From contig JAUQQP010000031.1 of NCBI GenBank assembly GCA_030549855.1, forward strand, positions 1-64,000: a stretch of DNA of 64,000 nucleotides, in the 5' to 3' direction. The notes beneath the pieces were generated by a model. The model saw only the letters and a program-made list of their open reading frames with translations, was not told the origin of the DNA and did not search any database. Each line of letters begins with the position of its first letter. Position 1 is the stretch's first letter. Positions 1 through 64,000 of the stretch are shown piece after piece. The stretch comes from Cyanobacteriota bacterium SRBZ.bins.94.201705 (GTDB lineage Bacteria; Cyanobacteriota; Cyanobacteriia; Cyanobacteriales; Cyanobacteriaceae). Both the position numbers and the translations under genes were made by a program.

Positions 1-999
1 CAAAGCCTCCTCTGTCAACACTATGGTGTCGTCTCCTATTTGGGTGTACCTCTCACTACGTCTGAAGGAGACTGTATTGGCTGTCTAGAGGTATTTGACA
101 CCCAACCCCGAGAGTTTACCGACACTGACATCAATTTTCTCCTCATAACTGCCCGTTGGGGGTTGGCAGAATACGAACGTAATTTACTAAAACACCAGGT
201 AGTTGTTTCTCCCTCCCCTCCCCCCCAGAAAGCCGTCGGCGACAAGAAAGCCACCCAGGAGATAGAAAACAATCTGGAAAAGTTGATTTTCGGTTTGCTA
301 ACTCAGTTAACCCAAAAACTGTCTATCCCCCTTACCTCCATTGTAGGCATGTCCAGTGCCCTTATGGGGGGAATTTATGGACAGTTGAATGAGAAACAGC
401 TGAAGTATCTAGGAATTATCCATGATAGTGGCCAAGAAATGACTCTCTTGGTGGAGGAAATTTGCGAATTAGCAAGTCTTAGGGGAAAATTGCAATTAGA
501 ATTAGTACCCGTGGACATAGAAAGTCTGGCCAAACAGGTAGTTCAAAGCCTCTTTTCCTCTGCTACAATTAGAGAGCATAGTCTAAAACTGTCTGTAGAA
601 CCAGGACAGAAGGTTTGGAGTCTGGACAGGGAAAAGGCAAAAAAAACCCTATACTATCTTATCAGCACCTTGATTCATGGGTGTAGGGGGGGAGCAGAAA
701 TCCAAATCCATATATCCCGTCAAAAGGACATTTTGAAAATCAGTTGTAGGGCAAATCACCCCTGGCTAGGAGAAGGAATCCCACCGGAAAGGGTTGATGT
801 CTATCATAGCATACTCAAAACGGGGGGGGTGTTGCCAAAAGAGGAGTCTACAAGCCTGCCTTCCCAGACACAAGACTTTGACTTGGTGTGTCTTTCTTTT
901 GCTACCTATCTAGCGCGACTGCAGGGGGGTAATATTGTCCTATCTGGGGCATTAGAATTGGGCTATCGTTTTATTCTATCTCTTCCTGTATCCTCTTAA
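1..999 (+). CDS. GAF / degenerate histidine-kinase protein (5' truncated by window edge)
   Basis: The frame is open to base 1, so the true start lies upstream; a TTG at 40 is only an internal codon. The visible N-terminus reads like the end of a GAF domain (HYGVVSYLGVPL). A HisKA-like helix pair follows, with SIPLTSIVGMSSAL and LNEKQLKYLGIIHDSGQEM, then a HATPase-like C-terminus. The phospho-acceptor position of the H-box is not His (QKLSIPLTS), and no clear N-box or DxGxG motif is visible. I infer a pseudo-kinase, perhaps a scaffold or sensor partner. Its 3' end overlaps the convergent pabAB gene by 29 bp. Confidence 0.75.
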   Translation, partial: QSLLCQHYGVVSYLGVPLTTSEGDCIGCLEVFDTQPREFTDTDINFLLITARWGLAEYERNLLKHQVVVSPSPPPQKAVGDKKATQEIENNLEKLIFGLLTQLTQKLSIPLTSIVGMSSALMGGIYGQLNEKQLKYLGIIHDSGQEMTLLVEEICELASLRGKLQLELVPVDIESLAKQVVQSLFSSATIREHSLKLSVEPGQKVWSLDREKAKKTLYYLISTLIHGCRGGAEIQIHISRQKDILKISCRANHPWLGEGIPPERVDVYHSILKTGGVLPKEESTSLPSQTQDFDLVCLSFATYLARLQGGNIVLSGALELGYRFILSLPVSS

Positions 1000-3085
1000 A
1001 ACCGGCAACCTCTAACAACCCCTTCCCCTTCAACATGGTTTCTGCAAATTCCTTCTCTGGCAAGGATAACATGGTAATGGCGCCCCCTACACCTATAATT
1101 GTCTCATAGGGGGTGGTTACTGCTGTCCGGATTACTATGTTCAAATCCATTGTACCATTCAGGGCCAAAAATCCTATACTTCCTGAGTATATACCTCTTG
1201 CTTCGGATTCTATTTCCTCCAGTATTTCTATTGTCCTTTTTTTGGGCGCCCCCGTCATAGAGCCTCCCGGGAAACACGCTTTAATACATTCTGTCACTGA
1301 ACATTCTGGTTTTACTTTCCCCCTGATGGTAGATACCATTTGATGTACTGTGCTATAAGACTCTATAGCCATTAATTTGGGCACATATACACTACCAATT
1401 TCACAGACTTTCCCTAAATCATTGCGCAATAAGTCTACTATCATCAGGTTTTCTGCTTGTTCCTTTTCACTGAATTGCAATTGATTTTTTAAGTACTCGT
1501 CTTCTTCCGGATTTTTGCTTCTTCCAATAGTCCCCTTTATGGGTTTTGATTCTATATAGCCGTCTTTATCTAGGCGTAAAAATCTTTCGGGAGAGGCGCA
1601 TGTTATTTGAATCTCTCCCATTTTTAAATAACAACTGTAGGGGGCAGGATTTTCCCTTCTCAGTCTGTAGTAAAATTGGAGGGGGTTACTAAGGGTTGGC
1701 AAGTGAATTTTGTTGGTTAAACATAACTCATAACTCTCACCTTGTCTTATTTTTTCCAGACAGAATTCTATGTCTTTCAGGTATTGGTTTTTCCCGCGGC
1801 TAAGTTTAATGTATTTGGTTTTACATTCCGGAAAAAATTCCTGGAAACCTCTGGCATTTTCCCTAAGAGAAGCCAGAGTTTCTTCTGTATTGATAAACCA
1901 GTTGTTTACTTTTTCTTTCTCTTCCGGTTTAGCCAGATATAGCAGGTATATTTTCTTATCGAAATGGTCAAATACTATCAGTTTTTCGGGGAAGATAAAC
2001 TGGGCTGTTGGCAGATTACTCCTATTTCTATTTTTATAGCCACATAGGGATTTTAATTCGTATCCCAGATAGCCTACAAAGCCACCGTTAAATTCAAAGG
2101 GTAGTTGGGATTCTTCTATATAATTTGCCTCCAGAAACTGTTGGATAAAATCGAAAATATCCCCGGCAAACACTTTCCTGTTGTTGTTTTTATCGACTAT
2201 AATTTGCTGGCTGTCAACATAATAGGTTACCACAAAAGAGTTTTGGCCTTGAGAGTCTCCCATGTAGGAGAAACGAGACAAACCGGGGATAATTAGGCTG
2301 CTATCCAACCAGAAACTATATTCTGACTTGCTATACAGATGTCCAAAGACTGCTGAGGAATCCAAAAATATGTCCAACTTCCGCCAAAACAGTTTTAGAT
2401 TGCTATTTCGCCTGGAGTTATTATGCCTGTTGGTGGGGGCTACTGGGAGATATTTAGCAACAGAATACTTGGTTTTTAATTTCAAATTTTTTTTGAGGTA
2501 TTCCCGGCTTAATTGGTTAAAATTGACGAGAATATCTCTACCAAATTGGGAGCAGATGGATTCGGGATGAAATTGGACTCCCCAAAAGGGTTTTTCTTTG
2601 TGTTTAATGGCCATAATTAAGCCATCAAGGGTGGTGGCAATTATTTCCAAATCCTCGGGAAATTCAGAGGGATTGTTGTCAACAATTAGAGAGTGATAAC
2701 GCACTGCTTTAAAAGGGGAAGGTATACCTCGAAAGATGGTATCTCCCTGGTGGTATATCTCACTAATTCTACCATGATATGGCTCTGGGGCGTTAATAAT
2801 TTTACCCCCGTAATAGTAGGCAAGGCCCTGGTGTCCTAAACAGATACCTAAAAGGGGAATATCTAACTCTAAAAGCACCCTTTTGCAGATGCCAAAGTCT
2901 TCTTCTTTTTGGGGATTACCAGGCCCAGGAGAGATTATTATATTGTCAAAATTCAGACTGGTTAATTCTTCCCAGGATAGTTGGTCATTGGTAATAACAA
3001 TAGGGGTTTCTTGGTTAATTTCTGCTACTAACTGGTAGATGTTATAGGTGAAGGAATCATAGTTGTCTATTATTAGGGTTTTCAT
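971..3085 (-). CDS. pabB: Aminodeoxychorismate synthase, fused PabA-PabB
   Basis: This 704-residue fusion should make 4-amino-4-deoxychorismate from chorismate and glutamine for folate synthesis. Residues 1-195 form a class I glutamine amidotransferase with the nucleophile in GICLGHQ (Cys82) and the His/Glu pair in GVQFHPES (His173, Glu175). After a basic linker, residues about 240-700 are the chorismate-binding half, with PIKGTIGR, CFPGGSMTGAPKKR and the terminal GVGGAI region. The lysine of PIKGT favours PabB over anthranilate synthase, which usually has Ala there. ATG start. It is not in an operon with other folate genes here. Confidence 0.9.
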   Translation of the reverse strand: MKTLIIDNYDSFTYNIYQLVAEINQETPIVITNDQLSWEELTSLNFDNIIISPGPGNPQKEEDFGICKRVLLELDIPLLGICLGHQGLAYYYGGKIINAPEPYHGRISEIYHQGDTIFRGIPSPFKAVRYHSLIVDNNPSEFPEDLEIIATTLDGLIMAIKHKEKPFWGVQFHPESICSQFGRDILVNFNQLSREYLKKNLKLKTKYSVAKYLPVAPTNRHNNSRRNSNLKLFWRKLDIFLDSSAVFGHLYSKSEYSFWLDSSLIIPGLSRFSYMGDSQGQNSFVVTYYVDSQQIIVDKNNNRKVFAGDIFDFIQQFLEANYIEESQLPFEFNGGFVGYLGYELKSLCGYKNRNRSNLPTAQFIFPEKLIVFDHFDKKIYLLYLAKPEEKEKVNNWFINTEETLASLRENARGFQEFFPECKTKYIKLSRGKNQYLKDIEFCLEKIRQGESYELCLTNKIHLPTLSNPLQFYYRLRRENPAPYSCYLKMGEIQITCASPERFLRLDKDGYIESKPIKGTIGRSKNPEEDEYLKNQLQFSEKEQAENLMIVDLLRNDLGKVCEIGSVYVPKLMAIESYSTVHQMVSTIRGKVKPECSVTECIKACFPGGSMTGAPKKRTIEILEEIESEARGIYSGSIGFLALNGTMDLNIVIRTAVTTPYETIIGVGGAITMLSLPEKEFAETMLKGKGLLEVAGFKRIQEEIE

Positions 3086-3163
3086 AGAAGAATAAGCTGT
3101 GTGGAGAGGAAGATTAATTGTTCTATTTTACAGGGGAGGGGAGTACAATGGGGGGGCTTGTCA

Positions 3164-3172
3164 TGTTATGAT
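3164..3172 (+). promoter_or_regulatory. Candidate extended -10 element for ilvC
   Basis: TGTTATGAT fits the TGnTATaAT extended -10 pattern and lies about 30 bp before the ilvC start. No convincing -35 hexamer is visible. It would give a short leader of roughly 25 nt. Confidence 0.35.
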
Positions 3173-3174
3173 AA

Positions 3175-4197
<1,023 letters not shown>

Positions 4198-4278
4198 AAA
4201 AGTTGTAACAATAAGAATTCTCCCTGTCCCGCCGGTGTAGTAAAATGACAAGAATTTGGTGTGTGGATAGGGAGAAAA

Positions 4279-5004
4279 ATGGTTTATAATGTAAGAATAA
4301 CAGACTTGCCCCCCAGCGAACGCCCTAGGGAAAGACTGTTGGAGTTAGGGGCTAAGAGTCTTGCCACCGCTGAACTAATAGCCATTCTCCTAGGCACAGG
4401 GCAGGGAAAAGGGGAATTGTCTGCAGTAGGATTGGCCCAGTATCTCCTCAACCAACTGGGGCAAAATAAGAGGGAGCCCCTGGCGGCACTACGGGATATT
4501 ACAGCGGCAGAGCTAATGGAGATAAAGGGGATTGGGCCGGCGAAGGCCACTACTATTTTAGCAGGAGTGGAGTTAGGTAAGAGAATTTTTCAATTTCGCC
4601 CTCCCTGTAAGGCGGTTATTGACAGTCCCAGTGCTGCTGCCGCCGCCTTTAGCTATGATTTAATGTGGCAGTCTCAGGAGCGTTTTGCTGTATTACTTTT
4701 GGATACAAAGAATGCTCTGATTGGCACCCATGTCATCACGGTGGGGATAGCCACAGAGACGTTGATTCATCCCAGGGAGTTGTTTCGGGAAGCCATAAGA
4801 CAGTCGGCTACTAGTGTTATAATTGCCCATAATCATCCTTCTGGCAATATAGAACCTTCCCTGGAAGACTTGAATCTGACGGTAAAACTGTTGGAATGTG
4901 CTTCCCTGTTGGGTATTCCTATTTTAGACCATCTTATTATAGGCAATGGCGAATACCGTAGCATCCGCCAAACCTCTAATCTTTGGGATGGGTATGATTT
5001 TTAA
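4279..5004 (+). CDS. radC: RadC family JAB/MPN-domain protein
   Basis: An N-terminal helix-hairpin-helix-like UPF0758 region ([29 protein letters not shown]) precedes a JAMM metalloprotease fold with [17 protein letters not shown], which holds the zinc-ligand pattern HxHP...D. RadC proteins were linked to DNA repair historically, but their biochemical role is unsettled. ATG 4279 follows GGGAG at good spacing and gives the usual N-terminus, so the GTG at 4261 is less likely. It is convergent with the next gene across a 6-bp gap. Confidence 0.9.
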
Positions 5005-5010
5005 AAGACT

Positions 5011-5898
5011 TTAAACTTCAAACATAGCACGGGAAATTAAACTCCTGGCGATGGATTGGATACCTGTATGTTCAAAGTAGTTGGTGGTAATATCGAGGAA
5101 GGCAGCCAGGTAGTCGAATTGGCTTTCGGAGAATTCGATAAAGCTGTGGAGATTGGCCATAATGCCGCTTCTGGTGATAGCATTGCTGGTGACGAAGGAA
5201 ATCATCCATCCCTTTACCGCCTCAAAACTTTCTGTGATGAATTGTAGTTGGTTTTCAGGGTTATCGCCGGGGATAAACCGACTTACCTGGGAGAAAACTG
5301 GATTTTGGTTTAATTCCTGGGGTGAGAGTTTAGCTAGGGTGGATTGGATAGTGAGGACAAAATCGGCGCCGAAGGGGATAATAGCATCAAAACAGACTAA
5401 TGCTGCCATTCTTACCAGGGATTCTTTTTCGTATTCTGCCAAAGCGGCTACAAAGTCATTGATGCTGTCGCCTGGCAAGCCATTGATTTGACAAAATGCC
5501 ACCAATTCTGCCACTATTTTAATTACCAAGTCTATTACCTGGGCCTTTTCGTTGTTAGGGGTAATTTTATTCAAAAAGCCGAAAAGATTAATTTTCTCTC
5601 CGATTTTGTTAGCCAATGCTGCTGCCCCTAGGGCATAATCTGCTTTGTCTACAGTTTGGTATAACCACAGGGCATTTTGATAGCCTTGAGTTTTGTCGTT
5701 GAATAGCCATACTGCCCTTTCTCCTATTTTTTGTATCATTTGTTCATCGGTTTCCCCTGTTACCCTCCTAATCATTTCCTCGAAGTTAGTTATATTTTCC
5801 CACTGGCCTGGTATGATATTATCCAGGGTTTTTAGGGCCATTACGGTAATATTATTTTCTGGTAGTTCATCTACTAGCTGGTATATAGGCTTAGTCAT
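5011..5898 (-). CDS. Conserved hypothetical protein, all-helical, 295 aa
   Basis: I do not recognise a named family. The protein looks soluble and largely alpha-helical, with no signal peptide or membrane segment, acidic overall, with possible HEAT-like helix repeats (AALANKIGEKINLFGFLNKI, IDLVIKIVAELVAFCQING). The start is well supported: TAGGAGGC lies just before the ATG. It is transcribed toward radC and separated from the upstream lipoprotein gene by about 70 bp with no obvious terminator, so co-transcription with that gene is possible. Confidence 0.75.
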   Translation of the reverse strand: MTKPIYQLVDELPENNITVMALKTLDNIIPGQWENITNFEEMIRRVTGETDEQMIQKIGERAVWLFNDKTQGYQNALWLYQTVDKADYALGAAALANKIGEKINLFGFLNKITPNNEKAQVIDLVIKIVAELVAFCQINGLPGDSINDFVAALAEYEKESLVRMAALVCFDAIIPFGADFVLTIQSTLAKLSPQELNQNPVFSQVSRFIPGDNPENQLQFITESFEAVKGWMISFVTSNAITRSGIMANLHSFIEFSESQFDYLAAFLDITTNYFEHTGIQSIARSLISRAMFEV

Positions 5899-5968
5899 TT
5901 TTGCCTCCTAATAATTATAAGATTTTTAGCCACAAAAAATAACCCCTGAAAGAGGGATTAAACAATAA

Positions 5969-6484
5969 TTATTTTAGTTGAGAAAGGCCAGCAAGGTCAA
6001 ATTTTTCTAGCCACTGGCGTCGTTGTTCCTTGCCAAAAGTAGGGTCAGTGGAACGAACGCTGACTTGAAAACGGTCGCCTACTAATACGGCGGAATTATT
6101 AGTACCTTTTTCGATGAGGGGGAAGCCATTAATTTGTTCAGTAGCCCCCTGAAAATCCTTTTTGGCATCGGGGTTGCTGATGGTGTCAAAAATAGCTAAA
6201 ATAGCAACATCCTTGCCTTGAAATTTCAATTTTGCCTGAACAAAACCATCTTTTTCCTGAGTGAAAACCCTCTCATATTCACCGCCACCAGCAGGGAAAA
6301 ATTGGTTTAAACTGGAGCCTTTTACGGCATTGGGGCTAACAGCAGTATTTTTGCTACCGGCGGCGATGCTTTCCTGTTGTGCCTGTTCAAACCGGGAGGG
6401 AGGTTGGGTGTTACAGGCGGAGAGGGTAAGTAGGAAAAAGAGGGAAAAGCCTACGAGAAAACGGGACACTGTCTTTGCAAACAT
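5969..6484 (-). CDS. Putative lipoprotein, 171 aa
   Basis: The N-terminus is a type II signal peptide: a basic start, a hydrophobic core (FLVGFSLFFLLTL) and the lipobox LSAC at about residues 21-24, so the mature protein should be lipid-anchored. The rest is a small soluble domain (GGGEYERVFTQEKDGFVQAK, DRFQVSVRSTDPTFG) whose family I only recall as cyanobacterial conserved. No enzymatic motif is visible. It lies between the DHODH-like gene and a hypothetical gene on the same strand. Confidence 0.8.
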   Translation of the reverse strand: MFAKTVSRFLVGFSLFFLLTLSACNTQPPSRFEQAQQESIAAGSKNTAVSPNAVKGSSLNQFFPAGGGEYERVFTQEKDGFVQAKLKFQGKDVAILAIFDTISNPDAKKDFQGATEQINGFPLIEKGTNNSAVLVGDRFQVSVRSTDPTFGKEQRRQWLEKFDLAGLSQLK

Positions 6485-6533
6485 AGTTCAAGCGGACGAG
6501 GTACATGTCAATTGTATCCCAACCCCCCAACCT

Positions 6534-7547
6534 CTATACCCTCTTGTCCCAAACGGGGTGGTAGGTTTGAATGGCCTTGAGATATTGAGCCCTTTCAAAG
6601 GCACTCTCGTCAGGACAGTTTAACTGACTCATGCTGCCGCGCATCTGGGCAATGGATTCGTACTCATTTTCCTCCATCCATTGAAGCATTTGTAGTTCAA
6701 TATGTTTCAGATATTCAATGCCATGACGGAGGAGGGTACTGACAATCATGGCCACATTTGCCCCCACCATGACCATTTTGATGACGTCATGGCCGTGGTG
6801 GATACCCCCGGTGGCGGCGAAGTCTACTTGTAGGCGGCCGTAGAGAATGGCAATCCAACGGAGGGGCAAACGCATGGCTTGGGGGGTGCTCAACAAGAGG
6901 TGGGGCACTACTTCTAGATTGTCCAGGTCGATGTCTGGTTGGTAGAAGCGATTGAACAACACCAGGGCATTGGCGCCGGCGTCGGTGAGTCTTTTTGCCA
7001 TGTTGGCCATGTTGCTGAAAAAGGGACTTACCTTCACTGCCAGGGGGATTTTTATCTCCTCTCTGACGGCCTTTACAATGTCAATATAGGTTTGTTCTAC
7101 CTGTGCCCCTGTTTGATTCATGTCGGTGGGGACAAAATAGATGTTTAATTCTAGGGCATCTGCCCCTGCTTGTTCAATAGCCTTGGCATACTCCAGCCAA
7201 CCCCCTAAATCATAGCCGTTGAGGGAGGCGATAATGGGGATGTCTGTGGTTTCCTTAGCTTTACGGATGTGATTGAGATATTCCTCCTCCCCGATGTGGA
7301 AAATGGAATACTCAGGGAAGTAGGTTAGGGCTTCGGGGAAACTTTCTGTACCATGGGTGAGGTGGTGGTGTAGTTCTAGTCTTTCCTTTTGTAGTTGCTC
7401 CTCGAAGAAGGAGTGTAGTACGACGGCGGCTGCCCCAGCATCTTCCATGCGTTTGATGTTGTCTATGTCTTCTGTAAGGGGGGCACAGGCGCCTACCACC
7501 AAAGGGGATTTTAGTTTCAAACCCATGTATGTAGTACTTAAATCCAT
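6534..7547 (-). CDS. Dihydroorotate dehydrogenase-like FMN protein, nifJ-associated
   Basis: A TIM-barrel flavoprotein of the DHODH superfamily (YMGLKLKSPLVVGACAPLTE, GAAAVVLHSFFEEQ, IASLNGYDLGGW, VDFAATGGIHHGHD). Where true DHODHs carry NxSxPN with the catalytic base, this one reads ELNIYFVPTD, so orotate synthesis is doubtful; a bona fide pyrD is present at 51246-52397. I chose the ATG at 7547: AAGGAG lies just upstream, and the longer frame would run into nifJ coding sequence. It follows nifJ by 22 bp, so it is probably co-transcribed and may share its redox role. Confidence 0.85.
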   Translation of the reverse strand: MDLSTTYMGLKLKSPLVVGACAPLTEDIDNIKRMEDAGAAAVVLHSFFEEQLQKERLELHHHLTHGTESFPEALTYFPEYSIFHIGEEEYLNHIRKAKETTDIPIIASLNGYDLGGWLEYAKAIEQAGADALELNIYFVPTDMNQTGAQVEQTYIDIVKAVREEIKIPLAVKVSPFFSNMANMAKRLTDAGANALVLFNRFYQPDIDLDNLEVVPHLLLSTPQAMRLPLRWIAILYGRLQVDFAATGGIHHGHDVIKMVMVGANVAMIVSTLLRHGIEYLKHIELQMLQWMEENEYESIAQMRGSMSQLNCPDESAFERAQYLKAIQTYHPVWDKRV

Positions 7548-7569
7548 ATCCGGTCTCCTTGTGTTACTT

Positions 7570-10500
7570 TTACTGGGGTTGACGAGAGGCGAGGTATTGG
7601 TAGAGTTGCCAACGACGTTGAATGTACTGTTGGGCTTCTTTGAGTAGGCGTTTAGCTTCTTCTGGTTTGCTGTGGCTAAGCATGCGGAAGCGGGTTTCAC
7701 TATACATGGACTGTTCAAGGGGTAAATGGGGGCTATGCATGTCGATTTGGAGGGGATTCTTGCCTTCTGCGGCTAAGGCGGGATTGTAACGGTAAAGCAA
7801 CCATCTGCCTGACTCTACCGCCATTTTTTGATGGGTCATCCCCTTGGACATGTCAATGCCATGGGCTATACAATGGCAATAGGCAATGATAAGAGAGGGC
7901 CCTTCATAGGCTTCTGCTTCTAAGAAGGCGCGGATGGTATGTTCTGGTTTTGCCCCCATGGCTACACTGGCTACATAGACATTACCATAGGTCATAGCCA
8001 TCAATCCTAAGTCCTTTTTGGGGGCAGGTTTACCACCGGCGGCGAATTTGGCTACTGCGCCAAGGGGTGTGGCTTTGGAGGCTTGTCCTCCCGTATTGGA
8101 GTACACTTCTGTGTCTAACACCAGCAGATTGACATTCTTACCACTGGCCAATACATGATCCAACCCGCCGTAACCAATGTCATAAGCCCAGCCGTCGCCT
8201 CCTACAATCCAGACACTCTTTCTTACTAGGTAGTCTGCCAGGGAGAGTAGTATCTTGACTTTTTCCGATATTTCGCCGTTGGCATTCTGTATCTGTTGTA
8301 GTTTTTGTTTCAACTGGGCTACATACTCTCGTTGTTGATAGATTTCCGCTTCGTCTTTTTGGGGGTTATTGAGGATGGCAGTTACTAGGTTGTCGCCTAT
8401 GTGTCCTGCAAGAGACTGCAAAAGTTCTACGGCAAACTCTGTCTGTTTGTCAATGGCCAGTCTAAATCCCAGTCCAAATTCCGCATTGTCTTCAAAGAGG
8501 GAGTTACTCCAGGCTGGCCCTCTGCCGGCGGCGTTATGACTCCAGGGGGTAGTAGGCAGGTTACCACCGTAAATGGAGGAACAGCCGGTGGCATTAGCTA
8601 CAATCATGCGATCGCCGAATAGCTGGGTAATCAGTTTGAGATAAGGGGTTTCGCCACAGCCGGCACAGGCACCACTAAACTCGAAAAGAGGCTCCTGCAT
8701 TTGTTGATGGCTGATTTTCCGTAAATCCAGGCGCGTACGTTCAGGCCAAGGCAGGCGGCAGAAGAAGTCCCAGTTGACCCTTTCTTGTTCCCTCAAAGGC
8801 AATTGGGGTTGCATGTTAATGGCCTTGAAACGGGGTTGGGACTTATTCTTGGCTGGACATACCTCCACACACAAGGCACAGCCTGTACAGTCTTCTGGGG
8901 CCACCTGGATGGTGTATTTTAGCCCTTTCCAGTCATGCTCCCTTGCCGGGGCGGATTTGAAGGTAGGTGGGGCATTTACCAATTCCTTCTCTTCGTATAC
9001 CTTCGAGCGTATTACTCCGTGGGGACATACTAGAACACATTTGCCACACTGAACACATATATCTGGGTCCCAAACGGGGATTTCCTGGGCAATATTGCGT
9101 TTCTCCCATTTGGCGGTGCCGGTGGGATAGGTGCCATCACAGGGAAGGGCAGAAACAGGGATACTGTCTCCCTCCCTAGCTATCATCTTGGCCAATACCT
9201 CCTTGACGAAGGGAGGGGCAGACTCGTCCACTGGTGGCCGCATTCTCTTGGTGCTGGTAATCTGGTTGGGTACATTGACTGGATACAGGTGTTCCAGGGT
9301 AGAATCTACGGCCTTCAGGTTCATCTCTACTACTTCCTTCCCCTTCTTGCCATAGGTTTTCTCTATGTATTTCTTAATCTGGGCTATGGCCTCCTCCTTG
9401 GGTAGGACTCCTGACAGAGCAAAGAAGCATACCTGCATTACTGTGTTTATACGTCCTCCCATGCCGGCTTCCCTGGCCACCTGATAGGCGTTGATGACGT
9501 AGAATTTTAGTTGTTTTTCTAGGATGGTCTGTTGTACCTCTACCGGCAGTTCATCCCATACCAAATCCGGAGGATAGGGGCTATTGAGGAGGAATGTAGC
9601 ACCTGGTAGAGCAGCAGAAAGTACGGGGTATTTTTCTAAAAACTCCCACTGGTGACAGGCGACAAAATTGGCTTTACTGATAAGATAGCTGGAGCGGATG
9701 GGAGAGGGGCCAAAACGGAGGTGGGAAACGGTAACTGACCCGGATTTCTTAGAATCGTAGACAAAGTAACCCTGGGCGTAGTTGTCCGTCTCTTCCCCAA
9801 TGATTTTGATGGAGTTTTTATTAGCCCCTACGGTACCATCTGAGCCTAAACCGTAGAATATGGCCCTAATTACATTATCTGGCTCGGTGGAGAAGTTAGG
9901 ATCATAGTCTAGGCTAGTGTGGCTCAAGTCATCATAGATGCCAATGGTAAAGTGGTTTTTCGCCTGTTTGCCTAATTTCAGATTGTCAAATACCCCTTTC
10001 ACCATAGCTGGGGTAAAGTCCTTAGAAGACAGGCCATAGCGTCCACCTACTATCACAGGCATTTCCCCTTGATGATGTTCCATGTAGGCGGCTACTACAT
10101 CCAGGTAGAGAGGCTCTCCTGCAGACCCAGGCTCTTTAGTACGGTCTAATACAGCTATACTTTTGACAGTTTTGGGGATGGCCGCCAGGAAACGTTGGGC
10201 ATCAAAAGGACGATACAGCCTTACCTTCAATACCCCTACCTTTTCCCCTTGACGGTTTAGGTAATCTACAGTTTCATGTACTACCTCACAACCGGAGCCC
10301 ATGAGGACGATTATCCTTTCCGCCTCCGGGTGTCCATGGTATTCATAGAGATAGTACTGTCTACCGGTGATGAGGGCAAACCTATCCATCATGTCTTGGA
10401 CAATCCCCGGACATTTTTGATAGAAGGGGTTGACTGTCTCTCTGGCTTGGAAGTAGACATCCGGGTTTTGCGCAGTACCCCTGATTACAGGACGATCTGG

Positions 10501-11127
10501 GGTTAGGGCTCTTTGTCGGTGGGCTATAATGTCCTCATAGTCTATTAACTGCCTTAATTGGTCGTCTTCCAACAGTTCCACCTTGGCAATTTCGTGGGAG
10601 GTGCGGAAGCCGTCAAAGAAGTGCAAGAAGGGGATGCGAGATTTTAGGGAGGCGGCAGTAGCTATGGCCGCAAAATCCTGTGCCTCCTGGACACTGGCCG
10701 AGGCAAATAGGGCAAAACCGGTGGCCCTCGCCGCCATCACGTCGCTATGATCGCCAAAAATGGACAAAGCCTGTGCCGCCAATGACCTTGCTGCAATATG
10801 TATTACGGTCGGTGTCAACTCTCCGGCAATCTTGTAGTAGTTGGGTATCATCAACAGTAGTCCCTGGGAGGCGGTGAATGTAGTTGTCAGTGCTCCTGTT
10901 TGTAGCGCACCGTGCACTGTCCCAGCTGCCCCCCCCTCACTCTGCATTTCTATCACCGATGGGACTGTCCCCCACAGGTTTGGTACTCCTTCAGACGCCC
11001 AAGTGTCTGCCCATTCTCCCATGGGGGAAGCGGGGGTGATGGGGTATATGGCTATTACCTCGTTTAGCTTGTAGGCTACCCTCGCCACCGCCTCATTCCC
11101 GTCTATGGTTGCATATTTCCTTCCCAT
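7570..11127 (-). CDS. nifJ: Pyruvate:ferredoxin (flavodoxin) oxidoreductase
   Basis: This 1185-residue single-chain PFOR interconverts pyruvate + CoA and acetyl-CoA + CO2 with ferredoxin or flavodoxin. Visible parts in order are the pyruvate-binding N-terminal domain (YPITPASPMGEWAD), domain II, the 2x[4Fe-4S] domain (CVQCGKCVLVCPHGVI; CTGCALCVEVCPAKN), and the thiamine-diphosphate domain with GACAGCGETPYLK, GGDGWAYDIGYGG and EVYSNTGGQ, including further cluster cysteines. In cyanobacteria it serves fermentative or low-redox metabolism. The start is ATG with AAAAGGAG upstream. It is followed by the DHODH-like gene. Confidence 0.97.
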   Translation of the reverse strand: MGRKYATIDGNEAVARVAYKLNEVIAIYPITPASPMGEWADTWASEGVPNLWGTVPSVIEMQSEGGAAGTVHGALQTGALTTTFTASQGLLLMIPNYYKIAGELTPTVIHIAARSLAAQALSIFGDHSDVMAARATGFALFASASVQEAQDFAAIATAASLKSRIPFLHFFDGFRTSHEIAKVELLEDDQLRQLIDYEDIIAHRQRALTPDRPVIRGTAQNPDVYFQARETVNPFYQKCPGIVQDMMDRFALITGRQYYLYEYHGHPEAERIIVLMGSGCEVVHETVDYLNRQGEKVGVLKVRLYRPFDAQRFLAAIPKTVKSIAVLDRTKEPGSAGEPLYLDVVAAYMEHHQGEMPVIVGGRYGLSSKDFTPAMVKGVFDNLKLGKQAKNHFTIGIYDDLSHTSLDYDPNFSTEPDNVIRAIFYGLGSDGTVGANKNSIKIIGEETDNYAQGYFVYDSKKSGSVTVSHLRFGPSPIRSSYLISKANFVACHQWEFLEKYPVLSAALPGATFLLNSPYPPDLVWDELPVEVQQTILEKQLKFYVINAYQVAREAGMGGRINTVMQVCFFALSGVLPKEEAIAQIKKYIEKTYGKKGKEVVEMNLKAVDSTLEHLYPVNVPNQITSTKRMRPPVDESAPPFVKEVLAKMIAREGDSIPVSALPCDGTYPTGTAKWEKRNIAQEIPVWDPDICVQCGKCVLVCPHGVIRSKVYEEKELVNAPPTFKSAPAREHDWKGLKYTIQVAPEDCTGCALCVEVCPAKNKSQPRFKAINMQPQLPLREQERVNWDFFCRLPWPERTRLDLRKISHQQMQEPLFEFSGACAGCGETPYLKLITQLFGDRMIVANATGCSSIYGGNLPTTPWSHNAAGRGPAWSNSLFEDNAEFGLGFRLAIDKQTEFAVELLQSLAGHIGDNLVTAILNNPQKDEAEIYQQREYVAQLKQKLQQIQNANGEISEKVKILLSLADYLVRKSVWIVGGDGWAYDIGYGGLDHVLASGKNVNLLVLDTEVYSNTGGQASKATPLGAVAKFAAGGKPAPKKDLGLMAMTYGNVYVASVAMGAKPEHTIRAFLEAEAYEGPSLIIAYCHCIAHGIDMSKGMTHQKMAVESGRWLLYRYNPALAAEGKNPLQIDMHSPHLPLEQSMYSETRFRMLSHSKPEEAKRLLKEAQQYIQRRWQLYQYLASRQPQ

Positions 11128-11472
11128 AATTCTCCTTTTGTTGTCTCGATTACCAATTTTTTGTCTTTCTATTCCTCCTACTTTTATGGTGATGCCTCTT
11201 TTCCTTCCTCTTCCCTTTTGTAATCTTTTTTTAACAATTTTTTACTCTTTATAAAATTTTCATCCTTCCCTTAAAAAGTCTAGAATTGTTAGCAAATATT
11301 TCAGGAAGTGTCCAGTTTTTTTAACCTTTTTTTACAGAAGGAGCGAGAATTTTTGTTAAGGGGAAAATTGCTATAGTATCCAGGAAATCCTTGGAGGGAA
11401 ATGGGAAGAAAAATTGTCGCCAATTAGGAGATATGAATTCTATTATTATGATATAAAAACAGGGAAAGCACC
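11128..11472. other. AT-rich divergent intergenic region between nifJ and the CHASE2 cyclase
   Basis: 345 bp without a coding signal. It is rich in T/A runs and must hold both divergent promoters. The only recognisable element is an extended -10 for the plus-strand gene (11369-11377); no stable hairpin or riboswitch stands out. Confidence 0.6.
11369..11377 (+). promoter_or_regulatory. Candidate extended -10 for the CHASE2 cyclase gene
   Basis: TGCTATAGT matches TGnTATAaT. It lies about 95 bp before the GTG start. A TTGTTA upstream is too close (13 bp) to be an ordinary -35. Confidence 0.35.
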
Positions 11473-13674
11473 GTGGAGAAAATTAAAAGAATAAAATCAT
11501 TTTTGTGGTATTGGCGAGGGGTATTTATTGCTACCCCCCTGGTGTCGGCAGTAATAATTCTGTGCCGTTGGCTGGGGTGGTTGCAACCCTTGGAATTATT
11601 TGCCTACGACTTGTTGTTAAAATGGCGCCCAGGGGAAACTAGAGACGAAAGAATAGTAATTGTGGGTATTGGCGAGGAAGATGTAGATAGGATAGGTACT
11701 GCCCTAATTTCTGACAAAATCTACGCCGATTTACTCAAAAAACTGCTAAAACAACAACCGGTGGCTATCGGTTTGGATATTTATCGAGATGTGCCCATAC
11801 CGCCAGGCACTATGGAATTAAACCAAGTATTTGCGGAAAATGACAATATCATCGGCATCGAAAAAATGATTGGCGACACCAGACAATATCGGGTAAAACC
11901 ACCCCCCATCCTCAAGGCAAAAAACCAGGTGGGCTTCAATGATATGGTACTAGATTCGGACAACAAGGTGAGAAGGGCGTTAATAGCCTTACCCGATAGA
12001 AAGGCCTTTAGTCTGGGCATGTATTTGGCTTTGCTTTACCTGGAAAAACAAGGCATTACCCTTACTGTTACCCCCAAAAACCACTACTGGCAACTAGGCA
12101 ATACTGTCTTTAAACCCCTGGAAAGTAATGATGGAGGTTATAGTGGTGTAGACAGTGGCGGCTATCAGATAATGCTTAACTGGCGAGGGGATGTGCGTCA
12201 CTTTGAAACCGTCAGTCTCTTCGACGTGTTAGACAACCGCTTACCACCTGATTGGGGAAAAGACAAAATTATCCTCATCGGCTTTGTAGGAGAAAGTTTC
12301 CAGGATGTATTGCTAACCCCCTACACCAACAGTCCAGATAAAAGAATGCCAGGAGTAGAAGTCCATGCTAACATTATAAGTCAGGTGATTAGCACTGCTC
12401 TAGATAATCGTCCCCTCATTAAAAGTTGGACGGAAACTGAAGAAAACCTCTGGATTGTCTTTTGGACACTCATTGGTGGTATCATCACCTGGAGTCAGAG
12501 GAAAAGTAGCCAATTCCAACGGGGAATAATCCTCTTTCTGGGGTTAGAAATAGTCTTGGTATTCATTGTCTACCAGGCTTTCCTCCTCAGTTGGTGGCTT
12601 CCCCTTATTCCTCCCCTAGCCGGTTTAATCCTCACTGCTAGTGCCATTACCGTCTACACTGCTAGAAGTGCGGCTAAAATTCGTTCTACCTTCGGGCGTT
12701 ACCTGAGTAATGAAATTGTAAATACCCTATTGGAGACTCCCGGGGGTGTCAAACTAGGGGGAGAGAGACGCACTGTTACCATCCTCACCTCCGATTTGCG
12801 TGGTTTTACGGCCATCAGTGAACAGCTGCCCCCAGAAGAGGTGGTGAAAATACTGAATTTTTACCTGGGACACATGGCTAACGTGATAACCTCATACAAT
12901 GGCACTATAGACGAATTCATGGGAGATGGTATCTTGGTATTATTCGGTGCCCCTGTAAGCAGGAAAGACGATGCAGATAGGGCAGTGGCTTGTGCTATCG
13001 CCATGCAGTTGGCCCTAGAAGAGGTAAACAAACAGGTTACAGCCTGGGGTTATCCCCCCCTGAAAATGGGGATTGGCATCAACACCGGAGAGGTGGTGGT
13101 AGGCAATATCGGTTCGGAAAAAAGGACAAAATATGGAGTAGTGGGGAGTGAAGTCAATCTCACCTATAGAATTGAATCCTACACCAAAGGCAGAGAAATC
13201 CTCATCAGCGAAAAAACCCTCAAAAGTCTTAAGTCAAAGGTGTCTATAGCTGAAACCAGGCAGGTGTCTCCCAAAGGGGTGAAACAGCCTATTACTATCT
13301 ACAGAATTACTGGCATTGAAGGCAAATATAATCTCCAACTGCCAGAAATAGAAGAGAAATCCATTTCCCTCCCCCACACTATCCCCATCACCTATTCCCT
13401 GTTGGATGAGAAAGACGTTACCACCCAAGTCTATGAAGGGGAAATCCTACAACTGATTATAAAAGACATCGAAAGGGGAGCTGTTGTCAGGGCTGAATTT
13501 CTCCCCCATCCCCTAGACAATCTCAAATTTACCCTCCGCCATCTCCCACAAGAGGATATTTATGGGAAGGTGACTGCTGTGGCGGCTGGAGAAAACTCCT
13601 TCAAGGTTTATTTCACTTACCTTCCCACCACAGTGGAAAAAATCCTCTACTCCCCCGTCACCGAGGCATGCTAA
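11473..13674 (+). CDS. CHASE2-domain class III adenylate/guanylate cyclase
   Basis: A membrane receptor cyclase predicted to make cAMP. It has one N-terminal membrane segment (about residues 16-36), an extracytoplasmic CHASE2 domain (ERIVIVGIGEEDVDRIG to GVEVHANIISQVI), three membrane segments (about 325-400), then a class III catalytic domain. The metal-binding aspartates are in LTSDLRGFTAI and DEFMGDGILVLFGAP, and the transition-state Asn/Arg in EVNLTYRIE. A further C-terminal domain of about 130 residues is unassigned. The GTG start is preceded by AGGGA. The 3' end overlaps the ferredoxin gene by 17 bp. Adenylate rather than guanylate specificity is inferred from family context. Confidence 0.88.
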   Translation: MEKIKRIKSFLWYWRGVFIATPLVSAVIILCRWLGWLQPLELFAYDLLLKWRPGETRDERIVIVGIGEEDVDRIGTALISDKIYADLLKKLLKQQPVAIGLDIYRDVPIPPGTMELNQVFAENDNIIGIEKMIGDTRQYRVKPPPILKAKNQVGFNDMVLDSDNKVRRALIALPDRKAFSLGMYLALLYLEKQGITLTVTPKNHYWQLGNTVFKPLESNDGGYSGVDSGGYQIMLNWRGDVRHFETVSLFDVLDNRLPPDWGKDKIILIGFVGESFQDVLLTPYTNSPDKRMPGVEVHANIISQVISTALDNRPLIKSWTETEENLWIVFWTLIGGIITWSQRKSSQFQRGIILFLGLEIVLVFIVYQAFLLSWWLPLIPPLAGLILTASAITVYTARSAAKIRSTFGRYLSNEIVNTLLETPGGVKLGGERRTVTILTSDLRGFTAISEQLPPEEVVKILNFYLGHMANVITSYNGTIDEFMGDGILVLFGAPVSRKDDADRAVACAIAMQLALEEVNKQVTAWGYPPLKMGIGINTGEVVVGNIGSEKRTKYGVVGSEVNLTYRIESYTKGREILISEKTLKSLKSKVSIAETRQVSPKGVKQPITIYRITGIEGKYNLQLPEIEEKSISLPHTIPITYSLLDEKDVTTQVYEGEILQLIIKDIERGAVVRAEFLPHPLDNLKFTLRHLPQEDIYGKVTAVAAGENSFKVYFTYLPTTVEKILYSPVTEAC

Positions 13675-13978
13675 ACTGACGCTCATACACCTCGTCTTCT
13701 TTGCCAGCCTCTATCTCTAAGTCACTGCGGGGATAAGCTACACACAGCAACACATACCCCTCCGCCTGTAACTCGGGGGATAAGCCCATCCCATCACTCT
13801 GCTCTACCTCCCCCCTTATAATTTTACCAGCACAGGTGGTACAAACCCCAGCACCACAGGAAAAGGGCAAATCTATATTGTTTCTCTGGGCTACATCCAG
13901 AATCTTCTCGTTTTCGGCTACCTGGAAGCTGTAGGTTTGCCCCTGATGGGTTACTTTTACTGTATAGACTTTTGTCAT
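13658..13978 (-). CDS. Plant-type [2Fe-2S] ferredoxin
   Basis: The protein is 106 residues. The cluster ligands are in SCGAGVCTTCAGK (CxxxxCxxC) plus the distal cysteine in YVLLCVAYP. The fold elements match photosynthetic-type ferredoxins, but the basic C-terminal tail (VYERQFSMPR) differs from classic PetF, so I read it as one of the minor cyanobacterial ferredoxins. It should carry electrons between photosystem I or reductases and specific enzymes. It is monocistronic and convergent with the cyclase gene. Its partner cannot be told from the sequence. Confidence 0.9.
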   Translation of the reverse strand: MTKVYTVKVTHQGQTYSFQVAENEKILDVAQRNNIDLPFSCGAGVCTTCAGKIIRGEVEQSDGMGLSPELQAEGYVLLCVAYPRSDLEIEAGKEDEVYERQFSMPR

Positions 13979-14086
13979 GTTGTGGTAAATTATATCTCTT
14001 TATCGTCACAGAGTTAGATTATAGTCCCAATTGTCAACTTTGGGGAGGCTGGGTTAAGAATTTTCCCCCCCAAGGACTATAGTAAA

Positions 14087-15175
14087 CTACACAGAGGGTT
14101 CAACCAAATTCTCTTCCCCCTCTATAACCCGGGCAGAAATAATCTTGTCTTCAGGAGTAATCTTTTCCAATACCTCCGCGCCTTCCACCACATAGCCAAA
14201 GACGGCAAAACGGCCATCCATCAGGTTATACCCCGGTGGTGTTAACTCGTTGTCAAACTTAAAGAAGAAAAATTGGGACGAACCTCCGTTAGGATCAGTA
14301 CTAGGACGTGCTAAAGCTACTGCCCCATAGGCACTAAACGGCAATACCGGCTGTGCCAGGGGTTTGCCTACATCCTCCGTGGTAAACCCATAGAGAGGCT
14401 CAGATTCTCCCTTCAATAATATTTCTAACGGTATTGCTCTGTATTTACCGGTCTTGGGGTCAATGAATCCCTCCTCTGGCCCTTCTGGGTCACCTGTTTG
14501 TACTACGAAACGATCTTCAACTCGGATAAAGGGAAGGCCATCATAGAATTTTCGTTTTACCAGGTCAACAAAATTACCAGCAGTCACTGGGGCACTATAG
14601 CCATCTACCACCACTATCATATCCCCTTTAGTGGTTTTGATTTCTACCTTAGCACGTCCCAACAGTTGTGGCAGATGGGAGTATTCCTCGGGCACTTTGA
14701 AAGGAAAGCCCTTTACCATGCTTTCTTCCAGGGAGGTGATATTATCTAGGATAGCATCTCTTAGTTGGAAAACCTGCTCCTTGTCTTCTGCCGCTATCGC
14801 CTCTTCTAGTTTAGCCACATCTTCCGTTATGGCTGCCAGTAACCTTTCTCCCTCCGCCTTTTTTTCCTCGGCTACACTGGCTAAAATTTCATCTTTTCGG
14901 GTTTTTAGCAAAAAGGAAGCGTTTTTCACCTTTTTCGCCCCTGCAGCCCATCTTTTCCTCCTTACATCCTTCTCTATCTGTTCTATATCTCCCTGAATCT
15001 CTCTTATAAACTTGTTGTCTATTGGTAACGCATATCGTAGTATAGCTTCAGGATCAGTAATGGCATCCCCCTGTGCCAATGCCGCTTTGGCCGGTTTCGT
15101 GGTTGCAGGGCTGAGGAACAATATAGATACAATTAAAAGACATGTTATTATCGATTTCCACCAATTGTACTTCAT
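14087..15175 (-). CDS. Cyclophilin-type peptidyl-prolyl isomerase, thylakoid-lumen/periplasmic type
   Basis: A signal peptide (WWKSIITCLLIVSILFL, cleavage near KAALA) is followed by a helical N-terminal domain with a Glu/Lys-rich coiled region, then a cyclophilin barrel (GDMIVVVDGYSAPVTAGNFV, PNGGSSQFFFF, NLMDGRFAVFGYVVEG). This is the layout of plant TLP38/40-like lumenal isomerases. I chose ATG 15175 because it starts the signal peptide directly; the frame stays open to 15241 and the ribosome site is weak, so the start is uncertain. Likely role: folding of exported or thylakoid-lumen proteins. Confidence 0.85.
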   Translation of the reverse strand: MKYNWWKSIITCLLIVSILFLSPATTKPAKAALAQGDAITDPEAILRYALPIDNKFIREIQGDIEQIEKDVRRKRWAAGAKKVKNASFLLKTRKDEILASVAEEKKAEGERLLAAITEDVAKLEEAIAAEDKEQVFQLRDAILDNITSLEESMVKGFPFKVPEEYSHLPQLLGRAKVEIKTTKGDMIVVVDGYSAPVTAGNFVDLVKRKFYDGLPFIRVEDRFVVQTGDPEGPEEGFIDPKTGKYRAIPLEILLKGESEPLYGFTTEDVGKPLAQPVLPFSAYGAVALARPSTDPNGGSSQFFFFKFDNELTPPGYNLMDGRFAVFGYVVEGAEVLEKITPEDKIISARVIEGEENLVEPSV

Positions 15176-15347
15176 AATATTAGTTTTCCATCTGAAATTC
15201 CCCCTTTTCATTATTTCATAAAACCATAAATCTATGGTCATGTCGTCCAGCCTTTCTTCCCTGGTACTGGTGCTGGTAAAAAGGAGCCCTTTGACACCAT
15301 TTCACTGTTATCATGTTTTTTTATGTATGTGTCCTGGGAAGTAAATT

Positions 15348-16964
15348 TTGCCTATGTTACTCTCTTTTGAGGAGTTGGATTATTCTCTACTACGACTTGC
15401 TGCCAACATTGTTACAACTGTCAGTTATTGTCTTATTACTGCCCTGTTTATTTGGTTTATTTCCCGTAGCGACCACTTCTTGCACCGTAGCGTTTTTCAA
15501 CTGTTACTCCTAGTGGTTATCCTTTCCTATTTAACTTATCTGACTGGTATTATTAATACTTACTCCCCTCTCAAATTCTTATCTTATTTTATAACTATCT
15601 TTACCCCTATTTTGGCCACCGTCTCCCTCGTCAAAATATTTAATTCAATCCCCATTATTTTACACGGCTTACCTGTCACGGCTATCTCTCCACCAGTTAA
15701 CCCCCAAAACACCCCCCCTAAACTCATGTCAGAAGATACCATGGAGGTTGAAACCCTTAACCAAAGACTTCAACGTCAAATAGAATTGGAAAGAAGGGCT
15801 ACCCAAATCTCCAGAATGTTTATCAAAGTCTCCCCTGAAGATGTGGAACAAAAAATTAACTACTCCCTCCAATGTATAGCTAATTGTCTTCAGGTAGACA
15901 GAGTTGCCCTAGTCCTTTTTGAGGATGGAAATTTTCTCCCCCACTCTCAGTTTTTCTACGGATATGAAAGCGAAAATGATGTCACTCTAAAACAAAAACT
16001 AGCAGCTATCCTAAACGATAATATGCTAAAATATATACCAGATACTGTAGGAGTGGAAACTGTCAGAGAATTGGAGAATAACAATGAACTGAAAACTTTA
16101 TTATTGCCCCTGGTTTATGAAAAACAAGTTTGGGGATTCTTGATGGTGGAATCGGAAAACCCAACAAAGGTTTGGCAAGAAGAAGATAAGAATTTTTTGG
16201 TATTGATAGCAGATATTTTTACTAAGGGTATAGATAGTTTTCGTTTCCAGGAAGAACTTAAAAGATGCAATTTGGAATTGCAAAGGTCTAACCAAGAATT
16301 AGAACAATTTGCCTACATAGCTTCCCATGATTTACAAGAACCTTTGAGGGTAGTGGGCAGCTTCTGTCAGATTATGGCCGAAGAATACGGAGATAAATTT
16401 GATGAGGAAGGGAAACAGTATTTAGATTTTATTATTAGAAGTGCCCGCAGAATGAAAGAGTTAATAAAAGACCTATTGGCCCTGTCCAGAATTCATACAA
16501 GGGCAAGAGAATTTACCCCAGTAGACTGTAATGAGGTTTTGACAGAAGCCCTGGAAAATCTGAAAATGGCAATCGGAGAAAAAAATGCACAGATAAAAGC
16601 CGAAAAACTCCCCACAGTAATGGCAGATAAATCTCAGCTGATTCAACTGTGGCAAAACTTAATCAGTAACGCTATTAAATTTAACAGAAGCCCACAACCT
16701 ATTGTGGAAATAACTGTAGAATCATTGGAAGAGGAATGGCGTTTTTGTGTCGCAGATAACGGCATAGGCATCGCCCCAGAATTCCATGAGAGGATATTTA
16801 TAATCTTTCAGAGACTCCACAGCGACACCGAATTTGAAGGCACAGGCGTAGGCTTGGCAATATGTCGTAAAATCGTCACCCGTCACGGGGGTAAAATCTG
16901 GGTAGAATCAGAAGAAGGTAAAGGGGCTAAATTTTACTTTACTTTACCCAAGAAAAATAGGTGA
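15348..16964 (+). CDS. Membrane sensor histidine kinase with 3-TM N-terminus and GAF domain
   Basis: Three predicted membrane helices (about 22-40, 47-70, 78-98) look like the short ETR1-type sensor found in some cyanobacterial kinases. A coiled linker, a GAF domain (about 160-298) and an intact phytochrome-like transmitter follow: H-box with His327 (ASHDLQEPLRVVGSF), N-box LWQNLISNAIKF, DNGIGI and GTGVGLAI. At the places of the ETR1 copper ligands I see Ser60 and Tyr64 instead of Cys and His. The start is TTG 15348 (GGGAAG 6 nt upstream) or ATG 15354. Two more two-component genes follow. Confidence 0.9.
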   Translation: MPMLLSFEELDYSLLRLAANIVTTVSYCLITALFIWFISRSDHFLHRSVFQLLLLVVILSYLTYLTGIINTYSPLKFLSYFITIFTPILATVSLVKIFNSIPIILHGLPVTAISPPVNPQNTPPKLMSEDTMEVETLNQRLQRQIELERRATQISRMFIKVSPEDVEQKINYSLQCIANCLQVDRVALVLFEDGNFLPHSQFFYGYESENDVTLKQKLAAILNDNMLKYIPDTVGVETVRELENNNELKTLLLPLVYEKQVWGFLMVESENPTKVWQEEDKNFLVLIADIFTKGIDSFRFQEELKRCNLELQRSNQELEQFAYIASHDLQEPLRVVGSFCQIMAEEYGDKFDEEGKQYLDFIIRSARRMKELIKDLLALSRIHTRAREFTPVDCNEVLTEALENLKMAIGEKNAQIKAEKLPTVMADKSQLIQLWQNLISNAIKFNRSPQPIVEITVESLEEEWRFCVADNGIGIAPEFHERIFIIFQRLHSDTEFEGTGVGLAICRKIVTRHGGKIWVESEEGKGAKFYFTLPKKNR

Positions 16965-17093
16965 TTCTTTTTAATTCTCCTATAGAAATTTTGGTTTTTC
17001 ATCTATCGCCTGTGGTTATAAAAAAAATTTATACCAATTTATTACAAGGTTAAATTATCAAGATATTGGCTATATTTCCCCAGCGAAAAAAAA

Positions 17094-17537
17094 ATGAAGC
17101 TAACAAAAACACCACAAGTTTTACTAGTAGAAGATTCCCCGGCAGACATAACACTGATAAAGAGAATTTTACGCAAAAGACAAATCCCAAATGAATTACA
17201 TATAGTCAACGATGGAGTGGAGGCTATGGCCTTTTTAAGAAGAGAAGGCAAGTATAAAAATGCCCCTCTACCCCACATTATTCTCTTGGATTTGAACCTG
17301 CCAAAAAAAAATGGAAAAGAAGTTTTAAAAGAAATAAAATCTGATCCTCACCTGAGACTCATACCGGTAATAATACTTACTACATCCGATAATGACCAGG
17401 ACATTAGAGACTGTTATAAGGAGTATGCCAATGCCTATCTCTGTAAGCCTAATAGTATAGAAAGTTTGTCAGAATGCATGGAAGCTATCGACAATTTCTG
17501 GTTCAAATTTGTGGAGTACAGTGTAGAATGTAGTTGA
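17094..17537 (+). CDS. Single-domain response regulator, Rcp1-like
   Basis: A stand-alone receiver domain of 147 residues with the acidic pocket LVEDSPADITLI, the phospho-acceptor Asp in IILLDLNLPKKNG, Thr/Ser in IILTTSDND and the invariant Lys in YLCKPNS. This is the receiver family that pairs with cyanobacterial phytochrome-type kinases (Rcp1). It lies 129 bp after the sensor kinase and overlaps the next gene by 4 bp, so it probably shuttles phosphate between these two kinases. There is no output domain. Confidence 0.92.
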   Translation: MKLTKTPQVLLVEDSPADITLIKRILRKRQIPNELHIVNDGVEAMAFLRREGKYKNAPLPHIILLDLNLPKKNGKEVLKEIKSDPHLRLIPVIILTTSDNDQDIRDCYKEYANAYLCKPNSIESLSECMEAIDNFWFKFVEYSVECS

Positions 17538-18682
17538 GCCGTCACTCTGCAAGTCCTATGGTTTCTTCAGTAGACCATCTTAATATCTTATTGGTAGAAG
17601 ACAACCACCCTGATGCCATACTCATTGGCAAACATCTGAGTAAAATTGAAAAACCAAGACTATCCCTCTGTCATGTCTCCACCTGTAGGGATGCTATACG
17701 ATGTCTCAGGGAAGAAAAATTCGACGTGATTCTCTTGGATTTATCCCTGCCAGACAGTTTTCAACTGGATACCGTAAGGAAAATAAATAAAGAGGCAGAA
17801 AACACCGCAGTTATTATTCTAACAGGTTTAGACGATGAACAAATGGCCCTGGACTCCCTCAGAGAAGGCGCGCAAGATTATCTAGTGAAAAATGAAATGA
17901 ATCCGGCTGTGTTAAAAAAGACAATTTGTTACGCTTTGGAAAGAAAAAAACAACTGCAACAAATAAAAAATTTGGTTTACAACCTGATGGAATCCAATGA
18001 GAGACTGGAAAAGTATGCTAGACAATTATCCCATGATTTAAAACAACCACTACAAACAATTTTGGGCAGTGGCAAACTCATAGAATACCTGGAGAAAAAT
18101 GCCAGCGAAAATATAAGACAACTTTTAGATTTGTTGATAAAGTCCGCAGAAAAAATGAATATCATGATTGAAGAGTTGTTGTCATCGTGTCGATTAGAGG
18201 CGGAGGAAAAAAAAGAATGGTTGGACTGTGAAAAGGTAATAACAGAGGTGCTAGAATTACTGGAAGAGCAGATTAAGACAAGAGGGGCGAAAATAACAGT
18301 TAATTTCCCTGCTAAATACAGGCCAGTGGTAGTATACTATAACGAGGTGCAATTGGAAAGAGTTTGGCAAAATCTCATAAGCAACGCAATAAAATATGTG
18401 CCACAAGACAGAAAACCAGAAGTGGTAATTACCGCCGAGAAGCAACCAAATCAATGGCTATTTATGATTAGCGACAATGGCATTGGCATCAAGGAAACAG
18501 ACTATAAGAAGATATTTTTGGCAAGTCAAAGACTTTCGGAGGGAGAAGGGATGGCAAAGGGGAGTGGCATGGGTTTGGCTATTTGCAAACAAATAATAGA
18601 AAGAAATGGCGGAAAAATTTGGGTACAATCCTCTATATGCCAGGGAAGCACATTCTTTTTTACTATCCCTATGGCTAGTTGA
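17534..18682 (+). CDS. REC-histidine kinase hybrid (receiver first)
   Basis: An N-terminal receiver (LLVEDNHPDAILI, acceptor Asp in VILLDLSLPDS, Lys in DYLVKNEMN) is followed by a coiled linker, a HisKA domain with His in QLSHDLKQPLQTILGSG, and a HATPase domain (VWQNLISNAIKY, SDNGIGI, GSGMGLAICKQI). It lacks a membrane segment. The likely start is TTG 17534, which overlaps the previous stop as TTGA and implies translational coupling; ATG 17558 is an alternative. The order implies that phosphorylation of the receiver controls the attached kinase. Confidence 0.9.
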   Translation: MSRHSASPMVSSVDHLNILLVEDNHPDAILIGKHLSKIEKPRLSLCHVSTCRDAIRCLREEKFDVILLDLSLPDSFQLDTVRKINKEAENTAVIILTGLDDEQMALDSLREGAQDYLVKNEMNPAVLKKTICYALERKKQLQQIKNLVYNLMESNERLEKYARQLSHDLKQPLQTILGSGKLIEYLEKNASENIRQLLDLLIKSAEKMNIMIEELLSSCRLEAEEKKEWLDCEKVITEVLELLEEQIKTRGAKITVNFPAKYRPVVVYYNEVQLERVWQNLISNAIKYVPQDRKPEVVITAEKQPNQWLFMISDNGIGIKETDYKKIFLASQRLSEGEGMAKGSGMGLAICKQIIERNGGKIWVQSSICQGSTFFFTIPMAS

Positions 18683-18705
18683 AATCTCTCCACTGTCATA
18701 CATCG

Positions 18706-18756
18706 CCTTATGTTGTTGTAAAAGGCGGAATAATCTCCCCACTGGCAGGCATAAGG
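18706..18756. repeat. Inverted repeat CCTTATG / CATAAGG in an intergenic spacer
   Basis: Seven-base arms at 18706-18712 and 18750-18756 flank a 37-nt interior. It lies just downstream of the REC-kinase gene and could be a weak 3' structure. No U-tract follows. Confidence 0.3.
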
Positions 18757-18928
18757 GGATGAGGGGAATACAGCGAGGAAATTAAAAGTAAATCCACCCA
18801 AAGGCGAATCCACACAAGAAAAGAAAGAGAGAATAAAAGCCGACAATTACTAGAAAACCGGCGTCTGGGTGACGTGTGGGTGAAAGGAAGAATAGCAAAA
18901 AAGCCTAAGGATTGTTGATGGCAAGAAA

Positions 18929-19171
18929 TTAACCCTCCTTTAACTGACTAAGGGGTATCCAACCGGGCAACCATAGGTTACGATTTTTTAATTGTTGGGC
19001 ATTAATCCAAAAACGTACAGTATCATCACAGGAAGACATCATCTCCGCAAAAACCAACTCCCCTTCATCCCTACGGTTAACAACTTGAAAGTGTCGCCAT
19101 CCCCAGGTAGTCTGAGTAGAAGTCCATTTTGAGCCTATCAGATGAGGAAATTTCTGCTTCCGTCTTACCAT
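18929..19171 (-). CDS. Trp-rich TIGR02450/DUF2389 family protein
   Basis: A small 80-residue protein rich in Trp and basic residues, with the family core LIGSKWTSTQTTWGWRHFQV and a second Trp cluster (NLWLPGWIPL). I recognise the family but its function is unknown; it is widespread in cyanobacteria and some proteobacteria. The start is ATG 19171; a TTG at 19183 would add four residues. It is divergent from the Wza-like gene, 79 bp away, so regulatory sequences may be shared. Confidence 0.8.
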   Translation of the reverse strand: MVRRKQKFPHLIGSKWTSTQTTWGWRHFQVVNRRDEGELVFAEMMSSCDDTVRFWINAQQLKNRNLWLPGWIPLSQLKEG

Positions 19172-19250
19172 AAACTCGTCCAACAGGCAACCTGTCCAAT
19201 TATAAAACGGCCCCTACAATATAATCACAAAATCAGAGGGAAAGAGAAAA

Positions 19251-20657
19251 ATGAGAAACCAATTTTTTTACCTAAGTCTGGGGTTAAGTTTAATAATACC
19301 AACCAGTATAGCCGCCCAAACCCTCCCCAATCCCACCAACCACCCTCAAAGGGTTTTAAAACCACTTTCCCCCTCCTCCCCAACACCCTACCTCCCGGAG
19401 AGAAATACAAGCCTTCTGGCTACCACCACCCATCCTTACACCCTAGACAGCGGTGACGTCATTCAGGTTAATGTTTTTGCCCTTACACCTAGTGTTGCGA
19501 CAGTTTTCAACGATGGTACAATCACCCTTCCCCTCATTGGCACAGTGAATGTTAGGGGAAAAACCCTTCCAGAAGTCAATAGCCTGTTAACAAAACTTTA
19601 CGGGAGATATTTAAAAAGGCCAGCGGTAGACGTAATACTGTTAAAAACGAGACCAATACAGGTGGCAGTGGTGGGGGAGGTGAATAAGCCAGGAAACTAT
19701 AATGTGTCGTCTCAGGAAACACAGGCAAGGGTAAGTGATTTATTGGTATTGGCAGGAGGGTTAACGGTTTCTGCAGACATCAGACAAATCCAGTTGAAGA
19801 GGAAAGAAAAAGGCAGGGAGGAAATCTATTCCCTAGACTTTTGGCAACTGTTACAAGAGGGAGACTTATCCCAAGACGTGAGATTGCAGGATGGAGATGT
19901 AGTGATTGTACCCAAAAAAGAAGATACTAATCCCTGGGAATACCGTCAATTGGCGGATGCTACTTTTGGCATTAAATACACCACCCCTCCCAATGTTACC
20001 CTCATAGGCGAAGTGACAAATCCTGGTGTCTACACTCTCCCCATTGACAAAGGCATCCCCCGTCTTACCTCTGCCATCCAACTAGCTGGTGGTGTCAGGG
20101 AATTGGCAGATATTCGCAATATTATGGTAACAAGGATTGCCAGGGATGGACAGACTCAGACTATCACCGTTAATCTCTGGGAGATGTTACAGTCGGGGGA
20201 TATAAATAAGGACATACCTCTGCGGGATGGTGATACCATATTCATACCCCCCGCCAAAGAGATTGAGTCGGCAGAAGCGGAAAAGATTGCCACCGCCAAC
20301 TTCTCCCCCGCCGAGATTACTGTTAATGTGGTAGGGAGTGTGCGTCAACCGGGTAGTATCAAGCTAAAGCCTAATACTAGCCTTAATAAGGCCATTTTAG
20401 CAGCCGGGGGGTTTGACATGGCTGGTGTTAATCCCACTGTAGAGTTGATTAGAGTCAATGCCAATGGTACAGTTACTAGGAGGGAAATTAAAATAGACTT
20501 ACAGGCGGCGGTGAATGAACAGACAAACCCCATTCTAAGGAATAATGATATTATCGTGGTAAGTGGTACTGCCCCTGTTAACAGAGGCTCAAATAATATT
20601 CTAGGAGTCCTTGGTACTATTTTCCCATTTTTAGGTATTTTCAATCTCTTCCGTTAG
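19251..20657 (+). CDS. Polysaccharide export outer-membrane protein, Wza-like
   Basis: A signal peptide (QFFYLSLGLSLIIPTSIAAQ) is followed by the Poly_export domain (LDSGDVIQVNVFAL, TLPLIGTVNVRGKTLPEV) and successive SLBB beta-grasp domains (VAVVGEVNKPGNYNV, VTLIGEVTNPGVYTLP, VNVVGSVRQPGSIKL). Such proteins form the outer-membrane channel of exopolysaccharide export. The ATG is preceded by AGAGGGAAAGAG. It is followed 18 bp later by the Wzc-like gene, its expected inner-membrane partner. No glycosyltransferases lie nearby, so the pair serves a locus elsewhere. Confidence 0.92.
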   Translation: MRNQFFYLSLGLSLIIPTSIAAQTLPNPTNHPQRVLKPLSPSSPTPYLPERNTSLLATTTHPYTLDSGDVIQVNVFALTPSVATVFNDGTITLPLIGTVNVRGKTLPEVNSLLTKLYGRYLKRPAVDVILLKTRPIQVAVVGEVNKPGNYNVSSQETQARVSDLLVLAGGLTVSADIRQIQLKRKEKGREEIYSLDFWQLLQEGDLSQDVRLQDGDVVIVPKKEDTNPWEYRQLADATFGIKYTTPPNVTLIGEVTNPGVYTLPIDKGIPRLTSAIQLAGGVRELADIRNIMVTRIARDGQTQTITVNLWEMLQSGDINKDIPLRDGDTIFIPPAKEIESAEAEKIATANFSPAEITVNVVGSVRQPGSIKLKPNTSLNKAILAAGGFDMAGVNPTVELIRVNANGTVTRREIKIDLQAAVNEQTNPILRNNDIIVVSGTAPVNRGSNNILGVLGTIFPFLGIFNLFR

Positions 20658-20675
20658 TTTAATTTTCTCCTCCCT

Positions 20676-22952
20676 ATGTCCAAAAAATTGCCCCCTTCTC
20701 CTGGTAAATATCCCCATAATTATTCTGACTTCCCTTCTGAGAATATTCCCGATTATTTTCCCCAGAATCTTCAGCTAAATTCTTCTAGGAATTTGGAGAT
20801 TGTCGAGAATTTTGAATCCGAGTCTTCCTCCGACGAATTATCCCTTATTTGGCAACTGTTTAAAAGACGCTGGCTGGTAATTCTATTTACTACCCTGGGA
20901 ATGACAGTTGGCGCACATTTGCTATCCGCCGCACAAATCCCTATCTATGAGGGGAAATTTCTCTTGTTAATCGAAAAAGAGGAGAATACGCCACCCCCTA
21001 CACCCCCCACAACCACCCCTGATGGACTGCAAATCAATCCTACCAGGACTACTGTTGATTATAGCACCGAAATTCAGATTTTAGGTAGTCCCACCGTCTT
21101 GGCACCTATTTTAAAAGAAATTGCCACTCGCTATCCAGATATTTATCGAGATATAAACATTCAGAATCTAGATAAACTTAACATAAGACAGATAACTAAT
21201 ACCAAAATCATCGAGGTATCTTTTCGCCATCACGACACAGAAAAAATCGAATTTGTCCTTAATACCATAGCCAAACACTACCTAAAAAATGGATTGAATC
21301 CCGGTAGTAGTAGCAGCGGCAGTGAAGGAATAAAATTTCTCAATCAACAAATAGCTTTCACCAAAAATAGGGTAGCAAAAATAGAGTCAAGAATAGAGGA
21401 TTTGAGGAGGAAATATCAATTTATTGAGCCTCAGATACAGGCTAAAGAATTAACCCAACAATTAATTGCCACCGAGAAGGAATATCTCACTGCTGATATT
21501 CAATTAAAACAGGCACAGGTAGCCTATGAAAGCCTCCGAAAACAACTAAATATGACACCAGAGGAGGCGATAGCTGTCAACGACTTAACAGAATCACCTC
21601 GTTACCAAGCTTTACTCCAACAGTTACAACAAATAGAATTAGAAATAGCCAACAAGTCTGCCATTTTTACCGACGAAAGTCCACAAATATTGACTCTAAA
21701 GGAGCAAAGGGAGAATATACTTAAATTATTAGAGGAAGAGAAGGCAAAATATCCAGTTAAAACAGAACAAAATAGTGGCAATGTAGGGTATAGTCAGATA
21801 AGGGCCAAACTAACCCAGGACTTGTTGAAGGTGGAGAATGACATAAAGATACTAAAAAGCCGCAAGGAAGGATTGGCTAAACTATTAGAAGAGATAAAGA
21901 AAAGAATAAACGAATTGCCGTCAGTAGCAAGAGAATATACAGAATTGCAGAGAGAATTGAATTATGCCACGGATAGCCTGAAGAGATTTATTGAAGCCAA
22001 AGAGAAACTGGAAATCCAAGAATCCCAAAAAGGGAAGAATAACCAATTACAGTTAATATCACCGCCACAGGTAAGTGACAAACCCGTTTCTGCCTTGCCG
22101 ATTCCCCCCTGGTTATTAGGCTTATTAGGAGGCTTGACTGTAGGGATGACGATAGCTACAATCATTGACAAATTGGATGGAACTGTCTACAATATCCCCC
22201 AACTAAAAACCCTCACTAGAATACCAATTCTGGGGGCAATCCCTCTAGATAAAAGTATAGGTTGGACAAGGAAAAATAGACCAATATTTACCAGCGATTC
22301 CTCAGTTAAAACCATTACAGAAACAGAAGAAATCATCATCCCCTCTTCCCTTAGCAACGCCTGTCAACATCTCCTCGCCAATCTTAGCCTCCTGCTTTCA
22401 GATTATGAATGTAACTTTATAGTAGTAAGTTCACCCCAGCCGGAAGAGGGGAAGTCTACAGTCAGTTTGAATTTGGCAAAAACAGCAGCGAGAATGGGGA
22501 AAAGGGTGTTATTAGTAGATGCAAACCTGAGACAACCAAAACTCCATCAACTGGTGGGGTTGGCAGGGGTAAGGGGGTTGGAAAACATTGTTAGGGGGGA
22601 AGTGAAATGGGAAGAGGTAATAATGCCGATGGGGAAAAGTCTTTTTCTGATAACGGCAGGGGAAAAAACCAACCCGACAACACCCCAAGACGGCTTCTTC
22701 CCTTTCCTGTCTACTTCTCTTGCCAGATGGGTGGAAGAGGTTAAGGCTTGTGGTAAATTCGACTTAGTGATTTGCGACACCCCGGCTTTCCTCAACTTTT
22801 TTGAGACGAAAATCATCGCCTCCCACTGTGATGGCGTCTTACTAGTGATGCGGATGAGGAAAAGCCAATACAGTCACCTGACGCAGGTTTGTGAACAACT
22901 ACGCCTCGCCAATGCTAGACTGTTGGGTGTAGTAGCTAATGGTGTCTATTAA
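20676..22952 (+). CDS. Chain-length determinant / BY-kinase-like protein, Wzc-like
   Basis: An N-terminal Wzz domain has its first membrane helix near residues 70-92 (WLVILFTTLGMTVGAHLL). A long periplasmic coiled coil, a second helix (PWLLGLLGGLTVGMTIATI) and a cytoplasmic P-loop domain with PEEGKSTVSLNLAKTAA, LLVDANLRQPKLH and VICDTPAF follow. It should control length and export of a polysaccharide with the adjacent Wza-like protein. The C-terminus ends NGVY and lacks the usual tyrosine cluster, so classic autophosphorylation looks reduced. No Shine-Dalgarno is visible, which fits coupling to the upstream gene. Its 3' end overlaps nusB by 4 bp. Confidence 0.9.
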   Translation: MSKKLPPSPGKYPHNYSDFPSENIPDYFPQNLQLNSSRNLEIVENFESESSSDELSLIWQLFKRRWLVILFTTLGMTVGAHLLSAAQIPIYEGKFLLLIEKEENTPPPTPPTTTPDGLQINPTRTTVDYSTEIQILGSPTVLAPILKEIATRYPDIYRDINIQNLDKLNIRQITNTKIIEVSFRHHDTEKIEFVLNTIAKHYLKNGLNPGSSSSGSEGIKFLNQQIAFTKNRVAKIESRIEDLRRKYQFIEPQIQAKELTQQLIATEKEYLTADIQLKQAQVAYESLRKQLNMTPEEAIAVNDLTESPRYQALLQQLQQIELEIANKSAIFTDESPQILTLKEQRENILKLLEEEKAKYPVKTEQNSGNVGYSQIRAKLTQDLLKVENDIKILKSRKEGLAKLLEEIKKRINELPSVAREYTELQRELNYATDSLKRFIEAKEKLEIQESQKGKNNQLQLISPPQVSDKPVSALPIPPWLLGLLGGLTVGMTIATIIDKLDGTVYNIPQLKTLTRIPILGAIPLDKSIGWTRKNRPIFTSDSSVKTITETEEIIIPSSLSNACQHLLANLSLLLSDYECNFIVVSSPQPEEGKSTVSLNLAKTAARMGKRVLLVDANLRQPKLHQLVGLAGVRGLENIVRGEVKWEEVIMPMGKSLFLITAGEKTNPTTPQDGFFPFLSTSLARWVEEVKACGKFDLVICDTPAFLNFFETKIIASHCDGVLLVMRMRKSQYSHLTQVCEQLRLANARLLGVVANGVY

Positions 22953-23593
22953 GACAATACTCCCACTGCCTCTTTTAGTCTATCACTGATTCTCCTTAAA
23001 ACCCCATTGATAAAACGGTAACCGTCTTCCCCCGAATACTTTTTAGCAATTTCTACTGCTTCATCTATAGCTACCTGATGTTCCAAGTGTAGATAAGCCA
23101 TTTCAGCGGTGGCGATTCGGAGAATGTCGGCATCAATTTGGGTTAATCTATTAAGAGACCAACCTTCCATTACCTCGTCGATAAGTTGATTAATTTCTCG
23201 TTTATGGGCCCGCACACAGTTTATAATTTCTACAGCATAATCTCTTACTTCCCGTTGGTTACACAGTTGCACGAATTCTGGGATTTCCAATACATCTCCT
23301 AGACGGTTTATTGCTTTTTGCGTCATGGAGATGGCGTCTTCCAGCATAGCACGGGCGGTGGCTATACTAGCGGCACGAGTTTCACTTTTTAACAAATGGT
23401 CATAACTGCGATTTAATTCCTCTGAGGCATTTTCCAGGGTTTGTTCCACTTCTGCAGTTAATGTCCTAGTAGCGGCTAGAATTAAATCATGGATATCTAC
23501 ATCTTCCAGATTTTCCGATTTACTCCTAATTTGACTCAGACTTAGCAATGCCAAAATTCTAGCAGTGCGGCGGGGTTGTTGACGATATGCCAT
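22949..23593 (-). CDS. nusB: Transcription antitermination factor NusB
   Basis: The N-terminal QPRRTARILALLSLSQI and C-terminal NRLTQIDADILRIATAEM, VAIDEAVEIAKKYSGEDG and FINGVLRRI are diagnostic for NusB, the boxA-binding partner of NusE in rRNA antitermination. At 214 residues it is longer than E. coli NusB because of an internal acidic helical insertion, usual in cyanobacteria. The start is the ATG at 23593. It is convergent with the Wzc-like gene with a 4-bp overlap. Confidence 0.93.
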   Translation of the reverse strand: MAYRQQPRRTARILALLSLSQIRSKSENLEDVDIHDLILAATRTLTAEVEQTLENASEELNRSYDHLLKSETRAASIATARAMLEDAISMTQKAINRLGDVLEIPEFVQLCNQREVRDYAVEIINCVRAHKREINQLIDEVMEGWSLNRLTQIDADILRIATAEMAYLHLEHQVAIDEAVEIAKKYSGEDGYRFINGVLRRISDRLKEAVGVLS

Positions 23594-23655
23594 GGTTTTA
23601 ATGAAGGTGAAAAAACTTACCGAGCCGTCGTATTTCTATTGTCTAACTTTTAGAG

Positions 23656-24183
23656 CTAATTGTCAACCTCAATTGAGTTTTCCTTCTGTTCAAATAGTTG
23701 TAACAGCTTGAACAAATTTACCTTAGTTTCTGCGGTAGTTTCCCCTAGTAAACCAGCAATCTCCTGGGCTACTTTCATCTGATTGTGTACCACCTGATTT
23801 ACCTGTTTAATTATCTCCTCTTGCATCTTGGCTATTTCTTTTTTTCGTCTCACTTCTTCTGTCAAATCGATGAGGATACACAGGAGTAAATTTTCTTCGG
23901 GTATAGGATAGATAAATTCGCGGACAAAAATTTCCGCCTTAGGGTATTCTCTAATTTCATTTTCGATTACTATTTGTTTTTCCCAGGCGGTTTTCAAGGG
24001 GGTAATATCCCCCAGAATATTCACAGCTTCTTCTCCTCTAATGTTACAACTAGGGAGTTTAAAAAGGGCACAAAAAGCGGGATTAACCAACTGAATTATA
24101 AACTGGGAATTGACAGCCAGAAGGGCATTAGGATGGTACTCCCAAGCCAGTTGGTAAAGATAACAGGGGTTAGCTATAGGCAT
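23656..24183 (-). CDS. Small PAS-domain protein
   Basis: A single PAS fold (HPNALLAVNSQFIIQLVNPA, NIRGEEAVNILGD, LLLCILIDLTEEVRRKKEI) ends in a helical tail with NQMKVAQEIAGLLGETTAET. I recall a very similar tail in PAS proteins of anaerobic bacteria linked to [FeFe]-hydrogenase-like electron-transfer genes; that is recollection, not a search result. There is no kinase or output domain. The start is only 6 bp after the stop of the DUF3288 gene, so the two form an operon. It may sense redox state or a small ligand, but the function is unknown. Confidence 0.8.
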   Translation of the reverse strand: MPIANPCYLYQLAWEYHPNALLAVNSQFIIQLVNPAFCALFKLPSCNIRGEEAVNILGDITPLKTAWEKQIVIENEIREYPKAEIFVREFIYPIPEENLLLCILIDLTEEVRRKKEIAKMQEEIIKQVNQVVHNQMKVAQEIAGLLGETTAETKVNLFKLLQLFEQKENSIEVDN

Positions 24184-24189
24184 GGTATT

Positions 24190-24477
24190 TCAAATCCAAT
24201 CTTCCCTATCTTTTTCTGGACTTATTTTATTACAATAAATGGACTGAGGTTGATGCAATTTACGGGCAGTGGCGAATAATTCCGCTTCAGTCATCCCCCA
24301 TTGCTGTAAAATTAAATCCAAATCCCTTTGAATATCCTTTGCACCAGGAAAACCCTGATAGCGGATTTTTAGTCTGGCCACCTCTGCTATATTGTAGTCA
24401 GTTTTTCCCTCTGCTAGGATCATATCAATAATTTTACGATCTTGGGCGGCTAAGGGATGTTTTTGCTCCAGAGTCAT
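24190..24477 (-). CDS. DUF3288 family protein, 95 aa
   Basis: The protein is soluble and matches my memory of DUF3288, a family nearly confined to cyanobacteria: QKHPLAAQDRKIIDMILAEG, DYNIAEVARLKIRYQGFPGA, DIQRDLDLILQQWG. The function is unknown. It is the first gene of a two-gene operon with the PAS protein and is divergent from ispE across only 34 bp, so the two promoters must overlap or sit inside coding sequence. Confidence 0.75.
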   Translation of the reverse strand: MTLEQKHPLAAQDRKIIDMILAEGKTDYNIAEVARLKIRYQGFPGAKDIQRDLDLILQQWGMTEAELFATARKLHQPQSIYCNKISPEKDREDWI

Positions 24478-24511
24478 GGTATTTTTATTGTGACCTGAGA
24501 GTGGGTGGAAT

Positions 24512-25459
24512 ATGCAGTCTTATTGTCTATTTGCACCGGCGAAAATAAACCTCCATTTAGAAATTATAGGGGATAGGCCAGACGGATACCATGAACTAGT
24601 AATGATAATGCAAAGTGTCAGTCTGGGGGATATTATCAGGATAAGGGCCAATGGTAGAGAGGAGATTCGTCTGTTTTGTAATCACCCCCAGGTACCACTG
24701 GATGATACTAATTTAGCATATAAAGCGGCCCGGAAGATGCAACAAGAATATCCCAACGCCAGTAGCCGGGAGGGGGGGATAGATATTACCATAGAAAAGA
24801 ATATACCCGTTGCTGCCGGTTTAGCGGGAGGCTCAACAGATGCCGCGGCGGTGTTGGTGGGGGTTAATCTGTTGTGGAAACTGGGTTTAACTGTACCAGA
24901 ATTGCAACAAATTGGCGCCACGCTAGGGTCGGATGTGCCATTTTGTATTTCAGGTGGTACTGCTCTTGCCACCGGCAGGGGAGAGAAAATCGAACCTCTC
25001 CCAGATTTACAGAATCTGTGGGTAGTACTGGCGAAATATGAAAGTCTCAGTGTATCCACCCCCTGGGCATACAAAACCTACCGGGAGAGGTATAGCCACC
25101 AATATCTGTCTAATCCGGAAGACATTCAAAGACGCGCCCATCAAATTCACAGTGGGGATTTAGTAAAGGCCATCAGCCAAAATAATGCCCGGCAAATAGG
25201 GGCTTTATTGTACAACGACCTAGAAAAAGTCGTTTTACCCGCCTATCCTGCCGTAGCGGAGCTTATAGAGGCCTTTAAGCGCAAAAATGTACTGGGGTGC
25301 ATCATGTCCGGATCTGGTCCTACTGTTTTTGCCCTATGTGAAAGTCAATCCCAGGGGGAAGAGGTAATAAGTCAGGTGACGGCCGAAATAGACAACCCCG
25401 ATTTACACTGCTGGTTAACCCAAGTTTGTCCCCATGGTATCATGACAGTGGAAAACTAG
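24512..25459 (+). CDS. ispE: 4-diphosphocytidyl-2-C-methyl-D-erythritol kinase
   Basis: A GHMP kinase of the MEP isoprenoid pathway. The N-terminus APAKINLHLEIIGDRPDGYH, the ATP loop IPVAAGLAGGSTDAAAVL, the substrate motif ATLGSDVPFCISGGTALA and the C-terminal GCIMSGSGPTVFAL are all present and in order at the usual length of about 315 residues. In a cyanobacterium it feeds carotenoid, phytol and quinone side chains. It is followed after 5 bp by the YdcF-like gene, so likely co-transcribed. Confidence 0.96.
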   Translation: MQSYCLFAPAKINLHLEIIGDRPDGYHELVMIMQSVSLGDIIRIRANGREEIRLFCNHPQVPLDDTNLAYKAARKMQQEYPNASSREGGIDITIEKNIPVAAGLAGGSTDAAAVLVGVNLLWKLGLTVPELQQIGATLGSDVPFCISGGTALATGRGEKIEPLPDLQNLWVVLAKYESLSVSTPWAYKTYRERYSHQYLSNPEDIQRRAHQIHSGDLVKAISQNNARQIGALLYNDLEKVVLPAYPAVAELIEAFKRKNVLGCIMSGSGPTVFALCESQSQGEEVISQVTAEIDNPDLHCWLTQVCPHGIMTVEN

Positions 25460-25464
25460 GCACT

Positions 25465-26274
25465 ATGGACTTTGTTTTTTTCTCCAAGCTGCTACCCCTC
25501 CTCTTATACCCCCTTGGGTTAGCTTGTCTTCTATTGGCAGTTTCCCTGCTGTTGTGGTGGTGGAAATTGTCTCGTTGGTTTCCCCTTCCAGTGGTAGTGG
25601 CCTTTGCCCTATTATGGATAGCTGGCAACGAGGGGGTGAGTAACCTGCTGGTGACGTCTTTGGAGTGGCAATACATCAACACTCCCGATAATATTCCCCC
25701 AGCCGAGGCTATTGTCATTTTGGGAGGAGGAATCAAACCCCCATCTTATCCCCGCTTTCTGCCAGATTTAGCCGAGTCGGGAGACCGTATTATATATGGT
25801 GCTCAACTGTACCACCTAAAAAAAGCACCCCTTATCCTAGTAACTGGTGGTAGGATTCCGTGGAAGGAGGGGGGAAAGGAATATCTCTCAGAGGCTGACG
25901 ACATGGCCAACCTTTTGCTTTTGTTAAACATCCCCCAACAGGTTATCCTCAAGGAAGGCCAATCGCTGAATACCTACCAAAATGCCGTTTATACCAAAGA
26001 AATCCTGCAAAAAAGGGGCATCTCCCGCATTATCCTGGTAACTTCGGCGTTGCACATGCCTCGGGCGGTGAAAATCTTTGAAAAACAAGGCTTTGAGGTA
26101 ATACCAGCCCCCACCGACTACCTGGTAACCCTTCAAGACTTCTCCGCCGAGAAATATACCTGGCAAAATCTCCTCATTGGTTTTTTCCCTGACGCAGAAT
26201 ATCTTTATTACACCACTTGTGCCTTAAAGGAATATATTGGCCTTTTTATCTACAAACTACAAGGCTATCTGTAA
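25465..26274 (+). CDS. YdcF-like DUF218 membrane protein
   Basis: Two N-terminal membrane helices (LLPLLLYPLGLACLLLAVSL, LPVVVAFALLWIAG) precede a DUF218 Rossmann-like domain (EAIVILGGGIKPP, LILVTGGRIPW, SLNTYQNAVYTKEIL, IILVTSALHMPRA). ElyC/YdcF relatives act in envelope biogenesis, but the precise substrate is unknown. I chose ATG 25465, just after the ispE stop, rather than the frame extending into ispE. Probably the second gene of an ispE operon. Confidence 0.85.
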   Translation: MDFVFFSKLLPLLLYPLGLACLLLAVSLLLWWWKLSRWFPLPVVVAFALLWIAGNEGVSNLLVTSLEWQYINTPDNIPPAEAIVILGGGIKPPSYPRFLPDLAESGDRIIYGAQLYHLKKAPLILVTGGRIPWKEGGKEYLSEADDMANLLLLLNIPQQVILKEGQSLNTYQNAVYTKEILQKRGISRIILVTSALHMPRAVKIFEKQGFEVIPAPTDYLVTLQDFSAEKYTWQNLLIGFFPDAEYLYYTTCALKEYIGLFIYKLQGYL

Positions 26275-26358
26275 TTGGGGCCCATCTTACAGAAACTAGA
26301 AAGGGCAAAAAAACGTCGGAAGGCAAAGGATGAGACGTAAAGGAGGGAGAAAACCACC

Positions 26359-27603
26359 ATGAGAGGCGCTTACCATAAGGCCACTGCCTTTTTGATGGCA
26401 CTCACCTTGACTACCGGCAGTAGTATTCCCCTGGTGGTATTTGGTTTAAATACACCAGTATTCGCCCAGAGTAGCCAATTTACAGATGTGCCCAACAGCC
26501 ACTGGGCGGCGGCTTTTATCGGGGAATTGGTAGCCAGGGGGATTATTGCGGGCTTTCCAGATGGCACCTTTCGCCCAGAAGCCCCAGTGACTCGTGCCCA
26601 GTTTGCCGCCATGGTACAAAAGGCCCTTCCCAAGGAGGCTATTCGTCCTACGGCCAGATTCAATGATGTTCCAAACAATTACTGGGCAGTGACGGCCATT
26701 AACAACGCCTATGCCATGGGCTTTTTGTCGGGCTATCCCGGTGGCTTGTTTCGTCCGGAACAAAATATCCCCAGGGAACAGGTTTTGGTATCCTTAGCCA
26801 ATGGCTTGAATTATACCCCATCAGGAGACGTCAACACAACCCTTAGTTTTTTCCTGGATGCCGGTAGTATTTCCAATTTTGCCCGTGTTCCTATAGCGGC
26901 GGCAACAGAAAAACGGCTGGTGGTAAACTACCCCGACACCAGAAGACTCAACCCCACCCGCAATGCCACCCGCGCCGAAGTAGCTGCCTTTATCTACCAA
27001 GCCTTGGTGGCGCAGGGGAAGGTGGCGGCTATCAACTCCCCCTATGTGGTAACCCTTGCCCAAACTCCTGTAGTCAGCAATAATACCATTCCCGCCGGTA
27101 CCCCTATACCGGTAATCTATGATAAGGCAGAGAAAATCCTGGTAACAAGGACAGAAACAGTGCCCCTCACCTTGACAGTGGCTGAAAACATTAGAAATGC
27201 CGGTGGTACCGTTGTCATCCCCAAAGGCAGTCAAATCAGGGGGGAATTACGTCCCTTCGGTAACGGTACTCGGTTTGTAGCACAAGAGCTAGAGCTGGTA
27301 AATGGCCGACGTTATCGTCTTGAGGCCACTTCCAATGTGGTTACCGAAACAGAAACGGTTTCCCGGGGAGTTAATGTGGGCAATCTGATTGCTAATGCCG
27401 CTATTGGCACAGCCGCCGCCGCCGCCATCGCTGCCATAACGGGGGATAGACGGGTTACCACCGAGGAATTGCTACTGGGGGCAGGTGCAGGTGTCCTTGC
27501 TACCTTGATACCACAATTTTTGGGCCTTAACCGGGTGGAATTGATAGTAGTAAAACCCGGCAAGAATCTCACTGTAACCCTGAATAATGACCTGGTGTTA
27601 TGA
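26359..27603 (+). CDS. SLH-domain secreted/outer-envelope protein
   Basis: A signal peptide (TAFLMALTLTTGSSIPLV, cleavage near VFAQ) is followed by two clear SLH domains (FTDVPNSHWAAAFI to VTRAQFAAMVQKAL; FNDVPNNYWAVTAI to PREQVLVSLANGL) and a third diverged one (residues about 161-220), then a C-terminal beta-rich region with an Ala-rich segment. The domains should anchor it to peptidoglycan-linked polymer. No OprB porin barrel is seen. ATG with GGAGGGAG upstream. Its 3' end overlaps the convergent symporter gene by 6 bp. Confidence 0.88.
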   Translation: MRGAYHKATAFLMALTLTTGSSIPLVVFGLNTPVFAQSSQFTDVPNSHWAAAFIGELVARGIIAGFPDGTFRPEAPVTRAQFAAMVQKALPKEAIRPTARFNDVPNNYWAVTAINNAYAMGFLSGYPGGLFRPEQNIPREQVLVSLANGLNYTPSGDVNTTLSFFLDAGSISNFARVPIAAATEKRLVVNYPDTRRLNPTRNATRAEVAAFIYQALVAQGKVAAINSPYVVTLAQTPVVSNNTIPAGTPIPVIYDKAEKILVTRTETVPLTLTVAENIRNAGGTVVIPKGSQIRGELRPFGNGTRFVAQELELVNGRRYRLEATSNVVTETETVSRGVNVGNLIANAAIGTAAAAAIAAITGDRRVTTEELLLGAGAGVLATLIPQFLGLNRVELIVVKPGKNLTVTLNNDLVL

Positions 27604-29010
27604 CAGAGTTTCGGTGTTGTACAAGGGGGATTTAGCCGACAGATTCGGCTTGGAGGCCATCACATAGGCTAACAGGGCACATATTACAGAAACCACATAG
27701 CTGAAGTCTAATCCCAACAGATAGTGGGATACAAGCCAGGTGGCGGCCCCAGTTATAATAGCCGCCTTTGCCGACAGGGCATTGCCTAGGGGAGAATACA
27801 ACCCCAAAATCATGGCCACAAAAATCCCAGAGGTGCCAAAAGCCGATGCCTCCTCTACCAGACTATATACCCCCTCCCCATATATGGCCAGGATAAAGGC
27901 AATAATCCCCATGCAGACAACAGTAACTCTTTGTAAGTATAGTTTAGTCCTTTCCCGCATATTGCCCCACAAGGGGATGATAATATTGTGGGATAGCAAG
28001 GCTGAACAAGCCAATAAGGCACTATCCACCGTGGACAAAATAGCCGATACCAAGGCGCCAGTAAACACAATGTAAAGGGAGGGGGGTAGAAATTTCCTGG
28101 CTACCACTGACAAAATTTGTTCCTCTTCCGTTAACCCAGGGAAAAGAGTAAAGCCAATCAACCCTAAACAAAGGGGAATTAATCCTATTAGCAAATAACA
28201 CAAGGCGGCAAACAGAGTCGCCCTCCTGGCTATCACCTGATTTCTGGAGGCTAATACCCTCGATACCAACTCCTGGGCTACTAATGAACCAGTAATGGGC
28301 ACTAACCAGGTTTCTAAAAATACTAACCCCTGGTGGATAATATTGTCATCGGCGTAGTCCAGCCAGTTAAGACGACTGGGTTCAATTTGGGCTAAAGTGG
28401 GACTTATGCCCCCAAAATAGCTAAATACCGAGAAAATCAGGAAAAATAAACCAATAATCAGGATTGTGCCCTGTAACAGGTCAGTCCAGGCATCAGCTAA
28501 TAACCCCCCAGAAACGGTATAAACAATCACCACCATGGCAGCAAGGAAAATGGCCGTCTCTACCTTCAGGGAAGAAGCGGAGGAGAGAATGAGGCCAAAA
28601 GCCTTTATCTGTGCCGCTGCCCAAAAAAGAGAACCAGGGATGAGAAACACCGCCGTCAGCTTTTCCACCCGGGGAGAAAATCTTACCCGAAAATAGTCGG
28701 CCAAGGTGGTCAGTTTTAGTCTATATAGGGGCACGGCTATAAACAATCCCATTACCAACAAACAGAGGGTATAGCCAAAGGGATCAGTCCTTACCCCCGC
28801 CAAACCCTCTGCATAGGCCGCCCCCGCCGTGCCTACACAACTTTCTGCCCCAAACCAGGTGGCAAAAATGGAAAATACCGCCAGGGGGTAACCTAAAGAC
28901 CTTCCCCCCAACAGATAATCGTTCTCATTCTTGACACTCCTCGATACTACAAACCCTATGACGAGTTGTAGGACCACATAAACCAGAATTCCCAGCAACA
29001 ACCCGTTCAT
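27598..29010 (-). CDS. Sodium:solute symporter family transporter
   Basis: About 13 hydrophobic helices and SSS-family motifs (NDYLLGGRSLGYPLAVFSIF, ATWFGAESCVGTAGAAY, GGLLADAWTDLLQGTILIIG, AILSTVDSALLACSALLSHN) identify a Na+-coupled solute importer of the PutP/PanF superfamily. The substrate cannot be read from the sequence. The start is well marked by GGAGGAGAGGA before the ATG. It is divergent from hemL across 186 bp and convergent with the SLH gene. Confidence 0.9.
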   Translation of the reverse strand: MNGLLLGILVYVVLQLVIGFVVSRSVKNENDYLLGGRSLGYPLAVFSIFATWFGAESCVGTAGAAYAEGLAGVRTDPFGYTLCLLVMGLFIAVPLYRLKLTTLADYFRVRFSPRVEKLTAVFLIPGSLFWAAAQIKAFGLILSSASSLKVETAIFLAAMVVIVYTVSGGLLADAWTDLLQGTILIIGLFFLIFSVFSYFGGISPTLAQIEPSRLNWLDYADDNIIHQGLVFLETWLVPITGSLVAQELVSRVLASRNQVIARRATLFAALCYLLIGLIPLCLGLIGFTLFPGLTEEEQILSVVARKFLPPSLYIVFTGALVSAILSTVDSALLACSALLSHNIIIPLWGNMRERTKLYLQRVTVVCMGIIAFILAIYGEGVYSLVEEASAFGTSGIFVAMILGLYSPLGNALSAKAAIITGAATWLVSHYLLGLDFSYVVSVICALLAYVMASKPNLSAKSPLYNTETLS

Positions 29011-29099
29011 TCCTCTCCTCCACTAGGGGCAACCTTATCCAAACTCTACAATAAAGACACCACAATTTACAGTAGCAATTTTTTTTAACAATATGTATG

Positions 29100-29108
29100 T
29101 GTTATAAG
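29100..29108 (+). promoter_or_regulatory. Candidate extended -10 for hemL
   Basis: TGTTATAAG matches TGnTATAaT at five of six -10 bases. It lies about 90 bp before the hemL TTG start. No good -35 is visible. Confidence 0.35.
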
Positions 29109-29196
29109 TAGTACAAAGAAGAAGATTGTGCCCGGCAACCATAGCCAAGTAAAATAAGAGGATCATGAAAAATGTGGAGAGAAAGAGGAGATAGAC

Positions 29197-30498
29197 TTGG
29201 TTACAACGAGCACATTTAAAACTACAAAATCAGAAGAAATATTCGCCGCCGCCCAAAAACTTATGCCCGGTGGCGTTAACTCCCCCGTCAGGGCTTTCAA
29301 ATCCGTAGGCGGCCAACCTATAGTCTTCGATAGGGTGAAAGGGGCATATATCTGGGATGTGGATGGTAACCAGTATATCGATTATGTGGGCTCCTGGGGC
29401 CCTGCTATCTGTGGACATGCCCACCCAGAGGTAATTCAAGCCCTCAAAGAGGCACTGGAAAAAGGTACTAGTTTCGGCGCCCCTTGTATCCAGGAAAACA
29501 TCCTGGCACAAATGGTAATCGAGGCGGTGCCTAGTATCGAAATGGTACGTTTTGTTAACTCCGGCACCGAAGCCTGTATCTCCGTGTTGAGACTCATGCG
29601 CGCCTACACCGGCAAAAACAAGATTATCAAATTCGAGGGATGTTATCATGGACACGGGGATATGTTTTTGGTCAAGGCAGGATCAGGTGTTGCTACCCTC
29701 GGATTACCAGACTCCCCCGGTGTGCCCAAGTCTGTCACCGCCGATACTCTTACTGCCCCTTACAATGACTTAGAGGCGGTTAAAAAACTCTTTATGGAGC
29801 ACAAAAATGAGATCGCCGGGGTAATATTGGAACCAGTAGTGGGGAATGCCGGTTTTATCCCCCCTGACGCTGGCTTTTTAGAAGGCTTGAGAATACTTAC
29901 CCAGGAAAACAATGCCCTACTAGTATTCGACGAGGTGATGACTGGTTTCCGCATCGCCTACGGCGGCGCCCAAGCTAAATTCGGTGTTACCCCCGACTTG
30001 ACTACCCTGGGTAAAATTATTGGTGGCGGTTTGCCCGTCGGTGCCTATGGCGGCAAAAAGGAAATCATGTCTATGGTAGCACCCGCCGGCCCCATGTATC
30101 AAGCCGGTACCCTTTCTGGTAACCCCCTCGCCATGACTGCCGGTATCAAAACCCTGGAATTACTCCAAAAACCCGGCACCTATGAATACCTGGAAAAAAT
30201 CACCAACAAACTCATCACCGGCTTGTTAGAAATCGCCCGTAAGGCTGGACATCAAGTCACCGGCGGCAATATCAGCGGCATGTTTGGCCTATTCTTCACC
30301 GAAGGCCCTGTCCGCAACTATAATGATGCTAAAAAGTCCGATACCGCCAAATTTGCCCGTTTCCACCGCGCTATGCTGGAAAGAGGCATTTATTTGGCCC
30401 CATCCCAATTTGAAGCCGGTTTTACCTCCATCGCCCACACCGAAGAGGATATTGACAAAACCCTTGCCGTCGCTGAGGAGGTTTTTAAAATAATATAG
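29197..30498 (+). CDS. hemL: Glutamate-1-semialdehyde 2,1-aminomutase
   Basis: A PLP enzyme making 5-aminolevulinate in the C5 pathway that feeds heme, chlorophyll and bilins. [43 protein letters not shown] and the PLP-lysine segment [18 protein letters not shown] are intact. The start is TTG: AGAGGAG lies 7 nt upstream, and the resulting [16 protein letters not shown] matches how cyanobacterial HemL proteins begin; no ATG in frame gives this N-terminus. A strong terminator follows at 30533. Confidence 0.97.
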
Positions 30499-30532
30499 TT
30501 AGCCCTAGTGAGCGTTTTTATTTTTCTCTCGC

Positions 30533-30555
30533 CCCCCTCTTGGGGGACATTTTTT
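30533..30555 (+). terminator. Intrinsic terminator after hemL
   Basis: A perfect CCCCC / GGGGG stem with a TCTT loop is followed within 3 nt by six T. It is placed 35 bp after the hemL stop and before the convergent STAS gene. Confidence 0.8.
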
Positions 30556-30592
30556 CTCAGCAATTTCCCGCTAATTTATCTCTTTCTTTTGT

Positions 30593-30934
30593 CTAAGCCA
30601 CTAGCGAAACATCATCTACTACCTTTTCGTAATTTTCCTCTTTTATCCCCAAAACCTGATCCAAACGACTAATCTCAAAAATCATCCTAACAGACGGGCA
30701 AACGTTTGTCAGATATAGACTCTTCCCCCTTTTTTTTGCCTCCTGATAAGCCTTTACCAACGCAATTAAACCACTGGAATTGACTAACTCTACCTCACTA
30801 AAATCCACAATAATCTCCTTGTCTTCACTGTTTTCTATTAATCTGAGTAGTTCCTCCTCAAACTGACTCTGGTTTGTGTGATCTATTATACCTCTTGGCT
30901 TTAATATCTCCCTCTTATTCATACTCTTGTTCAT
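30593..30934 (-). CDS. STAS-domain anti-sigma-antagonist-like protein
   Basis: A 113-residue SpoIIAA-type STAS domain: GIIDHTNQSQFEEELLRL, IIVDFSEVELVNSSGLIALV and KSLYLTNVCPSVRMIFEISR. The Ser-Ser-Gly at the phosphorylation loop is intact, so it could be switched by a SpoIIAB-like kinase and a PP2C phosphatase, neither of which is in the window. ATG 30934 follows GAGGAG at about 9 nt; a second ATG lies four codons on. It may take part in partner-switching control of gene expression or motility. Confidence 0.88.
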   Translation of the reverse strand: MNKSMNKREILKPRGIIDHTNQSQFEEELLRLIENSEDKEIIVDFSEVELVNSSGLIALVKAYQEAKKRGKSLYLTNVCPSVRMIFEISRLDQVLGIKEENYEKVVDDVSLVA

Positions 30935-31366
30935 ATCCCTTCACTCCTCATCCAATATAGTTTATACTGGTCTTTTTGTTTCCCTGGATTATTAGTTAGT
31001 ACCTAGGAAAATTTAGGGTTTTGGGAATAATAATAATACCTTCTTCCACCTTTTGCCTACCCCCTTTTAATTTTTTCTCCCCTCACCAAACCACTACTTC
31101 TACCGTCCATTGTATCACAGGCTACAAAAAAAAGGCCAGAAGGAGTATATGTACAAAACTCCACATTTTCTCCACAGTTGTGTGAAATAATTTTAAGTGT
31201 GAACTTTTTATAGGGATTGTCTACACAGTTCTAGTATTACTATGGGTATAATGGTACCAACAAGTCCAGTGCCCCGTTAACCCCTCTGTTATGGGTTATA
31301 AAACTTAAAATTGCCTTTCTAAAAGTACTATAATTAAAATCGTATATCATTTGTATTCTAAAATGG
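30935..31366. other. 432-bp intergenic region between the STAS and GGDEF genes
   Basis: It is AT-rich with no ORF of substance, no tRNA and no clear hairpin with U-tract. TATAAT hexamers on the plus strand at 31247 and 31329 could serve the GGDEF gene, though neither has a -35 at the right distance. One DnaA-box-like TTCTCCACA occurs alone. Confidence 0.5.
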
Positions 31367-33220
31367 ATGCAGGGGAGAGAGTCAGCTAGGCCTTTTGAGG
31401 ACAAAAAATGTTACGACAAACCTATTACAACCAGGAATAAACCTCAAGAATATTGGGGCAACAACGGCAGGAAAATAGAAACCAATGGCCATCATAATTT
31501 CTTCTTGCCTATGGAACTCACTGCTGACGGTGACAAGTATAAACACATACTCATTGTCCGAGAAGGGGATAGTTATAATTTTTTCCATCTCCACAAGCCT
31601 GTCCATGAAATAGGACGCCGTAAAGATGCAGATATTCTCATTGAAGATGCCGCTGTCTCTCGCTACCAAGCTACCCTTGTCAGAGAATATGATGCCGAAA
31701 ATAATAACTATTTCTATAGGATAATTGACGGTACTTTATGGGGTAAAAGATGTAAAAATGGCCTGATAATCAACAGAAAAAAGTATATTTTTAAAATCCT
31801 GGAACACGGAGATATAATCTACTTTAGCCAACGGACAATCGCCCGCTATCTCGTAATAGAAAATAACCTGGAGGAAAAAGCTAAAACCCTGATAGAAAGT
31901 TTCGAGGATTCCTCCTTCAAAAGAAGGGCTATTGTAGACTTCTCCAAAAACACCCTAACTCTTGACGAAAACGACACAAATGAAAACCCTGAAAAAGAAA
32001 AGGAACAGTCGGATTCGTCAAACAAAACTGATTCTTTTGCCGAATTAAGCCCCTATCCTATCATAGAATTAAACCTCCAGGGAGAAATCACCTATTACAA
32101 TCCCGCCGCTATCATCCTCTTCCCCGACTTGAAATTGCAAGGGAAAAATCACCCAATTTTTGATAACATTTTCCTCCCTTCACAGTATACCGTCCACGGC
32201 AACCTCTTCGTTAGAGAAGTGCGTTATGGTGATAGAATCTTTGAACAATATACCCACTATTTACCAGATTTAAAGGTAATTAGAACCTACGTTTTTGACT
32301 TTACGGAAAGAAAACAGGTAGAGGCTAGGCTGAGGGATAATGAGGCTAAATACCGCGCCGTAGTGGAACAAGTTAAAGAGGGAATATTTATCTTCACCTC
32401 GGAGGATTATAAAATCATAGAAGCTAATGCCTATGCCAGTAAGATTCTGGGTTATAGTTGCGAGGAATTAACTAACTTAAAATTTTTGGAATTGTTGGAA
32501 AATGTTGCCGTAGATTTGAGATACAAACTGAGGGTATTAAGAGAAACAGGAGGCTGTTTTCGAGAAGAATTGAGGCTAAAAGTAAAAAACAACGCCCCCA
32601 TAGATGTAGAATTAACCGTGAGTGCAATAAACTATCACAATAAGTTGGTTTACTGTTCGGTTTTTAGGGATATTAGCGAGAGAAAAAGAATGGAACAAGA
32701 ATTAAAATATCTGGCACATCATGATACCCTAACCGGTTTGTGTAAGAGAAATTATTTCCGGGAAAATGCCTCAAAAATTCTGACAAAAGCCAAACAGGCA
32801 AGTAGCAAAATGGCCTTGATGTTTGTAGATGTAGATCATTTTAAGGAAATTAACGACAATTATGGCCATGACATAGGGGATTTGCTATTAAAAAGTTTTG
32901 CGGAAAGACTAAAAGGGTGTTTGAAGAAAAAAGACTGTGTCGCCAGATGGGGAGGAGATGAGTTTGTAGTACTGACTTGCGACATACCCTCCCTGGAAAA
33001 TCTAGTAATGATTGTAGAAAGAATTATAAATAACATCCGCCGTCCATTTATTTTCGACAAGGTAACCATTAAAACCTCTACCAGCATTGGTGTATCCCTT
33101 TTTCCCAAACATGGAGAGGATTTGGATTCCCTTTTGAAGAAGGCGGATGAAGCACTGTATGTTACCAAAAGAAATGGACGGAATGGCTACACCATAGCTG
33201 AATATGAAGGGGATTGGTAA
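31367..33220 (+). CDS. FHA-PAS-PAS-GGDEF diguanylate cyclase
   Basis: A soluble signalling protein. It has an FHA domain (about residues 60-165; HEIGRRKDADILIEDAAVSR), a first diverged PAS (about 225-315; PYPIIELNLQGEITYYNPAA), a second PAS (about 325-440) and a GGDEF domain (about 445-610) with HHDTLTGLCKRNYF, DVDHFKEINDNYGHDIGD and the active-site loop RWGGDEF (529-533). c-di-GMP synthesis is therefore predicted. The inhibitory RxxD site five residues upstream reads K520-K-K-D523, so product inhibition may be weakened. There is no EAL domain. FHA implies recognition of phosphothreonine partners. Confidence 0.9.
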   Translation: MQGRESARPFEDKKCYDKPITTRNKPQEYWGNNGRKIETNGHHNFFLPMELTADGDKYKHILIVREGDSYNFFHLHKPVHEIGRRKDADILIEDAAVSRYQATLVREYDAENNNYFYRIIDGTLWGKRCKNGLIINRKKYIFKILEHGDIIYFSQRTIARYLVIENNLEEKAKTLIESFEDSSFKRRAIVDFSKNTLTLDENDTNENPEKEKEQSDSSNKTDSFAELSPYPIIELNLQGEITYYNPAAIILFPDLKLQGKNHPIFDNIFLPSQYTVHGNLFVREVRYGDRIFEQYTHYLPDLKVIRTYVFDFTERKQVEARLRDNEAKYRAVVEQVKEGIFIFTSEDYKIIEANAYASKILGYSCEELTNLKFLELLENVAVDLRYKLRVLRETGGCFREELRLKVKNNAPIDVELTVSAINYHNKLVYCSVFRDISERKRMEQELKYLAHHDTLTGLCKRNYFRENASKILTKAKQASSKMALMFVDVDHFKEINDNYGHDIGDLLLKSFAERLKGCLKKKDCVARWGGDEFVVLTCDIPSLENLVMIVERIINNIRRPFIFDKVTIKTSTSIGVSLFPKHGEDLDSLLKKADEALYVTKRNGRNGYTIAEYEGDW

Positions 33221-33222
33221 GA

Positions 33223-34317
33223 CTAAGACAGTCTCCCTTTTAAAAGGGAAGAGGCAAGGAAAGGACTGAGAATCAATATCAGCAGCATCCTGGTCATCTG
33301 CATGGTCAACACCAAGGCACAGTCTCCCCCTAATTCTACCACTGTTGCCATCATAGCCGTTATACCTCCCGGTGTCGAGCCTAAGAGGGCAGTAAGTGGG
33401 TCAATATGAGTGATAACATGAAACAGATAACCCGTAAAAAAGCAGGCTAGTATCAACAACAGTACCAATGCCGCTTCTAGTATTACGGCTTTTAGTAATT
33501 TTTGTGCCGTTTCGGTTTCAAATTTCAAACCTATACTTAAACCCAGGAAAAATAAGGCCCCTCTGAATATAGGAGTAGGGATTTGAATTTGATAGGGGAA
33601 CAGAATAAATACCAGTAAACCCAGGAAAAAGGGCACTAAAAACAGATTGGAGGGAATTGAAATTCTTTTGGCTAACCACACGCTTGCAGTCAACAGAATG
33701 GCTACCAAGGCAAGATTTTCTAGGGGTGGCAGAAAAGGACGATTTCCCAGTAAGCCAGTAATATCAGTGGTGCCACTGGGGGTAGCTATTTTTGAGAGGA
33801 AAAAAGTGGCAATGATGGGGATAATTACAGACACCATTAGGATTCGCAGATATTGTAACACAGCCACGGCAATGGCATCTGCCCCCATCTGTTCACTCAT
33901 AGCCACTAAACTTGGGCCAGCACCAGGTATACAGCCCAAAAAACTGGTAGCTGGGTCAATTTTGGCCAATTTGTGGATTATATAGCCATTAAGCAGGCTC
34001 AGACTCCCGGTAACTACAATACACAACAGCAGGGGCAGAAAATAGTCTTTGGCCTTTAAGAGAGTCTCCGGGGAAAAACGACTAGCGGTAACTAGGGCAA
34101 TTATAGCCTGGGCAATGACATTTAGGGATTTTGGTAGTGGCGCTGATTTCTTCTGAAATACGACGAAAAGAACAGCACATAATAGGGGCATCAATAACCA
34201 AGTTATAGGCAAATGGTATTTATCCCCCAACCAGGCGGTGACAAAGGCAAAAACCATCAAAACAGACAAAGAAACTGGTGTAAAGGCGCCTTCCGATTTT
34301 GCTACAGCCAGTGACAT
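33223..34317 (-). CDS. AbrB-family (COG3180) integral membrane protein
   Basis: About ten membrane helices arranged as two similar halves, the AbrB duplication layout; repeated motifs include PATSFLGCIPGAGPSLVAMS in the first half and DPLTALLGSTPGGITAMMAT in the second. The family was once named putative ammonia monooxygenase and is now seen as a transporter-like or regulatory membrane protein of unknown substrate. It is convergent with the GGDEF gene across a 2-bp gap. The ribosome site is weak. Confidence 0.85.
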   Translation of the reverse strand: MSLAVAKSEGAFTPVSLSVLMVFAFVTAWLGDKYHLPITWLLMPLLCAVLFVVFQKKSAPLPKSLNVIAQAIIALVTASRFSPETLLKAKDYFLPLLLCIVVTGSLSLLNGYIIHKLAKIDPATSFLGCIPGAGPSLVAMSEQMGADAIAVAVLQYLRILMVSVIIPIIATFFLSKIATPSGTTDITGLLGNRPFLPPLENLALVAILLTASVWLAKRISIPSNLFLVPFFLGLLVFILFPYQIQIPTPIFRGALFFLGLSIGLKFETETAQKLLKAVILEAALVLLLILACFFTGYLFHVITHIDPLTALLGSTPGGITAMMATVVELGGDCALVLTMQMTRMLLILILSPFLASSLLKGRLS

Positions 34318-34417
34318 TTTATTTTCTGCGGTGAGTGATGATATTTCCCCTTATGTTATAGCATTTTTTTTCTTTTCACCATGTTTATATTTGGTAAAAT
34401 CCTATACAACAGTTATT

Positions 34418-35209
34418 CTATTTCTTCCTCAATTCTAAGGTGTAGAAATAGAGTGCTACAGGCCTATTTAGGGCCAAAAAGTAATCCGGATCTTCCCAAG
34501 ACAAGTATACAGCAGTCCATTGTTTTGCTCTAATTAAATTGGGCTCAACCAGGTTATAATCAGTCAAGGTTTCTACCAGGTTAACATAGACTATAGGCGC
34601 ATTTTTGTACACCCCCTCCGGGCTACTAAAAAACTGTCTAGTAATTTCGCAGGTGATAAATCTAGTGGGGGATACTGTTTCTTGTTGTCTGCTAATCACT
34701 GTTGAGATTAGTTTATTATTCTCCGCAAATATAGTAGTCTGTTCATTAGGATTTTTGGGGTTTACCGTAACCGATTGGACATTTTCTTCCCCCAAATAGG
34801 CCTTAGTAATAGCCATGCCGTTGAAGGCTCTGTCTGCTACAATTACCTCCTTACTGTGGAAAGTTTCCGGAAAAAGTAGAGAGAATTTCGGGGAAATTTC
34901 GTCTCGGATATATCTTACATTGAATTTTATTTCTTTATCCAGATATTTCTTGTTACTCTCAAATCCAGGAGTAACTAATCTTGGGGCAAGAGGGGCAATT
35001 TGTTCCCTCAAAATACTGGTGACTTCCCATTCCCCTTCAAACCACTCCGGGAAGTATAAATCTTCTTCTCTGTTGAGGAACAATATCTGACTTTCCCAGT
35101 GGGGGTATTGGTTGATTCTATCCTGTAATATTCCGGCGGTGGCGGGGAAGGGTATGAGAGGAAAAATGAAGATGTTTACTATTAGAAAAAGGATGATTTC
35201 TTTCAACAT
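34418..35209 (-). CDS. Secreted protein resembling DUF6816
   Basis: An N-terminal signal sequence (EIILFLIVNIFIFPLIPFPA, Ala-rich cleavage site) is followed by a soluble domain with YPHWESQILFL, LYFPEWFEGEWEVTSIL and a C-terminal lipocalin-like beta pattern. I associate it with the cyanobacterial/plastid DUF6816 family of lumenal or periplasmic proteins; the assignment is from memory. I chose ATG 35209 over TTG 35221. It follows groEL on the same strand across about 55 bp. Function unknown. Confidence 0.7.
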   Translation of the reverse strand: MLKEIILFLIVNIFIFPLIPFPATAGILQDRINQYPHWESQILFLNREEDLYFPEWFEGEWEVTSILREQIAPLAPRLVTPGFESNKKYLDKEIKFNVRYIRDEISPKFSLLFPETFHSKEVIVADRAFNGMAITKAYLGEENVQSVTVNPKNPNEQTTIFAENNKLISTVISRQQETVSPTRFITCEITRQFFSSPEGVYKNAPIVYVNLVETLTDYNLVEPNLIRAKQWTAVYLSWEDPDYFLALNRPVALYFYTLELRKK

Positions 35210-35264
35210 TTTTACACCCAACTAGGAGAATACCCCCTCCGGGTGGGAGAGGGGAGTAGGATTA

Positions 35265-36923
<1,659 letters not shown>

Positions 36924-37005
36924 TTACCACCCTTGGGCAAAGGCGAGGAGCTTTTTGTGATATTCTCTACAAACAAGTCTTTATTCTCTCAAGCACTTTT
37001 GAAAT

Positions 37006-38037
37006 ATGGCAGATACACAACCTTCCCAAACAGAGATAGCTGAGGCTTTATCTGTAACCGCCGACTTACAATTTGAACTACCAGATCCCTATGACGAGGA
37101 GATAGAGGAAGAAGAATTTTTCCGGAGGGTGGATGACGTATGGCGAGTGTGTGATCGCTTTGACCTACAAACGGATATATGGAGGGGGAGAATTCTAAGG
37201 GCAGTAAGGGATAGAGAGAAAAAAAGAGGGGAAGGCAGGGGTAGTGGTTTTCTCAACTGGTTGAAACAAAGGGATATTACCAAGAGTCAAGCCTATGCCC
37301 TAATCCAGTTGGCTAATAGTGCGGATGCCCTGTTAGCGGAGGGGAATTTGTCTTTTGAAGCCATCAACAATTTCAGTAAAAGGGCGTTTCTGGAGACTGC
37401 TAAGGCGCAACCGGAAATTCAAAAGTTAGTAAGCGAGGAGGCACAAAAAGGCAAACGCATTACCCGTAGGGAAGTAAAACAACTGACAGAAGAATACACG
37501 GCTATCAATTCGGAATTGTTGCCTGATACCGTCAAGGAAAAAGCCGTAGATGGCAGTCTGCCACCACGTCATTTGGCACCACTGGTAAAGGAGTTGGAAA
37601 AGCTGCCACCACCGCAAATTGAGGAAATTCAAAGGGAAATTGAATCTAACCCCCATCTGGATACTGTCAAACAAATGACTTCCACCGCCAAGAATCTAAG
37701 TAGGTATTTTGACGCAGTAGCCCGGGTGGAGACTATCAGAAATTCCCCTTTGGATATATCTGCCGCCTTAGAAGAGGCTATGAGACTGGATTGTCTTAGC
37801 CTTACCGCTGACTTGGTCAAACAGGCTACTCACCTGGAACAGCTTGTGGTCAAATTATACACTCTGTGGAAGAAACTAGGCAGTTTGGCGGATCGTCTTT
37901 ATGTGGAAACAGGAAGTAGTACACCTCATTTACGCTCCCTCCTCAGTTGTTTGGAAAAACTTACCAGTGAAGTAATAGAAGTGCCCCTTGACGAACAGGG
38001 CAGCAAGACTATACGCTTACGTATCGTGGAGGAATGA
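37006..38037 (+). CDS. Conserved hypothetical protein with an HTH-like segment
   Basis: A 343-residue soluble, helical, highly charged protein with an acidic N-terminus (DPYDEEIEEEEFFRRVDDVW). Residues about 80-125 (FLNWLKQRDITKSQAYALIQ) resemble the helix-turn-helix of ParB/DUF3102-like DNA-binding proteins, followed by long amphipathic helices and a beta-rich end. I do not recognise a named family with confidence. It is divergent from groEL, sharing about 118 bp, and convergent with the [2Fe-2S] gene across 3 bp. A DNA-binding role is inference only. Confidence 0.7.
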   Translation: MADTQPSQTEIAEALSVTADLQFELPDPYDEEIEEEEFFRRVDDVWRVCDRFDLQTDIWRGRILRAVRDREKKRGEGRGSGFLNWLKQRDITKSQAYALIQLANSADALLAEGNLSFEAINNFSKRAFLETAKAQPEIQKLVSEEAQKGKRITRREVKQLTEEYTAINSELLPDTVKEKAVDGSLPPRHLAPLVKELEKLPPPQIEEIQREIESNPHLDTVKQMTSTAKNLSRYFDAVARVETIRNSPLDISAALEEAMRLDCLSLTADLVKQATHLEQLVVKLYTLWKKLGSLADRLYVETGSSTPHLRSLLSCLEKLTSEVIEVPLDEQGSKTIRLRIVEE

Positions 38038-38040
38038 TGG

Positions 38041-38340
38041 CTATTGTGGTTTAGTTCTGACTACCACAGGCCCTTTTACTAAGGTTTGACAGGCTAAACG
38101 GTAGTTTTCTGGTTTTCTTTTGAGTTTTCTCAGCTCAAAGTCGGTTTTTGGCGAAAGATTCTCCATCCCTTCTACAATTTCTACAATACAAGTGCCACAT
38201 TGTCCATAGCCGCCACAATTCATCAGTTTCCCCCGCCATCGGTATAAGTCAATCCCATTTTCTATGGCCTTTTTCCGCAAATTTGCCCCTTCTGCCACCA
38301 CCACTTCCTTGTTTTCATTTACAAACTTGATGGTAGTCAT
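38041..38340 (-). CDS. [2Fe-2S] ferredoxin-like protein
   Basis: A 99-residue ferredoxin fold ([20 protein letters not shown]) with the cluster ligands in [16 protein letters not shown] and a distal Cys in YRLACQTLV. The spacing C-x5-C-x2-C differs from the C-x4-C-x2-C of the ferredoxin at 13658, so it is a distinct type. I chose ATG 38340 because AAAGGAGGG sits just upstream; the longer frame starts with low-complexity residues. Its redox partner is unknown. Confidence 0.88.
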
Positions 38341-38528
38341 TTTTCCCTCCTTTACTCTTTCTTCTTCCTCCATTGTAAATTAATTGTAAAGTTTTATATC
38401 ATAATGTTAAGACATTCTGGATAGAAAGGGCAGGGGCAAAAGGACTGTCCCTGTTTTAACATAGAAGTTTTAACATAGAAACAAGACCTAAATGTGGCTG
38501 GTGTGGTCGCCTAACTGGGATGTAAACT

Positions 38529-40034
38529 ATGGCTTGCAATTATTCCCATTCCTTCCGACATTACACTCCCCCTACTGTAACCCTCCAAATTTACAATCCT
38601 CAGTCATTTTGGGGTAGGTGGCCTTATCAATCTTTCCCGGAATACTTTAGTTTTCAACTGCAATTCGATGACCCTCGTAAGGGGGAACAGGGAAAAATAA
38701 TAGGCGATCGCACCCTGTTGGAGAAATTGAGGAAGGAGGTAAATGCCTACATCCAGAGGTATTTAGCAACGCCTCAGTTACTGCCAGAAGGGGAAAAATG
38801 TGACCTGCCGCCACAGCAAGACCAGGGAGAGTATATTTGTATTAGCAGAGAATCGGAGTATAGTCATCGTCTCTATTATAAGTCCTGGGAAGAGGAACAG
38901 GAGACTTTGAATATAGTGCTAAGTAGTACACAGTTGTTGGACCTGTTGAATGCCCTAGAAGCGTATTACTATGATGTTTGTGAAAGTAGGGAGAGAAAGG
39001 AAAACATTTCTAGCCACCTGGGTTTAAGTATCCTTATTACCAGTCTGGTATTTACTGGTGTGGGGGGCTGGTGGTGGTATTATGAAAGGGAGTTAACCAA
39101 TAACCCCCCGCTTAGTGATAGTCCAACGGAAAGCAATAGCACCACCGCTGACGAGACTCAAAACTTCCACCAGGTGTTGCCTCCTACTCCCCTGGATGAA
39201 AAAAAATTACCCCAGCCTATAACACCTAAACTCCCAGAAAAACTGCAAAATCAACCTCCTCTCCCTCCACCCCCCCCAATTCCTCCTACCCCCCTTGCCA
39301 AAATACAAGAAAAACCTCCTCTAGGTGAAAATAAGAAAGACTTTTTATCGGCGGAAGACAAAAAAAACCCCTACCCTGTAACCCCATCTCCGCCAAAAGG
39401 ACAAACCTCCTGGCTACCCCCTAACTCCCCAACCTCTGTAACCCCATCTCCGCCAAAAGGACAAACCTCCTGGCTACCCCCTAACTCCCCAACCTCTGTA
39501 ACCCAATCCTCTGCCGAAAAACCTAAATTGCCTGTAAGGCTTTCCAAGTTGCCAGTATTATCCCCTTCTTCGGATGGTTTGCCTCCACCGGGGGATAGTT
39601 TTGATGCTATCCCCTCCCCCCAAGAGGAAGGACAAGCCTCCTCTCTACTTGCCCCTGCCAATGACACCGTGTCTGATACAGTCTCTAATTTAGATTCTCT
39701 CTCCCCTCTGCTGGCGGCTAACAGGCTAGCGGCTAATGGCCATATTATCGCCCAGATAAAAGACTATTTTTCCTCTCGTTGGCAACCCCCTGAAAGTCTA
39801 AAGCAAAGTGTCCAGTATCGCCTGGAAATTAGTCCCGATGGCTCAGTCACTAAGATTACACCGATAGGACAAGTTGCAGTGGTATACCTAGATAAAACAG
39901 GCATGCCTCTTTTGGGAGAGAAAATAGCCCCCCCCCTTGGGGATAAGACTTCCTCCCTAACCATCCGATTGATTTTAAGCCCTGATGGCACTATTCAGGC
40001 TTTTGTTGAGGAATCTAAGGGGCTGGGAGGTTAG
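38529..40034 (+). CDS. DUF4335-type membrane protein with Pro-rich repeats
   Basis: The N-terminal region (RHYTPPTVTLQIYNPQSFWG, FQLQFDDPRKGEQGK) matches my memory of the cyanobacterial DUF4335 family. One membrane helix follows (LGLSILITSLVFTGVGGWWW, about residue 165). Then comes a long Pro/Ser-rich linker with a perfect 20-residue tandem duplication and a C-terminal beta domain with two similar ISPDGSVTKI / LSPDGTIQAF hairpins. The layout resembles TonB-like spanning proteins but no TonB motif is visible. Function unknown. Overlaps the J-protein gene by 4 bp at the 3' end. Confidence 0.8.
   Translation: MACNYSHSFRHYTPPTVTLQIYNPQSFWGRWPYQSFPEYFSFQLQFDDPRKGEQGKIIGDRTLLEKLRKEVNAYIQRYLATPQLLPEGEKCDLPPQQDQGEYICISRESEYSHRLYYKSWEEEQETLNIVLSSTQLLDLLNALEAYYYDVCESRERKENISSHLGLSILITSLVFTGVGGWWWYYERELTNNPPLSDSPTESNSTTADETQNFHQVLPPTPLDEKKLPQPITPKLPEKLQNQPPLPPPPPIPPTPLAKIQEKPPLGENKKDFLSAEDKKNPYPVTPSPPKGQTSWLPPNSPTSVTPSPPKGQTSWLPPNSPTSVTQSSAEKPKLPVRLSKLPVLSPSSDGLPPPGDSFDAIPSPQEEGQASSLLAPANDTVSDTVSNLDSLSPLLAANRLAANGHIIAQIKDYFSSRWQPPESLKQSVQYRLEISPDGSVTKITPIGQVAVVYLDKTGMPLLGEKIAPPLGDKTSSLTIRLILSPDGTIQAFVEESKGLGG
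39376..39504 (+). repeat. 60-bp tandem direct repeat, just over two copies
   Basis: Bases 39376-39444 equal 39436-39504 exactly, i.e. a 60-bp period with 69 matched positions. It is in frame within the DUF4335 gene and encodes a duplicated 20-residue Pro-rich unit. The exact nucleotide identity implies a recent duplication. Confidence 0.95.
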
Positions 40035-40996
40035 ATGTCTAAAAGCTTCTTCCGGGGATTGAATGTCTCTATCTCTCTGATTTTTTGATATAACTGTCTT
40101 TCCTCCTCACTGATTTGGGTGGGGGTGACGATATTGATTACTACAAGTTGATCCCCCCTTTCGCCGCGAATGTTGGGATAACCTTTATTGGCCAATTTTA
40201 ACACCTGTCCCGATTGTACTCCCGCAGGAAGATTCATCTTTACTAAACCGTCAATGGTAGGCACCTCAATGGCACCCCCCAATACTGCCTCCGCTGGGGT
40301 GATGGGAATCTCACAACGAATGTCTGAGCCCTCTAGAATAAAGAAAGGATGAGGCTCAATGAGAATTTCAAGATACAAGTCACCCCCATTGATGCCTTGC
40401 CCCCTCAGACGAAGTTTCTGCCCGTGATACATACAAGGGGGCATCTCTACCTCTAAAGAGCGTCCATCTTCTAGTCTAATCCTTTCCCTACCCCCTTTAT
40501 AGGCCTTCATAAGGGGAAGACTCAATTGGGCTTCAATATCTTTCGGTTGACGGAGGGGAGGCACTGATTTAACGGTTTTCGTAGTGCCTGGGCGAAAATC
40601 GCTGAAATTAGTAGCAGGGGTGCGAGACACAGGAGTTTTCCCGTGGGGGTTTCCATTGCCGTCGCTAGGGCGCTCATTATTTTGCCAGAAATTAGTAATA
40701 TTACCAGCAACAAAAGGAAATCCACCCCCTTTTCTCCCGGGAGTTGTTAGCTTTCGTCTGCCTATGCCAAAAAGAGAATTGTCATATTGTTGTCGTTTTA
40801 TGGGATCGGATAGAATGTCATAGGCTTCATTGATTTGCTTGAACATCTCTTCTGCATTTCTATCCCCCGGGTTGACATCGGGATGATACCGTCTTGCCAG
40901 ACTCCGAAATGCCCTTTTTATTTCCTCTGCAGAGGCTGATGGTGATACTCCTAATATCTGATAATAGTTGCTCACTTCTGTCCGTGGACTTGGCAT
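40031..40996 (-). CDS. DnaJ/CbpA-like J-domain co-chaperone
   Basis: An N-terminal J domain (NYYQILGVSPSASAEEIKRA, HPD motif in RRYHPDVNPGD) is followed by a Gly-rich/linker region and two DnaJ C-terminal beta domains (IRLEDGRSLEVEMPPCMYHG, DLYLEILIEPHPFFILEG). No zinc-finger CxxCxGxG repeats are present, so it is a CbpA-type rather than full DnaJ protein. It should recruit and stimulate DnaK. AGG lies upstream of the ATG. Confidence 0.92.
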   Translation of the reverse strand: MPSPRTEVSNYYQILGVSPSASAEEIKRAFRSLARRYHPDVNPGDRNAEEMFKQINEAYDILSDPIKRQQYDNSLFGIGRRKLTTPGRKGGGFPFVAGNITNFWQNNERPSDGNGNPHGKTPVSRTPATNFSDFRPGTTKTVKSVPPLRQPKDIEAQLSLPLMKAYKGGRERIRLEDGRSLEVEMPPCMYHGQKLRLRGQGINGGDLYLEILIEPHPFFILEGSDIRCEIPITPAEAVLGGAIEVPTIDGLVKMNLPAGVQSGQVLKLANKGYPNIRGERGDQLVVINIVTPTQISEEERQLYQKIREIETFNPRKKLLDI

Positions 40997-41177
40997 TGTC
41001 GACTACCTGGGATATTCCCTTAAATTGACGCCAGTAGTTGAAACTAACTGGGTTGGAGTTGCCAGTGAGTGGTGTTCATTTATCTTTATCATGATAGGCT
41101 ACTCCTCCCCAACTTTACTACGGGTTTCCCCACCTATAGCTGCTCTGATTGATCATATCAGAATTATTCTAGTACTT

Positions 41178-42293
41178 CTAACTGGTTTGCAGCTTGGATT
41201 GGAGGAAATTTACAATGCCCTGTCTTTCTACTAAGCCTAACACATAGCCGTCCTCCCTCACCACGGTTATCTCTGATTCCTTATTTTGTTCCAACAGTTT
41301 GACTACTTCCAAGAGGGAAACGGTTTCTACCACCGTTTTGATGTCATCCTTGGGATTCATTACCTCTGCTACCCGAATTTCATTCCACTGGGAAGTGGGG
41401 ATGGTGCGCAATTTTTCCACTGGTATAACCCCTATGAGGATGCCATTTTCGTCAGTTACTAGAAATCTCTGCCAGGCTTTTTTCCCTATAATGTACTCGT
41501 TGACAAATTCCCTGATGCTTAAATCCCCCCTTACAATTGGACTGTTGGGTGTTATGGCTTCCTTGGCTAGGTAGTGTTTGAGTCTGTCTTCGATTTCGGC
41601 AGATTGGGCGGCAATACCAGCATTTTGCAATAAAAACCAACCTACTAGGGCTGTCCAAATACTACCAAAGGGTATAATGCCCAGTGTACCTAATAGTCCC
41701 ACCATTACTGCCGTCCAACCAAAAAATTCTCCCACATGGCCGGCAAAAATGATCCCCTTCTGGGGATTGCCTGTTATCTTCCACACAATCGCCTTCAAAA
41801 CATTGCCCCCATCCAGGGGTAACCCCGGTATCATGTTGAATAGTGCCAGGATAAGATTAATTGTCGCCAATAGGGATACTATTGACCGTAAAAATAGTGG
41901 CATTGTCACATGGGTTTCTACTAATAACAGAATACTGAATAGGATCAAACTTACTACAGGCCCAGCAATGGCTACCAAAAAAGCCTCCAGGGGTGTATTG
42001 GATTCCTTCTCTAAAGTCGCCAACCCGCCAAATATGAATAGGGTGATTGACTTCACCTTTATCCCCTGACTTTGGGCTACAAAACTATGACCTAATTCAT
42101 GGGCTAGTACAGATGCAAACAAGAGTAGCGAAGCTAAAAGTCCTAATAACCAGGGAAAAATACCCGGCAGATTGGTTTGATAGGCTAAGTCTACCCCCAA
42201 AGTCAAAGTCATCAAACTCAACACTAGAAACCAAGAGGGGTGTATGTAAAAGGGGATGCCAAATAAATTCCCAACCTTTATGCTTCCCTTCAT
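41178..42293 (-). CDS. Site-2-type M50 metalloprotease with CBS domains
   Basis: A membrane protease with the zinc motif in VLAHELGHSFVAQSQGI and the third ligand in GLPLDGGNVLKAI, several hydrophobic helices, and a C-terminal pair of CBS domains (about residues 245-365; FLVTDENGILIGVIPVEKL, ITVVREDGYVLGLVERQG). This is the SpoIVFB-like S2P layout, in which CBS domains sense nucleotides. It may perform intramembrane proteolysis of regulators such as anti-sigma factors; the substrate is unknown. GGAGA lies upstream of the ATG. Confidence 0.9.
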   Translation of the reverse strand: MKGSIKVGNLFGIPFYIHPSWFLVLSLMTLTLGVDLAYQTNLPGIFPWLLGLLASLLLFASVLAHELGHSFVAQSQGIKVKSITLFIFGGLATLEKESNTPLEAFLVAIAGPVVSLILFSILLLVETHVTMPLFLRSIVSLLATINLILALFNMIPGLPLDGGNVLKAIVWKITGNPQKGIIFAGHVGEFFGWTAVMVGLLGTLGIIPFGSIWTALVGWFLLQNAGIAAQSAEIEDRLKHYLAKEAITPNSPIVRGDLSIREFVNEYIIGKKAWQRFLVTDENGILIGVIPVEKLRTIPTSQWNEIRVAEVMNPKDDIKTVVETVSLLEVVKLLEQNKESEITVVREDGYVLGLVERQGIVNFLQSKLQTS

Positions 42294-42595
42294 AATCTAA
42301 AAATCTCCTTTTCTTTTATTACTTTTGGCTGACATTTCATTCTGGCAATTTGGATGTTTAAACGCCCTCTGTCGTTAAATATTTGACCCAATTTTGTATG
42401 TGTTCACCTCTTCTATTGTAAATCATATCTGTAGGGCTCTGGTCACAAAAATATAGTGTCAACCGTCCAGAGGGCTTTCGGTTATCCCATTTATCTTTCT
42501 CTATAAACCCATCATTTGTGGCTAGCCATGGGATAATCAAATTCCTGACGCCGAATCTATACTCTTTGTCAGTATCTTAAAAATAAAACTATATC
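42294..42595. other. Intergenic region between the M50 protease and lnt
   Basis: 302 bp divergent region. It contains an open minus-strand frame (42358-42576, described separately) and otherwise AT-rich sequence without a recognisable terminator or RNA. Confidence 0.5.
42358..42540 (-). pseudogene. Possible gene remnant or short unknown ORF
   Basis: A minus-strand frame open from 42576 to a stop at 42358 reads like protein (KDKWDNRKPSGRLTLYFCDQ, IYNRRGEHIQNWVKYL) but has no ATG near its head; only a TTG at 42540 with no ribosome site. The composition looks coding rather than random, so it may be the 3' remnant of a lost gene. I do not recognise a family. Confidence 0.25.
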
Positions 42596-42598
42596 GTG

Positions 42599-44215
42599 AT
42601 GGATGATTATAGGATGGTAAAACCTTATTTATTCGCTGATAAAAACTCCCTGATTCTCTCCCTTCTCGGGGGAATTGCCATGGGTTTAACTGTGGCACCA
42701 TTTAATCTTTTCCCTTTGGCATTTGGGGCGATTATTCCTCTTATTTCTGTAGCAGTAGGTAAAAATTTTTTCCAGGCAATTTTAGCTGGTTTTTTATGGG
42801 GAGTTGGTTTCCATGGATTAGTGTTATTTTGGATTACTGGTATTCATCCCATGACTTGGATGGGAGTGCCATGGTTTTATAGTATTTTAATCGCCCTTTT
42901 CTGTTGGCTTTTTATCACTGGCTGGGGGACACTTTTAGTGACAATTTGGGCCGGGGCAATTAACCTACTATCTCGCTATATATCGCCTAAATTTTGTCTT
43001 TTAAGTCCTCCTGTAACCCTCCCAATTGCTGGCGTCACTTTGTGGTGCATTTTGGAGACAATTTGGAGTAATACTCCCCTGTGGTGGTCATCCCTAGCAC
43101 TTACTCAAAGTCCACACAATCTCTATCTCCTTCAACTGTTAAAATTTTCGGGCACTACCACTGTGACTGGTATCATAGTCTTGGTTAATTTTCTCTTTTA
43201 CCAAGCCATAGCTGGGGGATTCATTGTAAGAAATAACGGCAAAAAATTAGTTAACATACTCCTAGGAATTGTGATACTGTTTTCAACTCACTGTGGCGGT
43301 TATGCTGTCTACAATAAGCCTCTGGCAGAAAAGCCGGAACAGGGAATAAAAGTAGGAATAATTCAGGGGAATATCCCCAATGAAATTAAACTAGAAGACC
43401 CAGGGTTTCAGAGGGCTATTGTTAACTATACCAGGGGATATATACAACTGGCAAGAGAGGGGGTAGATTTGGTGTTAACCCCAGAGACAGCCTTGCCTTT
43501 TTTCTATGATGATATTCGCGAAAAAATAAGGTTCAATCAAATCATAAAACAGGAGAAAACTCCAATTATACTAGGGGCATTTTACTCTTTCAATGGGGAA
43601 GATTATGCCAATAGTTTGTTAAGCATCAACGGAGAGGGGAAGGTAATTTCTAGATATGACAAAATTAAACTGGTGCCTTTGGGGGAATATATACCGCTGG
43701 AGGGATTTTTGGGAAATATAATCAGAAGACTATCGCCGTTAGATACCCGCCTAGTAGCCGGCAGCAACCAACAAGTATTTTACACCCCCTTTGGCAAGGC
43801 TATTGCCGCTATTTGTTACGACTCTGCTTTCAGTGAGGTATTCCGACAACAAGCTTTGAAAGGAGGAGAGTTTATTGTCAGCGCCGCCAACAACGCCCAT
43901 TATAACAAAAACATGCCCCTACAACACCATGCCTTGGATGTGATGCGAGGGATTGAAATGGATAGATGGGTGGCCAGGGCAACTAATACCGGCTATTCTG
44001 CTATTATAGACCCCCATGGTAACACTGTTTGGCTCTCTGAACTGGATAAATACCAAACCCACAGTCATCTAATCTATCGTCGTCAAACTGCTACTTTCTA
44101 TCTGTTATGGGGGGATTGGCTATTGAAAATCCTTCTAGCTGCTAATGTTGTTAATTTCTCCCCCCTCGCCATCTATGGTTTTAGAAATCTTACTGGGAAA
44201 CCGGCAAAAAAATAA
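42599..44215 (+). CDS. lnt: Apolipoprotein N-acyltransferase
   Basis: The N-terminal half has about six membrane helices and the C-terminal half a nitrilase-like domain. The catalytic triad is visible: Glu in VLTPETALP (about 297), Lys in RYDKIKLVPLGEYIP (356 or 358) and Cys in AICYDSAFSE (about 407). Lnt adds the third acyl chain to lipoproteins such as the one encoded at 5969. The start is ATG 42599 or the GTG immediately before it; the ribosome site is poor. A stem-loop follows the gene. Confidence 0.93.
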   Translation: MDDYRMVKPYLFADKNSLILSLLGGIAMGLTVAPFNLFPLAFGAIIPLISVAVGKNFFQAILAGFLWGVGFHGLVLFWITGIHPMTWMGVPWFYSILIALFCWLFITGWGTLLVTIWAGAINLLSRYISPKFCLLSPPVTLPIAGVTLWCILETIWSNTPLWWSSLALTQSPHNLYLLQLLKFSGTTTVTGIIVLVNFLFYQAIAGGFIVRNNGKKLVNILLGIVILFSTHCGGYAVYNKPLAEKPEQGIKVGIIQGNIPNEIKLEDPGFQRAIVNYTRGYIQLAREGVDLVLTPETALPFFYDDIREKIRFNQIIKQEKTPIILGAFYSFNGEDYANSLLSINGEGKVISRYDKIKLVPLGEYIPLEGFLGNIIRRLSPLDTRLVAGSNQQVFYTPFGKAIAAICYDSAFSEVFRQQALKGGEFIVSAANNAHYNKNMPLQHHALDVMRGIEMDRWVARATNTGYSAIIDPHGNTVWLSELDKYQTHSHLIYRRQTATFYLLWGDWLLKILLAANVVNFSPLAIYGFRNLTGKPAKK

Positions 44216-44241
44216 AACAACAAGAGTGGAAAAAAATACCT

Positions 44242-44291
44242 AAACAAGCCAACCGGGGGGGAATAAATCCCTTCTTTTAACAGCTTGTTTT
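44242..44291 (+). terminator. Candidate terminator/stem-loop after lnt
   Basis: AAACAAGC at 44242 pairs with GCTTGTTT ending near 44290, with a smaller GGG/CCC hairpin inside. It ends in TTTT but lacks a long U-tract. Confidence 0.45.
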
Positions 44292-44375
44292 AACGGCAAC
44301 ACAATGATTTTTCGGATGATTCTTGATAGAATTAAATTGATAGCTTATATTGTTCAGGACTAGACAATTGTTGAT

Positions 44376-44798
44376 ATGTACGATAATAGCACTAAAGTAA
44401 TTCAGAGGGAGAAACAAAGCCAGCAATACGATTGTGTGATGGCGGAAATGTCGCCGGCTGCCCTAGCAATGGTGGCGGATTTCTTCAAGGTGTTGTCAGA
44501 GACTAGCCGTTTAACTATAGTCTGCAGTTTGCGAAATGGCCCAAAAAATGTTACGGAAATTATTGAAAAAACAAAATTGGGGCAAGCTAACGTCTCTAAA
44601 CACCTTAAGATTCTAGCCCAAGCTGGCATAGTCTCCCGATACCAAAAGGGGATTCACGTGTACTATCAAATTGCCAACCCCTTTGTTTTCGAGTTGTGTG
44701 ACTTAGTATGTAATTCCCTTTCCATTCAGATTCAACAACAACACCAACAGCTGGCACAAATTAGAATGATGCAACAGACACTGGAGGGGAATAGTTGA
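44376..44798 (+). CDS. ArsR-family winged-helix transcriptional regulator
   Basis: A typical ArsR/SmtB DNA-binding core: DFFKVLSETSRLTIVCSLRN, NVTEIIEKTKLGQANVSKHL, KILAQAGIVSRYQKGIHVYY. The metal-site CxC of ArsR/SmtB in the recognition helix is not present, so the signal may be non-metal or the site lies elsewhere. The N-terminus carries about 30 extra residues. No obvious target gene is adjacent; the downstream gene is small and unrelated. Confidence 0.88.
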   Translation: MYDNSTKVIQREKQSQQYDCVMAEMSPAALAMVADFFKVLSETSRLTIVCSLRNGPKNVTEIIEKTKLGQANVSKHLKILAQAGIVSRYQKGIHVYYQIANPFVFELCDLVCNSLSIQIQQQHQQLAQIRMMQQTLEGNS

Positions 44799-45104
44799 AA
44801 AAATTCTGCCAAAAATCCTCTCGTCTCCGAAGTGTTTGCTAGAATTTAATTTCTCTTTAAACTACCCCCTTTTTTGTCTCCAAGCTAACTAAGTGTTAAT
44901 ACCTAGGCAGGATTCCTATTGAGGAAAAAATAGAGAAAACAGAAACCCCTTGAGAAATTCAACGGAATGAGTGAAAATAATAGTAGGGGCATTTTATGTC
45001 TTTTTTTTGTTAAAATTTGCTCAAGGGAGCCCATTTTTTCTAGGATAAATGTTAGAATCAATGGGCAAGAGAATACAGGCAAAGGCAATAATAAATAGGG
45101 AATT
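44799..45104. other. Intergenic region, AT-rich
   Basis: 306 bp between the ArsR gene and the 96-residue ORF. I see no RNA gene, no strong hairpin and no credible ORF in it. Confidence 0.5.
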
Positions 45105-45395
45105 ATGAGTGAACTGTCCAACGGCAACAACATGGGAGAACATCTGAGTCGTGACGAGAGGGTTAGACAACTGGAGAACATGATCAAAACCCTACAAATT
45201 GCAGATCAAATCTCCCAGAATGGCTATCTGATTACCAGTTCAGAGTTAGCTGACCTAATGGACATCAACGCTAGTGCCGTCACCAGTAGGGGAGACGAAT
45301 GGCCGTGGCGCAACTGGCTGGTTTCTAGGGTGAGGAGAGAGGGGAATCAGATTCTTTGGCAATTAGAAAGAATCGAACCCCGTCCTGAGAAATAA
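45105..45395 (+). CDS. Small conserved hypothetical with HTH-like region
   Basis: A 96-residue protein. Residues about 20-75 (ADQISQNGYLITSSELADLM, INASAVTSRGDEWPWRNW) look like a winged-helix-type recognition segment, followed by LVSRVRREGNQILWQLERI. I know similar proteins only as cyanobacterial conserved hypotheticals. TAGGGA precedes the ATG at weak spacing. It stands alone before the terminator region of the convergent fba gene. Confidence 0.7.
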   Translation: MSELSNGNNMGEHLSRDERVRQLENMIKTLQIADQISQNGYLITSSELADLMDINASAVTSRGDEWPWRNWLVSRVRREGNQILWQLERIEPRPEK

Positions 45396-45403
45396 GGTGA
45401 GAT

Positions 45404-45428
45404 AAAAAAATACCCCCCGCAAGGGGGG
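45404..45428 (-). terminator. Intrinsic terminator of fba
   Basis: Read on the minus strand this is a perfect CCCCCC / GGGGGG stem with a four-base loop (45413-45428), then TA and seven T (complement of 45404-45410). It lies about 50 bp past the fba stop. A second, weaker G/C hairpin at 45429-45456 precedes it. Confidence 0.85.
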
Positions 45429-45477
45429 CCCCCCTGGTGGGCTTAACCCCTGGGGGAGAATACTGCCGTATAAATAA

Positions 45478-46551
45478 CTATACCACGATGGTGGTCTTGG
45501 CCTTCAGTTCGCCCTTGGCATACTTGGCGGCGTAGTCGTCCAGGCTCATTTGTTTGATCTTGCTGGCATTACCGGCAGTCCAGAATTGCTGATAGCGCTC
45601 CATGCATACTTGTTTCATGTATTTGATGGAGGGCTTAAGGAAGTGACGGGGGTCAAAGTTGGAGGGATCTTTAGCTGCCGCCTCACGGATGGCCGCGGTG
45701 ATTGCCAGACGGTTGTCGGTGTCGATGTTTACCTTGCGTACGCCGCTTTTGATGCCTTTTTGGATTTCTTCGATGGGAACTCCGTAGGTTTCACGGATGC
45801 TACCACCGTATTGGTTGATCATGTCAATCCATTCTTTGGGTACAGAAGAAGACCCATGCATTACCAGGTGGGTATTGGGCAGTTTGGCATGGATTTCTTC
45901 AATACGGCTGATGGCCAGGATTTCACCGGTGGGTTTGCGGCTGAACTTGTAGGCGCCGTGGCTGGTGCCAATAGCTACGGCCAAAGCGTCTACCTGGGTT
46001 CTTTCTACGAATTCTACCGCCTGATCGGGGTCTGTGAGCAACTGAGAGCGATCCAATTTGCCTTCAAACCCGTGGCCGTCTTCGGCATCCCCCATGCCAG
46101 TTTCTAGGGAGCCTAAGCACCCCAATTCGCCTTCTACACTTACCCCTACGGCGTGGGCTACCTTTACTACTTCTGCTGTAACACGAACGTTGTACTCGAA
46201 ATCAGAGGGGGTTTTAGCGTCTTCCAGCAGAGACCCATCCATCATAACACTGGTAAAACCATTGCGGATGGCACTGTAGCAGGTAGCTGGGCTGTTACCA
46301 TGGTCTTGGTGTAGGGCGATGGGGATATGGGGATAGGTTTCCGCCGCCGCCAACACCAGGTGGCGCAAAAAGTTCTCCCCGGCATAGGCGCGTGCCCCAC
46401 GGGAAGCCTGTAGAATTACAGGACTATCAGTTTCGTGGGCCGCCTCCATGATGGCCTTTACCTGCTCCAGGTTGTTCACGTTGAAGGCCGGAATCCCGTA
46501 ATCGTGTTCAGCGGCGTGATCCAACAACAACCGCATTGGCACCAAACCCAT
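45478..46551 (-). CDS. fba: Class II fructose-1,6-bisphosphate aldolase, Calvin-cycle subtype
   Basis: A zinc aldolase acting on fructose-1,6- and probably sedoheptulose-1,7-bisphosphate in gluconeogenesis and the Calvin cycle. The start [20 protein letters not shown], the zinc motif [31 protein letters not shown] and [11 protein letters not shown] are intact at 357 residues. AAGGAGGG sits before the ATG, implying strong translation. It is monocistronic with a strong terminator. Confidence 0.96.
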
Positions 46552-46686
46552 AATAGTCCCTCCTTAACCTTTTCTTAACTTGTTTGACCCTTATATTTGT
46601 TAAGAATCTTAACCTATTATGGGTCTATCTTAAGACATTTTTTGTTTTTTGGGTACTGTCCCCCTGGAGAAGGACAAGCCCCATCC

Positions 46687-47145
46687 CTACCAACGATGTC
46701 TGCCTGGGCGAGAAGCCTGTCTTTGCCTCAGCAAGTCGCCCCATTGTTGTCTTTGTTCGGGGGTGAGAATATTTCGCATTTCTAGCATACTCTCAAATGA
46801 AAGGGTCTGTATTTTCTGTTCTAGGGCAATAATCTTCTGGTGTTGGTTACGCAGGTTGGTTTCTGACTCGTTTTTGGCCATCATTTCCCGGAGAATGTTC
46901 CTCTCGGCGCGTAATTGCTCTTTCAGACTGCTGATTTGTGGCCAGTATTTTTCTCTGACGGCGGCCATTTTTTGTCGTTGTTCAGGGGTAAGATTAAGTC
47001 TCCCCATCATCTTGTCTTCTTTCATCCACCCCTTGTTTTCATTTCCCATGGCGGGGGATGGCATACCTTGGGCTAATACAGCAGTATTTACACCAGCACC
47101 GGCAAAAAGGGTGATAACCGCTAAACCTGTAATCAGTTTGTTCAT
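46687..47145 (-). CDS. Periplasmic LTXXQ (Spy/CpxP-like) protein
   Basis: A signal peptide (LITGLAVITLFAGAGVNTAV, cleavage near LAQ) precedes a helical domain with two LTPEQRQ motifs (RLNLTPEQRQKMAAVREKYW and NILTPEQRQQWGDLL) bracketing a Gln/Glu-rich coiled coil, the hallmark of Spy/CpxP periplasmic chaperone or sensor proteins. The ATG at 47145 follows AAGGAGG. It is the last gene of a sigma factor / anti-sigma / LTXXQ cluster, which points to an envelope-stress role. Confidence 0.88.
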   Translation of the reverse strand: MNKLITGLAVITLFAGAGVNTAVLAQGMPSPAMGNENKGWMKEDKMMGRLNLTPEQRQKMAAVREKYWPQISSLKEQLRAERNILREMMAKNESETNLRNQHQKIIALEQKIQTLSFESMLEMRNILTPEQRQQWGDLLRQRQASRPGRHRW

Positions 47146-47158
47146 GGTTGTAACCTCC

Positions 47159-47476
47159 TTATTTGGCATAACTGAACTCACTACTTGTAGTAGACAAATT
47201 CCAGACTTCCATCATAAAGGCTTCTATTTCCTCCCCTCCACCGGAGGCCATCTGAGGAGATTTGCCACAGTTGCCCAGAAACCAGCAATACCCCCCCACC
47301 AAGACGGCAGCCGTGGGAAGGGATAACCACCACCAGGGCTTCCTCCTTCTGGCTTGTGGCACTTCTGAGGCGCTGATGGCCTTCATGATGGACTCCTCTA
47401 GATGGGGTGGGGAGGGGGGTGCCGTGGGACAATGGACTTTCAGAAAATTTACTAGTGGTTCGTCTTCTATAGTCAT
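47159..47476 (-). CDS. Putative membrane anti-sigma factor
   Basis: A 105-residue protein with a basic cytosolic stretch before one membrane helix (PWWWLSLPTAAVLVGGYCWF) and a short external tail. Its ATG overlaps the stop of the ECF sigma gene as ATGA, so translation is coupled. Position and topology suggest it is the cognate anti-sigma factor, but no zinc-binding HxxxCxxC motif is present and I cannot confirm the fold. The LTXXQ gene follows 13 bp later. Confidence 0.75.
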   Translation of the reverse strand: MTIEDEPLVNFLKVHCPTAPPSPPHLEESIMKAISASEVPQARRRKPWWWLSLPTAAVLVGGYCWFLGNCGKSPQMASGGGEEIEAFMMEVWNLSTTSSEFSYAK

Positions 47477-48024
47477 AGGGTTATTCCCTCTTTTTCCAAG
47501 AATTCACGCAGTTTCTTCCTGGCTTTAAAAAGTCTAGATTTGACTGTCCCCACGGGGATGGACAGAATCTGTGCTATTTCCTTTTGGGGTAAATCCTCCA
47601 AGTCATGTAGGATAATAACAGCACGATGTTCTAAACTTAATTGTTGTAGTCCCTTTGCCACCAACTCTTCATAGTGCAGGAGAAGAAGGGGATTGTCCAA
47701 TTCCTTTTCCCTGTTTTCCACCTGATGCCGTTGTTTTTGCCGACGGATATTTTCATCACAAGCCACATTCCAACAGATTCGATATAACCAGGTGGAGAAG
47801 TATTGGGGATTGCGCAATTGGTGGATGGACTTCCACACCCTTAGAAAAACCTCCTGTTGTAAGTCATCTAAAAATTCACTGCCACATAGCCTGTATAGGA
47901 TACTCCTCACTTGCTGGTGATACCGTTGATACAAGAGACGGAAAGACTGTTTATCCCCCTGTTGGCATTTTCTTACCAACTGGATACAGTCAGTTTCAAA
48001 AACAGCATCCGTCAAAACATTCAT
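47473..48024 (-). CDS. ECF-family RNA polymerase sigma factor
   Basis: Region 2 (DLQQEVFLRVWKSIHQLRNP, FSTWLYRICWNVACDE) and region 4 (LEHRAVIILHDLEDLPQKEI, VGTVKSRLFKARKKLREFL) are complete, with no region 3, as in RpoE-like group IV factors. I infer envelope-stress control from the coupled membrane protein and the LTXXQ protein downstream. It may correspond to cyanobacterial SigG, but I do not assign the symbol. Divergent from zwf across about 130 bp. Confidence 0.92.
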   Translation of the reverse strand: MNVLTDAVFETDCIQLVRKCQQGDKQSFRLLYQRYHQQVRSILYRLCGSEFLDDLQQEVFLRVWKSIHQLRNPQYFSTWLYRICWNVACDENIRRQKQRHQVENREKELDNPLLLLHYEELVAKGLQQLSLEHRAVIILHDLEDLPQKEIAQILSIPVGTVKSRLFKARKKLREFLEKEGITL

Positions 48025-48156
48025 TACCTCTAGGGTTTGGTGTTTCTGACTGTTTAGACTGGACGGGGGGATAAAAGGTTCAGGGGAAGCTCTTTACAAA
48101 AGTTAACAGAACGCTTCTGGAAAAGAGTAACTACAATGAAAGTGAATACCTAACAA

Positions 48157-49695
48157 ATGGCTGAGATGCTGACATTACCAGAGAATCCCCTGAGGGTGGG
48201 ATTAAACCAGGCAAAAATCCCTGAGCCTTTGATACTAGTGATTTTTGGCGCAACTGGCGATCTCACCCAGCGGAAACTGGTGCCCGCCTTGTATCAATTG
48301 AAAAAGGAGAGGAAATTACCCCCAGAAATGACTATTGTAGGGGTGGCCAGACGCCCCTGGACTGACGAGACATTCCGGGAGAAGATGCGTCAGGGGGTAG
48401 AAGAGTTTGGGGAAGGGATAGACAAGGAGGAGTTGTGGCAGTCTTTCGCCCAGGGGTTGTATTATTGTCAGGGCAATATAGATGAAGGGGAAAGCTATGA
48501 GAAACTAAAAACCTTCTTGGCAGAATTGGATGAGAAAAGGGGCACCAGAGGCAATCGTGTTTTCTACCTGGCTGTTTCCCCCGAGTTTTTCCCCTCTGCT
48601 ATTAAACAGCTGGGCGCGGCACAAATGCTGTCTAACCCCCTAAAACACCGTCTAGTCATCGAGAAGCCCTTTGGCAAAGATTTGAGTAGTGCCCAAGCCC
48701 TCAATAAAATCGTCCAGAGTGTCTGCAAAGAGGAACAAGTATATCGTATTGACCACTATCTGGGCAAGGAGACAGTACAAAATCTCCTGGTTTTCCGTTT
48801 TGCTAATGCTATCTTTGAGCCTCTGTGGAATCGCAACTATATTGACAATGTACAGATTACTGTGGCGGAGACGGTGGGGGTGGAGGACAGGGCAGGCTAT
48901 TACGAAACCGCCGGCGCCCTAAGAGACATGGTGCAAAATCATCTGTTGCAACTGCTTACCCTAACCGCCATGGAGCCTCCGGTGGGCATGAGTGCGGACA
49001 GTATTCGCAACGAAAAGGTGAAAGTGCTACAGGCTACCCACCTGGCGGACCTAAAAAATTTGGAGTATAGCGCAGTGCGAGGACAATACAAAGCAGGATG
49101 GATAAAGGGAAAACCAGTGCCAGGGTATCGGGAGGAAAAAGGGGTGAATCCCTTCTCTACTACCCCCACCTTTGTGGCTTTGAAACTGATGATAGATAAC
49201 TGGCGTTGGCGGGGTGTGCCTTTCTACCTACGCACTGGCAAAAGACTGCCCAAAAAAGTCACGGAAATCGCTATCCAATTTAAGGATGTCCCCCTTTCTA
49301 TCTTCCCCTCGGCTGCACAACAAACCAACCCTAATGTACTGGTGTTAAGAATCCAACCCAATGAGGGCATCTCCCTCCGCTTTGAGGCCAAAATGTTGGG
49401 CAGCGAGTTGCGCACCCGCACTGTGGAAATGGACTTTAGCTACGGGGCTTCCTTTGGCATGGCAACTCAAGATGCCTATCACCGTCTTCTGTTAGACTGC
49501 ATGTTGGGCGATCAAACCCTCTTTACCCGTGCTGACGAGGTAGAAGAAGCCTGGCGAGTAGTACAACCGGTTTTGGTAGCCTGGGATGCCCCTGTTCCCC
49601 CTGAATCTATCCCCCTCTACGAAGCCGGCACCTGGCAGCCTTTAGAAGCCGAACTGTTAATTGAACGAGACGGACGTCGTTGGCGACGATTATAA
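48157..49695 (+). CDS. zwf: Glucose-6-phosphate 1-dehydrogenase
   Basis: It carries out the first step of the oxidative pentose phosphate pathway, giving NADPH in the dark. The coenzyme loop [20 protein letters not shown], the active site [14 protein letters not shown] and [11 protein letters not shown] are intact at 512 residues. It is followed by opcA 29 bp downstream, the normal cyanobacterial arrangement, because OpcA is needed for full G6PDH activity and redox control. Confidence 0.97.
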
Positions 49696-49724
49696 CATTC
49701 CCTTTCCCAGACGAGGTGAGAATT

Positions 49725-51083
49725 ATGGTTGTAAATATCGGAAACACAGAAATAAATACAACGCCAATGGTAGCGTTACAGCCTCCAAAAGACGTAGACT
49801 TGGAAGCTATTGAAGAGGAGCTACGGCGAATATGGCAAACCCACAGCAGTACCAAAGATGGCTTGGCGGCATCTCGCGCCTCCAGCTTCACCCTCTTGAT
49901 TTATGAGCCTGAGCCCACTCAGCTTCTCTTGGCCGCCCTGGGCTTTTACAGTGGCCCCATTGACGGCATCAAGGGCCCAAGGACCATCTCCGCCATCAAA
50001 GCCGCACAAAAGGCCTATGGCTTGCCGGTTACCGGGGCTGCTAATTCTGAGTTACTGGAAAGGCTACAAAGAGAATACGAGACCTCTGTAAAGGCGGGCA
50101 AAATTAAAGAAACCTACTCTCCCGACTCCAGTGGGGCTGGGATTGCCGATGCTATTGCCGCTACTAACCCCTGTCGCATTATCACCCTTTGTCCCTCTCT
50201 GGGGGAAGATGAGGGGGTTAAAGCCCAAGTCTCTGCCTATTGCCCCGTCACCAAAAAAACTTCTGGTAATCTGATATGCTGTGAATATATTACCCTCATT
50301 GGCACCTCTGACGCCCTGGAAAGAATAGGAGGGGTTATCACCGAGTTGATGATTCCGGAATTGCCCAAATACGTCTGGTGGAAGGCCAGCCTTGACCAGG
50401 ACTACCCCCTCTTTCAAAGACTGATGAAAGTGTGCGATCGTCTTATTGTGGACTCTAGTATTTTCCCCCAACCGGAAAAGGAATTGTTGGCAGTGGCAAA
50501 ACTCATAGAAGACAATGTACCAGTGGCTGACTTGAACTGGCATCGTCTGGCACCATGGTTGGAACTTACCGCTGAAGCCTTTGATCCTCCAGAAAGACGC
50601 CAAGCTGTCTGGGAAGTGGACTTTGTCACTATTGACTATGAAAAGGGCAACCCCTCCCAGGCTTTTATGTTTCTCGGATGGCTAGCAAGTCGTCTCCACT
50701 GGCAACCCTGTAGCTGTGAAAGGGAAGAGGGAGACTATTACCTCCATAAAATCACTCTTCAAACCCCTGAGGGGAAGACCATTTCTGCAGAATTGGCCGG
50801 CACCCCCGTCGGCAACCCTGGTAAGGTTTTGGGAGACTTGATCGGCCTTAAACTCTCCTCCAGCAACCAGCAAGCTGACTGTTGTACCGTCTTGTGTTCA
50901 GAAACTACCGGTTGTATGCGCATGGAGGCTGGCGGTGGCGCCCAATCCTGTCGCGTCCAACAGGTTACCTCCCTGGCAGACCAGGAACCTGAAATCCTCT
51001 TGAGTCAAGAATTACAGCGTTGGGGATTGGACGGTCTTTACCTGGAGACCATGACCGTCACTAAACAGTTACTACAGCTGTAA
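49725..51083 (+). CDS. opcA: Glucose-6-phosphate dehydrogenase assembly protein OpcA
   Basis: A 452-residue OpcA: the start region ALQPPKDVDLEAIEEELRRI, central NPCRIITLCP and the C-terminal domain (WEVDFVTIDYEKGNP, SQAFMFLGWLASRLHWQP) match the family. Residues about 62-115 (LLAALGFYSGPIDGIKGPRT, AAQKAYGLPVTGAANSELLE) form a peptidoglycan-binding-type repeat that I recall in cyanobacterial OpcA proteins. There is no signal peptide, so it acts in the cytosol. ATG 49725 follows GAGGTGAG. Co-transcription with zwf is likely. Confidence 0.94.
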   Translation: MVVNIGNTEINTTPMVALQPPKDVDLEAIEEELRRIWQTHSSTKDGLAASRASSFTLLIYEPEPTQLLLAALGFYSGPIDGIKGPRTISAIKAAQKAYGLPVTGAANSELLERLQREYETSVKAGKIKETYSPDSSGAGIADAIAATNPCRIITLCPSLGEDEGVKAQVSAYCPVTKKTSGNLICCEYITLIGTSDALERIGGVITELMIPELPKYVWWKASLDQDYPLFQRLMKVCDRLIVDSSIFPQPEKELLAVAKLIEDNVPVADLNWHRLAPWLELTAEAFDPPERRQAVWEVDFVTIDYEKGNPSQAFMFLGWLASRLHWQPCSCEREEGDYYLHKITLQTPEGKTISAELAGTPVGNPGKVLGDLIGLKLSSSNQQADCCTVLCSETTGCMRMEAGGGAQSCRVQQVTSLADQEPEILLSQELQRWGLDGLYLETMTVTKQLLQL

Positions 51084-51110
51084 TTATCAGTTTCTGCCCA
51101 CCAAACCCCC

Positions 51111-51139
51111 TTGCAAAATAAACCAATAGGGGCTATAAT
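51111..51139 (+). promoter_or_regulatory. Sigma-70-type promoter of the tRNA gene
   Basis: TTGCAA at 51111-51116 and TATAAT at 51134-51139 are spaced 17 bp apart, close to consensus. The predicted start is about 10 bp before the mature tRNA 5' end. Confidence 0.8.
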
Positions 51140-51155
51140 AAGGGAATGTGACTGA

Positions 51156-51227
51156 GGCTTGGTAGCTCAGCGGTAGAGCAAGGGACTCATAAGCCCAAGG
51201 TCGACAGTTCGAATCTGTCCCAAGCCA
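51156..51227 (+). tRNA. tRNA with CAT anticodon, probably elongator tRNA-Met
   Basis: The cloverleaf is clear: acceptor GGCTTGG / CCAAGCC, D arm GCTC-AGCGGTA-GAGC, anticodon loop CTCATAA, T arm GACAG-TTCGAAT-CTGTC. The paired 1-72 position argues against an initiator; tRNA-Ile2 (lysidine-modified CAT) cannot be excluded. The anticodon stem has only the GGG/CCC core clearly paired, with an A31-G39 mismatch. CCA is not encoded. Confidence 0.93.
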
Positions 51228-51245
51228 TCTTTTGGCCCTTTGTAT

Positions 51246-52397
51246 TCATTGTTTCGCCAGGAGTTCGGCACTACGGCAACCCACGGCTTCCCCCAGGTGG
51301 TTGAAACCGTTTTCTCGTACTTTCTGACTCAAACCCCCTAAAATGCTGGGCACCACCCATGGCCCCTGGTAAACCCAGCCGGTGTAGAATTGTACCAGGG
51401 TTGCCCCGGCAGTGATTTTCTCCCAGGCAGAGGAGGCATCGAATATACCCCCTACTCCCACAATGGGTATTTCCCCCCCAGTCTCCTGGTAGATATAGGC
51501 AATTATCTCCGTTGAGCGTTTTTGCAAGGGTAAACCACTAATGCCTCCCGCCTCTTCCTCAATGGGTTTGCCAGTGGCAGGTAGAATCCTCGTCTTTAAA
51601 CCTTCCCTACTGGTGGTGGTGTTGGTGGCAACTATTCCCGCCAATTGGTGTTTCCTGGCAACCTTTATAACCTCTCTAATGGCCTGTTTGTCTAAATCTG
51701 GTGCTATCTTCACTAAAATCGGCTTTTCTCCCCTGTTTTCTTCTTGTAATGCCCCTAAAATGGATTCTAACTCCTCCCCTCTTTGTAATTCCCGTAATCC
51801 AGGAGTATTGGGGGAGCTTACATTCACCACAAAATAATCCGCCCAGGGTTTTAGTAAGCGAAAACTGGCAAGAATGTCCTCCTTGGCTTCCCTGTTGGGG
51901 GTGATTTTAGATTTGCACAGGTTTATGCCAATGGGAATTCGTCTTTCCTTTTCCCTCCAGGTTTCTTGTAATCTAGAGGCAATGGCAGCCGCACCATCAT
52001 TATTGGCACCCATCCTGTTTAACAAAGCCTTATCCTTGGGCAGCCTAAACATCCTCGGGGGGGGGTTACCCGGTTGAATGTGAAAAGTTACTGCGCCTAA
52101 TTCCGCAAAGCCAAAACCAAAACTCTTCCACATCCCCGCCGCCTGGGCATTCTTGTCAAAACCTGGTGCCAATCCCAGGGGATTTGGGAAGTCTAACCCC
52201 CATAGTCTCTGACGCAATAGGGGGTAATCTCCACAAAAATTGTTTTCTAATTCCCCTATCAGCCATTTCGCCCAATATTTATCTCTCTGCTTCCAAATCC
52301 TCTCCAATATCTTTATTACACTATTGTGTGCCCCCTCAGGATTCCCCTGTAAGGCGGCAAAAAAAATCGGATAAAATGGTCTTAGAAGCTCTAACAT
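51246..52397 (-). CDS. pyrD: Dihydroorotate dehydrogenase, class 2 (quinone-dependent)
   Basis: This FMN enzyme oxidises dihydroorotate in pyrimidine synthesis using a membrane quinone. The class 2 N-terminal helical extension ([20 protein letters not shown]), [19 protein letters not shown], the catalytic-serine segment [16 protein letters not shown] and the FMN region [19 protein letters not shown] are intact. This is the genuine DHODH, in contrast to the DHODH-like gene behind nifJ. It is convergent with the tRNA gene across 18 bp. Confidence 0.96.
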
Positions 52398-52617
52398 GTT
52401 TCCCGTTTTTCTCCAGTCAAAAAACTTAAATAAACTTCAAGAAAAGACCTCCTAGTATTTAGTTTTGTTAAGGAAAAGTTAAGAAAATCTAAAAAAGAAA
52501 AAAGGGAAAAAAGAGTGGGGAAACTAGAGTTGCCTGTTTTTTAGCCAAAAAATCCTTGATCCCCGGTGGGTAATAATAGAGGAAGAAGAAAAAGTTGAGG
52601 GGGTTTTCTCTGTAAAA

Positions 52618-52896
52618 ATGAGTGCCAGTAACGGTTGTCAGCTGCGTTGTCGTCATTGTCGCTTTTACTCGCCACAGGGAAGAAGGGGGGGGATATGTTC
52701 CCAACTGGGGGCAATGGTAAAGGCAGACTGGAATTCCTGTTATTTTGCCTCTCCAGCCTTTGAACAACAGGAAAGGAAAATTTCCCATCTAGTCCTATTG
52801 GAAAAATCTTTCTCTCTGGGGTGTGTTACCCCGGCAGTACAATGGTCCCTGGAAACCCACAAGACAGTGTCCAGTGAAAGACAAAATACCGGATAA
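52618..52896 (+). CDS. Small Cys-rich conserved protein
   Basis: The 92 residues include five cysteines in the first half: CQLRCRHCRFYSPQGRRGG, ICSQLG and WNSCYFASPAF. This resembles a short cyanobacterial conserved family with the pattern CxxCRFYxPxGRRGGxC, perhaps a zinc or Fe-S site. The C-terminal 40 residues look unconserved. No strong ribosome site precedes the ATG. No neighbour suggests a role; it sits between divergent pyrD and convergent menB. Confidence 0.7.
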   Translation: MSASNGCQLRCRHCRFYSPQGRRGGICSQLGAMVKADWNSCYFASPAFEQQERKISHLVLLEKSFSLGCVTPAVQWSLETHKTVSSERQNTG

Positions 52897-52969
52897 TTTT
52901 CACTAAAATATATACCCAGTTTATCATTTTATAAAACAGTTTTAAAAAGGGGCTGGAAAAAAAATGAAA

Positions 52970-53803
52970 TTAGGGCAACCAGGGATAGTTGCGAAAATTG
53001 GGGGGACGTTTTTCCAAAAAGGCCTGTTTCCCTTCATTACCCTCCTCCGTCATATAGTACAGAAGGGTCGCATTGCCCGCTAACTCCTGTAAACCCACCT
53101 GTCCGTCACAGTCGGCATTGAAGGCGGCCTTGAGACAACGAATGGCAATGGGGCTTTTCTCTAAAATCTCCTTGGCCCACTTGATGCCCTCCTCCTCTAA
53201 CTGCTCTACCGGCACCACCGCATTCACCAGCCCCATTTCTAGCGCCTGCTGGGCGTTGTATTGACGACACAAATACCATATCTCCCGGGCCTTTTTCTGT
53301 CCTACAATCCGCGCTAGATAGCTGGCACCAAAACCCCCGTCAAAACTGCCTACCTTTGGCCCCGTTTGCCCAAAAATGGCATTGTCTGCCGCAATGGTCA
53401 AGTCACAAATCACGTGTAATACATGCCCCCCCCCAATAGCATACCCCCCCACCACCACACTCACCACCTTGGGTATACTCCGTATTAATCTTTGTAAGTC
53501 TAAGACATTCAAACGAGGTACCCCCTCTTCGTCTAAATAACCCCCCTTGCCCCGGACAGATTGGTCTCCCCCAGCACAAAAAGCATATTTCCCATCCGTA
53601 TGAGGGCCAGCCCCAGTAAACAAAATTACCCCTATCTTCTGATCCTCCCTGGCATCACAAAAGGCATCATATAACTCTACTATGGTCTTGGGCCTAAATG
53701 CATTACGCTTGTGTGGCCTGTTTATTACTATCTTGGCAATCCCTTCCCATTTGTAATACAATATATCCTCGTAGTCCTTAACCTTCTGCCAATCTACAGT
53801 CAT
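52970..53803 (-). CDS. menB: 1,4-dihydroxy-2-naphthoyl-CoA synthase
   Basis: A crotonase-fold enzyme closing the second ring in phylloquinone/menaquinone synthesis. The start [69 protein letters not shown] and [20 protein letters not shown] are diagnostic. ATG 53803 follows GAGGGAG, so the six-codon upstream extension is not used. A promoter is visible at 53838-53866. Confidence 0.97.
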
Positions 53804-53837
53804 GCAACTCCCTCTTCTCATTAATACCCATTGCCCA

Positions 53838-53866
53838 ATTATACTCTTAAGGGTTATGATTGTCTT
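53838..53866 (-). promoter_or_regulatory. Sigma-70-type promoter of menB
   Basis: On the minus strand AAGACA (53861-53866) and TATAAT (53838-53843) are 17 bp apart. The predicted start lies about 28 nt before the menB ATG. The region also separates menB from divergent cobA. Confidence 0.6.
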
Positions 53867-53937
53867 TTCTGGCTACAATTAAATTTTACAAATCGGTCTT
53901 GACAAAATAGAGAAAATAGTGTAGGGAACTAGAAACT

Positions 53938-54708
53938 ATGAGCAGTGGGCAAGCGGTGGGAAAGGTATACCTAGTAGGGGCAGGACCAGGAGACCCAGGC
54001 CTGTTGACCGTTAGGGGAAAAAGTCTATTGGAAATGGCAGATGTGGTCATATATGACGCCTTGGTAAGTGCCGAAATATTGGCTTTGATTAACCCTAAGG
54101 CGGAGAAAATCAACGCGGGTAAGAGAAGGGGGAGACACTCGCTGTTACAGGCAGAAATAAACCAACTTTTGGTGGAAAAGGCCCATCAATACGCTATAGT
54201 AGTACGGTTAAAAGGGGGAGATCCCTTCGTCTTCGGCAGAGGGGGAGAAGAAATGGCTGACCTGGTGGCCGCCGGTATCCCCGTAGAAGTAGTGCCCGGA
54301 GTCACCTCTGGCATCGCCGCTCCTGCTTATGTGGGTATACCTGTAACTCACCGCGACTATAGCTCCTCCGTAACCTTTGTCACCGGCCACGAGGCGGCTG
54401 GAAAATACCGTCCCCTTGTCAATTGGCCCGCCTTGGCTCAAGGGTCAGAAACACTTGTAATCTATATGGGACTACATAACCTGCCCCAGATTATCGCCCA
54501 ACTGAAAGAAGGAGGATTGAAGGGAGATACAGAAATTGCCCTCATCCGCTGGGGTACTACCCCTCAACAGGAAGAGTTATACGGCTGTCTGGATGATATT
54601 GTCCAAAAGGTACATGATACTGGCTTCTCCGCACCGGCTGTGGCTATAATTGGCCCAGTGGTTTCCCTGCGACACCGCTTAACCCCTACCCGCCCAATGG
54701 TATATTAG
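53938..54708 (+). CDS. cobA: Uroporphyrinogen-III C-methyltransferase
   Basis: An SAM-dependent enzyme making precorrin-2, the branch point to siroheme and cobalamin. GKVYLVGAGPGDPGLLTVRG, VVIYDALVSAEIL, VRLKGGDPFVFGRGGEEM and VVPGVTSGIAAPAYVGIPVT match SUMT proteins. At 256 residues it is a stand-alone methyltransferase, without the CysG dehydrogenase domain. A TTGACA at 53899 could be its -35. No B12 riboswitch is apparent upstream. Confidence 0.95.
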   Translation: MSSGQAVGKVYLVGAGPGDPGLLTVRGKSLLEMADVVIYDALVSAEILALINPKAEKINAGKRRGRHSLLQAEINQLLVEKAHQYAIVVRLKGGDPFVFGRGGEEMADLVAAGIPVEVVPGVTSGIAAPAYVGIPVTHRDYSSSVTFVTGHEAAGKYRPLVNWPALAQGSETLVIYMGLHNLPQIIAQLKEGGLKGDTEIALIRWGTTPQQEELYGCLDDIVQKVHDTGFSAPAVAIIGPVVSLRHRLTPTRPMVY

Positions 54709-54743
54709 TTCCCAAATACCCTAACCATTGAGGTGAAAAAACT

Positions 54744-55304
54744 ATGGCTGTTACCCCCTCTAATATGCCACCCCTGGGTATTAAGGCACCAGACTTCTCC
54801 CTCCCAGATACCGTCTCCGGTAAAATGGTTTCCCTTTCCGACTTCCGCGGCTGTAAGGGTTTGTTGGTAATGTTCATCTGCAAACACTGTCCCTTTGTCA
54901 AGCATGTCCAAGAAGAATTGGCCAGAATAGGTCGAGACTATGCCGGCAAGAATCTCGGTATTGTGGCTATCAGCAGCAACGATGTCAGTCAGTATCCCGA
55001 AGACTCCCCAGAAAACCTGAAACAGATGGCGGAAAGTCTTGGTTTTAACTTCCCCCTTTGTTATGACGAAACCCAAGAAGTGGCAAAAGCCTTCCAAGCA
55101 GCTTGTACCCCCGATTTCTTCCTGTTTGACGAGAATTTCTCCCTAGTCTACCGCGGACAACTGGATGATAGCCGCCCCAGCCTCGACATCCCCGTCACCG
55201 GCAAAGACTTACGGGAAGCTATTGATGCCCTTTTGGCTGGCAAACCTATTAACCCTAACCAAAAACCTAGTATAGGCTGTAATATCAAATGGAAACAGAC
55301 TTAA
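54744..55304 (+). CDS. AhpC/TSA-type thioredoxin-family protein
   Basis: A redoxin fold of 186 residues (GIKAPDFSLPDTVSGKMVSL) with the active site in MFICKHCPFVKHVQEELA, a CxxC of the CKHC type, and TPDFFLFDENFSLVYRGQLD further on. Homologues are thiol:disulfide or peroxide-handling proteins of unclear substrate. No signal peptide, so cytosolic. The ATG follows GAGGTGAAAAA. It lies 35 bp after cobA and is possibly co-transcribed with it. Confidence 0.88.
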   Translation: MAVTPSNMPPLGIKAPDFSLPDTVSGKMVSLSDFRGCKGLLVMFICKHCPFVKHVQEELARIGRDYAGKNLGIVAISSNDVSQYPEDSPENLKQMAESLGFNFPLCYDETQEVAKAFQAACTPDFFLFDENFSLVYRGQLDDSRPSLDIPVTGKDLREAIDALLAGKPINPNQKPSIGCNIKWKQT

Positions 55305-55427
55305 AATCTCCCCGGCATTGTCTGTGAAAACAGTTTAAGAATTATGTCCTGCCCTGGTCTTGACCCCACCGGCAGTGATTAAATGGGTAAACAAGGATAA
55401 CTACAAGAAACCCCCCTGTGTCTATCT

Positions 55428-56711
55428 ATGTCCTCACTGCTGGCAGATGCCCATCGACGTTTACAAGAGGCGCTAAAATACGTCTCTATCTCCGAAGACG
55501 CTATCGAACGTCTGAAATACCCTAAAATCAGTCTCACCGTGTCTATCCCCGTGAGGATGGACGATGGTAGCCTCAAAGTGTTCCAAGGATACCGCGTTCG
55601 CTACGACGATACCAGGGGGCCTGGTAAGGGAGGAATACGCTTTCATCCAAATGTAACCCTAGATGAGGTGCAGTCTTTGGCCTTCTGGATGACTTTTAAA
55701 TGTGCCCTCTTAAATCTCCCCTTCGGTGGGGCAAAAGGAGGTATCACTGTTAACCCTAAAGAATTGTCTAAAGCAGAATTGGAACGTCTCAGCCGAGGCT
55801 ATATTGAGGCTATTGCTGATTTTATCGGCCCAGATAAGGATATACCAGCACCAGACGTCTATACCAACGAGATAATCATGGGATGGATGATGGACCAGTA
55901 TAACACCATCCGTCGTTGTATCTGTCCCGCAGTCATCACCGGCAAGCCTCTTAGCATGGGTGGTAGCAAGGGAAGAGACACCGCTACCGCTATGGGGGCA
56001 TTCTATGTCATCAGTCATATCCTCCCCCGCTTCGGTAAAACCCCTCCACAAACCACCGTTGCTGTACAAGGGTTTGGTAACGCCGGCAGTGAAATAGCTG
56101 AACTTTTGGGCAAAGCTGGCTATAAAGTAGTAGCCGTCAGCGACTCCCGTGGTGGTATCTATTCTCCCCATGGCCTAGACATCCCTAGTATCCGTGAGTA
56201 CAAACGTAAGCATATGTCTCTCAAGGGGGTCTATTGCCAGGAAAGTGTCTGTAGCATTGTAGAACATGAAGTGATTACGAACGAGGAGTTGCTAACCCTG
56301 GATGTGGATGTTTTAATCCCGGCAGCCTTGGAAAAACAGATTACAGAAAAAAACGCCCCCCAAGTAAAAGCCCGTTTCATCTTTGAGGTGGCCAACGGGC
56401 CCATCACGGCAGATGCCGATACTATCCTAGAAGAAAAAGGCGTTGTTGTCTTCCCAGATATTCTCGTCAACGCCGGGGGGGTTACCGTCAGCTACTTGGA
56501 ATGGGTACAAAATCGCCTGGGCTATTATTGGAGTCTAAGTGAAGTACAAAGTCGCCTCAAAGAAAGAATTCTCGAGGAAACTAACAGAATATGGCAAATC
56601 CACCAAGAATTGGGCCTGTCTTTCCGCACCTGTGCCTACATCCACGCCCTAAGCCGCCTCAATGAGGCTATGTCGGCCCGGGGCACTAGGGAATATTATA
56701 TCTCCCAGTAG
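55428..56711 (+). CDS. gdhA: Glutamate dehydrogenase (Glu/Leu/Phe/Val family)
   Basis: The enzyme interconverts glutamate and 2-oxoglutarate + ammonium. The substrate lysines lie in [11 protein letters not shown] and [17 protein letters not shown], the catalytic Asp in [17 protein letters not shown], and the Rossmann loop is [17 protein letters not shown]. At 427 residues it belongs to the hexameric bacterial/archaeal class found in cyanobacteria, usually NADP-linked. It ends 10 bp from the convergent YbjN gene. No NtcA site was recognised upstream. Confidence 0.93.
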
Positions 56712-56721
56712 CATCCCCTTC

Positions 56722-57207
56722 TCATCCGTATTGGGACTTTAATTTCTCATCATACTCATCGGCAATGGAAGCTACTAGGGTAATAGCCCGAGAAATCTCC
56801 GACGGCGACAACCCGTCCACTATTCTCTGACTTAACAACACCACCTGGTCGTTTATTATGGCAAACTTGGTCTCAAAGGTGCCACTCCCATTCATCTCCA
56901 ACAGCTGACGCATCAACTCGTTTTCCTTCTGTTTGGGAAAGGGCATTATCGCTGACCAAACTGTTAACAAATCTTCATCTTTCTCCCCGGTTAATTGAAC
57001 AAACACCTCCACACTACCATACTGGAATCGCCATAGGTGCCCGTTTTCGTTTTTCTGAAACATGGCGCTGTCATTCTCCGCCAAGGTGGCAATTACTGCC
57101 TCTATTTGTTCCTTATACCCTAAAGAGGCACCCGTTAATTCTTCGGTTTCTGTGGCTGTTGTCTCGGTGGTTTCTTGATTCACTTCCAATTCAGGATTGG
57201 TTGTCAT
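56722..57207 (-). CDS. YbjN-domain protein
   Basis: A 161-residue acidic protein: a disordered Thr/Glu-rich N-terminus followed by a type III secretion chaperone-like YbjN fold (WRFQYGSVEVFVQLTGEKDE, FETKFAIINDQVVLLSQRIV, LSPSEISRAITLVASIADEY). Members are predicted chaperones or sensors; the function here is unknown. It follows htpG on the same strand across about 100 bp, which may be meaningful because both are chaperone-related. Confidence 0.85.
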   Translation of the reverse strand: MTTNPELEVNQETTETTATETEELTGASLGYKEQIEAVIATLAENDSAMFQKNENGHLWRFQYGSVEVFVQLTGEKDEDLLTVWSAIMPFPKQKENELMRQLLEMNGSGTFETKFAIINDQVVLLSQRIVDGLSPSEISRAITLVASIADEYDEKLKSQYG

Positions 57208-57307
57208 ATTCTACCTCCTGGTATTCTCTTTTGCTCCATGACAATACCTTCATGATAGGACATTTAATTGCTACCACACCAAAGGGGGAAACCCCCCCAT
57301 GGCTGAA

Positions 57308-59248
57308 TTATCTTTGTGTAAGTCTGGTCAATACCTTGTTTGACCTTTCCACAAACTCTCTCATCCCCTCTGCATCAAACGCCCTTTGTGCCATCAAGGC
57401 TAAGTCGTATACGTATCTACACAGCAGATTTACCATCTCCTGACGAGACGACTCCCCTCCCGGTTGAATAATCGCCCCTTTGTGCATTTGATATATGTTT
57501 TCAATTAACGGGTGGGCGGTATTGATAACTAATACGTGTTCTTCAGGGAATTTCATCTCCTTCTGTTGCAAAATGGCCGTCATCTCCTGGAAGCGACGCA
57601 TGGCCTCCGGCAACAATACCATCGCCGGCGGGGTTTCTTCCTGGTTGTCACTCTTGATGGCCTGGGTTTTTACATTAACCTTGGGCTTATTGATTGCTTT
57701 TTCAAATAATTCCTTGATTTCTTGGGCACGAGTTTTGTTGGTCTTGGGATCTACAATAGTAGAGGCTTTATCCTCTTCTATCAGGCTGGCATCCAACTCC
57801 GCGTCAACCCTCAAGAATTTTACGTCTTTGTATTCTCTTTCTAAGAAGGGGATGAAATAATTGTTGTCAATGAAAGAATCCATGTATAATACCTCAATCC
57901 CCTGTTTCTTGTACAAGTCCAGATAAGTAGCCTGGGTTTCGGGGTTGGTGCAGTAGAATACCTTGTTTTTGTGTTTGTCTTTGTTCCTTTCTAGATACTC
58001 TTTTAGGGTAGTATAGGGATAATAGGTATTGTCTTGCCAAACGTCTTCCTCCTTGTTGTCGCCACTTTGTGATTCTTTCGGTGGTTCATAAGTAGTGCGG
58101 AATATTATCAAATCCTCCACCTGTTTCTTGAATTTTTCGTCTTTCAGACTGCCATATTTTACAAATGTACCTACATCCTCCCAACAACGAATGTATTCTC
58201 CCCTATTTTCGTTGTACAATGAACGAAGTTGATCTGCTATTTTCTTGCTGATAAAATCGGCTATCCTTCTCACAGTCCGATGGTTGGTAAGGGCACTACG
58301 AGAAACGTTTAGGGGAATATCTGGACTGTCAATTACCCCCCTTAAAGGCATTAGAAATTCGGGTATAATTTCCTCACAATTGTCGCTAACAAATACCTGA
58401 TTACAGAATAGTTTTATTTGTCCTCTGGTAACGTCTACATCTGGTCTCAGTTTGGGGAAGTACAAAATACCATTGAGGATAAAGGGATAGTCTGTGCTTA
58501 AATGTACCCACAAGAGGGGATCTTCTTGGAAAGGATACAGATAACGATAGAATTCCAGATAGTCTTCTTTGGTAAGATTTTGAGGAGACTCCTTCCATAG
58601 TGCCCTTTGACGGTTGAGCACCTGTCCATTCATTTTAATGGGCACCGGCACAAAGTCGGAGTATTTCTTCACTAGGTTTTTGATTCTGGCTTCTTCTAGA
58701 TACTCTGTCTCCTCATCCATTAGAGTGAGGGTTACCGTAGTCCCCGGTGTAGTGCGGTTTGACTCACTTAACTCGAATTCTGGTGACCCATCACAACTCC
58801 AGTGTACCGCCTGTGCTCCCTCTTTGTAAGATAGGGTATCAATTTCCACTCTCTTTGCCACCATGAAGGCGGAATAAAATCCTAGGCCAAAATGCCCAAT
58901 TAAGTCATTAGGATTTTTCCCATATTTGGCAATGAATTCCTCCGCACTGGAAAAAGCTACCTGGTTGATGTATTTTTTCACTTCCTCCGCCGTCATCCCT
59001 ATACCATTATCGCTGACGGCTAGGGTTTTATTCTGTTTATCAATGGTAATTGTAATCTCTGGCTCCGGCAAATCTTTTGTTATATCCCCCGCCAAAGATG
59101 CCATTTTCGCCTTGGTTATGGCATCCACCGCATTGGAAATTAACTCCCTTAAGAAGATTTCATGGTCGGTGTAAAGAGACTTTTTGATAATAGGAAATAT
59201 GTTCTCAGTGTGGATGGTAATATTGCCTTTCTCCAGTATCTTGGTCAT
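57308..59248 (-). CDS. htpG: Molecular chaperone HtpG (Hsp90)
   Basis: A full-length Hsp90: the ATPase domain (FLRELISNAVDAITKAKMAS, VSDNGIGMTAEEV, IGHFGLGFYSAFMVA), middle domain (LKEYLERNKDKHKNKVFYCT) and dimerisation domain are all present in 646 residues. The C-terminus lacks MEEVD, as expected for bacteria. Cyanobacterial HtpG supports heat and high-light tolerance and tetrapyrrole regulation. GGAATA precedes the ATG; TATAGT about 25 bp upstream could be a -10. Confidence 0.96.
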   Translation of the reverse strand: MTKILEKGNITIHTENIFPIIKKSLYTDHEIFLRELISNAVDAITKAKMASLAGDITKDLPEPEITITIDKQNKTLAVSDNGIGMTAEEVKKYINQVAFSSAEEFIAKYGKNPNDLIGHFGLGFYSAFMVAKRVEIDTLSYKEGAQAVHWSCDGSPEFELSESNRTTPGTTVTLTLMDEETEYLEEARIKNLVKKYSDFVPVPIKMNGQVLNRQRALWKESPQNLTKEDYLEFYRYLYPFQEDPLLWVHLSTDYPFILNGILYFPKLRPDVDVTRGQIKLFCNQVFVSDNCEEIIPEFLMPLRGVIDSPDIPLNVSRSALTNHRTVRRIADFISKKIADQLRSLYNENRGEYIRCWEDVGTFVKYGSLKDEKFKKQVEDLIIFRTTYEPPKESQSGDNKEEDVWQDNTYYPYTTLKEYLERNKDKHKNKVFYCTNPETQATYLDLYKKQGIEVLYMDSFIDNNYFIPFLEREYKDVKFLRVDAELDASLIEEDKASTIVDPKTNKTRAQEIKELFEKAINKPKVNVKTQAIKSDNQEETPPAMVLLPEAMRRFQEMTAILQQKEMKFPEEHVLVINTAHPLIENIYQMHKGAIIQPGGESSRQEMVNLLCRYVYDLALMAQRAFDAEGMREFVERSNKVLTRLTQR

Positions 59249-59374
59249 AGTCTGTATTCCTTTGTGTTTTAACTATAATTTGGAGCAAATGTGTCCGATT
59301 TTTACCGCTATTTTTCATCTTGTCATAAAGAATTTTACCAGATCAAGATGTGGTTTCCCGAATAGGAGAGTAAG

Positions 59375-59383
59375 TGATATAAT
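59375..59383 (+). promoter_or_regulatory. Extended -10 promoter element for nrdB
   Basis: TGATATAAT is a perfect TGnTATAAT. It lies about 50 bp before the nrdB ATG in the divergent htpG-nrdB spacer; no -35 is needed for this class. Confidence 0.5.
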
Positions 59384-59432
59384 AGGAGCTTGCACTGCAA
59401 TTATCCCTTGTATATAGTTCCAGTTATCCACC

Positions 59433-60497
59433 ATGGCAACACTAGAAAGAATGCCGGGGAAAATGCCCCTCACCCCCATTTTTAATCCCAATGGCGACGA
59501 TCGCATCGAAAATAGGAAAATTTGGTTTGGTAACACTACCAATTTAATGCAGCTGAATGATGTGCGCTACGGTTGGGCTATAGGATTATATCAACAAATG
59601 CGGGAAAATTTCTGGATTCCCCAGAAACTAGATATTACCCAGGATGTTACAGATTACTGGAATTTGACAAAGGATGAACGTCGGGCTTATGAGGGAATCT
59701 TGTCTTATTTGACTTTCTTGGATTCTATACAAACTTGCAATATTCCTCACCTAAAAAGTTCAATTACAGCCCCAGAAGTTAGCCTCTGTATGGCTGAACA
59801 AATCTCCCAGGAGGGAATGCATAATCACGCCTATCAGTATATAATTGAAACAGTTATTCCTAGTGAAAAAAGGGACAAAGTCTATGACTTTTGGCGCACA
59901 GATAAAGTCCTCGCCCAAAGATGTGAATTCATAGCAGGGATGTATCAAAAATACCTGGATGATCCTACCCCAGAAAATTATTTTATCGCCCTGGTGGCTG
60001 ATTATTTATTGGAGGGATTATACTTCTACAATGGCTTTATTTTCTTCTACAATTTGGCGGCTAGAATGTTAATGCCGGGCAGTGCCGATATTTTTAGAAT
60101 GATTAATAGGGATGAATTGTCCCATGTGCGGTTGTACCAGCGGCTAATCCCTGAGGCAATGCAGGTTTTCCCCCATTCTAAGGAACAAATCTACGAAATG
60201 TTTGACCAGGCTGTAAAACATGAATGCCGCTGGACTAATCATATAATTGGCAATAACATTTTGGGAATAACCGATACCAGTACGGAGCGTTATACTAAAT
60301 ATCTTGCTAATATTAGATTGAAGGCTATTGGACTGGAACCGATTTATTCGGGAGAAGAATACCAGAAAAGTCCTTATACCCATCTGGAAAAATTCTCCGA
60401 CACCAAAAAGGACGGTAACACTAAGGCCAATTTCTTTGAGGCAAGCGTTACCAGTTATGTAATGTCTTCGGGAGTTACCGGTTGGGAGGAAATTTAA
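59433..60497 (+). CDS. nrdB: Class I ribonucleotide reductase beta subunit
   Basis: A di-iron radical subunit for dNTP synthesis. All ligands can be placed: Asp97, Glu127, His130, Glu194, Glu228 and His231, and the radical tyrosine is Tyr134 in GMHNHAYQY, so this is a Tyr-radical rather than the Phe-bearing class Ic type. No nrdA is adjacent, so the alpha subunit is encoded elsewhere. The DUF39 gene follows 22 bp later and could be co-transcribed. Confidence 0.95.
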   Translation: MATLERMPGKMPLTPIFNPNGDDRIENRKIWFGNTTNLMQLNDVRYGWAIGLYQQMRENFWIPQKLDITQDVTDYWNLTKDERRAYEGILSYLTFLDSIQTCNIPHLKSSITAPEVSLCMAEQISQEGMHNHAYQYIIETVIPSEKRDKVYDFWRTDKVLAQRCEFIAGMYQKYLDDPTPENYFIALVADYLLEGLYFYNGFIFFYNLAARMLMPGSADIFRMINRDELSHVRLYQRLIPEAMQVFPHSKEQIYEMFDQAVKHECRWTNHIIGNNILGITDTSTERYTKYLANIRLKAIGLEPIYSGEEYQKSPYTHLEKFSDTKKDGNTKANFFEASVTSYVMSSGVTGWEEI

Positions 60498-60519
60498 CCT
60501 GCAAGTATAAGTTGTTCTT

Positions 60520-61740
60520 ATGGCGGAAAGGAAGAGAACGATCCCCGAAATCAATGACAAGATCCTCCAGGGCAAGGTAAGGGTTTGGACTGTAGAAGAA
60601 TTGAAGAACAATGTGAAGAAATTGGGTATAAGGGAAACTTATGAACAGGTGGATGTGATCTGTACCGGCACCTTTGAGCCTATGGAGTCGTCGGGGGCGT
60701 TTCTCAACCTGGGGCACACTGACCCTCCTATTAAAATCCGCCAGTGTTGGTTGGATGGAGTGCCCGCCTATGCCGGCTTGGGGGCAGTAGATTTGTATCT
60801 GGGGGCTACCGCTGTGTCTGAGTTGGGGGAGGGGGAGAATAGTGGCCCCTTGTCTTTTCCCCCCAAACCTCCCCATCATCCATCCCCCGTGGAAAGAGGC
60901 GGTGGACATGTCATTGAAAGCCTAATAGCGGGGGAGTCAGTCACCGTCAAGGCTATTGGCCACGTTACCGACTGTTACCCCCGTGCCACTTTTGAGGGGG
61001 TCATCACCAAGGAGACAATCAATCAGTTTTACTTATACAACCCTAGGAATTTATATCAAAATTTTATCGTGGGCGTGAATGGGGGAGACCGCACTCTCTA
61101 CACCTATTTAGGCCCCTTGTTACCCCGTCTGGGAAATGCTGTCTATGCCTGTGCTGGCGCCTTATCCCCCCTGTTAAATGACCCCTATCTGGAAGTGGTG
61201 GGCATCGGTAGCAAGGTTTTCTTGGGGGGGGCAGAGGGAATGATTGTCTGGGAAGGCACGCAACATTTCCCCTCCCAGAAGCGAAGTCCTAATGGGACTC
61301 CTATTGGCCCAGGTGCTACTGTGGCTTTGATAGGGGATGCCAAAAAGATGAGCAGACAGTGGGTAAGGGGATGTTATTTCAAAAATTATGGTCCGTCTTT
61401 GATGCTGGGAGTTGGTATACCCCTGCCAGTGTTAAATGAAAAGGTTATCGAATACTGTGCCGTGGAAGACAAGGATATTCTCGCCCCTGTGGTGGACTTT
61501 TCCATCCCCCGGCGGGTGCGCCCTAGTTTTGGTTTGGTTAGCTATGCCCAGTTGAAACAGGGGAAAATCAAAATCGAGGGACAAATAGTCCGCGTCGCAC
61601 CCCTTGCTAGTCTCTATCTTTCCCGTCAGGTGGCAGAAACCCTCAAACAATTGATTCTACAGGGTCAATTCCTCCTTACTGAACCCATTGCACCCCTGCC
61701 CAAAGAAAGGACTTTTATTTCCCAAGATGGCGTTATTTAG
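60520..61740 (+). CDS. Homocysteine biosynthesis protein (DUF39/HcyS-like)
   Basis: COG1900 family. Archaeal members convert aspartate semialdehyde to homocysteine with a sulfur donor. Family motifs are clear: VICTGTFEPMESSGAFLNLG, HTDPPIKIRQCWLDGVPAYA, GHVTDCYPRATFEGVITKE and FLGGAEGMIVWEGTQHFPSQ. Residues about 99-126 are a Pro/His-rich insertion (GPLSFPPKPPHHPSPVERGG). Where I remember methanogen proteins having Cys in the GTF-PM-SSG motif, this one has Glu; the Cys in TDCYPR is kept. No NIL-ferredoxin partner gene is adjacent. The start has a weak ribosome site. Confidence 0.85.
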   Translation: MAERKRTIPEINDKILQGKVRVWTVEELKNNVKKLGIRETYEQVDVICTGTFEPMESSGAFLNLGHTDPPIKIRQCWLDGVPAYAGLGAVDLYLGATAVSELGEGENSGPLSFPPKPPHHPSPVERGGGHVIESLIAGESVTVKAIGHVTDCYPRATFEGVITKETINQFYLYNPRNLYQNFIVGVNGGDRTLYTYLGPLLPRLGNAVYACAGALSPLLNDPYLEVVGIGSKVFLGGAEGMIVWEGTQHFPSQKRSPNGTPIGPGATVALIGDAKKMSRQWVRGCYFKNYGPSLMLGVGIPLPVLNEKVIEYCAVEDKDILAPVVDFSIPRRVRPSFGLVSYAQLKQGKIKIEGQIVRVAPLASLYLSRQVAETLKQLILQGQFLLTEPIAPLPKERTFISQDGVI

Positions 61741-61752
61741 GGGGCCAAATAA

Positions 61753-62490
61753 ATGTTACAAACTGTTTCCCCTTACCAGTGTCGGTGTTATCATTGGGTA
61801 AACTGCTCCTACATAAGGGGTGAAAAAGTTGCCACCTTTCTGGCTGATGATACTCAGATGCAACCCCCTCGTCCTTGTGTTATCAAGGAATTTGAACCCT
61901 CTCCCCGGGATGAGTCACAAACTGCTCCCATTTTATTACAAAAGCCCCCCGTAGAACTACTCAACCTGAAAAGTCTGGGGTTGCATCCACAAATACCTGT
62001 CCATGATTACTTTTTTTGGGATAACAAATTCTACCTGGTGCGGGAATATGTGGGGGGGGAAAGCCTAGCAGAAAGGGTACAACAACGAGGGCCATTGTCG
62101 GAGATTGAGGTTAAGGTTATTCTACCACAGCTGTTAGAGGTTTTGGAATATGTCCACAGTAAAAATATCATCCACGGGAATATAAACCCAGAGAATATTA
62201 TCCTCAGAAGTACGCGCGACATACCCGTCTTGGTTGACTTTGGCGGTTTTAGGGAAGCCTTTGGGTTGGCCATAAGAGACACCACCGATTATATGCCTCC
62301 TGAACAATTGGCGGGTAGGCCAGTTTTTGCTGGTGATGTCTACTCCCTGGGTTTGACGATAATTTATGCCCTCACCGGCACAACCCCCTCACAGTCTCCC
62401 TTCCCTGTGACGGAGAAAATGTGGTGGGGTGTTTCCATTAGTCCCAATTTGAGGGAGGTGGGCGTTTCCGTGACGCCACTGAGATGCTAA
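61753..62490 (+). CDS. N-terminal part of a frameshifted Ser/Thr kinase-like protein
   Basis: A kinase fold with the ATP lysine (CVIKEF, Lys45), DFG (162-164) and DVYSLGLTIIYALTGTTP. There is no glycine loop, and the catalytic loop reads HGNINPEN at 141-148 instead of HRDxKPEN, so both catalytic Asp and Lys are Asn. It should be inactive. The frame ends NLREVGVSVTPLRC, out of phase; in the other frame the DNA reads GRFRDATEML, the normal kinase end. A single extra G in the G-run at 62458-62463 would restore fusion with the next ORF. Probably a pseudogene, or a sequencing error. Confidence 0.75.
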   Translation: MLQTVSPYQCRCYHWVNCSYIRGEKVATFLADDTQMQPPRPCVIKEFEPSPRDESQTAPILLQKPPVELLNLKSLGLHPQIPVHDYFFWDNKFYLVREYVGGESLAERVQQRGPLSEIEVKVILPQLLEVLEYVHSKNIIHGNINPENIILRSTRDIPVLVDFGGFREAFGLAIRDTTDYMPPEQLAGRPVFAGDVYSLGLTIIYALTGTTPSQSPFPVTEKMWWGVSISPNLREVGVSVTPLRC

Positions 62491-63236
62491 GAAGTTGGCA
62501 AAATTCTCAAATTCCCCCCGTCTCCCCTCCGCCAACACAGACACTCTATACTGGCACCAGCCATGTGGGTTTTTCTCCTTCCCCCTCGGCAGTGACTCAA
62601 ATGTCTGGGAGAAGTGACAGTTTTCCACCTATGCTACAACCCAGTGGAGACCATGACGAGGGTGAGGTACTCTCTTTTCTGGCTGCCCTGAGTAATCCTA
62701 TTTTACCAATTACTTTTCTTTTGTTCCTTATGGCTTTCGGGAGTTTGGGGTATGTTATTTCTCGGCAAGCAATTTTAAATCGGGCGGAAATTGCCCAACA
62801 AGGGGGTGGGGAAAAAGTTGAGTCTACAACAAAAAAGCCAGAAATGACAGAAGCCAGCAACACGGCCGATTTTGCCTCTACCCCCAGTCAAGAGTCGGTG
62901 TCAGAGAGTATTGATGTTAATTCGGCTATTAGTTTAATTGAAGACCTATATTATTTTCTATCAGAAAAAGACTTCGACAGTGCTAGACAATTGTATGCCC
63001 CACAGCTGTCTGCTACATTCAGCGATGAATTTTTTAGCCAGTTTGCAAGGGTTACAGTGGAAAATCTGAGAATAGTCTCCCAAACTCCCGTTTCCATCAA
63101 TTTTGTAGGTTATAACACTTATGTTTACCCTGATGGCTCCACCCAAAGGGAGGAAAGGAGTTACACTGTGAGGAAGGTTGATGGAAATTTAAAAATTACT
63201 GCCTCCGAATTTATTAGGGTGATTAAATTTAGATAA
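62484..63236 (+). CDS. C-terminal part of the frameshifted kinase: TM plus paralogous C-terminal domain
   Basis: Its frame, open from 62442, begins with the expected kinase tail GRFRDATEMLRSW. Then come a Pro/Ser-rich linker, one membrane helix (NPILPITFLLFLMAFGSLGY, about 71-90 from ATG 62484) and a roughly 100-residue external domain with FFSQFARVTVENLRIV and TYVYPDGSTQREERSY. The same domain ends the convergent gene at 63403. Without a frame repair this half would need its own start, and no ribosome site is visible at ATG 62484. Confidence 0.7.
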   Translation: MLRSWQNSQIPPVSPPPTQTLYTGTSHVGFSPSPSAVTQMSGRSDSFPPMLQPSGDHDEGEVLSFLAALSNPILPITFLLFLMAFGSLGYVISRQAILNRAEIAQQGGGEKVESTTKKPEMTEASNTADFASTPSQESVSESIDVNSAISLIEDLYYFLSEKDFDSARQLYAPQLSATFSDEFFSQFARVTVENLRIVSQTPVSINFVGYNTYVYPDGSTQREERSYTVRKVDGNLKITASEFIRVIKFR

Positions 63237-63402
63237 TCAGCAATGTTTCCGTTTTTTCCCCTCACATTTCCCGGGCTTTTCTGTGAATAAATACAATCAA
63301 CAATCATTACCGCTTTACCCGCGGGGGACGGGAAAACGCTGGCTCTCCCCCCTTTTTTGAACATTCTCACGGAAACCTGACTTAAATATTCATACACTTG
63401 TG

Positions 63403-64000
63403 TTACTTCCTCGGTTCTAGGACTCGGCGGAATCGGGAATTGACAATTTTGGGCACCCCGTCAATAATCTTCATGGTGAAGTCCCTTTCTTCTATTTGTT
63501 TAGTCCCATCCGGATAGTAGTAAGTATTTGTACCTATAAGGGTGATGGTGTCGCTTCCCTCGTAAACCACCCTCAGGTTGTCCACCGTCACCCGGGAGAA
63601 GCGTTGGAAAAATCCTGGATCTAAATTGTTGGGATTGGCAAAGAATACCTTAGCCTGGGGAAATTGTTTTTGGGACACTAGATTGTAGAATTGCACCAGT
63701 GCCTCCATTGCCTGAGGTGGGGCAATGACACTGGTATTGACAGTAACGTTGGGATTGGTGTTGGTATTGGGGTTAGTATTGGAGTTAGTGGAGGGGTTGG
63801 CGTTGTTGTTGTTGGAGGTGTTGGAGTTGTTGGGCGTGGAGGAGGCATTGTCGCTGGGGGGGTTTTCCTCAGGGGTATTGGCATCGGTGGGGTTGTCAGT
63901 GGGAAGAGTTTCTTGATTCTCCTCGGAAACCTCTGGTGGTGAGGGAGACGTAGGACTGTTATTCTCCTGGGCGGGAGGGGTGGGTTGTACCACTGTCGTC
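63403..64000 (-). CDS. Partial gene with Asn/Thr-rich linker and the same C-terminal domain
   Basis: The frame is open to the window edge, so the N-terminus is missing; the GTG at 63993 is an internal codon. A low-complexity Pro/Glu/Asn/Thr linker precedes a domain with FFQRFSRVTVDNLRVVYEGS and NTYYYPDGTKQIEERDFTMK. This is clearly paralogous to the end of the neighbouring kinase-like protein, so I infer that the missing part is also a kinase plus membrane helix. It cannot be confirmed from this window. Confidence 0.75.
   Translation of the reverse strand, partial: TTVVQPTPPAQENNSPTSPSPPEVSEENQETLPTDNPTDANTPEENPPSDNASSTPNNSNTSNNNNANPSTNSNTNPNTNTNPNVTVNTSVIAPPQAMEALVQFYNLVSQKQFPQAKVFFANPNNLDPGFFQRFSRVTVDNLRVVYEGSDTITLIGTNTYYYPDGTKQIEERDFTMKIIDGVPKIVNSRFRRVLEPRK
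63730..63846 (-). repeat. Low-complexity Asn/Thr/Pro-coding repeat tract
   Basis: Imperfect short repeats (plus strand mostly GTTGGTGTTGG-like) encode an NTNPNTN-type linker inside the partial gene. Such tracts are prone to slippage and to assembly error. Confidence 0.7.

Follow-up and report, generated by a model that had tools for sequence, protein, structure and literature searches.

The locus near the end of the window (the whole 64,000-nucleotide stretch analyzed) raised the question of how a kinase gene came to lie in two reading frames with its catalytic residues gone, and whether it still works. An initial annotation had offered a decaying receptor kinase or pseudokinase, programmed frameshifting, or an indel error. 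The analysis favored the first: at a probability of about two in three, this was a receptor-type kinase gene that became a pseudokinase while translated, was cut by a 31-nt deletion, and is now most likely a young pseudogene.

Features are listed in Table 1. The upstream gene, on the same strand, ends 12 nt ahead of ORF1. The frames of ORF1 and ORF2 differ by -1, both are open across 62442-62490, and the ORF2 ATG overlaps the ORF1 stop by 7 nt (ATGCTAA). ORF2 reads RFRDATEML, followed by a linker rich in proline and serine, a single hydrophobic helix and the C-terminal domain, with zero stops and zero frame breaks in the 250 codons past the cut; the annotation had seen that ORF1 ends out of phase and that another frame continues from RFRDATEML into a TM helix and an outer domain, all of which was confirmed. 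Both ORFs belong to a close same-strand gene row (59433-63236), which may be co-transcribed; promoter and terminator scans at the locus returned chance-level hits only. The tail-to-tail paralogue (63403-65430) is a single ORF of 675 aa with HRDIKPEN, a TM helix and the same NTF2-like domain, 40% identical to that of ORF2. A proline-rich insert (about GPLSFPPKPPHHPSPVERGGG) occurs in the 406-aa upstream protein and, in variant form, in that of the sister species; elsewhere in the family the homologues of this protein measure 389-395 aa.

Table 1. Positions in the window of the features discussed, with the basis or remark for each.
Feature	Position	Strand	Basis or remark
Upstream gene, 406 aa, weakly like methanogenesis marker 16 proteins	60520..61740	+	anchors synteny with sister species
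ORF1 (245 aa), predicted pseudokinase domain ending short of the kinase C-lobe end	61753..62490	+	alignment to 80 homologues
Beta-3 lysine K45 (CVIK), kept	61885..61887	+	alignment
Alpha-C glutamate E68, kept	61954..61956	+	alignment
Catalytic loop HGNINPEN; Arg, catalytic Asp and Lys replaced, Asn148 kept	62173..62196	+	
DFG (kept) and shortened activation loop	62236..62292	+	alignment
Putative deletion scar, GTG (V236) - GG - CGT (R of RFRDATEML)	62458..62465	+	2 nt remain vs 33
ORF2 (250 aa): remaining kinase C-terminus, linker, TM helix, NTF2-like domain	62484..63236	+	
Predicted TM helix ILPITFLLFLMAFGSLGYVI	62700..62759	+	hydropathy maximum 2.06
Extracytoplasmic NTF2-like domain, <=60% identity to those of active homologues	62913..63233	+	pLDDT 94
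Intact active paralogue, C-terminal part	63403..64000	-	tail-to-tail; gene reaches contig position 65430

Catalytic residues and pseudokinase class

The Pfam Pkinase model (PF00069) matched ORF1 residues 42-214 (E 1.4e-24, 87.4 bits vs a gathering score of 31.7). This match and the alignment bore out the earlier description of ORF1 as a kinase fold with HGNINPEN, lacking the catalytic Asp and Lys. The HRD Asp is replaced by Asn, conservation in homologues is 1.0 at the R142, D143 and K145 positions, and the window protein is the outlier among complete homologues. Beyond that description, the glycine-rich loop GxGxxG is absent (SYIRGEKVATF stands there) and the activation loop has 16 residues vs 27 in most homologues, 11 being gone. 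A glycine loop concealed in another frame was ruled out, the motif being absent from the 88 nt between the upstream stop and the first alignable kinase residues. The alignment showed the alpha-F Asp to be kept as well, and VDFG occupies residues 161-164. An AlphaFold model of ORF1, built on a two-row alignment, reached pLDDT 45 and is uninformative.

In a 2025 review of bacterial pseudokinase families (PMC12599244), a pseudokinase is defined by loss of the beta-3 Lys, the HRD Asp or the DFG Asp. ORF1, with its HRD Asp lost, falls under this definition and is classed, from its sequence, as a Ser/Thr pseudokinase of the Hanks-type fold. Of the families described there (EssB/YukC, ActPs1-3, GLW, CP1, DLHK), none of those compared here fits the window gene. 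EssB/YukC and ActPs3 resemble it in their degraded motifs, short activation loop and TM segment (PMC12599244), whereas the window gene differs from the reviewed families in its own origin within a cyanobacterial kinase subfamily, its kept beta-3 Lys and DFG, and its broken frame. CP1 pseudokinases have no TM segment and are linked to a COG3899 domain (PMC12599244); membership was ruled out, as a TM helix and an NTF2-like domain come after the kinase here.

HGN loops are not mentioned in the main text of that review (PMC12599244). A scan of 389 genomes placed loops of the HGN[IL][NK]P[ED]N type at 33 sites, spread over 31 of the genomes, and a reversed-pattern control gave 0. The HGN-loop loci read (L126-L130 and L132-L145, in other genomes of the order) were full-length ORFs of 484-653 aa, partnered with WD40, pentapeptide, TPR or other parts. 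Such kinases (e.g. L133, L143/L048) are Hanks-type with HRD changed to HGN, like the window gene, but they are full-length with other C-terminal parts, and the window gene resembles HRD kinases more closely than it does these. Since some HGN kinases likewise lie closer to HRD kinases than to one another, the change from HRD to HGN, as judged by sequence similarity, seems to have arisen repeatedly in cyanobacterial kinases. An HGNINPEN gene in another genome of the family (L132) was rejected as an orthologue, being a different kinase.

The junction between the two frames

For the alignment, the ORF1 and ORF2 halves were joined by X and compared with 80 homologous kinases, drawn from the same genome and from others of its order. 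From the V236 column to the Arg of RFRDATEML there were exactly 11 residues (33 nt) in 80/80 homologues, distant paralogues included. As 2 nt stand here in place of 33, the alignment points to a single 31-nt deletion (ten codons and one base) in subdomain XI, by which ten residues were taken out and the frame was shifted. The annotation had proposed that one added G would rejoin the frames and, separately, that about a dozen residues of subdomain XI were missing. One base would indeed restore the phase, the frames being -1 apart, but ten residues would still be absent; residues are gone as described, ten by the alignment, yet their loss is not separate from the frameshift, as a 31-nt deletion makes the two the same event. 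One missing G as the entire lesion was thus ruled out.

With 31 nt absent and longer homopolymers (G8, T7) read in frame, the one-base sequencing error that the annotation had allowed explains the locus poorly. A wider artefact of assembly or sequencing was also weighed, in which the cell would possess the 31 nt and encode one intact pseudokinase-TM-NTF2 protein. The genome is a single assembly of 51 contigs and both ORFs are otherwise open, which leaves room for such an artefact. Against this, 31 nt is atypical for a base-calling error, the G8 (62052), T7 (62011) and C6 runs of the same gene are all in frame, and no broken frame was found at the genome's other kinase matches, the remaining Pkinase matches lying in frames without internal stops. 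An artefact was therefore judged distinctly unlikely. The G8 run (62052-62059, inside ORF1) might slip as in phase-variable genes.

Programmed -1 frameshifting, which would fuse ORF1 and ORF2 into one protein, agrees with frames that are -1 apart and share an open overlap (62442-62490). However, an X-XXY-YYZ heptamer is absent from the overlap, no homologue had a frame break at that point, and the fused product would still be without the ten residues found in 80/80 homologues. The chance of this alternative, one of those offered by the annotation, was put as very remote.

The closest cyanobacterial precedent is spkA (sll1574/sll1575) of Synechocystis sp. PCC 6803, whose GT substrains carry a 1-bp insertion that splits the gene (PMC4632739, PMC10068330). 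In both cases a cyanobacterial Ser/Thr kinase gene lies in two ORFs by a frame-breaking indel. The spkA lesion is a 1-bp insertion in laboratory substrains, whereas here it is a putative 31-nt deletion in a gene whose catalytic residues would already have been lost.

Homologues and the sister species

Homologues were termed active where the catalytic residues were present by sequence. The closest kinase domain to ORF1 was that of an active kinase (51% identity), and the closest outer domains (53-60% identity) came from active STK-TM proteins in a different family within the order. The ORF2 TM helix and NTF2-like domain match cyanobacterial STK-TM-NTF2-like receptor kinases, but the ORF here is interrupted. 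Active kinases of this kind in related cyanobacteria (the L011 neighbour, L050-L059, L090-L098) share with the window gene a kinase domain, one TM helix and the same outer domain (40-60% identity); in contrast to it, each is encoded by one ORF and has both the HRD and the glycine loop, with an activation loop mostly of 27 residues. All STK-TM-NTF2 homologues examined were single ORFs carrying HRDIKP[ED]N or a motif close to it. The alignment with cyanobacterial kinase-TM relatives that the annotation had called for thus returned intact single HRD ORFs, which argues for disruption here: the gene has a frame-breaking lesion where its homologues are intact, as a pseudogene does. A pseudokinase orthologue with the same losses was not found among relatives in the searches run, the best matches being HRD kinases. 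Viral contigs searched gave no match, and genome contigs searched gave one distant kinase, retrieved via the HGNINPEN pattern itself.

The predicted structure of the outer domain was similar to the NTF2-like folds of RsgI9, the CaMKII hub and PBP2a. In two genomes of the family (L061, L065) a TM protein of another, CHAT-like kind ends in the same domain, so it appears to be a shared outer module and not kinase-specific.

For the sister species, one other genome of the genus was compared. The nrdB-like and 406-aa genes lie there in the same order, the 406-aa proteins being 97% identical. Directly after the 406-aa gene stands ATGTTACAAACTGT..., about 62 nt of the pseudokinase gene at 74% identity (score 50, where 500 shuffles reached 30 at most), preceded by an AGGAGG motif and closed by a stop after 20 codons. 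An unrelated gene follows, which sits elsewhere in the window's genome. The common ancestor probably had the gene, and each lineage then broke it in its own way. As the sister copy is almost entirely gone, what is seen is most likely the ongoing loss of an ordinary gene. The synteny break between the two species falls exactly at the pseudokinase gene (61741-63402). In the sister species the genes from upstream are found on a different contig from the active neighbour kinase, with other flanks (G001:C18 (L113), G001:C6 (L047)).

Against a pseudogene, ORF2 is open and its ATG overlaps the ORF1 stop, so that an ORF2 product could still be made. The locus might accordingly be a split gene that still works, with a soluble pseudokinase (ORF1) and a membrane-anchored NTF2-like protein (ORF2, by coupled re-initiation at ATGCTAA) either working independently or serving as decoys to the active paralogue. 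The 7-nt overlap, the closely spaced same-strand row (59433-63236) and the fully open ORF2 with its conserved outer domain are consistent with this. But with ten kinase C-lobe residues gone neither half is a complete kinase fold, no Shine-Dalgarno motif was found ahead of ORF2, no split homologue (two genes, or a frame break at that point) was found among the homologues examined, the sister species lost the gene, and the open ORF2 is explained equally well by a recent cut. A working split was considered unlikely. Its more specific form, termination-reinitiation on one mRNA with both products modulating the active paralogue via the matching NTF2-like domains, was given little credence.

Probable order of loss and its meaning

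Sites were taken as conserved when they were the same in >=80% of homologues. In the N-lobe, catalytic loop and activation loop 30/69 conserved sites were changed, compared with 6/40 in the hinge, alpha-E and C-lobe scaffold (Fisher p 0.003 vs the catalytic parts) and 2/29 in the NTF2-like domain (p 0.004 vs the whole kinase). The kinase-domain end branch measured 2.22 vs a median of 0.24 in a quick tree, where the long branch makes the placement of the window gene uncertain; in the NTF2-like domain tree the end branch was 0.35. In neutral simulations a 235-codon frame stayed stop-free in 3-11% of runs at 80% identity and in <=1% at <=70%, so that an open frame of this length would seldom survive neutral drift to the divergence seen here. 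As judged from these site counts, change this uneven is unlike that of untranslated DNA and the loss of constraint is selective. Selective change together with an open frame indicates that catalysis was probably lost first, while the protein was still translated, and that the cut came later; this order is relative and carries no date.

The preferred reading, gene decay, would then begin from a receptor-type Hanks Ser/Thr kinase with a cytoplasmic kinase domain, one TM helix and an outer NTF2-like domain. At a pseudokinase stage, still translated, it would have been without the glycine loop, the HRD Arg and Asp, the catalytic-loop Lys and 11 activation-loop residues, and would have kept the beta-3 Lys, alpha-C Glu, loop Asn, DFG, C-lobe scaffold and outer domain. 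The product of that stage was probably a phosphotransfer-free membrane scaffold or regulator, possibly of the active tail-to-tail paralogue. The later 31-nt deletion would have left the pseudokinase with neither membrane anchor nor outer domain, and the gene here is now most likely a young pseudogene; in the sister species a stub of ~62 nt is left. The lost catalytic residues, the 31-nt deletion, the sister relic and the intact active homologues elsewhere all support the annotation's suggestion of a decaying receptor kinase or pseudokinase; the former role as a membrane regulator and the present lack of function are both probable.

Stages of "pseudokinase" and "pseudogene" could thus be told apart within one gene. 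They suggest a probable order in which a bacterial receptor kinase is lost: catalysis first, under kept constraint on the scaffold and outer domain, the frame later, and in the sister species nearly nothing remaining. Perhaps more widely useful is the side observation that intact cyanobacterial kinases recurrently show HGN in place of HRD.
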